Shown here one piece after another: positions 1 through 26,944 of a DNA stretch of 26,944 bases. The stretch spans positions 1-26,944 of the IMG/VR virus record IMGVR_UViG_3300018080_003262; one strand, written 5' to 3'. A program made the position numbers and the translations under genes. The notes under the pieces were generated by a model that saw nothing but the letters and a program-made list of their open reading frames with translations, had not been told where the DNA came from and did no database searches. Every line of letters starts with the position of its first letter. Positions within the stretch are counted from its first letter, which is position 1. Source of the stretch: a virus.

Positions 1-108
1 CTCAGCATGCTCATCAAGCAAAGACCACTTTTTTGGATCGACAAAAAATGATCTGTGTTCAAATGATGCAATGTCACCTGGGTCAATCTTTTTATTGGTG
101 TCGTTCAT
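1..108 (-). CDS. Hypothetical protein, N-terminal fragment cut by window edge
   Basis: The first 36 codons of a gene that runs off the left edge are open without a stop. The peptide begins MNDTNKKIDPGDIASFEHR and is hydrophilic. The ATG at 108 is preceded by an ACGGAGACTT ribosome binding site at good spacing, and it follows the upstream reading frame by only 15 bases, as expected in this dense array. I do not recognise the family and the fragment is too short to judge. Confidence 0.7.
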   Translation of the reverse strand, partial: MNDTNKKIDPGDIASFEHRSFFVDPKKWSLLDEHAE

Positions 109-136
109 AAAGTCTCCGTTCAGTCAACATCTGTTT

Positions 137-268
137 CTAATACATTTTCTTTGGCCTCCCAGCAGACCGTACACATTTCATCCTTATTGTGGCCGGTTCG
201 TGGGCATGGGGTCCAATCAGGGGCCTCACCCTGTCTCCAACCTTTGGATTGGTGCCTTCGTTTATCAT
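137..268 (-). CDS. Small protein gene, possibly frameshifted Cys-rich protein
   Basis: The ATG at 268 overlaps the stop of the upstream gene in an ATGA junction and has AGGTGA upstream, so translation should be coupled. Frame 0 gives 43 residues beginning MINEGTNPKVGDRVRP and ending at a TAG at 137. The -1 frame, open to a TGA at 124-126, looks more protein-like: it reads DWTPCPRTGHNKDEMCTVCW and ends ENVLETDVD, with a Cys..CxxC pattern suggesting metal binding. That frame has no start codon of its own before an internal Met. The likeliest reading is one gene of about 48 residues split by a single-base shift near 205-225, either natural or a sequence error. A plain 43-residue product is the alternative. 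Confidence 0.45.
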   Translation of the reverse strand: MINEGTNPKVGDRVRPLIGPHAHEPATIRMKCVRSAGRPKKMY

Positions 269-549
269 GCCAGTGTCACCTTTGATCCGCCCCTTGAGAG
301 CCGCTGCTCATACCGCCTGACCTCATTGCCCATTTCAACGGTAATGGCGTCTATGTACTCCTCACGGGTAATGATCCCCTTCTCCTCAAGAAGCTGCACA
401 AGGGCCGCCTGGTCGCAGAGGGCTGTATTGAGGCCCACCCTGACATCCTTCATGGTTTCCGACTTCTTCGCATGCTCTGCTGCAACACCCGACTGCATGG
501 CGTGCTGAAGCTGCTGGTATGTTCTTCCATCCTGATCCTGTTCACTCAT
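265..549 (-). CDS. Hypothetical 94-residue protein
   Basis: This is a 94-residue hydrophilic, probably helical protein. The ATG at 549 is preceded by CCGGAGGGAGAGAAA, and a GC-rich palindrome (564-579) lies immediately upstream of that ribosome binding site, where it could affect translation. The C-terminal half (LLEEKGIITREEYIDAITVE) resembles the short helical 'leucine-rich, GxITxEEY' segments common in small phage proteins of unknown role. No catalytic motif is visible. Confidence 0.8.
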   Translation of the reverse strand: MSEQDQDGRTYQQLQHAMQSGVAAEHAKKSETMKDVRVGLNTALCDQAALVQLLEEKGIITREEYIDAITVEMGNEVRRYEQRLSRGGSKVTLA

Positions 550-563
550 TTTCTCTCCCTCCG

Positions 564-579
564 GTTGCGGTGCCGCAAC
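564..579. repeat. GTTGCGG-TG-CCGCAAC palindrome, recurs in window
   Basis: The 17-mer GTTGCGGTGCCGCAACT (564-580) is an inverted repeat with 7-base arms. The same 17-mer occurs on the opposite strand at 21960-21976, inside the membrane-protein gene next to the endolysin, where the arms extend to 10 bases (21958-21979). A related perfect 12-base palindrome, TGCGGTACCGCA, is at 1948-1959. The copy here sits just upstream of the ribosome binding site of the 265-549 gene. It could be a protein binding site, an RNA hairpin or chance. Confidence 0.45.
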
Positions 580-581
580 TC

Positions 582-935
582 CTAGGTTGGTGTTCCTCTT
601 CCTGTTCTTCTAAACATCTTCAACATGCAGGTCGAAAGTGCCGTGTGGATCTGCTTGAAGGCCACAATAAGCGCCCTGTTCGGCTGGCCCTTTATCAGAA
701 CCTTGCAGTGGAACCGGTCCAGTCCCACCGCCTTCTTGTCGGTCCCAGGGTATTCAATACTCGCCGTTCCCCCAAGACACTGTGCAAGCTCGAAACACGA
801 GGGGGAGAATTCATTAAGCTCCTGCAGGGCAAGGCTCTCCAGCTTCACCTTTTTCGGCCTGTGCGCCAGGCTTGCAGCGGCTCCCAGAACCCCCAGAAAA
901 CACACTGCCAGAATTGTCTTGTCAAACCTGTCCAT
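582..935 (-). CDS. Hypothetical membrane-anchored or secreted protein
   Basis: A 117-residue protein starting MDRFDKTILAVCFLGVLGAA. Residues 7-24 are a single hydrophobic segment after a short charged N-terminus, fitting a membrane anchor or a non-lipoprotein signal peptide. Two cysteines (SCFELAQC) follow in the exported part and could form a disulfide. I chose the ATG at 935 because GAGGAGG lies 6 bases upstream; an ATG at 959 would lengthen the overlap with the upstream gene. It overlaps that gene by 14 bases. Function unknown. Confidence 0.75.
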   Translation of the reverse strand: MDRFDKTILAVCFLGVLGAAASLAHRPKKVKLESLALQELNEFSPSCFELAQCLGGTASIEYPGTDKKAVGLDRFHCKVLIKGQPNRALIVAFKQIHTALSTCMLKMFRRTGRGTPT

Positions 936-1218
936 CAGCGTCCTCCTCAAAATGCTCATCCGGTCCCAGCACCTTCACATCCTTCGTTCCATCCTCGCGG
1001 CGCTTCTCACTTGTCACCGCAACGGAGCCGTCCTTCATTACGTGAACCCCAAACCCCTGGCGCTCAACCATGTCCCTTATCAGCGGAATGTCCACCTTCG
1101 GATCCCCCACAAGCCAGGCGGCATCGCCTCCTATGGCAAACCCGTGCTCCTCGACCACTATCTCCGGACATCCGGGCATTGAGGTTTGCGACTTGCTTCT
1201 TATGTCTATTACATTCAT
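922..1218 (-). CDS. Hypothetical 98-residue protein
   Basis: A 98-residue mixed alpha/beta protein of unknown function, with an acidic C-terminus (LGPDEHFEEDADGQV). The ATG at 1218 directly follows the stop of the preceding gene and has GGGAGGAATAG as its ribosome binding site. The regular spacing and codon use support it as real; no known domain is apparent. Confidence 0.8.
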   Translation of the reverse strand: MNVIDIRSKSQTSMPGCPEIVVEEHGFAIGGDAAWLVGDPKVDIPLIRDMVERQGFGVHVMKDGSVAVTSEKRREDGTKDVKVLGPDEHFEEDADGQV

Positions 1219-1413
1219 CTATTCCTCCCAAACGTGGCCTTCCTGTGCAATCTGGTCTATTTCCATTTTGGTTGTTTTTCTGAACACCCTCGTCCCTTCT
1301 CCTCCCCAGCATTCATACGCCACCTTTGCCTCCCAGCAGCAGTATTCATTGTCCACCCTTTGGTACGGTGGAATGATCACCTCTGTCACCCTGTGCTCAA
1401 GTGTGATTGGCAT
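1219..1413 (-). CDS. Hypothetical 64-residue protein
   Basis: A 64-residue protein with two adjacent cysteines (EYCCWEAKVAYECWGG) and a beta-rich look. GGGGAGGTAAA precedes the ATG at 1413. Its last codons (VWEE) are formed by the ribosome binding site of the next gene, an arrangement that recurs elsewhere in the window. Function unknown. Confidence 0.75.
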   Translation of the reverse strand: MPITLEHRVTEVIIPPYQRVDNEYCCWEAKVAYECWGGEGTRVFRKTTKMEIDQIAQEGHVWEE

Positions 1414-1414
1414 T

Positions 1415-1627
1415 TTACCTCCCCTTCCACATGCAGGACAGTCCAGCCTTCTTCAGACGATTGAAGCGGTAGCAGATCACCTCATCGTTCTCCAGCCGGT
1501 CCATCGAGTAGCCTATCGCTGTCCTTGAAAACCTGTAAGGCGAGTCCTTTTCAGCCATCCGCTCTTCCTGCACACCAGTATCGCATCCCAATCCCATCAC
1601 CATCACTACAAAAACCAGAATCTTCAT
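1415..1627 (-). CDS. Predicted small lipoprotein
   Basis: A 70-residue protein starting MKILVFVVMVMGLGCDTG. The N-terminus is a classic lipoprotein signal peptide: a Lys, a hydrophobic core and the lipobox GLGC with the lipidated Cys at residue 15. The mature part is hydrophilic with one further pair of cysteines. I chose the ATG at 1627 because GGGAGAAGGAA lies just upstream; an in-frame ATG at 1675 would bury the signal peptide. The gene lies immediately downstream of the long hairpin-rich gap. Role unknown; small phage lipoproteins are sometimes superinfection-exclusion factors, but nothing here proves that. Confidence 0.8.
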   Translation of the reverse strand: MKILVFVVMVMGLGCDTGVQEERMAEKDSPYRFSRTAIGYSMDRLENDEVICYRFNRLKKAGLSCMWKGR

Positions 1628-1698
1628 TTCCTTCTCCCAGAAAAAAGTTAGACCCCCGTTGGCCACCTGGATCATTCCCAGTTTCCTACCTCATTTAT

Positions 1699-1741
1699 GA
1701 GGCTGGCCTGTCGCCAGCCTCTGACGGCTCTGTCGAGCCGT
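1699..1741. repeat. Two adjacent perfect hairpins
   Basis: Hairpin 1: arms GAGGCTGGC (1699-1707) and GCCAGCCTC (1713-1721), 9 base pairs, loop CTGTC. Hairpin 2: arms ACGGCTC (1724-1730) and GAGCCGT (1735-1741), 7 base pairs, loop TGTC. The loops share TGTC and only two bases separate the stems. Neither is followed by a clean U tract on either strand, so they are not ordinary intrinsic terminators. Confidence 0.75.
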
Positions 1742-1800
1742 TGGGATCTTGATTGTTGTCTCATGAATCATTCCTGCGGTTCAAACCCTTTAAGGTTTCT

Positions 1801-1845
1801 ACGGCAGGGCTTGTCCCTGCCGTCCGGCTTTGCGTTAGCAAAGCC
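1801..1845. repeat. Second pair of adjacent perfect hairpins
   Basis: Hairpin 3: arms ACGGCAGGG (1801-1809) and CCCTGCCGT (1815-1823), 9 base pairs, loop CTTGT. Hairpin 4: arms GGCTTTGC (1826-1833) and GCAAAGCC (1838-1845), 8 base pairs, loop GTTA. Two bases separate the stems, the same layout as the pair at 1699-1741, so the whole looks like a repeated double-hairpin design. Confidence 0.75.
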
Positions 1846-1907
1846 ATTCTCAATGTCCCCTTTTCTCAATCACTGAAAGTTAAACCTTTAAAGGCGGAGA
1901 CATGCTT

Positions 1908-2018
1908 TTATACGTAATTGACCAGTTGGCCAGGATAAATATCTGGCTGCGGTACCGCAATTATGGAGCAATTCCAAGGCTCATCCATCGGTAATTCCTG
2001 AGAGAAATTTTTTTTCAT
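1908..2018 (-). CDS. Possible 36-residue ORF
   Basis: An ATG at 2018 preceded by GGTGGA opens a 36-residue frame (MKKNFSQELPMDEPWNCSII onward) ending at TAA 1908-1910. It is the only frame in the long gap with a plausible ribosome binding site and protein-like composition, but the poly-A run around the start and the short length make it doubtful. The palindrome at 1948-1959 lies within it. Confidence 0.25.
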   Translation of the reverse strand: MKKNFSQELPMDEPWNCSIIAVPQPDIYPGQLVNYV

Positions 2019-2185
2019 TTTTTTTTCCACCAGTGGAGATTCCACCAGAAACGCGACTTCCTCCAGCGGAGAAGGCATGGGGAGAGGGGCGCGGCCCGCG
2101 CCAGATTCAACAGAATGGACATGAGGTGGAAACCAGGCCCTCCAGGGCCGGTTCTGGGGCCGAAAACGGCCAATATGGGGCGATT

Positions 2186-2350
2186 TCAGACGCTATTGGT
2201 ATGCGGAGTCCCTGGAACCCGCCACGGCCCGATTTCGGCCTCCCAGGCGATAATGCACCACCAATACCGGGCAGCCCACGCACGGGCCGCCTCGCGGGAT
2301 TTCATCGGCTTTACCAGGGAGCCTCCCCGGTAGTAGAAGCGGTATTTCAT
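2186..2350 (-). CDS. Hypothetical small basic, Trp-rich protein
   Basis: A 54-residue protein starting MKYRFYYRGGSLVKPMKSRE, with a Trp-rich middle (WAARYWWCIIAWEAEIGPW). The ATG at 2350 has GAAGGAGACTAGTC upstream and overlaps no other gene; the in-frame alternative at 2368 lies inside the upstream gene. Could be a small membrane-active or nucleic-acid-binding protein; not recognised. It is the last gene before the hairpin-rich gap. Confidence 0.7.
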   Translation of the reverse strand: MKYRFYYRGGSLVKPMKSREAARAWAARYWWCIIAWEAEIGPWRVPGTPHTNSV

Positions 2351-2352
2351 GA

Positions 2353-2649
2353 CTAGTCTCCTTCCCAAAGGTGAAGTTCCTCCATGGCCTCCTCAAACTG
2401 CGTGGATTCTATTCCAAGGCTTTTGCCAGCCACCTTCATCCGGCAGTTTTCGTAAACGTAGCCAATGCTCTTCTCCTGCGCCTCTGAAATGCAGGGCCTT
2501 GGCTTTCTTGAAAACAGTCTCAGCATGGTCCCCATGAACCGTTTCTCCCAGTCGTTCAAGAAGTCCGGGCCTATCAGTGGGGCGTTGTCAACCAGCCATC
2601 TCATGTGTGTGGCGGCTTCATCACTTGCTGGTCTGAGATTTTCGTTCAT
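2353..2649 (-). CDS. Hypothetical 98-residue helical protein
   Basis: A 98-residue protein, largely helical by composition. Residues around FLNDWEKRFMGTMLRLFSRK and ISEAQEKSIGYVYENC resemble the short helical repeat seen in small phage proteins ('lsekQ...i..Iy'). Its ATG overlaps the stop of the upstream gene by 4 bases; the next gene starts 2 bases downstream using a ribosome binding site embedded in this gene's last codons. Function unknown. Confidence 0.8.
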   Translation of the reverse strand: MNENLRPASDEAATHMRWLVDNAPLIGPDFLNDWEKRFMGTMLRLFSRKPRPCISEAQEKSIGYVYENCRMKVAGKSLGIESTQFEEAMEELHLWEGD

Positions 2650-2828
2650 GATCCCTCCCCGACATCCAGATCCCGGCTTTCATCGTGTATGTGGACGACA
2701 ATGTGCTTGCCCTCCTGGACTATTCCGAGAACCGTGATGTCCGAATCGTTGACAAATTTCAAACCCGCCACAAATGCCCTTGCCTCGGCTTTTGTATCAA
2801 AGGCTTTTCTTACGTTTGAATTTCTCAT
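2646..2828 (-). CDS. Hypothetical 60-residue protein
   Basis: A 60-residue protein with a KAEARAFVAGLKFVNDSDI segment, of the kind found in small phage proteins where a helix packs on a beta sheet. Both ends overlap neighbours by 4 bases (ATGA), so it is translated as part of a coupled array. No catalytic motif. Confidence 0.8.
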   Translation of the reverse strand: MRNSNVRKAFDTKAEARAFVAGLKFVNDSDITVLGIVQEGKHIVVHIHDESRDLDVGEGS

Positions 2829-3016
2829 TCTATCTCCCCCATGTATTCGAATCGTTCATCCCAGCCAAAGGCATTGACGGCTGTTATGTCGTCAGAACCA
2901 GCCTTTTGGAAACCAGTTGTTCCTGCCACCTCATCGGACCAACTCCAATAGACCGTGCCATCGGGCAGGACCATTTCAAGGGCGTCGGCTACATTGTCAT
3001 AATAAAGTTTAATCAT
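2825..3016 (-). CDS. Hypothetical 63-residue acidic protein
   Basis: A 63-residue acidic protein (MIKLYYDNVADALEMVLPDG onward), probably beta-rich. It is the first gene of a four-gene coupled run toward lower coordinates. Only a weak ribosome binding site (AGAG) precedes the ATG at 3016, but a very stable hairpin with a UUCG loop lies about 20 bases upstream in the transcript and may shape translation or RNA stability. Confidence 0.75.
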   Translation of the reverse strand: MIKLYYDNVADALEMVLPDGTVYWSWSDEVAGTTGFQKAGSDDITAVNAFGWDERFEYMGEIE

Positions 3017-3034
3017 ATCTCTAGTTTTTGAACC

Positions 3035-3054
3035 CCAGGGGCCGAAGCCCCTGG
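3035..3054 (-). promoter_or_regulatory. UUCG tetraloop hairpin upstream of 2825-3016
   Basis: Arms CCAGGGGC (3035-3042) and GCCCCTGG (3047-3054) form an 8-base-pair GC stem. On the transcribed (minus-reading) strand the loop is C(UUCG)G, an exceptionally stable tetraloop. No U tract follows, so it is not a normal intrinsic terminator. It lies in the 117-base gap between two genes, close to the start at 3016; an RNA-stabilising or processing role is an inference. Confidence 0.55.
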
Positions 3055-3133
3055 AGCCAACAAAGGGCCGGATGGTCAGTCCGTTGATGGTTTGCCGAAG
3101 CCCGGAGGTCAGGCCTGGACCCCGGCGTCCCCA

Positions 3134-3547
3134 CTACCCGTTTGTTTTCATTTTTCTGGCGAACACCCGCGTCTTTCCGGCAGCGAGGTATTCAGCCTGT
3201 TCCTCCTCCAAAACAGCCACCAGCCTTTCTGCAAGCTTCTTCTGAAGGGCGGTGTCAACAATCTCCTCCTGCCCTTCATCGGTCTGGGTGACAACCTCCC
3301 AGTTTCCAATCTGGATAAACTGTCTAAGCTCCTTCACCATCTCTACATTCTTTTCAAGATCCTGTCTTCGAAGGTGGCCCATGAAGTCCTCCCAGACCTC
3401 CTTCGGGTCTTCATAGACGGCAATGGTGACAAACAGGAGGGCGCGTCCCAGCGCATTCATTATTTCCTGCGCGTCCCCCTTGTCCTTCATTACATCCGCC
3501 ACCCATTCCTGAACCAGATTGTCCAGTTTTTCAGATTGACTTGCCAC
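3134..3547 (-). CDS. Hypothetical 137-residue helical protein, GTG start
   Basis: Helical, charged protein of unknown function (LDNLVQEWVADVMKDKGDAQ and further helices, then a Lys-rich end). The frame is open to an ATG at 3664, but the better start is the GTG at 3547: AAGGAGAAGCC lies immediately upstream and it overlaps the preceding gene by only 17 bases, whereas the longer form would overlap it by more than 130. C-terminal residues (LAERLVAVLEEEQAEYLAAG) look coiled-coil-like. Confidence 0.75.
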   Translation of the reverse strand: MASQSEKLDNLVQEWVADVMKDKGDAQEIMNALGRALLFVTIAVYEDPKEVWEDFMGHLRRQDLEKNVEMVKELRQFIQIGNWEVVTQTDEGQEEIVDTALQKKLAERLVAVLEEEQAEYLAAGKTRVFARKMKTNG

Positions 3548-3860
3548 GGCTTCTCCTTTTTCTAAGTGCCGACTCAAAGCGAACCGGCCTCTTGTCCCTT
3601 TCGATGAATTTGAAGTATCTGGCCTTTGTGGTTCCAAGGGCTGCCTCAAAGCACATGTTTTCAAACCCGCAGGTATGGCAGTTCATGTCGCCGTCCTCCC
3701 AGTACCCGAAGCAGGAGTTTGCGTCCACCTCGTTCAGGTGCAGCCATGAGCGTGCTATCGCCGCCTCAAGCTGTGGGCGCATGGCTCCCGATGGAACCGC
3801 GATGTCGTGCTCGGCACAAAACTCCTTAAGCCTTTCCATTGTCACCCTGTACTTTTTCAT
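3531..3860 (-). CDS. Cys4 protein with SAP-like N-terminus
   Basis: A 109-residue protein. Residues 8-38 (MERLKEFCAEHDIAVPSG onward) loosely resemble a SAP-type helix-turn-helix. Then come C50-F-G, C61-x2-C64 and C70: the spacing CFG-x(8)-C-x2-C-x5-C is a recurrent putative metal-binding motif in phage and archaeal proteins. I chose the ATG at 3860, which forms an ATGA junction with the upstream stop, over a GTG at 3872. A nucleic-acid-binding role is inferred from the motif pattern only. Confidence 0.75.
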   Translation of the reverse strand: MKKYRVTMERLKEFCAEHDIAVPSGAMRPQLEAAIARSWLHLNEVDANSCFGYWEDGDMNCHTCGFENMCFEAALGTTKARYFKFIERDKRPVRFESALRKRRSRGKSI

Positions 3861-4888
3861 AGCTCGTCCCACATTGACAGTTTTTCAACATGCGCCTTCA
3901 GTTCCCTGATCTCCCTGTCCTTGCTCTCGATACCCCTGCAGGCAACATCAAGGTCTGCCTTCAGCTTCTCCACCTTTCGAACCAGACCCATGCGGTGCCG
4001 GTCGTGGCCGGGTGGAACCCAGCCGTCCTTCAACTGGTCAACACGTTTTGCAAAGATGGTATGGATGTCCGAATCAAAGGAATAAAACAGGCGCGTGGCC
4101 CGCACCCATCTGGGAAGCTGGAGGACCACACGGTCGCGGTCATGGACGTATTCGGTTATTACAAACCCAAAGCCCTGTGTATCCTGTCCCCAGATGGCCA
4201 TCATCTCAGGCTTGCGGCCAATCTCCATATTCGTATCAGGCTCTTCATCTCCGTTCCACAGTGGAGACTGAATAAAATGCATGGTCATTGCCCAGCTTGT
4301 AATCTCCCCCGGATTCATGTCATGGTAGACAACGTGCCAGCCACTGTCCTTTGTCATGGCCCCACAGCCCATCCATGGCGGAGGCATGTCGCCGGATGGA
4401 TCTCCATAGTTTAGAAACTGTGGGGACGGGACACTTATTTCGATCCCGCTTTCGGCGGTAAACTGAACACTGGTTGTTTCCATGGCGTCAGCCTTCGTTG
4501 CTGCTTCATGTGCCGCTTCCGCAACCTTCACTTCCAGTCCTTCAGTGGTATCCACCCTCGTCCAGTTGTTTCTTTCAACACAAACAAAACTATCTCCTTT
4601 GACACTGGCAAAGTCACCGGGCGCACCCGGCGGAAGATCTCCAATCCTGTTAAAGGCCCCAAGAAATCTCGTGCCGGTGGAAACGGACGGGGACACGGGC
4701 GGAAGCAGGGCCTCGGCATCCTTTGGAAGCTCCTTTCTGTCAAAGCTCACCCACTCCCTGTCTGCCCTGTAAAGATAAACCCTGTGGTCGTTGTCCCAGG
4801 TAAGGGCAAGGGCTCCCGGCTCCGGTCTGGAAGCCAGGATCATTTCCTCCTCCTGGTATCGCCCCACATATTTCAGCTTCATGCTCAT
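3857..4888 (-). CDS. Hypothetical 343-residue protein, C-terminal coiled coil
   Basis: The N-terminal ~100 residues look beta-rich (MKLKYVGRYQEEEMILASRP; VYLYRADREWVSFDRKE), the centre has a Pro/Trp-rich section (DPSGDMPPPWMGCGAMTKDS), and the last ~60 residues (VRKVEKLKADLDVACRG; REIRELKAHVEKL) form a probable coiled coil. It begins in an ATGA overlap with the VWA-protein gene, so its product may be made in step with that complex. No recognised family. Confidence 0.85.
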   Translation of the reverse strand: MSMKLKYVGRYQEEEMILASRPEPGALALTWDNDHRVYLYRADREWVSFDRKELPKDAEALLPPVSPSVSTGTRFLGAFNRIGDLPPGAPGDFASVKGDSFVCVERNNWTRVDTTEGLEVKVAEAAHEAATKADAMETTSVQFTAESGIEISVPSPQFLNYGDPSGDMPPPWMGCGAMTKDSGWHVVYHDMNPGEITSWAMTMHFIQSPLWNGDEEPDTNMEIGRKPEMMAIWGQDTQGFGFVITEYVHDRDRVVLQLPRWVRATRLFYSFDSDIHTIFAKRVDQLKDGWVPPGHDRHRMGLVRKVEKLKADLDVACRGIESKDREIRELKAHVEKLSMWDEL

Positions 4889-6999
4889 CCCGCCCTCGCT
4901 ATTATCCGTGCCAGCTTGCCCATCACTTTTCTGGGAAGCTCCGCAATGTTGTTTATCACTACATACTCAGGATAAAATTCCCTTACATGGTGGTCCATGA
5001 TTCCGATGCCGACCACTTCTATCCCGGCCTTGATTATCTTTCTCACGGCGCGGTAAAGGTCACCGTGAAGGATCTGGTATCGACGCTCGCTTGTTGCGGG
5101 GTGGCCATCGCTCAACACAAGCATGATTTTTCTTTTCTGCTTCTGCTCACTCAGCCGGTTGGCTGCCCACTTCACAGCGTCACCGTCCGGGTTTTGATAG
5201 CCCGACTTGATGTTTACGAGCCCGTTCAGCTTTGCCGAATCAAAGCGCTTGAAAACCATCAGTTCAAGCCGCTCCTGGTATCTGGCGAATCTGGAAAGGT
5301 CGCCACCGTGGTCCAGTGACCACCGGGCCATTCTCTGATCCGGTACCGAATGGAAGCCGGTTATTTCGAATGGTATCTGTAGCTGGGTGAGCGCCTCGGC
5401 TATGGCTATCGCGGTAAGCCTTGCAGTTTCAATCTTGTCCCCGCTCATGGAGCCGGAAAGGTCTATCAGGATCTCCACGGCCACGTTCGTCGTTTCGGTG
5501 CGCCTTTGCTCCTTGAAGGGCGTGCGGTAGTTGGGGTTTGTAAACATTCTGTTCAGCGACCGCCCGTTTATCATTCCGCGCTCGCGCTCGGTGCGCCAGT
5601 GAACATTCTCCTGGACCTTCAGTGTCTTCTCCAGCCAGTGCTTTATGGATGAAACGTGTTTGTTTATTTCAGCCTTCAGCTTGTTGTATTTGCGCGGGTC
5701 ACCCTTGCCGGTGACATCCATCTCCTTGTCAAAACGCGTGGTCGATACCAGATAGGGCTTGCTCGACCTGCCCCTGTCCACAATTGGGGCTGCGCCGTGT
5801 CTGCCTCTTTTCAGGCTTGCAGGCCCGTCTCCGGGTCTTGCCATCCCAGCATCCACACCATCCGGCTCGACACCTGTGGGATGCTCTTCGCAGAACTTTT
5901 CGATGTTGCGCCTTATCATGTCGTCCACGGTAAAGTTGGTTTCATCCCAGCGCTTGTCCTTGTTGTCGTTGATTACTTCATCACCGCGCTTGTCCCTGGG
6001 TGGTCTAGGTCCGCGATCATCTGATCCAGTGCCGTCTCCCTTTCCATCCTTGTCAGCGCCTCCCTCATCGCCTTCTCCCTCGCTTCCCGTCTTGCCTTCT
6101 GATCCCGACGCTTCTGTCTTTTCTTCGCCTTCGCCAGCGCCCTTCTCCTCTTCGCTCCCACTGCCACCTCCTGTCATTGTGTCGTCGCTCTTTTCGGTTT
6201 TGTTTTTCTCGCCAGTGCCAGAGCCGCCCTTGCCCTTCGAACCAGATCCTTCAGCTTCCTCTTCCTCTCCACCCTTGCCCTTGCTTGTGCCTTCCGAACC
6301 CTCTTCCTTTTCACTGCCCTCTCCCCCTTCTCCGGATTCCCCGGACTCACCGCCCTTGCCGTGCTCGTTTTTTCTGTCCTTGCAGTCGCCCGAACAATCC
6401 TCCTCCTCATTGTCCACGTAATCTATCACGGCGCGGGTTATGTCCTCGGTCACCCTTCGAAGCTCGTCGGTGCTTTTACAGTCGTTCAGCTTTGCGACAT
6501 GGGTTTCAATCCTGTCCATCATTACCATTACGTTTTTGTCTTCGATGTTCCACGGCTCGCCGGACATGCGCCCCTCGATTTCAAAAATAAGCTGGACCGG
6601 CCATGGGTACTTTTCAACACCGTTGTCCCTGATTCCCTTTTTCAGCTTTTCGTTCAGCGGCTTCAGGTTGTAGTGGCAGCCTGGAAATTCCTTGACGATC
6701 TCGCGCTCGATCCTCACATCCTCAAGCGCGTTTAAAAGATTCTTGTGGAAGGCAGCCCCGCGTCCCCTGATCAGCTTGTCAAACTGATTGAAACACGAAT
6801 ACCGGCAGTGGCCGACCTCATGGTCCAGAAAGCCGTGCATGTCTTCCATAAGCTCTGGTGTCAATTCCGTCGTGGCGGGGAGGTATATTGTCTTGCCGTC
6901 CGTCTTCGCCCCACTCCCCTGGAAGACCACTTCTATGTCATATTGTGCCGCAATGATCCTGCCTATCTTTTCAAGGCCTGTTTCAAATATTCTTTTCAT
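4885..6999 (-). CDS. CobT/NorD-like protein: HExxH domain, acidic linker, VWA
   Basis: A 704-residue protein. The N-terminal domain has HEVGH at 60-64 followed by NALEDVRIE at 90-98, the zinc-metallopeptidase-like HExxH...NxxED pattern seen in CobT/NorD-type VWA proteins. Residues ~205-345 are a Gly/Ser/Glu/Lys-rich acidic linker. The C-terminal VWA domain carries the MIDAS motif DLSGSMS (513-519), with later acidic positions in NPDGD and LSDGH. Family knowledge: such proteins work with MoxR/CobS AAA+ ATPases, in metal insertion (CobNST) or in remodelling (NorQ/NorD). The gene starts in a TAATG overlap with exactly such an ATPase gene. No cobalamin genes are nearby, so a chelatase role is unlikely; a phage-specific remodelling or proteolytic machine is the inference. 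Confidence 0.9.
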   Translation of the reverse strand: MKRIFETGLEKIGRIIAAQYDIEVVFQGSGAKTDGKTIYLPATTELTPELMEDMHGFLDHEVGHCRYSCFNQFDKLIRGRGAAFHKNLLNALEDVRIEREIVKEFPGCHYNLKPLNEKLKKGIRDNGVEKYPWPVQLIFEIEGRMSGEPWNIEDKNVMVMMDRIETHVAKLNDCKSTDELRRVTEDITRAVIDYVDNEEEDCSGDCKDRKNEHGKGGESGESGEGGEGSEKEEGSEGTSKGKGGEEEEAEGSGSKGKGGSGTGEKNKTEKSDDTMTGGGSGSEEEKGAGEGEEKTEASGSEGKTGSEGEGDEGGADKDGKGDGTGSDDRGPRPPRDKRGDEVINDNKDKRWDETNFTVDDMIRRNIEKFCEEHPTGVEPDGVDAGMARPGDGPASLKRGRHGAAPIVDRGRSSKPYLVSTTRFDKEMDVTGKGDPRKYNKLKAEINKHVSSIKHWLEKTLKVQENVHWRTERERGMINGRSLNRMFTNPNYRTPFKEQRRTETTNVAVEILIDLSGSMSGDKIETARLTAIAIAEALTQLQIPFEITGFHSVPDQRMARWSLDHGGDLSRFARYQERLELMVFKRFDSAKLNGLVNIKSGYQNPDGDAVKWAANRLSEQKQKRKIMLVLSDGHPATSERRYQILHGDLYRAVRKIIKAGIEVVGIGIMDHHVREFYPEYVVINNIAELPRKVMGKLARIIARAG

Positions 7000-8120
7000 T
7001 AGCTTCTCTCCTGTCCAAAAAGAACCCGCTTGATGATTCCCTCGATGGCCATCTTGTCCTCACGGCTCACCTTTGAAAAGATGGTCGATTCGGCAGCCTT
7101 CAGTGGAGCGTGCTTCTTCTTGTCGCGGTGGCGTACTATCATTTCAGCCCAATCCATGAGCCGCCTGGTTGAGAATGTTGACGCGACCGTTTCCTCTGCA
7201 AAAGCCTTTCTTACCATGGTCGCAACCTTGACCAGTTCGCTGGCCACCTTTTCAGTCATGCGCGGAACCGATCCGGAGACAACCTTGGCTTCGGTTTTCT
7301 GATCAAGGTAGTCGACCACGTAAACCTTCCACCGGTCCAGGAAAGCCTCGTTCATTATGTTTGTGCCCTGGTAGAGCCCACGGAATTCGGCCATCACACC
7401 TACAGCGTTGGCGGTAGCCATGATTCTGAAATCCTTGTGCGGCTCGACTATCTCGTGCCCCTTCTCCTTCAGGGTAAGGCACCCACCCGGCTCAAGAACC
7501 GAATTCAAAACCGAAAGGATCGCAGCGTCGGCAAAATCCAGTTCGTCGATAACCAGCCAGAGCCCGTGTCTCATGCAGTAGGGAAGTATGCCGTCCACCC
7601 ATTCCATTGAGCCGCCCTTCACAACCCATGTCCCTGTGAAGTCTGCGATGGTGGTTTGATGGTTCATGTTGGCCCGCATGAGCGGCTGGCCGATCCGTGC
7701 AGCAAGCTGGAAAAAGCAGGAGGTTTTTCCAGTGCCCGTGTGGCCTATCAAAAACACTGGTTTTGGATGTGGCGTGCTCTGGGTGTCCAGAATCACATCC
7801 TTGGTGAAGTCCTGAAAAACATAGTGCTCGTTTTTCTTCGGGATGTATCTTTTCAGTTCATCGGGGCATGACCGGATTGCCATCTCAGTCCCGGCGATCA
7901 TTACATTTCCTTTTTCATCTATCACAGCCTTGTCCCCCAAATATGCTTCCTGAAGATCGGGATGGACGATACTGTCCAGCCCGCCGTGCTGTTCCGCGTA
8001 TTCCTCAACGGTGATTTCCGGGTGGGCTTCGTCGATGTGGTGCATGAGGTTTCCACACTCATGTCCACACACCGTGCCGTCCTTCCCTATCACCTGACAA
8101 GTGAGCTTTCCCTTTTTCAT
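6999..8120 (-). CDS. MoxR/CobS-type AAA+ ATPase with N-terminal Cys/His finger
   Basis: A 373-residue protein. Residues 8-33 (C8, C18, C22, H27/H28, H33, then a VEEYAEQHGG helix) resemble a MucR/Ros-like zinc finger. The AAA+ core has Walker A GHTGTGKTS (126-134), Walker B LWLVIDELD (187-195) and sensor ATAN (235-238), with the 'NSVLEPGG' and 'FLDRW' features of MoxR/CobS enzymes. It should be an oligomeric ATPase that acts on or through the VWA partner encoded next. The ATGA overlap upstream and TAATG overlap downstream point to a fixed stoichiometric unit with the coiled-coil protein at 8117-8398. Confidence 0.92.
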   Translation of the reverse strand: MKKGKLTCQVIGKDGTVCGHECGNLMHHIDEAHPEITVEEYAEQHGGLDSIVHPDLQEAYLGDKAVIDEKGNVMIAGTEMAIRSCPDELKRYIPKKNEHYVFQDFTKDVILDTQSTPHPKPVFLIGHTGTGKTSCFFQLAARIGQPLMRANMNHQTTIADFTGTWVVKGGSMEWVDGILPYCMRHGLWLVIDELDFADAAILSVLNSVLEPGGCLTLKEKGHEIVEPHKDFRIMATANAVGVMAEFRGLYQGTNIMNEAFLDRWKVYVVDYLDQKTEAKVVSGSVPRMTEKVASELVKVATMVRKAFAEETVASTFSTRRLMDWAEMIVRHRDKKKHAPLKAAESTIFSKVSREDKMAIEGIIKRVLFGQERS

Positions 8121-8398
8121 TTTGCAACCCTCCCAGCCGATTCGATTCTGCGGGCCTTTTCAGCCTCCTCCATGTCCTCGATTGCGCGGGTGAGCGCATT
8201 CGATACATTGAGTCCAGGGTCTACGGTTACTGATTCCGCAACCCGGTTGACGAGCCTTGAAAGCGCCTCTTTCAGAAATTTGTTGTTGGCGGTGAGCACT
8301 TCGTTTTCGGTTTGCAGGTAGTCGATTTCAGATTTGAGGTTGCGCTGCTTGCGGCGGGCTTCCTGGTTTTCGACCAGAAGTTTCTTTACTCCTCCCAT
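8117..8398 (-). CDS. Coiled-coil protein, first gene of the AAA+/VWA unit
   Basis: A 93-residue protein; residues ~5-50 (NLKSEIDYLQTENEVLTANN) have leucine heptads typical of a coiled coil. It has an excellent AAAAGGAGGTCAG ribosome binding site and lies just downstream of one of the three conserved 62-base elements, so it is probably the first gene of a transcription unit running into the AAA+ and VWA genes. It may be an adaptor or oligomerisation partner of the ATPase; that is inference. Confidence 0.85.
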   Translation of the reverse strand: MGGVKKLLVENQEARRKQRNLKSEIDYLQTENEVLTANNKFLKEALSRLVNRVAESVTVDPGLNVSNALTRAIEDMEEAEKARRIESAGRVAK

Positions 8399-8445
8399 GC
8401 CTGACCTCCTTTTTGCGGGCTGACCGTGCCCTGTGTTTATGTGAC

Positions 8446-8507
8446 TTACATACTCCTATACGGTAAAGTCGCTGAAAACCTTGAGGGAAATTGATAAAAT
8501 CCCGTTA
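8446..8507 (-). promoter_or_regulatory. Conserved 62-base promoter-like element, copy C
   Basis: Read on the minus strand this block begins TAACG and ends TATGTAA exactly 62 bases later, with GTTTTC near position 29 and CCG at 45-47. It aligns without gaps at those anchors to the blocks at 12451-12512 and 14852-14913, though it is the most diverged copy. It lies 47 bases upstream of the 8117-8398 start and is followed by the shared AGGAGGTCAG ribosome binding site. A -10-like TATGTAA with no good sigma70 -35 box suggests recognition by another factor. Confidence 0.6.
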
Positions 8508-8651
8508 TCACTATGAAATATGCCTCCAATTAAATCCAGATTTCCAGATTTTACCCAAGTATGTGAAATCACTGGACTTTGCCCGTGAAACACCGTGGAA
8601 CATAGCCCGTGGGCTGGTGGATTCAAGGCATTTCTGGATATGTCTGTGATT
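8508..8651. other. Non-coding gap upstream of element C
   Basis: Together with the element the gap from 8399 to 8651 is 253 bases. This part is AT-richer than the surroundings and has a short direct repeat CCAGATTT (within 8536-8554), but no convincing gene, terminator or RNA. Confidence 0.5.
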
Positions 8652-8876
8652 TCACTCATCTATATCAGCCTTTCCTTCCACGTATTTCTCGTAAAAGGCG
8701 TCCCGCCCCTCGGCGATCATGGCGTGAACCACCCAGGACACGGAAACCTGGCGGCCCCAGAAGCCGGAAAGGTAATCGGCGAACTTCAGAAGCTCGCGGT
8801 CCTGTGTGGGTGTGAAGCGAATGGGCCTGATCTTTGACCGCGCCTCGCATGGAACCGTGTAATGGGCCTTGGCCAC
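8652..8876 (-). CDS. Small protein, possible ribbon-helix-helix regulator
   Basis: A 74-residue basic protein. Residues ~17-60 (IRPIRFTPTQDRELLKFADY, then VSVSWVVHAMIAEGRDAF) fit a beta-strand plus two-helix ribbon-helix-helix layout, as in CopG/MetJ-type DNA-binding proteins; the match is by pattern only. The start is a GTG at 8876 with GAAGGAGGTGGC upstream, directly after the stop of the deacetylase-fold gene, so the two are probably co-expressed. Confidence 0.7.
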   Translation of the reverse strand: MAKAHYTVPCEARSKIRPIRFTPTQDRELLKFADYLSGFWGRQVSVSWVVHAMIAEGRDAFYEKYVEGKADIDE

Positions 8877-9725
8877 CTATGCCACCTCCTTCTCACTTTC
8901 CATTTCGACCTTCAGGCATTCCATCGCCGTGTTGCGGTGGATCTCAAGGATCGTTTCGGTGTTACTGTATCCGCCGGAAAGGTTCCACGCCACCGGAATT
9001 CCCATCTTGTGCAGCGTCTGAAAAACTATCCTGTCACGCTCCTTCATTTCCTCAGTGGTCATCCACCCGCCAAGCGGATCGGAGACATGCGGGTCGGCTC
9101 CAGCCTGGTAGAGAACCAGATCGCAGCCCTTGAAGCGGTCCATGATTATCTCGGGAAGCCGTCTCAAAAATATCTTTGCATCGCTTCTCATTCCATAGAT
9201 GTCACCGCTGGAATAGTGCTCGATCCATTTTATTTTCAGCTTCCGGATTATATCCACTGTCCCGTTTCCATAGTGGCAGTCGCAGTCCAGAATCCCCACC
9301 TTCCGCACCAGCTTTTCAGAATAAAGCCTCTTGGCCGCGATCAGAAGGCCGTTGAACGTGCAGAAGCCTCCACCGTGGGACCAGCAGGCGTGATGAAATC
9401 CACTGCAAAGGGCCGCAACCATTGTCCTGCCCTTTATGGCGGCCTTGGCAGCCCAGTACATTGCACCGGATGTGTACTGAAGCGTCCGTGCGATCTCCTC
9501 CTTCCGGTTTCCAAATCCATTGGGTGCCTTGCAGTCCAGCACACCGTTAACATACTTCATGTCGTGGACCCGGTAAAAATCATTGCGTCCCAGCGGGATC
9601 GGTGACACCACTTCGATGTCAAGGCCGTGCTTCCGCCAGTCCTCGACTACCATTTTCGGCTTGGCCGGACTTGGGCTCATCCCGCCCGAATCGGCCACCA
9701 TCTTGCTTGTGTAATAAACCTTCAT
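8877..9725 (-). CDS. Histone-deacetylase-fold amidohydrolase (HDAC/AcuC/APAH)
   Basis: A 282-residue protein with the full HDAC-superfamily signature: catalytic His pair in SGFHHA (H111, H112), the zinc-binding loop LDCDCHYGNGT (D149, H151), the third zinc ligand in YQAGADPHVSDPLGG (D211), and the transition-state Tyr in NLSGGY (Y253). The N-terminus (YYTSKMVADSGGMSPSP) also matches the family. Length is near the lower end for bacterial members. Known relatives remove acetyl groups from lysines, acetylpolyamines or acetoin-pathway proteins. The substrate cannot be read from the sequence; deacetylation of host or phage proteins or of polyamines are the options. Starts in an ATGA overlap with the preceding gene. 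Confidence 0.93.
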   Translation of the reverse strand: MKVYYTSKMVADSGGMSPSPAKPKMVVEDWRKHGLDIEVVSPIPLGRNDFYRVHDMKYVNGVLDCKAPNGFGNRKEEIARTLQYTSGAMYWAAKAAIKGRTMVAALCSGFHHACWSHGGGFCTFNGLLIAAKRLYSEKLVRKVGILDCDCHYGNGTVDIIRKLKIKWIEHYSSGDIYGMRSDAKIFLRRLPEIIMDRFKGCDLVLYQAGADPHVSDPLGGWMTTEEMKERDRIVFQTLHKMGIPVAWNLSGGYSNTETILEIHRNTAMECLKVEMESEKEVA

Positions 9726-10023
9726 GTCAATCCACCCTTTCTAAACTCGGCGCATATTTCAAGAACCTTGTACGACCGCTTTGAATCGCAGAATTCATGC
9801 AGCAGGTTTGAGAATTTCTTTAGCTCCCGGTCGCTCATCATTCCAAACACCTGCCGCAGGGTCGCGTTGCTTGTTGTGATAAACTGCGCCATCGTCATCT
9901 TCTTCGCGTCCTTGAGCCTGCCCCGAATGGCGTAGCTGGTGTTGAACCAGATGTCGTCCGGAACCGTTACCTTCATCCTCTCGACCACGATCTGTTTGGT
10001 TTTTGTATTCATGTCAATCCACC
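9721..10023 (-). repeat. Duplicated 16-base gene junction
   Basis: The plus-strand 16-mer TTCATGTCAATCCACC occurs at 9721-9736 and 10008-10023. Each copy covers the end of one gene, a ribosome binding site and the ATG plus next two bases of the next gene. The identity spans non-homologous proteins, so it is not explained by gene duplication. Confidence 0.8.
9722..10012 (-). CDS. Hypothetical 96-residue basic protein
   Basis: A basic, mostly helical protein (VERMKVTVPDDIWFNTSYAI, then FGMMSDRELKKFSNLLHEF). The first part could be a strand-helix DNA-binding unit but no family is recognised. The start region GGTGGATTGACATGAA is identical over 16 bases to that of the following deacetylase-fold gene. 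It overlaps that gene by 4 bases. Confidence 0.8.
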   Translation of the reverse strand: MNTKTKQIVVERMKVTVPDDIWFNTSYAIRGRLKDAKKMTMAQFITTSNATLRQVFGMMSDRELKKFSNLLHEFCDSKRSYKVLEICAEFRKGGLT

Positions 10024-10352
10024 TTCGCCAGTTCTTCCATGGCTTCCTCGAATGTTGTTGTCTTGTGGGTTTTCGATGCCGGTTTCTTTTTGGTTTTGGG
10101 TGCCGGTTTCTTTTTGGTTTTGGGTGCCGGTCTGCCGCCTCCGCCTTCAGGCCCGCACTTGCTGCTGACCTTGATGTAGCCCTTTGCTATCTTGTCCTCC
10201 GCCCGGTCAAACGCCTCGGCCTCGCTTCTGGTCTGCTCGCCGCCGATCCTGCCTATGCGGCCCCAGCGGATTATTGCCATCCCGCGACCGGCTGGCTCTA
10301 TCTCCCAGTACTTGTTTGACCTGCCTTCTGTGAATTCATAGCGTCCGTACAT
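10014..10352 (-). CDS. WGR-domain protein with Lys-rich tail
   Basis: A 112-residue protein. Residues 1-60 form a WGR domain: YWEIEPAGRGMAIIRWGRIG with the signature W30-G31-R32 and a following IGRIGG, then EAEAFDRAEDKIAKGY. WGR domains occur in PARP1-3, where they bind DNA ends, and in bacterial MolR-like and stand-alone proteins. Residues ~76-100 are a Lys/Pro repeat (PAPKTKKK twice) that would bind nucleic acid, and a short helical end follows. I chose the ATG at 10352 (CGGAGGG upstream); the longer frame runs back into the upstream gene. Its place near DNA ligase fits a DNA-end or nick-binding role, which is inference. Confidence 0.85.
   Translation of the reverse strand: MYGRYEFTEGRSNKYWEIEPAGRGMAIIRWGRIGRIGGEQTRSEAEAFDRAEDKIAKGYIKVSSKCGPEGGGGRPAPKTKKKPAPKTKKKPASKTHKTTTFEEAMEELAKVD
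10078..10125. repeat. Two perfect 24-base tandem repeats in the WGR gene
   Basis: Two identical 24-base units (10078-10101 and 10102-10125) encode the repeated Lys/Pro segment of the WGR protein tail. Copy number could vary between relatives. Confidence 0.85.
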
Positions 10353-10353
10353 A

Positions 10354-10761
10354 TCAGTCGCCCTCCGTTGATGTTGCCTCGAGCGCCTTCCTGTAAAGCC
10401 AGTCGACGCCCTTTTCAAAGTCTTCGTTTTCAAAGGTTTCGTTCCCCAGAAACCCGCTTGTGGAATCGCCGAGTGCAAAGGTCCAGCCGCCGTCCCAGAA
10501 TGATTCTATCCGGCAGTTCATTTCCATGTCGTAGATGGCCTTCAGCTTTGCCATCGGCCCGTCAAATTCGATCAGCCCGTTTTTGACCGCGCAATTGTCG
10601 CAGAATTCAGAAACCACGTTGGGCCTCTTCTCCACAAGGTAGCCGTAGGCCCGCACCTTGTTTCCAGTTCCACATCCCGAACAGCGTCCAATACAGTCGG
10701 TGATGAAATTTTCGGTGGCTCTCTCCAGCCACGGTTTTGGTTTTAGATCCGGTGTGCTCAT
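10354..10761 (-). CDS. Hypothetical Cys4 zinc-ribbon-like protein
   Basis: A 135-residue protein with C27-x2-C30 and C54-x2-C57 flanking a short beta-like segment, a zinc-ribbon arrangement (C23 is also nearby). The remaining ~75 residues are acidic and Trp-containing with no known motif. It overlaps the ligase gene by 4 bases and the WGR gene follows directly, so the three are probably made together. A nucleic-acid-related role is inferred from the ribbon and context. Confidence 0.82.
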   Translation of the reverse strand: MSTPDLKPKPWLERATENFITDCIGRCSGCGTGNKVRAYGYLVEKRPNVVSEFCDNCAVKNGLIEFDGPMAKLKAIYDMEMNCRIESFWDGGWTFALGDSTSGFLGNETFENEDFEKGVDWLYRKALEATSTEGD

Positions 10762-11723
10762 CGTATTCTCCTTCTTCTTGATTTTGCCTTCTTCTGTTCC
10801 TTCATGTCGTCCTTGACCTTCTGCAGCGTGCAGTCCTTCGCGTCCATGCCGTCCTCGCGGAAGCGGTAAAATGTGGGGTGGCGAAGCCGGTCCGTTTTGG
10901 AAAGCTCCTGTGCATATACGTCCACCACACGCCCGATGTATTTCTCTGGCTCCTCGGTCATGTCCTCGCGTATGCTGTCCACAAAGCCGGAAGCGTACCC
11001 GATGGCCTTGGGCTTGCCGTCATCGTCGATCACTGAAACCTCCATCGCGCCAACCATGCCCGTGTACTTTCCATTGCCGGGTTTGAAGCCGCTGATGAAG
11101 ACCGAAATGTCGTAGCTCTTCTTCATTTTCGACCAGCCCGATCCATAGCCCTGCCTCACATCCTTCACGACCAGCCCCTCGCCGCCCCTGCCCACTACCT
11201 TGAGAAAGAGCTCTTCGACCTTGTCGTGCGGATACTGTGTGAGGGTTTTGATGTTTGGATTTTTCATCCGCTTTACAACCTCGACCAGAATCTTCCGGCG
11301 CTGTGTAAGCGGAAGGCCCCTTATGTCCTTGCCCTTGAAAACCGGGATGTCCCAAACATAGTATTTGATCCAGCCGATCTCCTTCTGCCGCTCGATGGCC
11401 TTGGCGGGCGAGGCTCCCATTATGGAAGTCGTGGTCGAAATATCGGTGTGGAACATCTCGCCGTCCAGTTCACAGCCCTCAAGGCCGGGATATTCGACGC
11501 CCGTGATATGCGGCACGTTGGCCGTCTTGTCCACATTGATCCTGTCCACCTTGGATTTATGCCGTGAGAGCAGCGTATTGCCCTCTGTGCGGCCCGTAGG
11601 GTCGTGGGCAAGGTGAAGAGTATACCTCGCCCCGTCCAGCTTCAGTTCGCCGATGTGGTGCTTTGACAGGGTCTCGGGCAGCTTGGCCGTGCAGCGGGCC
11701 GGTTGTACGTAAAGCGCGTCCAT
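10758..11723 (-). CDS. ATP-dependent DNA ligase
   Basis: A 321-residue protein with the nucleotidyltransferase motifs in order: motif I ELKLDGAR with the adenylated K28, motif III ELDGEMF (85-91), IIIa YYVWDIP (121-127), motif IV GEGLVVKD (181-188) and motif V WSKMKK (197-202). The C-terminal ~115 residues fit an OB-fold, and the end is very basic (KAKSRRRRIR). It seals nicks with ATP during phage replication or repair. Length is typical of small phage ligases. The ATG at 11723 has GGGGGAGGCAAAA upstream. Confidence 0.95.
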   Translation of the reverse strand: MDALYVQPARCTAKLPETLSKHHIGELKLDGARYTLHLAHDPTGRTEGNTLLSRHKSKVDRINVDKTANVPHITGVEYPGLEGCELDGEMFHTDISTTTSIMGASPAKAIERQKEIGWIKYYVWDIPVFKGKDIRGLPLTQRRKILVEVVKRMKNPNIKTLTQYPHDKVEELFLKVVGRGGEGLVVKDVRQGYGSGWSKMKKSYDISVFISGFKPGNGKYTGMVGAMEVSVIDDDGKPKAIGYASGFVDSIREDMTEEPEKYIGRVVDVYAQELSKTDRLRHPTFYRFREDGMDAKDCTLQKVKDDMKEQKKAKSRRRRIR

Positions 11724-11735
11724 TTTTGCCTCCCC

Positions 11736-12413
11736 CTAGCTGTTTAGGATATCGTCAAGATCAGCGTCCGTGCTGGCCGCTGTGGTTTTTGCCTTCGCCT
11801 TCTTGACCGGCTTTTTGGCGGCCTTCTTTTTGACTCCCTTCCTGACCCGGCTTGCTGCCTCCTTCACACCGTCTTCCTCGGCTGTCATTTCAGCAAGGGC
11901 CTCTTCCGTTTTCGGTTCCGCCTTTGCAGGCTTTGCCGGTGCGGGCGCTTCGCCAAGCTGGTCAATGGCGTCCGCCCTCAGTTCCATGTCCGCCTTCAGT
12001 TCCGAATTGCCTGTGAAGGAAATGGTCTGCTTGGTGGTTATCTCTGAAATCGCCTCGTCAAATTTGGAGCCAAGCGCGACTTCCAGATCCTTCTGCCTGA
12101 AGCTGCAGCAGCCGAGAATCGTGGTAAGTGTTACCGTGCCGTCGTCGATCAGTTCCTGAATCCTGTCCACGTTCCATACTATTGTTTTTCGTTCTGAAAG
12201 CGTGGCGCATCCGCTGTCGGTGTTCACGCTCTGCTCGACCAGATCAAAACCGTCCCCGTTCTTTTCGGCGTAGGCGACAAATTCCTTTCTGATCTGTCCA
12301 GCCCTGTCCTTGAAAATCTTTTCAAGGGCCGAGTAGGAACAGCCCTGTCTGATGATCTCCACAAGGCGCTGTGGAAGGGTGGGGGTTTCGTCCTTCTTGA
12401 GTTTGATAGCCAT
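11736..12413 (-). CDS. Unknown protein with Lys/Ala-rich tail and acidic C-terminus
   Basis: A 225-residue protein. The first ~140 residues look globular (LPQRLVEIIRQGCSYSALEK; TLSERKTIVWNVDRIQELI), followed by an Ala/Pro linker, a histone-H1-like Lys/Ala tract (VKKKAAKKPVKKAKAKTTAA) and a short acidic end DLDDILNS. The tail suggests nucleic acid binding and the acidic tip recalls protein-docking tails of SSB-like proteins, by analogy only. I chose the ATG at 12413, where AGGAGGTCAG precedes it. It is probably the first gene of a unit driven by the element at 12451-12512 and leading into the ligase. Confidence 0.8.
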   Translation of the reverse strand: MAIKLKKDETPTLPQRLVEIIRQGCSYSALEKIFKDRAGQIRKEFVAYAEKNGDGFDLVEQSVNTDSGCATLSERKTIVWNVDRIQELIDDGTVTLTTILGCCSFRQKDLEVALGSKFDEAISEITTKQTISFTGNSELKADMELRADAIDQLGEAPAPAKPAKAEPKTEEALAEMTAEEDGVKEAASRVRKGVKKKAAKKPVKKAKAKTTAASTDADLDDILNS

Positions 12414-12450
12414 GATTCTGACCTCCTGTTTGTGACCCAATTGTTTGTGG

Positions 12451-12512
12451 TTACATAACCGTTAACGGCTACTTTCCGAAAAACTTTAGCTTTTTCTTGC
12501 AAATTAGCGTTA
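12451..12512 (-). promoter_or_regulatory. Conserved 62-base promoter-like element, copy B
   Basis: On the minus strand the block runs from TAACG to TATGTAA. It shares AAAGCTAAAGTTTTTC (positions 20-35), GCCG (44-47) and ACGGTTATGTAA (51-62) exactly with the block at 14852-14913. Positions 1-44 overlap the last codons of the gene at 12469-12702, so the conserved DNA is partly coding here, which argues that the DNA itself is under selection. It lies 37 bases before the 11736-12413 start. Confidence 0.65.
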
Positions 12513-12702
12513 TTAGGGCATTAATATTTTCCAGATCATCTCCTTTCTCATTTTCCTCTGTGTTTTCCATAACTTCCCTGATCTCCTCCAACATCGCGTT
12601 TTCTTCGGACAATTCCACGAACCGCTCATACTGGCTCCAGGCCAGATACATGGTTGGAAGCGCCAGAAGAAACCCCAGAATTTGTGTGGGTGTGATTTTC
12701 AT
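12469..12702 (-). CDS. Small membrane-anchored protein
   Basis: A 77-residue protein with one N-terminal hydrophobic segment (TPTQILGFLLALPTMYLAW), then an acidic helical stretch (ELSEENAMLEEIREVMENTE) and a basic end LKFFGK. It is probably an inner-membrane protein with a coiled-coil domain. Its 3' end doubles as part of a conserved regulatory block. It overlaps the upstream gene by 4 bases. Function unknown. Confidence 0.8.
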   Translation of the reverse strand: MKITPTQILGFLLALPTMYLAWSQYERFVELSEENAMLEEIREVMENTEENEKGDDLENINALITLICKKKLKFFGK

Positions 12703-12929
12703 GCCTTGCCTCCCAGTTTTTCAAATATTGATTGAAGGATCGAAACCCTCTTGCCTTGCTGCCTCATGGCATGAGCCCTGGCTCCGATTCCTATGGCGTG
12801 TTCGCCACCGTCCGCTTCATCTCTAGCCAACTCCCCCGCATTTTCAGCACGGTAACTTAGAATTTTTATCTGCTCCCGCAACAAGGTTTTAAGCGTTGTT
12901 TTTTCCTTTGAAGAAAGTGAAATTTTCAT
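12699..12929 (-). CDS. Hypothetical 76-residue helical protein
   Basis: A basic helical protein (SKEKTTLKTLLREQIKILSY onward) with a central His/Gly section. The pattern of an N-terminal amphipathic helix followed by RAENAGELARDEADGGEH resembles small helical phage proteins, but I cannot assign it. It starts within a junction sequence (GGAGACGGAATAATG) identical to the one at the preceding gene boundary. Confidence 0.78.
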   Translation of the reverse strand: MKISLSSKEKTTLKTLLREQIKILSYRAENAGELARDEADGGEHAIGIGARAHAMRQQGKRVSILQSIFEKLGGKA

Positions 12930-13192
12930 TATTCCGTCTCCTTTTCAGTTATCGTTTTGTTTTTGTAATCGATCACATGGTGCTCCCCAAATTCCTCTTC
13001 CAGTTCCTCTTTTGTCAAAACGATCAGATCATAATCAGTGCTGGGGTTTCCCCGGTAATGTCTGGTCAGGTCGCCATACTTCTTCTCTGCGGCATATTGC
13101 GAATAGTGGACACTGAAAGTCCAGGACTTGCATGGGCGATCAGATGTCACAAACGCATAGTATTTTGTTCTCTTTCCCATTATTCCGTCTCC
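12927..13192 (-). repeat. Duplicated 15-base gene junction
   Basis: The plus-strand 15-mer CATTATTCCGTCTCC occurs at 12927-12941 and 13178-13192, bounding the gene at 12929-13180 on both sides. Each copy holds a ribosome binding site, a TAA stop and an ATG start overlapping by one base. A gene flanked by identical junctions could be gained or lost by recombination between them. Confidence 0.8.
12929..13180 (-). CDS. Hypothetical 83-residue protein
   Basis: The 83-residue product begins MGKRTKYYAFVTSDRPCKSW and appears alpha/beta with a Tyr-rich centre and charged end. The ATG at 13180 overlaps the upstream TAA by one base and has GAGGAGACGG before it; the longer frame to 13267 would lie inside the lipoprotein gene. 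Not recognised. Confidence 0.78.
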   Translation of the reverse strand: MGKRTKYYAFVTSDRPCKSWTFSVHYSQYAAEKKYGDLTRHYRGNPSTDYDLIVLTKEELEEEFGEHHVIDYKNKTITEKETE

Positions 13193-13704
13193 TCGATATA
13201 GATTGCAGGAAGGAGGGTTGACCGGCTGTAGGCCGTGGTTATCCCGTTCCTGGTGTTCATCGTCCATGCGTTTATGAATTGAAATTCGGTGGCGGTCCAG
13301 ATTGTGTTCCTTGCCGACACCTCGTCCAGAAGGCCCTGATCGTAAAGCGATACCGCCTCGGCGCGTGTGAGAAGCCTGAAGCCGTCAGGCGCTTCGGCGA
13401 CCGCGTCCTCCCAGCATTTCCGTTCGGGCCTGTAGATTACCAGCGCGGATTCATCGGCGTAGGCCGTGGTCTGTTCCACCTCCACCTCCACATCCACATC
13501 AACGTCCACTTCGACCCTTGTCACATCTTCCGCGTTTTCATCGACCACCTCGGCGGAGCGCTCTTCGCTGGCCCTGTTTTCTTCGGCCTCTTCAGCCTTT
13601 TCGGCTTCCAGTCTCGCCTTCTCCTTCGCCTCCGCCTCGGCAAGCTGCTCTTCATACCCGCAGCCCCAGATTCCCAGAATGATTGTTAGTAGAATGATCC
13701 TCAT
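13180..13704 (-). CDS. Lipoprotein with Lcl/DUF1566-like C-terminal domain
   Basis: A 174-residue protein. Residues 1-15 form a lipoprotein signal peptide ending GIWGC. Residues ~20-60 are a Glu/Ala/Lys helix, ~66-77 an unusual alternating VDVDVDVEVEVE strand, and ~97-174 match the Lcl (DUF1566, C-type-lectin-like) pattern: CWEDAVAEAPDGFRLLTRAE, then TIWTATEFQFINAWTMNTRN. That fold displays variable ligand-binding surfaces. The protein should be anchored in the host envelope with its lectin-like head exposed. No reverse transcriptase or template repeat is in the window to make it a diversity-generating target. The domain call is by pattern and moderately sure. Confidence 0.75.
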   Translation of the reverse strand: MRIILLTIILGIWGCGYEEQLAEAEAKEKARLEAEKAEEAEENRASEERSAEVVDENAEDVTRVEVDVDVDVEVEVEQTTAYADESALVIYRPERKCWEDAVAEAPDGFRLLTRAEAVSLYDQGLLDEVSARNTIWTATEFQFINAWTMNTRNGITTAYSRSTLLPAIYIEETE

Positions 13705-13898
13705 TTTGACTCCCTCCCCATTTTGAATCGTGATTTGATTCTGTCGAAAATTGTGGGCTCGCGCTCCGGGTAGTTCTCCAGATCGAAAACCAGTTCCATC
13801 TCATCAAAGGTTTCCTGTGCCCTTATCCAGTCCCTGAGTCTTTTGGATTCCGCGTCGCCCTCGTCCGCAAGCTGTTTTATTTTCTTGTAAGCGCCCAT
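13701..13898 (-). CDS. Hypothetical 65-residue protein
   Basis: A charged, helical protein (YKKIKQLADEGDAESKRLRD) with a basic C-terminus. The start is the ATG at 13898 in a TGATG overlap, with GGGGGGAG upstream; a GTG 15 bases earlier is less likely. It overlaps the lipoprotein gene by 4 bases. Function unknown. Confidence 0.75.
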   Translation of the reverse strand: MGAYKKIKQLADEGDAESKRLRDWIRAQETFDEMELVFDLENYPEREPTIFDRIKSRFKMGRESK

Positions 13899-14209
13899 CA
13901 GATCTCCCCCCACTTTTTGACCCGTTTTTCTATTTCGTCGAATTGTCCTTCTGTCATCCGGCTGATGTTTTTCAAAAGAACCGTCGCCTGACTTGCCGTC
14001 TTCATCGACCCGGAATTGTCAAAAAGCCAGTTCAGAAGCTCTGAAGCAGATTGGGCAAGCCCCCACCGCCTCCAAAGAGTCTCACCGCCGGGTCCACCCT
14101 TCAGCCGATACAAGCCGACCATCTCCACCGCGTTTCTAATCATCCTCATTTCAGCCCTGTTTGCCGTTTCGACCAGTTCGACAAATGTTTCAAACTTTTC
14201 GGTGTTCAT
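13898..14209 (-). CDS. Hypothetical 103-residue helical protein
   Basis: A helical protein (EKFETFVELVETANRAEMRM; ATVLLKNISRMTEGQFDEIE) with an Arg/Trp turn (LWRRWGLAQSASELLNWLF). TAATG overlap at its start and TGATG at its end. No family recognised. Confidence 0.78.
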   Translation of the reverse strand: MNTEKFETFVELVETANRAEMRMIRNAVEMVGLYRLKGGPGGETLWRRWGLAQSASELLNWLFDNSGSMKTASQATVLLKNISRMTEGQFDEIEKRVKKWGEI

Positions 14210-14358
14210 TAGAATTCCCCCATTTCAAAATCGTGCCTCGCGTCTTCCTTCTCCTCGTGAAGGCGGGCAAGCTCCTCGACCTCCTCGTCCGTGAGTTCCC
14301 TCATCGTCATCCAGTCCTCGATTCCGATGGCTGCCAGAAGTTTCTTGATGGTTTCCAT
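14209..14358 (-). CDS. Hypothetical 49-residue acidic protein
   Basis: The product begins METIKKLLAAIGIEDWMTMR and is strongly acidic afterward (LTDEEVEELARLHEEKEDAR). I chose the ATG at 14358, which overlaps the upstream TAA and follows GGGAGGCAAG; an alternative at 14406 lies within the upstream gene. Such short acidic proteins can be inhibitors or DNA mimics, but nothing specific supports that. Confidence 0.7.
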   Translation of the reverse strand: METIKKLLAAIGIEDWMTMRELTDEEVEELARLHEEKEDARHDFEMGEF

Positions 14359-14576
14359 TACTTGCCTCCCAGTTGCTCGTTGACCTGTTCCACAGAAACG
14401 AAACACTGTGATTTTCTGCGCTGTGCCATGTAGCCGGGACCCGGAAAGTGAAAACAGCCTTTTGGCTTGCCGTCCACGATTGACACCAGCTTCCAGTTTT
14501 CAAGATCGCCGCGTACGTCTTCCAGCTTGATCGTTTTGCCTATGAATTTTTTATCTGGCTTTGCCTGTCTTCCCAT
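14358..14576 (-). CDS. Hypothetical 72-residue basic protein
   Basis: A 72-residue, probably beta-rich basic protein (KKFIGKTIKLEDVRGDLENW, then GPGYMAQRRKSQCFV). The ATG at 14576 sits 12 bases after the upstream stop with a GGAGGGCACGAAC site. Its C-terminal QLGGK is part of a junction shared with 12705-12718. Unknown function. Confidence 0.78.
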   Translation of the reverse strand: MGRQAKPDKKFIGKTIKLEDVRGDLENWKLVSIVDGKPKGCFHFPGPGYMAQRRKSQCFVSVEQVNEQLGGK

Positions 14577-14588
14577 GTTCGTGCCCTC

Positions 14589-14813
14589 CTACAGTTTTGA
14601 AATCCAATCGCCGTTTTTAATTTCGGCTTCGGTAACCAGCCGCCCATCACAGTTGTTTGTGATGTCCCAGGTGTCGCCCTTTTTGATTCCAAGGGGTGCA
14701 AACGTCTTGTGAAATCTGATTCTCAGTTCGTTGCGGTAGGTGTAGAGAACCGTGGCCTTGAGGTAGCCGGAGCCGGTTGGGCTATACCAAATTGTGTCGT
14801 TTTCTTCGATCAT
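14589..14813 (-). CDS. Hypothetical 74-residue protein, first gene after element A
   Basis: A small beta-rich protein (MIEENDTIWYSPTGSGYLKA; ELRIRFHKTFAPLGIKKGDT), possibly SH3- or OB-like by composition. TTTAGGAGGTCAG lies before the ATG at 14813, and the conserved 62-base element lies 38 bases upstream, so this is probably the first gene of a unit of small genes running down to about 12469. Confidence 0.8.
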   Translation of the reverse strand: MIEENDTIWYSPTGSGYLKATVLYTYRNELRIRFHKTFAPLGIKKGDTWDITNNCDGRLVTEAEIKNGDWISKL

Positions 14814-14851
14814 TAGGCCTGACCTCCTAAAAATGACCTGTGTGTTTGTGC

Positions 14852-14913
14852 TTACATAACCGTCTTCGGCAAGTGTCTGAAAAACTTTAGCTTTATTTTA
14901 TAAATTGCCGTTA
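14852..14913 (-). promoter_or_regulatory. Conserved 62-base promoter-like element, copy A
   Basis: Lies in the non-coding gap 14814-15017. Read on the minus strand it runs from TAACGG to TATGTAA with identical internal spacing to the copies at 12451-12512 and 8446-8507. Conserved anchors are the AT-rich first 20 bases, AAAGCTAAAGTTTTTC, GCCG and ACGGTTATGTAA. TATGTAA may be a -10-like box; no consensus TTGACA is spaced 16-18 bases upstream. Downstream come a CACAAACA segment and the shared AGGAGGTCAG ribosome binding site. The rest of the gap (14914-15017) is AT-rich with nothing else recognised. Confidence 0.65.
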
Positions 14914-15017
14914 ACACTAAAGAATTGGGAAATCGCGGATTGGTGTGTAGTTCCGGTAGGTTCCATGCGGAAAAATCAGAAATTCTTGAAATTTTGAAAC
15001 TTTTTTACAACAAGGCG

Positions 15018-15317
15018 TTATTGCTGGGTTCTTTTTTCGGCCTTCTGGGGCGGTTTTACGGCCCTCACGGCCCCCTCCCCGCCGATGGGGCGTTGTACCA
15101 TTACCTTGATCCCCTTGCCCTCAAGGGCCTGTATCTGGCTGTCAAGCCATGGTGGGTTGGCGGCCACCCTTATGAGGTGGGTGTACATCCTGTGGTCGGC
15201 CTCCACAACCGAAGCCAGCCGGATCATGTTTTCGTTCATTTGCCTGATCTGGACATACTGCCTGAGAGCGACCCCGACCAGAAAGGCCAGGATGGCAAAA
15301 ATGATCACGTTCTTCAT
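15018..15317 (-). CDS. Small membrane protein with charged tail
   Basis: A 99-residue protein starting MKNVIIFAILAFLVGVALRQ: one N-terminal transmembrane segment, then a helical section (IRQMNENMIRLASVVEADHR) and a basic, Gly/Pro/Lys-rich end. The ATG at 15317 overlaps by 4 bases the stop of an even smaller membrane-protein gene. The pair follows the primase gene. Function unknown; single-spanning proteins of this shape can be membrane anchors or envelope-acting factors. Confidence 0.75.
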   Translation of the reverse strand: MKNVIIFAILAFLVGVALRQYVQIRQMNENMIRLASVVEADHRMYTHLIRVAANPPWLDSQIQALEGKGIKVMVQRPIGGEGAVRAVKPPQKAEKRTQQ

Positions 15318-15421
15318 GCCACGCACCAGCCGAATAAAAAGGCCGCCGCAGCGACCGTGCCGAGAATGACCATGTGGAGTGAAACGTAAAAGCGGTACCA
15401 CCGTTTCTCAATCGAATCCAT
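15314..15421 (-). CDS. Tiny 35-residue transmembrane protein
   Basis: The ATG at 15421 opens a 35-residue frame: MDSIEKRWYRFYVSLHMVIL followed by GTVAAAAFLFGWCVA. A basic amphipathic start is followed by one hydrophobic span, a typical small membrane protein. It overlaps the 3' end of the primase gene by 14 bases and the next membrane-protein gene by 4 (ATGA), the same coupling seen throughout the window. It fills what would otherwise be an unusual gap. Confidence 0.65.
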   Translation of the reverse strand: MDSIEKRWYRFYVSLHMVILGTVAAAAFLFGWCVA

Positions 15422-16457
15422 CCGTGAGAAGTTCCTCGAGTTCGCCCATGGCGTAGGATCCAGCGTCTCTTCCATCTGGAAGCTTGATACACCGGACATC
15501 GAAGAAGGACTTGAGCATGGAGATAGCCGCATCGACTGAACACGGTTTCTTGATCTTGCCTTTGTTTCTGCCCTTGACGTAGCGTTTTTCATCTGAATAA
15601 GCATCCTCATCCCATAAGATTACGATATTTCTCGCCTTCGTCTTCGTGAGCCATTCGACCTGTGCGGAGTGCAGTTTTTTTCCGTTTGTAGCTACAGCGT
15701 TGGCTCCTGCCTTGCAGACGTCGACGAACCCTTCACACAATATGATTTCACCGTGATTCTTCGCGGTGTCGTAGTTGTAGAGAACCGAGCGTGCAGAAAC
15801 GCCCTTGGGATTGAGAACCTTCTTGTAAAGGTTGGTTCCATAATGGTCATGCAGGTTCCCGAGAACATCGCGGGCCTGCCAGAAAACAAGACGCTCCTCC
15901 ATGTAGGTTGGAACTATTATCCGGTGCTGCGTGTAGCCCACCTCCGAGAACCCCCAGCCGTTTTCAATGGCGTATTCCAGGGGAATGTCCCGGCCCTCAA
16001 GGTAGCGGTGGAATATTGTGTCCGTGTCCTCCGAATCGGAGAAGAGCCTGAAGCCGTGCGGGAACTCCACCTCGCGCAGCGTTTCAGCTTCATCATCATT
16101 GTCGTATTCGGGATGGTGCAGGGGGAAGTTGAGCATCTCAAGCGATCCCGGCTTGCGGCCTTCAAGAATCCTGATGGCCCTTTCGACATCGCACTTTGAA
16201 AATATCTGGACCAGCCGCTCAAGCGGCCCCGACCAGTCGCAGTTGTAGCAGGTAAACATCCCCACCCTTGGGTTGACCCACAAGCGCCTCTTTGTGTCGC
16301 TCCGCTTCTCCCCGCGAAGGCGGCACATGGGGCAGTTCATTGCATATTCAACATGGTCGTCGGAGTCGTGCTTCAGATAATAGACACCGTTCTCCTTGAG
16401 GTAGTGTCCAAGATCAAAATTCGGAAACTTGCTGTATTCGGGCCTCCCCGCTCCCAT
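15408..16457 (-). CDS. DnaG-type primase (zinc ribbon plus TOPRIM)
   Basis: A 349-residue protein. The N-terminal zinc ribbon has C42-x2-C45 and C70-x2-C73 (NCPMC; FTCYNCDWSG). The central part matches the primase fold (GYTQHRIIVPTYMEERLVFW), and the TOPRIM core has the catalytic Glu in ILCEGFVDV (E242) and the DxD in LWDEDAYSD (D283, D285). It should make RNA primers for phage replication with the DnaB-like helicase encoded just upstream. I chose the ATG at 16457 with TGGAG upstream; a TTG at 16475 also is in frame. Shorter than bacterial DnaG, as usual in phages, with no obvious helicase-binding C-terminal domain. Confidence 0.93.
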   Translation of the reverse strand: MGAGRPEYSKFPNFDLGHYLKENGVYYLKHDSDDHVEYAMNCPMCRLRGEKRSDTKRRLWVNPRVGMFTCYNCDWSGPLERLVQIFSKCDVERAIRILEGRKPGSLEMLNFPLHHPEYDNDDEAETLREVEFPHGFRLFSDSEDTDTIFHRYLEGRDIPLEYAIENGWGFSEVGYTQHRIIVPTYMEERLVFWQARDVLGNLHDHYGTNLYKKVLNPKGVSARSVLYNYDTAKNHGEIILCEGFVDVCKAGANAVATNGKKLHSAQVEWLTKTKARNIVILWDEDAYSDEKRYVKGRNKGKIKKPCSVDAAISMLKSFFDVRCIKLPDGRDAGSYAMGELEELLTDGFD

Positions 16458-16478
16458 TCGATGCTCCAGTACCAATAC

Positions 16479-17849
16479 CTATCGTTTCTTGCCACCCTTG
16501 CGCTTGAGCCATTCCGGTAGTTCGTGATGTAGTTTGTAGCCGTACCTACGAGTATAGAATATCATTCTCGAAAAATCAGTAACAAGTCTTAACGTAAGAT
16601 CGCATTCATTACTGCGGTATAGGTCCGCATGCGCCCTCATGATTCCGGTGCGCTTCTCCCGTGGCGTCTGGTTCAGCGTCATTATGAAGTCCACAATCCT
16701 GACCTTGTCGTAGCTTTCGGCGACCGACCGGGCACGCAGGAGGGTTTCCTTTTCAGGGTCGTCCTTTGGACGGGTGGACTGTGAAGCCGTCCATGTTGCG
16801 TGCTTCTGCATGTAGGAAAGCCGCTTCAGGTCGCGGAACACCTCCCGCTGGTCATGGCGGGGATCTCCAACCGCCTCGCGTGGCTTCAGAAGGTCCGCAT
16901 AGTCGACCACAAGCATGTCCAGCTTCCTGCCCTTCCTTTTCAGTTCTGTCACCTTCCCTTCAAGGTCGGCTGTGGAATATTCCCAGTGCTGGTTGAACGG
17001 GATCATGTGAAGACGGTTCATGTAGCGCTTGCCGAGCATGTCCAGTCTTCTCTCCTCTTCGGCTGTGAGCTTTCCGGTCATTATCCTCTTGGCCGGAATA
17101 CCGGAGAGGCGTGACTGGTATCTGATTACCGACTGTTCGGTTGAGCCTTCAAGAATAACGTGCCCCACATGGCCCGACAGTGTCGTAAGGCACATGAATC
17201 CCATGTGGGTGAGCGCAGTGGACTTTCCGAGCTTCGGTGGAGCGATGATGCAGCCCATCTCACCCTCCAGCCGGGACAGCCCTCCCAGAAGAATCCGGTC
17301 CAGTGCCGGGATGCCTGTGGGTATCTTGTCGTGTGAAATGGCCCTCTGGGCCATAAACTGCTGCCTGAAGGCCTCAAAGTCCTCAATGGCCAGTATCTGG
17401 TCGTCGTGGAATGAGACGCCATGAAGGGCGTTTATCTTCTCCAGAACGTAGGTGTAGGCATCGTCCACCTCGCCCGCATTGTAGAGTGTCTGCCCGTGCT
17501 GGAAGAGCTCTGCGAATGCCGTCCGCTTGGCAAAGTCCGTAAGCTGCTCCTTCAGGAAGTCCATGCTTCCCGGCGAGAGGGCGTATATCTTTTTGGCGAA
17601 GGACTTGAAGAGCCGCCTCTTGTGCTTCTCCTCCAGCTTCAGCGCGTCCTCTATTTCCACGTATTCAGGGACCATCCCCTCGCGCCTGTACTTCTCCTCT
17701 ATCTGGTTGAAAAGCCACTTGTGGGTGTCCGAATGAAGATACTCGGCCTCGACATATCTTACACACCTGTCTGCGAATGAGACGTCACGCAGCATCAGCG
17801 CAAGCATCGATTCCTGGAAGCTGGGTCCGAATGAAAAGGGTACACTCAT
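16479..17849 (-). CDS. DnaB-like replicative helicase
   Basis: A 456-residue protein. Residues ~10-135 fit the helical N-terminal domain (SFQESMLALMLRDVSFADRC; EAEYLHSDTHKWLF). The RecA-like domain has Walker A APPKLGKST (203-211), Walker B LDMLVVDYADLL with D316, and the downstream SQSTRP, DFIMTLNQ segments of DnaB-type enzymes. As a hexamer it should unwind DNA at the fork together with the primase. The end is very basic (WLKRKGGKKR). I chose the ATG at 17849, in an ATGA overlap and with GAAGGAGAAG upstream. An alternative start at 17876 lies within the upstream gene. Confidence 0.93.
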   Translation of the reverse strand: MSVPFSFGPSFQESMLALMLRDVSFADRCVRYVEAEYLHSDTHKWLFNQIEEKYRREGMVPEYVEIEDALKLEEKHKRRLFKSFAKKIYALSPGSMDFLKEQLTDFAKRTAFAELFQHGQTLYNAGEVDDAYTYVLEKINALHGVSFHDDQILAIEDFEAFRQQFMAQRAISHDKIPTGIPALDRILLGGLSRLEGEMGCIIAPPKLGKSTALTHMGFMCLTTLSGHVGHVILEGSTEQSVIRYQSRLSGIPAKRIMTGKLTAEEERRLDMLGKRYMNRLHMIPFNQHWEYSTADLEGKVTELKRKGRKLDMLVVDYADLLKPREAVGDPRHDQREVFRDLKRLSYMQKHATWTASQSTRPKDDPEKETLLRARSVAESYDKVRIVDFIMTLNQTPREKRTGIMRAHADLYRSNECDLTLRLVTDFSRMIFYTRRYGYKLHHELPEWLKRKGGKKR

Positions 17850-18037
17850 TTCTTCTCCTTCAGCTTGCTCCGCCATCGCTGGTAATATGTATCTGTGCTG
17901 TTGATCTTGATAACACCCTCGGTCCCGTATGGATGCCTGACAAAATACTTGTCTTTACCAACATGAAGAATTTGGATTATATCCTTTGGATTGCCTACAA
18001 GATGAATCAGTTGCCCCGCCTTGAATCTTGGTTTCAT
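17846..18037 (-). CDS. Hypothetical 63-residue basic protein
   Basis: Begins MKPRFKAGQLIHLVGNPKDI and looks like a small beta-barrel (SH3/KOW-like: 'fkaGqlIhlvGnp..iiqIlhvgkdkYfV'), ending in a basic tail. The ATG at 18037 overlaps the upstream stop (ATGA). The ribosome binding site is the GGGAGGAG that also encodes the WEE of the upstream protein's C-terminus. Possibly nucleic-acid binding, by resemblance only. Confidence 0.75.
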   Translation of the reverse strand: MKPRFKAGQLIHLVGNPKDIIQILHVGKDKYFVRHPYGTEGVIKINSTDTYYQRWRSKLKEKK

Positions 18038-18456
18038 AACTTTGAAAACTCCTCCCACATTTCGTTTTTCATCTGCTCTACCCTGTTTCGCATTGCATTC
18101 CTGTGGTCCGCCATCTCCGACTTCGCCCATGCCATCATATTCCTGCGTTCCTTAAGGATCATATTGTCGATTTCAGTCTTGATGACGAGAAACGCCTCGT
18201 TCACATGCTGGCGCATCTTCTTCCTCGGCCACTCGGGAATCTTCCCTTCAAGGACATTGAGCCGGTCCTCCACCTCAGAGAAGGCCCGACCGAATACAGA
18301 ATAGCTTGTAAAAGTGTGATCAGCAGCATCAACAACTTCGTCCATATACACAGATGTGCATTCTGATCCCTTCACCGCAAGCTGATGCGGCTCAAGCGGC
18401 TTTGCACTCAGGTCCAGTGTCACGCTGCCATCGGATTTCAAATCATCCAGACTCAT
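18034..18456 (-). CDS. Hypothetical 140-residue helical protein ending WEEFSKL
   Basis: A long helical protein: residues ~60-140 are rich in charged and Met residues (EVEDRLNVLEGKIPEWPRKK; RNMMAWAKSEMADHRNAMRN), likely coiled coil. The N-terminus is beta-like (SDGSVTLDLSAKPLEPHQ). The last residues MWEEFSKL match the ends of the next two upstream proteins. The ATG at 18456 overlaps the upstream stop by 4 bases. Function unknown. Confidence 0.78.
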   Translation of the reverse strand: MSLDDLKSDGSVTLDLSAKPLEPHQLAVKGSECTSVYMDEVVDAADHTFTSYSVFGRAFSEVEDRLNVLEGKIPEWPRKKMRQHVNEAFLVIKTEIDNMILKERRNMMAWAKSEMADHRNAMRNRVEQMKNEMWEEFSKL

Positions 18457-18771
18457 CGCTTCGAAAACTCCTCCCACATGTCATCCTTCTCCGTGGTAAA
18501 CCTGTCAAATCTGGACCTGCCGTAGTCGTCGCGGATGAAGTGTCCCGTGACCTTCTTCATTACAGCACCCTCGTCGCATTCGCACCCGTCTGGAAGGCCA
18601 GGGCCCTCAAGCACAAAGACCACATCCTTCGGTCTCCAGGTTTCGTGCTTTGAATAAACATGCGTTACCCGAACGCCGTCCGGCAGCTTCATGAAGTCCG
18701 CCAGAAGATCAAGAGCCACATCCATGCGGACAGCCTTCTGCCTGCTTACGTTTTCGAGAACTCCTCCCACA
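18045..18771 (-). repeat. Three near-identical gene junctions encoding WEEFSK
   Basis: Around 18045-18060, 18463-18479 and 18753-18771 the DNA repeats a core of ACTCCTCCCACA (plus strand), extended to about 17 bases in pairs. Each copy encodes the C-terminal (M/L)WEEFSK of one protein and supplies the GGGAGGAG ribosome binding site of the next. Only these segments are repeated, not the DNA between. Confidence 0.8.
18453..18725 (-). CDS. Hypothetical 90-residue protein ending WEEFSKR
   Basis: Starts MDVALDLLADFMKLPDGVRV; mixed alpha/beta with two nearby cysteines (LPDGCECDEG) and a basic C-terminal part. The start at 18725 is the first ATG after the upstream stop, with AGAAGG 8 bases before it. 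The in-frame GTG at 18770 would place the start on the upstream gene's WEEFSK codons, which I consider less likely. The C-terminus DDMWEEFSKR repeats the motif of its neighbours. Not recognised. Confidence 0.72.
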   Translation of the reverse strand: MDVALDLLADFMKLPDGVRVTHVYSKHETWRPKDVVFVLEGPGLPDGCECDEGAVMKKVTGHFIRDDYGRSRFDRFTTEKDDMWEEFSKR

Positions 18772-19147
18772 ACTCCTCCTTCTCCTTCGTTATGCGGTCA
18801 GCGCGGATCTGTTTTCGAATCTGCTCCTGCTCCTTCTGGTATTCCGGGTCTTTCAGATAAGACCTCTCCTTCCGCTTCCTGTACGATTCCTCACCCTTCC
18901 TCGCCATTCGGTCGGACAGGGTTGTATCGGCGTTTACGGCTATGCTGGTATTGTTTTCATAAAGGGCCACCGCTGCCCCCTTGGGTATTGTCTCACCGGC
19001 CACAAGCTTTATGGTTCTGGTCTTTGAGCGCCAGGTGCGGACAATGCTGTGGTTCAGGCGAACCTCCACATTCTCCCTTTCAAGGGCTCCCTTCACAGCG
19101 ATCCCAATGGGCTGATCCCGCCCGACTGGAAGTTCCATGTCACCCAT
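18746..19147 (-). CDS. Hypothetical 133-residue protein ending WEEFSKT
   Basis: Starts MGDMELPVGRDQPIGIAVKG. The N-terminal ~80 residues look beta-rich (TIKLVAGETIPKGAAVALYE reads like a small barrel seen in phage decoration or capsid-associated proteins), and the C-terminal ~50 are a highly charged helix (YRKRKERSYLKDPEYQKEQE) ending LWEEFSKT. The ATG at 19147 has GAGGAGCAGTGGC upstream and overlaps the preceding gene by 8 bases. A second ATG three codons later is possible. Function not assigned. Confidence 0.78.
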   Translation of the reverse strand: MGDMELPVGRDQPIGIAVKGALERENVEVRLNHSIVRTWRSKTRTIKLVAGETIPKGAAVALYENNTSIAVNADTTLSDRMARKGEESYRKRKERSYLKDPEYQKEQEQIRKQIRADRITKEKEELWEEFSKT

Positions 19148-19658
19148 GCCACTGCTCCTCGTATTCATCCTGGTCCAGATCGAATTCCAGATCCCCTATA
19201 AACCTGTCGTAAAACTCAATCCCGTTGGAAAGGCAAAGCTGGACCGTTGGTGCGTGTCTTCTCTTCTCGGTGGCCTTCCACGTACAGCCGAGGAAGGTGT
19301 CCAGATGGACGCCTTTCTCATCGGCCACCTCAATGATGCGCTCCATGCAGGATATCTGGCTCCGGTTTTTCGGCCACCAGTTGTTGTCAAAGTCGCGGTA
19401 GTATTGAGCCCACTTGTTCCAATACTCCACAAACGGCTTCAGCTTCTTCAGCCGCTCGTCGGTCTCCCACTCGCGCAGGATCCTCTTCAGGCTTTTGCTT
19501 TCGGACTTCGGCTTTGACTTCAGGAGACTGCCCGTTACAACCTTCTCCGCAATCCTGCGGTTTCGAAGGGCTACGGCCTCCTGTGCCGAGCCTAGATTGC
19601 CAATGCCTCGTGGCTCACATCTTTTAATGTAAGTTTTTGCCGTATGCGGTGCAAACAT
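19140..19658 (-). CDS. Hypothetical 172-residue basic protein
   Basis: A basic helical protein (SKPKSESKSLKRILREWETD, Trp-rich centre YWNKWAQYYRDFDNNWWPKN) with an acidic C-terminus (LEFDLDQDEYEEQ). The RSQISCMERIIEVADEKGVH segment could be a small helix-turn-helix-like unit. The only ATG (19658) forces a 67-base overlap with the sigma-like gene, larger than any other in the window; no other standard start codon lies between that overlap and the conserved part. Unknown function. Confidence 0.72.
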   Translation of the reverse strand: MFAPHTAKTYIKRCEPRGIGNLGSAQEAVALRNRRIAEKVVTGSLLKSKPKSESKSLKRILREWETDERLKKLKPFVEYWNKWAQYYRDFDNNWWPKNRSQISCMERIIEVADEKGVHLDTFLGCTWKATEKRRHAPTVQLCLSNGIEFYDRFIGDLEFDLDQDEYEEQWHG

Positions 19659-20107
19659 CCCACTACCTCGCAGCTTGCCTTCCTTTTGGAAATTGCCTTG
19701 TCAATTGACCGTGCCTTCACTATCTCGTGCAGTTTGAATCCTGCATACACCTTACGAAGAATGTCCGTTTCGTTCCGGTCAAGATAGGTGTCGAGTGATA
19801 TGACGGGGCAGGAGGCCGAGGATGTGTCTATGTCCTCAACCGCTTCAAGGTGCGGGCTGGACTTCTTGTTTGCCGACCTGTCCAGGTCTATGAGCCGGTT
19901 TGTCATGCACCGGACCATGTAGGTGGACAGCTTTGCCTTTCCGTTCTTGTGGTGGGTTACTATGGCCCGCCATGCGGCGACCCGCGCTTCGTTCAGGAAG
20001 TCGTCGAAGTCGGCAGCGTGCCTTGCCTTGTTGAACTTGCTTGTGATCCGTGATGTGGTGGACCTGATTAGACCTTCGTTCTCCCGTAGAATACTGTCAA
20101 CATTCAT
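19592..20107 (-). CDS. Sigma-70-family RNA polymerase sigma factor
   Basis: A 171-residue protein. Residues 32-77 match sigma region 2: FDDFLNEARVAAWRAIVTHH, then KLSTYMVRCMTNRLIDLDR, corresponding to the core-binding helix and the 'fStY....iRnrliD' -10-recognition helix. The C-terminal ~60 residues (ETDILRKVYAGFKLHEIVKA) are in the place of region 4, but the helix-turn-helix match is weak. It should redirect host RNA polymerase to phage promoters; the three 62-base elements are candidate targets, an inference. The gene lies between the SF2 helicase and the run of small genes. Confidence 0.85.
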   Translation of the reverse strand: MNVDSILRENEGLIRSTTSRITSKFNKARHAADFDDFLNEARVAAWRAIVTHHKNGKAKLSTYMVRCMTNRLIDLDRSANKKSSPHLEAVEDIDTSSASCPVISLDTYLDRNETDILRKVYAGFKLHEIVKARSIDKAISKRKASCEVVGCLHRIRQKLTLKDVSHEALAI

Positions 20108-20143
20108 AGGAACTCCAGTAAGAAAAGTGAATAAGAATACCAG

Positions 20144-21508
20144 TCAGATTCGTTCGATACTCAGTTTGAATGCTCTTTCGGATTTGTATTGGTTTATCCG
20201 TGAAACCGAGTGTCGCACAAGATGCCGGTGACCTACAATGAGAAAATCAAATACTTCTGCAAACTCTTTTCCGGGCGCTGGACGGAGGGCACGACCGATT
20301 CCCTGGCGTGTTTCTATCTCACCTTCCTGAAGCCTGGCGTTTATGAAGACGTCGATGCCGGGGACATCCTGTCCTTCTCCGAAGATGCTCGTGGCAATGA
20401 GACACCGTACCGTCTTCTCCTTGAACTTGCGTTTCACCTCCTTTCTATGGGCGACCGGATCGTCGCCGTTCAAATACACCGCCCTGTCGCCCATCTGGCC
20501 AGCGAGCATGCGGCCCGCCTCCTTCCGGCGCACAAGGATCAAAACCTGCTTTCCTTCGAAGACCTGCTTCTCGGCCAGGTCCGCGATGAACCTGTTGAAG
20601 CCGGGGTCTGTTACAAGGGCCGTGTAGGCGTCCTTGTAGTTGTATTTGGAGTAGCCGCGAAGCTGCCACCTGAAGATCTTTATCTTCGGCGGGACCAGCC
20701 AGCCGTCTTCAATAAGGTCGCTGGCCGACTTCTGGTAAATGATGTTGGAAAGGACGCCCATCATGGTCATCTCCCTTCCATCGGCCCGCAGGAATGTTCC
20801 CGTATAGCCGTACCGCCAGTAGGCCTCGCTCGCCAGCGCATTCATCTTGATGTAGCTTTTGGCAGCCGAATGATGGAATTCGTCCGTTATCAGCATCTTG
20901 AAGCGGTCATAGTATTTGGCGTCCCGCCTTGCCAGCGTCCCGATGTTTGAAACCACTATGGGGCTGGCCGACTCAATCTTCTTCGAAACCGCGTCCCTGC
21001 CGAACCATGTTCTGAAGTCGTCATGCAACTGTTCCCTGATCCCAACGTCCGGCGCACAAACAAGCGTCTGAACGCCTCTGTTGGCGATTACACGGGCCAT
21101 AATGTAGCCTTTGCCTCCACCCGTCCCGATCACGGTAACGCCCCTGACGTTTGATTCTGTGGCTCCTATGGCCTCTTCCTGGTAATCCCTCTCAGTGAAA
21201 CCGTCAGGCGGGCTGAAATTGTAGTCCACGGTGTTGGATTCCGGAGGTATCCGCAGGTCTTCGATCTGATATTCCACTTCCTCGCGCTCAAGTAATCCCT
21301 CAACCAGACCGAGAAGTCCTGTAGGGAAATATCCCCGCTTCAGCAGCTTCACCCTCCCGTCCCAGTTCTTCGCAATATGGGGGGGGAGGTATCTCTTCTG
21401 ATGCTCCGCACCAGGCGGTATGTAGGAAAGCAGGTCCGATACCGCCCTCTCCACATCCGGTCTGCAGAGCACTTTCGTCCTGTGGTTTTCAATCTTCAGT
21501 CGTATCAT
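20144..21508 (-). CDS. SF2 helicase, UvsW/XPB-like
   Basis: A 454-residue protein. Residues ~35-75 (IAKNWDGRVKLLKRGYFPTG) match the N-terminal substrate-binding part of UvsW-like helicases. Motif I is GTGGGKG (128-134), Q-like motif ERDYQEEAI before it, motif II TDEFHH (208-213), motif III TGTFL, and in the second RecA domain SIFGEGQDVPG and motif VI QGIGRALRP. T4 UvsW remodels branched DNA and unwinds R-loops, controlling origin-driven replication; a similar role beside a putative origin is plausible. Motif I has Gly where GKT or GKS is usual. The ATG at 21508 follows AGGAAG; an in-frame start at 21523 is less likely. Confidence 0.92.
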   Translation of the reverse strand: MIRLKIENHRTKVLCRPDVERAVSDLLSYIPPGAEHQKRYLPPHIAKNWDGRVKLLKRGYFPTGLLGLVEGLLEREEVEYQIEDLRIPPESNTVDYNFSPPDGFTERDYQEEAIGATESNVRGVTVIGTGGGKGYIMARVIANRGVQTLVCAPDVGIREQLHDDFRTWFGRDAVSKKIESASPIVVSNIGTLARRDAKYYDRFKMLITDEFHHSAAKSYIKMNALASEAYWRYGYTGTFLRADGREMTMMGVLSNIIYQKSASDLIEDGWLVPPKIKIFRWQLRGYSKYNYKDAYTALVTDPGFNRFIADLAEKQVFEGKQVLILVRRKEAGRMLAGQMGDRAVYLNGDDPVAHRKEVKRKFKEKTVRCLIATSIFGEGQDVPGIDVFINARLQEGEIETRQGIGRALRPAPGKEFAEVFDFLIVGHRHLVRHSVSRINQYKSERAFKLSIERI

Positions 21509-21537
21509 TGTCGCTTCCTGCAAATTTTGGTTTGGAG

Positions 21538-21566
21538 GTGATAAGCCCTGCGGGCCAAGGTGTCAA
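21538..21566 (-). promoter_or_regulatory. Sigma70-like promoter for the replication genes
   Basis: On the minus strand TTGACA (21561-21566) is followed after 17 bases by TATCAC (21538-21543): a perfect -35 box, ideal spacing and a 4/6 -10 box. Transcription would begin about 30 bases before the SF2 helicase start. The host sigma70 could therefore start the replication operon before the phage sigma is made. Confidence 0.6.
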
Positions 21567-21570
21567 ACGG

Positions 21571-21690
21571 TTTTTTACTGTTTAATTATTAGGCACGACG
21601 GCATCACCCTGGATGTGGAGGCAAGCCCCCGGAACACCCCTACATCCAGCATTATGCACATGTTGTCCACAGGGATCTGTGGAAAAGAAA
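21571..21690. other. Candidate replication origin with DnaA-box-like sites
   Basis: Three 9-mers match or nearly match the DnaA box TT(A/T)TNCACA within 35 bases: TTATGCACA (21652-21660, perfect), TTGTCCACA (21663-21671, one mismatch) and TTTTCCACA on the minus strand (21678-21686). Nearby are an AT-rich tract (21571-21590, a possible unwinding element), an inverted repeat CTGGATGT/ACATCCAG (21609-21616/21642-21649), and a hairpin TCCACAG-GGAT-CTGTGGA (21666-21683). The stretch lies in a gene-free gap between the structural and replication units and beside the helicase gene, as expected of an origin. Confidence 0.6.
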
Positions 21691-21719
21691 AATGCCGGTC
21701 CCGCCTTTGGAACCGGCAC
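21681..21719 (-). terminator. Intrinsic terminator of the tail/lysis unit
   Basis: On the minus strand a GC-rich stem (arms TGCCGGT and ACCGGCA, 21693-21699/21712-21718, with two more pairs inside) is followed by TTTTTCTTTT. This is a textbook rho-independent terminator about 30 bases after the last lysis-region gene. It isolates the tail/lysis transcription unit from the origin and replication genes. Confidence 0.85.
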
Positions 21720-21748
21720 TCTCGAAAGGAAATTACTATGGAACCCCT

Positions 21749-22039
21749 TTATTTTAACATCTTCGACCGCCCATAACCAAGGTTACCGGCCACCTGTCCC
21801 AAAACCTTTACCAGCAGCGAGAACCACTTTGCCAGCCGGTTGTCCCACTTGTTCTCCGTACCCCTTGCAAGCCGGACGAACAGTTCAGACAGGCCGCGAA
21901 GGCCGACAAGAACCACGGGATAGAAAAGCCAGAACCACGGGTTTGTCAGTGTCTCCGGCAGTTGCGGCACCGCAACTGCATACTCCGGCTGAAGGATCAC
22001 CGCCCACAGAATGAACTGGTTAAGCAATCGAGTAAGCAT
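21749..22039 (-). CDS. Membrane protein beside endolysin, holin candidate
   Basis: A 96-residue protein with two hydrophobic stretches (LLNQFILWAVILQ; WFWLFYPVVLVGL), then a basic amphipathic part (SELFVRLARGTENKWDNRLA). The ATG at 22039 follows GGGGAGAACCAC and overlaps the endolysin gene by 20 bases. Size, membrane segments, charged tail and position fit a holin, but no holin family is recognised. The 17-mer palindrome shared with 564-580 lies inside it. It is the last gene of the unit before the terminator. Confidence 0.75.
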   Translation of the reverse strand: MLTRLLNQFILWAVILQPEYAVAVPQLPETLTNPWFWLFYPVVLVGLRGLSELFVRLARGTENKWDNRLAKWFSLLVKVLGQVAGNLGYGRSKMLK

Positions 22040-22472
22040 GTGGTTCTCCCCGCATGAACAGTTGTTTCTCAGCCTGTCTCCGCTTTACAAGTCCCTCCAG
22101 CACCACACCCCCGGCCTTGTTCCACCTTTGGAACTCTTCTGCCGCCAGATGCCGCTGACCCCTGTTCAAGTGTTTCAGAAGCGTGCTGTTCTTGAAGGCC
22201 CTTACTCCGACATTGAAGACGAAGCTGACAAGCGCATCTATTTCACACTGCCAAAGGGGTATGATGACATGCTTGCCGACCGCCCGCTCGTATCGTAGAA
22301 GATCCGACCGGAGCATCTCCTCGGCACGGACTTCGGAAATCTTCATACCCTTCATCACACCCTGCGTATGGCCGTAGCCGATGGTCCACACGTTGCCCGG
22401 ACACAGATAGGCTTCAAGCCTGCAGCCCTCGAAATGCTTTATAAGCTCGATGCCGTCGTGTCCGATTCTCAC
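22020..22472 (-). CDS. Endolysin, GH24 (T4-type) lysozyme
   Basis: A 150-residue muramidase. GIELIKHFEGCRLEAYLCPG then NVWTIGYGHT is the GH24 signature. The catalytic triad follows the E-x8-C-x5-T form: E15, C24 and T30, as in P1/P22-type lysozymes where Cys replaces the Asp of T4 lysozyme. It cleaves the N-acetylmuramic acid to N-acetylglucosamine bond in peptidoglycan. There is no signal peptide or SAR segment, so it needs a holin for export. The C-terminal ~100 residues (FVFNVGVRAFKNSTLLKHLN; LVKRRQAEKQLF) are also typical. Confidence 0.95.
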   Translation of the reverse strand: MRIGHDGIELIKHFEGCRLEAYLCPGNVWTIGYGHTQGVMKGMKISEVRAEEMLRSDLLRYERAVGKHVIIPLWQCEIDALVSFVFNVGVRAFKNSTLLKHLNRGQRHLAAEEFQRWNKAGGVVLEGLVKRRQAEKQLFMRGEPHAYSIA

Positions 22473-22795
22473 TCCTTTGATTCCTCCTTCGCCTCCGGCT
22501 TTGAAAAGAGTGCAAACGCCAGCCTCACAACATCCATTCCCTCCTTCGCCAGGATCTTGAGTTCCTCCTGGTTGAGATGCTTCAGTTCATCGTCGACGTT
22601 TTCACGACCGACGAAGGCCTTGAAAGCGGCCGGGGCGTTTGAAATCATCATGGAGGCCGCCTCCATGGTGTCAATCTTGCCGTCGTCGGACTTGTGCCCG
22701 GCTGCGTCGGTCAGCATCTTCTTTGCGTAGTTGATGCAGTCCAGCGTGTCGTCCAGCTTTACCTCTTCTCCGCCATACTTTTCTTCTTCACTCAT
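22469..22795 (-). CDS. Hypothetical 108-residue acidic protein
   Basis: Starts MSEEEKYGGEEVKLDDTLDC. A soluble acidic helical protein (DTMEAASMMISNAPAAFKAF; EELKILAKEGMDVVRLAFAL) with a Ser/Lys/Glu end. ATGA overlaps on both sides tie it between the coiled-coil membrane protein and the endolysin. The ATG at 22795 is chosen for that overlap. Its position in the lysis region suggests an associated regulator, but there is no motif evidence. Confidence 0.78.
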   Translation of the reverse strand: MSEEEKYGGEEVKLDDTLDCINYAKKMLTDAAGHKSDDGKIDTMEAASMMISNAPAAFKAFVGRENVDDELKHLNQEELKILAKEGMDVVRLAFALFSKPEAKEESKE

Positions 22796-23136
22796 GGTCC
22801 GTTTCCTCCATTGTCTGATTTTCGATTGGGAGGATCCACCGCCCTCCACAAGGCCTTTACTTCCATTTTCGCACGAATAAGCTCGTCGTGGTTGGTTTGC
22901 ACCGTTCTTCCCATGGAATCCATCCGCCCCTCTATGCGGGCAATGCTCTCCTTCATGGTCTGGATGCTGGTCAGGATCGACGCAAGCTGCTCCCTCATCT
23001 TCGCCGTGTCGTTCTTCCTGAACCACTCGCGCACAAAGAAAAACACCAGAGCAATGCACCCGGCGACAAACCCTGCAACTATTACCTTTTCAATGGAAAG
23101 GCCGGATACGGCCAGCTTCATTATGGAACTGTCCAT
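22792..23136 (-). CDS. Membrane protein with coiled coil, possible spanin or holin partner
   Basis: A 114-residue protein with one hydrophobic segment (VIVAGFVAGCIALVFFFV, residues ~18-36), then a long amphipathic helix (MREQLASILTSIQTMKESIA; IEGRMDSMGRTVQTNHDELI) and a Pro/Gly/Asn end. The layout (one span plus a periplasm- or cytoplasm-facing coiled coil) fits an i-spanin-like or accessory lysis protein. No o-spanin with a matching overlap is visible, although a lipoprotein gene lies just upstream. Confidence 0.75.
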   Translation of the reverse strand: MDSSIMKLAVSGLSIEKVIVAGFVAGCIALVFFFVREWFRKNDTAKMREQLASILTSIQTMKESIARIEGRMDSMGRTVQTNHDELIRAKMEVKALWRAVDPPNRKSDNGGNGP

Positions 23137-23137
23137 T

Positions 23138-24139
23138 CTAGTCCCTCATGTAAACGTCTCCAAGACAGACACTTGCAGCGAAGGCAAGGTCCACACCGTG
23201 GTACTCCTCAAACGGATCGACCTCCGGGCAGGACTTCCAGTCCTTGTTCAACTTGTCGTCGATATACTGCTCGCGCTGAAAGAGATAGTGCGTGCAGCGC
23301 TTGTCGGTGGAGTTTGGAAGGCGGCCGTTCGGAAAGCGCACGCTTCCGAGAAGCTGCGATATTCCAACATCCATTTCCTGGTCGGTAAACAGGTGGTAGG
23401 CACAGTGGTAAAGGCTGTTCCCCGGATTCTTCTGCTTGCGTGACCGCAGGAAGTCGATCTGAAGGTCGTTGATACCATCCATCATTATCCCGCGAAGAAG
23501 AAACTGCAGCACCGTGAGGTGTGCGCTCACACCCGTGGCCTTTGGATTCCAGATCTGCGGCCTTGCACGCTCGCTTCTGTGGTTTGCACCGCCGAGCCGG
23601 TACAGGATCTCGTAGTATGTAGCCTTGAGGTTTGCCTTCATCTTGCACCGGCCAAGCCATGTCGTATAGCTGTCCGCGTATTCACGACCGCCGCATACGT
23701 CCCAGTCATTGGCCTCCAGCCACTCGATCCGGTTCTCCAGCCATTCAAGATCCTGGTCTGTCCAGACGCATGTCAGTTCCCCGACAACCTCGTCAGCCGA
23801 ATACCACGACCACATTACACCGGGCTTGCCCACGTTTTCAGGCTCATAGTGCCGCGAGCGAATCATCCAGTACGGATGTCCCTCCTTGTGAAACTTCCTC
23901 CACTGCACCCCGCGTCCACCCGCTGCGTGCTTCAGGCACGACCAGAGCATCCCGTTCCCTCTGGATATTGCACCGTATTCATCCAGCACATGAGCCTCGC
24001 CCCTGACGAGATAGTCAATCCGCTTGTTTTTCAACTGCTGCGGCTTTGGAACAACCGGCTCTTCGGGCTTGTTGTCCTTGTCGAACGGATTGCCGGAACA
24101 CGAACAGAGAAACAGAATCAAAAACAAAATCTTCATCAT
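23138..24139 (-). CDS. Large Cys/Trp-rich lipoprotein
   Basis: A 333-residue protein beginning MMKILFLILFLCSCSGNPFD. The signal peptide ends in a lipobox (LCSC), so the mature protein should be membrane-anchored in the periplasm or outer membrane. It has an acidic/Pro linker (DKDNKPEEPVVPKPQ), then a globular domain unusually rich in Trp and Cys (about 9 cysteines, e.g. GMLWSCLKHAAGGRG, WDVCGGREY, LGRCKMK), which suggests disulfides. No catalytic motif recognised. The start is the ATG at 24139 in an ATGA overlap with the chaperone gene. Position between tail and lysis genes. Confidence 0.82.
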   Translation of the reverse strand: MMKILFLILFLCSCSGNPFDKDNKPEEPVVPKPQQLKNKRIDYLVRGEAHVLDEYGAISRGNGMLWSCLKHAAGGRGVQWRKFHKEGHPYWMIRSRHYEPENVGKPGVMWSWYSADEVVGELTCVWTDQDLEWLENRIEWLEANDWDVCGGREYADSYTTWLGRCKMKANLKATYYEILYRLGGANHRSERARPQIWNPKATGVSAHLTVLQFLLRGIMMDGINDLQIDFLRSRKQKNPGNSLYHCAYHLFTDQEMDVGISQLLGSVRFPNGRLPNSTDKRCTHYLFQREQYIDDKLNKDWKSCPEVDPFEEYHGVDLAFAASVCLGDVYMRD

Positions 24140-24594
24140 GTCACCTTCTCGTAAGCTGGTTCTTCGGGCCATTCAAAGTCATCTATGTCTTCAATTGTAT
24201 CAGGCAGATTCTTCAGCAGCGTCCGGTATGCCGTCGTGGCGTCCTTGCAGGCCTGTGTCGCACTTGAGTCGGACATCAGCCGCTTGTCCATCCTGTCCAT
24301 TCGTGCGTCACGCTCCTTTCTCATTGCTGCCCACTTCAGTTCGGAGACCCGGTCCTCGATGGATTGCTTGGCATCGGCGAGGTTTTCAACACCGTGCATG
24401 ATTTCCCTCGCCTCAGTGTCAACAACACAGGGGAATATTGACGGATCGGGAAACCCCATCCATTTGTAATCCGGCAGATTCGGGTCTTCCGGATTGCCGA
24501 AATCAATGCTTGTTTCTTCACTGTTTGCATCGGCAAATGCCTTGGACACAGGTTCGTTCCTGCTGTACAGGATTACATATTTTGGAAGAGTCAT
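24136..24594 (-). CDS. Tail fibre assembly chaperone-like protein
   Basis: A 152-residue protein whose second half matches the phage tail assembly chaperone pattern: ELKWAAMRKERDARMDRMDK, then TAYRTLLKNLP and finally DDFEWPEEP. In that family the end 'W..YR..L..LP......WP..P' is characteristic. Such proteins help fold or attach the neighbouring tail fibre. It directly follows the fibre gene, the usual order. The ATG at 24594 has TAAGGAGTAAGCG upstream. Confidence 0.8.
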   Translation of the reverse strand: MTLPKYVILYSRNEPVSKAFADANSEETSIDFGNPEDPNLPDYKWMGFPDPSIFPCVVDTEAREIMHGVENLADAKQSIEDRVSELKWAAMRKERDARMDRMDKRLMSDSSATQACKDATTAYRTLLKNLPDTIEDIDDFEWPEEPAYEKVT

Positions 24595-24606
24595 GTCGCT
24601 TACTCC

Positions 24607-26676
24607 TTATACGTCAACCTTGGTTGGACCTTGAATACTTCCGGCACCTCCGTTACCACCGTCCTTGTGTGACAATCCAGAACTGTTCGTGGTTCCACCG
24701 GCTCCACCGGCAACAGAAATGGTTGCACCAGGGTCTTGTGAGAGTACGCCAGCATACATGATGATTATTGTTCCACCACCGCTGCCGCCACCGCCGCAGG
24801 CATAGCCGGTTACATACAGGGAAGGACTGCCGCCCTTAATGCCCTTGGCTTCGATTTCTGCATTGGGACCAAGCGTCAGATTGCCTTTTACGAGAAGTAT
24901 CAGCAAGCCTCCTGTTCCGTCGCCGCCGTCCATGATTGGCTTGAGTGTCGTGTAATCTGCTCCAAGTCCACCGGGATTACCTGCGCCGCCTCCGTTGGCA
25001 AAACCACCGGACGGGCCACCATCTCCACCACCGCCACCGTTGTCTTCACCGTTCGCGGGAACGGGAGTGAGGTTGGAGTTTGTATTACTGCCGCACATAC
25101 CTCCACCACCAGAACCGCCTGAAAAACACGTCCCGTCACCACCGGCACCGGCCTGGTTGTTTGTTGTGTCTCCAGCGCGTTGAACACCTCCAGAACCACC
25201 TCCACCGCATGAAGGAGGGCTGAAGGCATTACCGGCCTGACCGGGGGCGTTGTAACCTATACCGTCCCTAACAGAATCGCTTTGTTCCGGAGCACCCGCT
25301 CCACCGTACTTTCTAACGTAGTAAACAATGCCGTCATCGACTTCCTTCTGTTTGTTCTCCGAAGCCTGGGCCACTGCCCCGCACCCTGCGAGCTGGTCTG
25401 GAAGTATGTGGGACTGTCCACCGCCAACCTTGGCCCTTCTAATGACAAGACCACCAGCGTCAACTCCAGTAGGATCACCCTTGTACCCCTTTCCGGTCAT
25501 TGAGATCTTGCCGTCACAATACATGTTCCCCCTGACAAGAAGCATTGTGCCCTTGCAGCGGTTTTGCGGAGTCAGGGTGTCACCGGTATTCAGACTGAAA
25601 TTCAGAAAGTTCTTTACAACCATATCCCCGTCTTCCACGACAGGAATGATTATATCACCGGCACCGCCTCCGGCAGTTGAGACATCCCCGTCGCTTCCAT
25701 CGCCCCACCAGTTTCCAATTTCTCCGCCCTGGCTGTCTATGACTGCCCACAAGCTGTTTGGAACGAGACACAGAAGGGTCACGGCATCATACTGGGAGCT
25801 TGAAGTAAGAAGTTGAATATTGTCATTGGAACTGTCCGGTGACGACAAGTCGCCCTTCACTATCTTCTGGGTTGTGGCCGCCGCATTGGAGTGAATCGCC
25901 CATCCGCCTGTGCCCTTGCCCGCAACGTCAATCCTGTCGAAGGCAACCGAAACCGCCGGAAGGGTGAATATTACAGGGGAAGCCGAGTTTGACACAAAGC
26001 CCTTGTTTACAGACATGGTCGTGTTGACAGTCTTCTCTTCATACTGAAGCAGGCCGCCCCCACCGGCTCCTCCTCCAAACACGCGGAACATTCTGGGGTC
26101 GGACCCGACCTTGTTTTCAATAATTGCCGTCGCCGAACCGGCTGTCTTGTACTTGCTGTCGCCGACCGTCGCATCCGTACACTCAAGATCCATGTAGCCG
26201 ATGTTTACATCGCCCGCAGGGAATACAACGGCTGGATTCACGAGTCCGCCGAGGGTTGCTGATTCGACGGAAAACGCCGCCTCTATTTCATTCAGTGCGC
26301 TCTTGTAGACAAACGCCACCCTTCTGAACTGCCCAAGCGTTCCGTCCGGCAGTGCAAAGGCCCCACCGCCAACCTTCACGGTCCCGCCGGTTGTTGCAGC
26401 GGATTGAAAGTCAATGGTGGTGGCCGGATAAACGTTCAGAACACTCTCTATGGGTGGAGTGGTCTTCTTTGTTCCGTCACCCGCCTCGGTCTGGTTCGAA
26501 CTGATGTTCAGCTTCGAATCGGGTGTTGGAAACGAGGCGAACATTCTCAGTGGATAATCTATATGGCTGTCCAGTTGGGGAATGATCGCGTCAAGTCCGG
26601 TACCCTGTGGTGCACCAATGGCATCATGGTCCGCCATCGACTTCAGTTCGTCGGTGTATCCAAAGGTTTCGTTCAT
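24607..26676 (-). CDS. Glycine-rich tail fibre / adhesin
   Basis: A 689-residue protein. The first ~350 residues are beta-rich with no known motif. Three related units (about residues 378-400, 592-615 and 636-661) share a pattern of hydrophobic strand, (V/K)(R/K)GN or similar and a Gly-rich turn: MLLVRGNMYCDGKISM, LILLVKGNLTLGPNAE, TIIIMYAGVLSQ. Between them residues 476-591 are very Gly-rich (GGGGSGG, GGGGGDGG, GGGAGNPGG), resembling the polyglycine layers of host-binding tail tips such as the S16-like adhesins. It probably binds the host surface. I chose the ATG at 26676 with AAGGAG upstream over one at 26736. Confidence 0.85.
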   Translation of the reverse strand: MNETFGYTDELKSMADHDAIGAPQGTGLDAIIPQLDSHIDYPLRMFASFPTPDSKLNISSNQTEAGDGTKKTTPPIESVLNVYPATTIDFQSAATTGGTVKVGGGAFALPDGTLGQFRRVAFVYKSALNEIEAAFSVESATLGGLVNPAVVFPAGDVNIGYMDLECTDATVGDSKYKTAGSATAIIENKVGSDPRMFRVFGGGAGGGGLLQYEEKTVNTTMSVNKGFVSNSASPVIFTLPAVSVAFDRIDVAGKGTGGWAIHSNAAATTQKIVKGDLSSPDSSNDNIQLLTSSSQYDAVTLLCLVPNSLWAVIDSQGGEIGNWWGDGSDGDVSTAGGGAGDIIIPVVEDGDMVVKNFLNFSLNTGDTLTPQNRCKGTMLLVRGNMYCDGKISMTGKGYKGDPTGVDAGGLVIRRAKVGGGQSHILPDQLAGCGAVAQASENKQKEVDDGIVYYVRKYGGAGAPEQSDSVRDGIGYNAPGQAGNAFSPPSCGGGGSGGVQRAGDTTNNQAGAGGDGTCFSGGSGGGGMCGSNTNSNLTPVPANGEDNGGGGGDGGPSGGFANGGGAGNPGGLGADYTTLKPIMDGGDGTGGLLILLVKGNLTLGPNAEIEAKGIKGGSPSLYVTGYACGGGGSGGGTIIIMYAGVLSQDPGATISVAGGAGGTTNSSGLSHKDGGNGGAGSIQGPTKVDV

Positions 26677-26692
26677 GTCTTTCGACTCCTTG

Positions 26693-26944
26693 CTATGGTG
26701 TCCATTCGTCTGTTTCTCTGCACTCGTTGCATTCAATAACCGTCACATAGGTCTGGTCCCTTGTCCCGTCTCCAGCATAGTAGCTTGTTGAATTCGTAAT
26801 CGAAGACGATACAAATGTTATGGTCGATCCGTTCATCGTCCAGATAATTGGGGCCGAATCCGTGCTGCTCCAGTGACTGCTGATTACAACCACCTGGCTT
26901 GTCATTCCGTTTATCTTTGTCCCCCCATCGTACATGCTCACACC
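26693..26944 (-). CDS. C-terminal end of a tail-associated protein, cut by window edge
   Basis: An open frame continues to the right edge with no stop, ending at 26693. The visible ~83 residues are Ser/Thr-rich and beta-like (TSQVVVISSHWSSTDSAPII; MNGSTITFVSSSI) with a Cys pair ECNEC near the end. Gly-rich start (YDGGTKING) and position before the fibre gene suggest a tail or baseplate protein. A GTG at 26941 or ATG at 26935 could be internal. Confidence 0.65.
   Translation of the reverse strand, partial: GVSMYDGGTKINGMTSQVVVISSHWSSTDSAPIIWTMNGSTITFVSSSITNSTSYYAGDGTRDQTYVTVIECNECRETDEWTP

Follow-up and report, generated by a model that had tools for sequence, protein, structure and literature searches.

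A phage-encoded protein of the histone deacetylase fold, from a lineage sister to class IV enzymes, is a predicted zinc-dependent deacylase

What does a histone deacetylase (HDAC)-fold protein with an intact active site do in a phage, and which known enzymes are its closest relatives? The question is raised by a gene in the stretch of DNA analysed here, termed the window, which spans an entire virus record (26,944 bases). The 282-aa product matched Pfam family PF00850 (Hist_deacetyl) with an E value of 2.1e-32 and 113 bits, against a curated cut-off of 27.9, and no second Pfam family was found in it. PHROGs gave no real match to this protein (E 0.099), PADLOC and NCBIfam gave none, and no defence model fits it. 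The initial annotation had described an HDAC-fold gene with an intact site. This observation was confirmed by the open reading frame, the PF00850 match, the conserved residues and a confident fold model, and chance is excluded as its origin. The features of the locus are collected in Table 1.

Table 1. Position of the HDAC-fold gene, its neighbours and its key codons in the window
Feature	Coordinates	Strand	Source
CDS, HDAC-fold deacylase (predicted), 282 aa, ATG start	8877..9725	-	ORF, Pfam, fold model
S17 to K22 codons, family N-terminal SPSxxK motif, K22 near-invariant	9660..9677	-	
H111/H112 codons, general base pair, motif SGF-HH-A; preceding F110 is the foot-pocket gatekeeper position	9390..9395	-	
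D147 to H151 codons: D147, D149 (zinc), H151 (zinc) in ILDCDCHYGNGT	9273..9287	-	
D211 codon (zinc) in YQAGADPHVSDPLGG	9093..9095	-	
Y253 codon, transition-state Tyr, in LSGGY	8967..8969	-	
Downstream 74-aa ORF, GTG start immediately 3′ of the HDAC stop, no family	8652..8876	-	Pfam, PHROGs, coordinates
Upstream 96-aa ORF, no family, 4-base overlap (ATGA) with the HDAC start	9722..10012	-	Pfam, PHROGs, coordinates
WGR-domain protein, ATG at 10352, ~112 aa, basic PAPKTKKK tail	10014..10352	-	Pfam, coordinates
ATP-dependent DNA ligase	10758..11723	-	Pfam, PHROGs
CobS-like AAA+ ATPase	6999..8120	-	Pfam, PHROGs
CobT-like VWA protein	4885..6999	-	Pfam, PHROGs, NCBIfam

H111, H112, D149, H151, D211 and Y253 were found at the positions first assigned to them, and D147 completes the relay. 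The zinc ligands (D, H, D), HH pair and Tyr that mark PF00850 members are all present in the window protein. H111, H112, D147, D149, H151 and D211 were invariant across 63 distinct viral homologues, and Y253 was kept in all 62 viral homologues long enough to cover its position. The catalytic residues were invariant in bacterial members too. Because the search pattern included D211 and the GFCxF motif (C122), part of their constancy follows from the search itself, and the independent evidence comes from the HH pair, DxDxH and the Tyr. Orthologues with mutated catalytic residues, named initially as grounds for rejecting the idea, were sought among the phage and bacterial homologues and not found. 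N154, which aligns to the second HDAC relay Asp, varies (N/D/G) among viral homologues and is N or D in class IV. A separate variant adjoins the active site: just before the zinc-site GAD (window position 208), His replaces Ala in 35 of 64 phage homologues (e.g., L004, L005), which form one large phage branch.

The claim that the gene is phage-encoded holds, since phage-type genes surround it on the same strand. They encode a primase, a DnaB-like helicase, a sigma factor, a UvsW-like helicase, the DNA ligase, and the CobS-like AAA and CobT-like VWA proteins, a set that we interpret as a fragment of a T4-like phage. Pfam and PHROGs bore out the WGR, ligase and AAA+/VWA neighbours. The WGR gene lies between the ligase and HDAC genes, and the basic tail of its product is a lysine-rich repeat. 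Elsewhere in the window, a 709-aa ORF at 24607-26736 matched neither Pfam nor PHROGs. The 4-base overlap upstream and the GTG directly after the stop codon place the HDAC gene in a translationally coupled phage operon, as the proposal of co-transcription had it. Pfam and PHROGs gave no profile support for the ribbon-helix-helix (74-aa ORF) and basic-protein labels once given to the small neighbours. T4 late-promoter motifs (TATAAATA) were rarer than chance, and promoter and terminator scans revealed nothing informative.

An AlphaFold2 model built from 54 aligned sequences had a mean pLDDT of 95.9 and a pTM of 0.93; the fold and the zinc site are taken from this predicted model, which contains no metal. 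Foldseek matched it to 464 PDB chains at E ≤ 0.001 with HDACs at the head, as expected of a PF00850 fold. The top matches were the zinc deacylases Leptospira HDAC11 (9gz5) and Vibrio cholerae HdaH (9gky, 9gkv), with TMq 0.83-0.85. Structure prediction, the check suggested at the outset, thus supports an HDAC fold. Class II, class I and acetylpolyamine amidohydrolase (APAH) enzymes ranked below HDAC11 and HdaH. The best single-sequence match in the PDB was 9rje (1.2e-24), a class IV clade A enzyme; 9rjd is a clade B enzyme (PMC13325672). The best profile match was 9gkv (3e-46); HDAC6 equals it solely via two summed domains. 9gkv and 9gky are structures of VcHdaH, a weak de-decanoylase of cluster 5b (PMC11532494). 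Class I structures scored ~85 bits by profile, far under the 161 bits of class IV, and APAH entries fell below class IV in both the PDB sequence search and Foldseek. By all three comparisons (sequence, profile and fold), the solved structures closest to the window protein are therefore class IV enzymes, and neither APAH nor AcuC/class I takes that place (the tree described below was built without AcuC rows).

A tree was built from the phage and bacterial family and cellular class IV rows, with HDAC6 as outgroup; human HDAC11 and liHDAC11 are absent from it. The sampled cellular class IV rows formed one clade (SH-aLRT 94). The phage and bacterial family was sister to this clade (SH-aLRT 80; 96 without the E3 branch). 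The window protein falls in the sister clade and not inside the class IV clade. A FastTree analysis of 179 rows gave the same outline, with Magritte outside both groups. Sequence, fold and tree all place the protein beside class IV, and the kinship first suggested with AcuC, APAH or HDAC8 was not upheld. The earlier interpretation stands for the fold, site, phage setting, operon and neighbours, and falls for this kinship and for the small-ORF labels.

Phage and bacterial members were interleaved on the tree, and the analysis supports exchange of the gene between the two. In AU tests of groups picked after the first tree had been inspected, a single phage clade without bacteria was rejected (p-AU 0.002) and a single bacterial origin was not (p-AU 0.059). 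Because closeness to the window clade was the criterion for selecting the cellular rows, a choice that favours their nesting there, no direction of transfer is claimed.

We also searched for viral homologues. A tblastn search of annotated phage records returned seven: four huge-phage records, two of Rhodococcus phage E3 and one of Microbacterium phage Magritte. Two of the four huge-phage records, of 735,411 bases each, gave identical matches. The nearest annotated huge-phage homologue (L002 7947-8857; LR756511.1) lies in two frames, split near DxDxH. Against viral contigs, a single-sequence query gave no match, and an alignment query was required to detect relatives; in one scan it found them on at least 190 contigs, of which 80 were retained. 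The view that such enzymes are not a standard part of phage genomes should be qualified in the light of these numbers and of the existing annotation of a "putative histone deacetylase protein" in the cultured phage E3. Identity between the window protein and phage homologues was at most 51%; plasmid records held distant HDACs only (at most ~33%). In the window and in L007, L011 and L017, the HDAC gene lies just upstream of the CobS/CobT pair, and it lies elsewhere in other lineages. Because this position recurs, the gene looks maintained. The gene neighbourhoods of 53 groups of viral loci revealed no common functional partner beyond lineage synteny, and the neighbour genes name no substrate.

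Residues that distinguish the named enzymes were then compared. Where robust deacetylases have the RPP motif, the window protein has CSGFHH and the family (T/C)SGFHH; VcHdaH has SGGYHH and HDAC11 has GGGFHH at this position (PMC11532494). The gatekeeper F110 is Phe as in clade B, an active-type residue (PMC13325672), whereas Thr, Tyr or Ser occupies this position in the sampled cellular class IV rows. The Arg located at the end of the foot pocket in clade A was present in 30 of 30 sampled class IV rows; it corresponds to T81 here and to Ser, Thr or Ala in most of the family. The clade A combination of a Thr/Ser gatekeeper and an Arg-Glu pair is absent, with F110, T81 and T85 in its place. The clade B combination of HPFD and Glu94 is also absent, with SPSP and N73 at the aligned positions. 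Glu94 of HDAC11 was aligned to N73 by HMM alignment with 9gz5, an assignment made less certain by gaps in this loop among distant phages. In L1, the family carries SPSxxK, clade B carries HPFD and the sampled class IV rows carry RFPM; all three groups retain K22. H151 and D211 are separated by 57-65 residues in most members vs 74-75 in class IV, which makes the H-to-D loop 10-18 residues shorter. Within this shortened region falls the stretch that, in HDAC11, bears the second channel aromatic; it is not conserved here.

In the alignments, the clade has marks of its own: SPSxxK, a Phe gatekeeper, no foot-pocket Arg and a shorter H-to-D loop. The diagnostic positions suggest a class-IV-type interior with a different rim, in which the foot pocket would be kept and the rim loops shortened.

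We consider, with a probability of about 0.6, that the protein is a phage-encoded zinc-dependent deacylase, its activity being predicted, from the lineage that forms the sister group of class IV HDACs. Most likely it would be an active enzyme that acts on a host-derived acyl-amine. By the standard metal-assisted HDAC mechanism, one zinc would be bound via D149, H151 and D211, H111/H112 with D147 would activate water, and Y253 would stabilise the intermediate. The acyl group would be cut from the amine and would exit through the foot pocket behind F110. The substrate, either acyl-lysine of host or phage proteins or a small acyl-amine, would be deacylated during infection. The roles put forward initially, on RNA polymerase, nucleoid proteins or polyamines or in counter-defence, are candidates only. 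A host-derived substrate is favoured because PF00583 acetyltransferases are missing from most carrier contigs: they were found in 8 of 34 carrier records, mostly huge phages, and not in the window. A phage acyltransferase may have escaped these counts, which cover a single acetyltransferase family and many fragmentary contigs. Two points speak against the deacylase reading: class IV clade A enzymes showed no activity on peptide substrates despite an intact site (PMC13325672), and the window protein has a rim unlike that of every class IV enzyme of solved structure.

It is possible, if on the unlikely side, that the enzyme deacylates only small non-peptide molecules (an acetylpolyamine, amino sugar, acylated nucleotide or antibiotic) and not proteins. 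Clade A class IV enzymes have been proposed to act on non-peptide substrates; Glu94, which favours peptides (PMC13325672), is replaced by N73 here, and the shorter rim loop agrees with this explanation. Eukaryotic giant viruses also have HDAC-fold proteins, some of which were shown to be acetylspermidine amidohydrolases (PMC9992855). However, the clade A signatures are missing from the window protein, the virus search for APAHs reported Imitervirales only (PMC9992855), and no polyamine gene was identified beside the HDAC gene.

The bacterial relatives offer further clues to function. A GTDB scan gave 215 loci, and the best 80 of the 215 were 44-53% identical to the window protein; these 80 came mostly from Gamma- and Betaproteobacteria and Myxococcota, and Dokdonella and Methylobacter are examples of genera with a close relative. 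Family frequency was estimated in 398 genomes sampled evenly from one phylum. Two family matches were found, with 320 and 293 bits, the former being the centre genome, a carrier known beforehand. The next best match, with 196 bits, clustered among ordinary class IV rows in the tree. Accordingly, the family is a discrete one that is rare among cellular genomes; its carriers are for the most part large phages, with scattered bacteria besides. A number of bacterial members are chromosomal, on long contigs with apparent housekeeping genes adjacent; others lie in accessory islands.

A WYL-type regulator family was found near the HDAC gene in 17 of the 80 loci (L089, L093, L096, L097, L099, L109, L123, L128, L130, L136, L140 and L143, and further L153, L154, L155, L158 and L167). 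The Pfam WYL model confirmed 12. From a background of 125 matches in 194.8 Mb (40 of the carrier genomes), the expectation for the 844 kb of loci is about 0.54. The WYL loci are not independent, as at least five are from Methylococcaceae; outside this family, the regulators were diverse (15-29% identity to the first one). In Methylobacter-type loci, the HDAC relative lies beside a WYL regulator, an ADP-ribosylarginine-hydrolase-like gene, a NUDIX gene and a conserved 79-aa ORF. Other neighbours, in single loci or small groups, were ADP-ribosylarginine-hydrolase-like, NUDIX, RtcB, calcineurin-like phosphatase, IetA-like AAA and AddAB-like genes. One Methylobacter psychrophilus locus (L099 3132-12818) has two nearby HDAC-family genes with similar island neighbours, the second in two frames.

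The WYL excess and the conflict-type character of some islands would suit a factor for counter-defence or host takeover, one that reverses acylation carried out by a toxin or a defence acetyltransferase of the host. We think this explanation improbable, because the protein matches no defence model, the island link is bacterial and not phage and comes from non-independent loci, and such a factor has no known acetyltransferase target. Still less probable is a role in ADP-ribose chemistry, in which the enzyme would deacylate acyl-ADP-ribose or ADP-ribosylated targets beside ADP-ribosyl hydrolases. The Methylobacter-type arrangement points that way, and ARG-centred WYL/Nudix systems, considered likely anti-viral by their describers, have been reported, without HDAC (PMC9503650). 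However, only a handful of loci are involved, and HDACs hydrolyse amides, whereas O-acyl-ADP-ribose is an ester. An ADP-ribosyl hydrolase was present in 5 of 40 phage records that carry the HDAC gene, so the bacterial link does not transfer simply to phages. A pseudoenzyme that only binds an acylated ligand, or a contaminant host gene misassembled into the contig, is largely refuted: bacterial relatives do reach 53% identity vs at most 51% for phage ones, but every catalytic residue is kept, the frames are coupled among same-strand phage genes, the placement is alike in three other phage contigs, and homologues occur in complete phage genomes.

More broadly, we tentatively suggest, as an unlikely extension of the deacylase reading, a deacylase family, dominated by phages and separate from classes I, II and IV, through which large phages would remodel host acylation and which bacteria would have acquired on repeated occasions, in part into WYL-regulated conflict islands. 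If the enzymes are active, they represent a widespread phage deacylase lineage, and phages could remove acyl marks besides adding other marks to host proteins. The set includes members from two cultured phages (E3 and, with gp204 as a more distant homologue, Magritte) for asking whether acylation matters in infection. The lineage adds a branch beside class IV HDACs, the least understood class, and provides natural variants of the rim and gatekeeper, which are said to set substrate choice. The WYL link and the few ADP-ribosyl-hydrolase loci are a lead to the role of the bacterial relatives. In the open-access literature (subscription papers lay outside the search), no paper was found on the clade, the extent of the clade in phages, the bacterial branch or the island context, and a word search of PMC11532494 and PMC13325672 found no mention of phages or viruses.

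Among known systems, the Imitervirales APAHs (PMC9992855) are likewise virus-encoded HDAC-fold zinc amidohydrolases; however, they come from eukaryotic viruses and belong to the APAH family, and solved APAH structures rank behind class IV for the window protein. E3 gp202 is a phage homologue with 31.5% identity over 94% of the protein and the same catalytic residues, but it forms a deeper, separate branch of the clade and has another gene neighbourhood. C. reinhardtii chrHDAC11-1 (9rje, clade A) is the closest PDB entry by single sequence, although its clade A marks are missing in the window protein. Leptospira liHDAC11 (9gz5/9rjd, clade B; PMC13325672) is the top Foldseek match; it too has a Phe gatekeeper and a foot pocket that does not end in Arg (Ser94 vs T81 in the window protein). 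It differs in HPFD (SPSx here), in Glu84/94 (N73 here) and in retaining the channel-aromatic stretch. VcHdaH (9gkv, 9gky; PMC11532494), with the best profile score and a TMq of 0.85, shares the replacement of RPP by SGxHH, the GGY tyrosine, the DxH after the zinc Asp, and His263. Its identity to the window protein is ~20%, its H-to-D spacing is 75 residues vs 60 here, its gatekeeper is Tyr vs Phe here, and the N-terminal motif of sampled class IV rows differs from SPSxxK.

Follow-up and report, generated by a model that had tools for sequence, protein, structure and literature searches.

A DnaA-box cluster and putative host-DnaA docking site at the head of a phage replication operon

Organization of the locus

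The window analyzed here is the whole of a 26,944-base IMG/VR virus record (IMGVR_UViG_3300018080_003262), a fragment of a phage genome. Open reading frame calls placed nearly all likely genes of the window on the minus strand, running leftward from about 26.7 to 3.1 kb. A gap at 21509-21748 has a lysozyme and a small hydrophobic protein on one side, the latter giving no family match in protein family searches, and on the other a UvsW-type helicase, which is the first gene beside the gap as the sequence-only reading had it. The helicase heads a block containing a sigma-like factor, a DnaB-like helicase, a primase, a ligase, a histone-deacetylase (HDAC)-fold protein, CobS and CobT (Table 1). 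Along the direction of transcription the gap itself contains a strong terminator, then boxes 3, 2 and 1, and after these a GC-rich inverted repeat, an AT tract and the candidate promoter TTGACA-17-TATCAC. An Rfam search gave no match. We also observed a small WGR-domain protein (PF05406, 10014-10478, minus strand) with a 24-bp coding tandem repeat at 10061-10131.

Table 1. Features of the gap and of its flanking genes, with positions counted from the first base of the window.
Feature	Position	Strand	Description
Phage lysozyme/endolysin, upstream unit	22020..22472	-	PF00959 E 1.3e-47, phrog_7
Small hydrophobic protein, holin candidate	21749..22039	-	last gene before gap; ORF, position only
Intrinsic terminator of lysis unit	21688..21723	-	15-bp stem, 6-nt loop, T-rich tail
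Box 3, DnaA-box-like	21678-21686	-	TTTTCCACA, one letter off TTATCCACA; overlaps terminator T tail and dyad
Box 2	21663-21671	+	TTGTCCACA, one letter off TTATCCACA
Box 1	21652-21660	+	TTATGCACA, one letter off TTATCCACA
Double DnaA box (predicted)	21652..21671	+	TTATGCACA-TG-TTGTCCACA, 2-bp gap; top-scoring in window
Dyad joining boxes 2 and 3	21663..21686	.	TTGTCCACAG-GGAT-CTGTGGAAAA; 10-nt arms, 90%
GC-rich imperfect inverted repeat	21601..21657	.	arms 21601-21621/21637-21657, 76%
AT tract	21571..21592	.	directly upstream of -35 box; 77% AT in 30 bases
Candidate promoter into replication operon	21538..21566	-	TTGACA-17-TATCAC; sequence letters only
UvsW-type superfamily 2 helicase	20147..21508	-	first replication-operon gene; phrog_16 E 1.5e-73; ResIII/Helicase_C
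Sigma-70-like factor	19592..20107	-	PF04542 E 5.7e-7; TIGR02937 below cut-off
DnaB-like replicative helicase	16479..17876	-	PF03796, phrog_19 E 8e-50
DNA primase	15408..16475	-	phrog_47 E 3e-36
ATP-dependent DNA ligase	10758..11723	-	PF01068, phrog_114
Histone-deacetylase-fold protein	8877-9725	-	PF00850 E 2e-32
CobS-like AAA ATPase	6999..8120	-	phrog_249, AAA_5/CbbQ_C
CobT-like VWA protein	4885..6999	-	CobT_C E 3.7e-26

Transcription signals and inverted repeats in the gap

The hairpin that ends the lysis unit, already read as an intrinsic terminator from the letters, was borne out by its RNA fold (-24.2 kcal/mol, z -4.5); a simple scanner did not list it. The promoter letters reported ahead of the replication unit are likewise present on the minus strand, with the -35 box at 21561-21566 and the -10 box at 21538-21543 separated by 17 bp. 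The -10 box is weak (4/6), and the promoter is absent from the list of a consensus scanner. An AT-rich tract had been counted among the origin-like features of the gap. The tract is there, but equally or more AT-rich stretches occur in the window at 2.0, 3.0 and 14.9 kb, and it does not adjoin the boxes, lying about 60 bp from the nearest one with the GC-rich dyad in between. A promoter UP element belongs at about -40 to -61, and the position of the tract fits such an element, an unwinding element being the alternative.

The inverted repeats noticed earlier in the gap were recovered, two in number. The GC-rich repeat folds as a single strand (RNA z -2.1/-2.6), while the dyad joining boxes 2 and 3 has the core TCCACAG-GGAT-CTGTGGA (as RNA, z -4.15). 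Two dyads with 21- and 10-nt arms upstream of a promoter could be an operator, bound by a phage repressor or another dyad-binding regulator that times the replication promoter. The letters, however, match specifically DnaA boxes with DnaA-like spacing, neither dyad is repeated elsewhere in the gap, and no regulator gene was identified beside it, leaving an operator as a very improbable explanation.

A second alternative would explain the whole gap as a plain border of two transcription units, with a terminator, hairpin arms that resemble boxes, a GC-rich inverted repeat and a promoter with an UP element. DnaA would have no role there, and a phage initiator would start replication elsewhere. 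The AT tract at about -40 to -61 agrees with this account.

DnaA boxes exceed chance and form a double box

The three DnaA-box-like 9-mers that the sequence-only reading reported within 35 bases hold in both letters and coordinates. Three one-mismatch boxes within 35 bases were reached in 0 of 2000 order-2 simulations, and two strict TTWTNCACA boxes within 35 bases in 0.1% of simulations. Other phage loci totalling 2.55 Mb contained 701 boxes, among which four pairs and no triples fell within 35 bases. The box cluster exceeds chance. It amounts to about two independent boxes among the three, because a single dyad has boxes 2 and 3 as its arms, and the T tail of the terminator supplies the TTTT of box 3. 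This double use of the letters, as hairpin arms and as terminator tail, is in keeping with a plain border. Box 1, on the other hand, lies outside the hairpin and exactly 2 bp from box 2, and the score of the resulting double box (15.2, the highest in the window, with a runner-up at 13.0) was matched by 0 of 200 shuffles, both of which argue against a border without DnaA.

In E. coli, ChIP-seq found that DnaA in vivo occupies mainly double boxes with a gap of 2 or 3 bp, and changed box spacing disrupts DnaA binding (PMC11317965). The 2-bp gap of the window pair is the spacing favored by E. coli DnaA. The double boxes at mutH/DARS2, polA, purH and mioC of E. coli are likewise tandem, 2 or 3 bp apart and placed in intergenic control regions (PMC11317965), whereas the predicted double box of the window is in a phage and has a third, inverted box. 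The box 2 sequence TTGTCCACA is a poorer DnaA box for some hosts. A TCCACA hexamer repeat at 13475-13509 was also considered as a set of DnaA boxes; it lies inside an open frame and was therefore taken as a coding repeat.

Host DnaA may act here solely as a switch that regulates the promoter of the replication operon; early phage expression would then follow host DnaA-ATP levels, and replication would begin at another site. In E. coli, double boxes occur at promoters of replication and nucleotide genes (PMC11317965), and nrdAB is regulated by DnaA (PMC8203912). Within the window the promoter lies directly between the boxes and the operon. A similar DnaA-box dyad, TTTTCCACAGCGATCTGTGGATAA, was the one match found in 85,000 genomes (about 0.5 expected by chance); it occurs in a Roseobacter contig (L177, 4664-4687) just upstream of a gene reading like a vitamin B12-dependent ribonucleotide reductase, a setting that would suit a switch. 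The boxes of the window are nevertheless about 85 bp upstream of the -35 box, farther than usual for direct activation or repression, and we consider a role limited to switching unlikely.

GC skew and search for a phage-encoded initiator

A GC-skew switch had been proposed as a check for an origin at this position, and none was found in the window. The skew stays negative across 21.5 kb, with all genes on one strand and only 5 kb of sequence to the right, which gives the check little power. The lack of a skew change in the window also agrees with a plain border. In the closest full-length relative (G001, see below), the cumulative GC-skew minimum at about 26 kb coincides with a DnaA-box array. 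The skew of that genome, however, tracks the coding strand throughout, including 0-9 kb, where fork direction predicts the opposite sign, and whole-genome skew was set aside as origin evidence on this account. Skew therefore neither supports nor refutes an origin in either sequence.

No Bac_DnaA, Bac_DnaA_C or Rep_3 genes were found in the window, itself a fragment, or in its relatives, and the initiator search gave a weak, sub-threshold IstB-like match in the phage nickie only. A repeat search found no iteron-like direct repeats in the gap (21509-21748). An iteron origin of the phage-plasmid P1/SSU5 type is thus not supported, given the lack of such repeats in the gap and of a Rep_3 match in this fragment or its relatives.

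Related phages and conservation of the boxes

Single-protein scans with the helicase (against IMG/VR and GTDB genomes) and with DnaB (against IMG/VR) returned no close relatives, and a broad UvsW profile picked up nothing but remote helicases. True relatives were found by a clade-specific helicase profile (A6), which recovered L377, L378, L380, L379 and L381 with UvsW amino acid identities of 44-50%, including 50% for L377, 49% for L378 and 46% for the 115-kb L379. The closest full-length relative is G001, the 110-kb record that contains L381; it keeps the ten-gene order UvsW-sigma-x-DnaB-primase-x-ligase-HDAC-CobS-CobT at 28-53% amino acid identity. The HDAC-fold protein is retained in both G001 and L379.

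The gap upstream of UvsW in G001 is 1.3 kb long, lies between a leftward block of 20 genes and a rightward block of 78, and carries GTTATCCACAAAGTTATCCACAAAGTTATCCACATATCCACA, in which TTATCCACA occurs three times with 3-bp gaps. This array holds the only exact TTATCCACA and the only strong double boxes of G001, and their placement near the same gene as in the window speaks against a plain border. Its position in a divergent gap is typical of origins too, which weakens the case for a DnaA switch alone. The G001 boxes point in the same direction as UvsW at a distance of 1.2 kb, whereas those of the window point the opposite way, 144 bp upstream of the UvsW start.

Conservation of the boxes in relatives, which the sequence-only reading had named as a check, was thus found upstream of UvsW in G001 (L381) and not in the other related records searched, which comprise the similarly close L377, L378 and L379 and 13 more. 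L377 and L378, nearer to the window than G001 by UvsW identity, have no boxes within 1.5 kb upstream of UvsW and do have a terminator before it, as a plain border would predict. L379 has no boxes upstream of UvsW and no good double box anywhere in its 115 kb, and none were found upstream of UvsW in L098/L099, L103 or L104. Whole-record searches of 15 related records (1.44 Mb in total, G001 included) found no double box of the G001 form in the other 14. Since not all relatives have boxes, and orientation and distance differ between the window and G001, the box neighborhood common to these two is apparently lineage-specific or convergent and not deeply conserved. With the evidence on both sides, we regard a plain border without DnaA as rather improbable.

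Similar gene order also drew attention to 110-kb phages, nickie and SSU5 among them. No boxes were found at the lysis/replication border in the whole nickie genome or in 50 kb of SSU5, and the only box pair in those 50 kb of SSU5 adjoins a gene annotated as a replication helicase. The module order tail fibre-lysis-DnaB-primase-ligase-CobT/CobS is common to the window, nickie and SSU5 (L102/L094, L096) at 25-30% amino acid identity, with the order of the CobS/CobT-like AAA-VWA pair of the window (4885-8120, minus strand) reversed relative to nickie and SSU5. Stenotrophomonas phage ANB28 shares the ligase and CobT/CobS with the window.

A model for the gap

We favor, with moderate confidence, a reading of the gap as a control region heading the replication operon, with a putative host-DnaA docking site that would serve as an origin or as an origin-activating promoter. 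The proposal that an origin-like region here recruits host DnaA is supported in part. Host DnaA probably binds the site, and recruitment is supported by the 2-bp double box, by the best double box of G001 near the same gene and by the over-representation of such boxes in viral contigs (see below). The favored reading also gains from the excess of the cluster over chance and from the search of the window and relatives that gave no Bac_DnaA or Rep_3 gene. The origin is unproven, because the window has no skew switch, the AT tract sits at the UP position behind the GC-rich dyad, and L377, L378 and L379 are without boxes upstream of UvsW; that the site marks a replication start is possible, and we propose it only tentatively.

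The terminator closes the lysis transcript and is followed by the double box and the inverted third box, and the candidate promoter, with its AT-rich tract at the UP-element position, precedes the helicase/DnaB/primase operon. In the proposed mechanism, two host DnaA molecules would bind the double box cooperatively, with the inverted box assisting. Bound DnaA would then either open the DNA there as an origin or switch on transcription across the region and so enable a replication start, the latter route being modelled on host DnaA action at ori-lambda. Phage DnaB and primase would take over after initiation.

Lambda has two DnaA-box-like sequences beside its replication-gene promoter that are footprinted by DnaA (PMC3985674 and references therein), and host DnaA stimulates transcriptional activation of its origin (PMC3985674). 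The window resembles pR/pO-ori-lambda in having predicted DnaA sites near a promoter of replication genes. Lambda, however, has an O initiator with iterons, whereas no iteron-like direct repeats were found in the gap, and the phage families are unrelated. P1- and F-type plasmid origins contain DnaA boxes, iterons and a Rep gene. The window shares with these and with bacterial oriC a DnaA-box cluster at a module border beside replication genes, that of G001 lying between divergent blocks, but no iterons or Rep_3 gene were found, the AT tract does not adjoin the boxes, and the skew lends no support. In the large Pseudomonas phage vB_PseuGesM_254, an AT region with DnaA boxes was predicted as the origin by Ori-Finder (PMC11512268); this is a different phage, and its origin is likewise a prediction only.

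A link to the UvsW-controlled origins of T4 had also been drawn, and it is weak. A UvsW-type helicase does adjoin the region, but as a neighbor only; T4 origins are described as R-loop origins in PMC3016281, and having this gene next door is not enough to class the region with them.

Large phages that encode a replisome are usually assumed to be independent of host DnaA. If a host-DnaA site heading the replication operon is confirmed, it would link phage replication with the cell cycle of the host and would provide a sequence handle for predicting phage origins.

Tandem DnaA boxes across viral contigs

IMG/VR was scanned for the pattern TTATNCACA-N0-6-TTNTCCACAG, with the second box reversed as a control. 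Tandem boxes were found in at least 120 contigs, against 24 for the reversed-box control in the whole collection. The gap was 2, 3 or 4 bp in 90 of the 94 matches listed, with 0-6 allowed. For 62 of the 80 contigs listed the boxes fell outside called genes, where random positions would give about 24, 12 of these 62 being at contig ends, and divergent gaps were over-represented among the matches listed (14 against 4 expected). The two box sequences of the window itself were observed with a 2-bp gap in 15 contigs and with a 1-bp gap in 32, the latter nearly all from one family with a multi-box array between terminase subunit genes. The genes nearest to the double boxes include not only replication-initiation genes but also terminase, so the presence of boxes is not by itself the mark of an origin. 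Tandem DnaA boxes in viral contigs recur, are mostly intergenic, are not always at replication genes, and look selected.

A broader reading, which we offer as speculative and rather doubtful, is that selected double DnaA boxes sit at late/early module borders in many tailed phages, large ones with their own DnaB and primase among them, and that these phages rely on host DnaA for starting or timing replication or module switching. The window and G001 would then be one such lineage and the terminase-array family of about 30 contigs another. The spacing rule (2-4 bp, mostly intergenic) makes origin prediction testable across IMG/VR.

In the terminase-array family the conserved array lies between the small and large terminase genes (e.g. 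L344 8641, L324 2945, L322 3164), with boxes that vary little or not at all, in contrast to some of the flanks. L197 (3518-3650), L178 (2660-2755) and L376 (3853) also have DnaA-box clusters, in each case directly upstream of the gene for the small terminase subunit, and in L197 eight boxes lie between a leftward TerS and a rightward CobS/CobT module.
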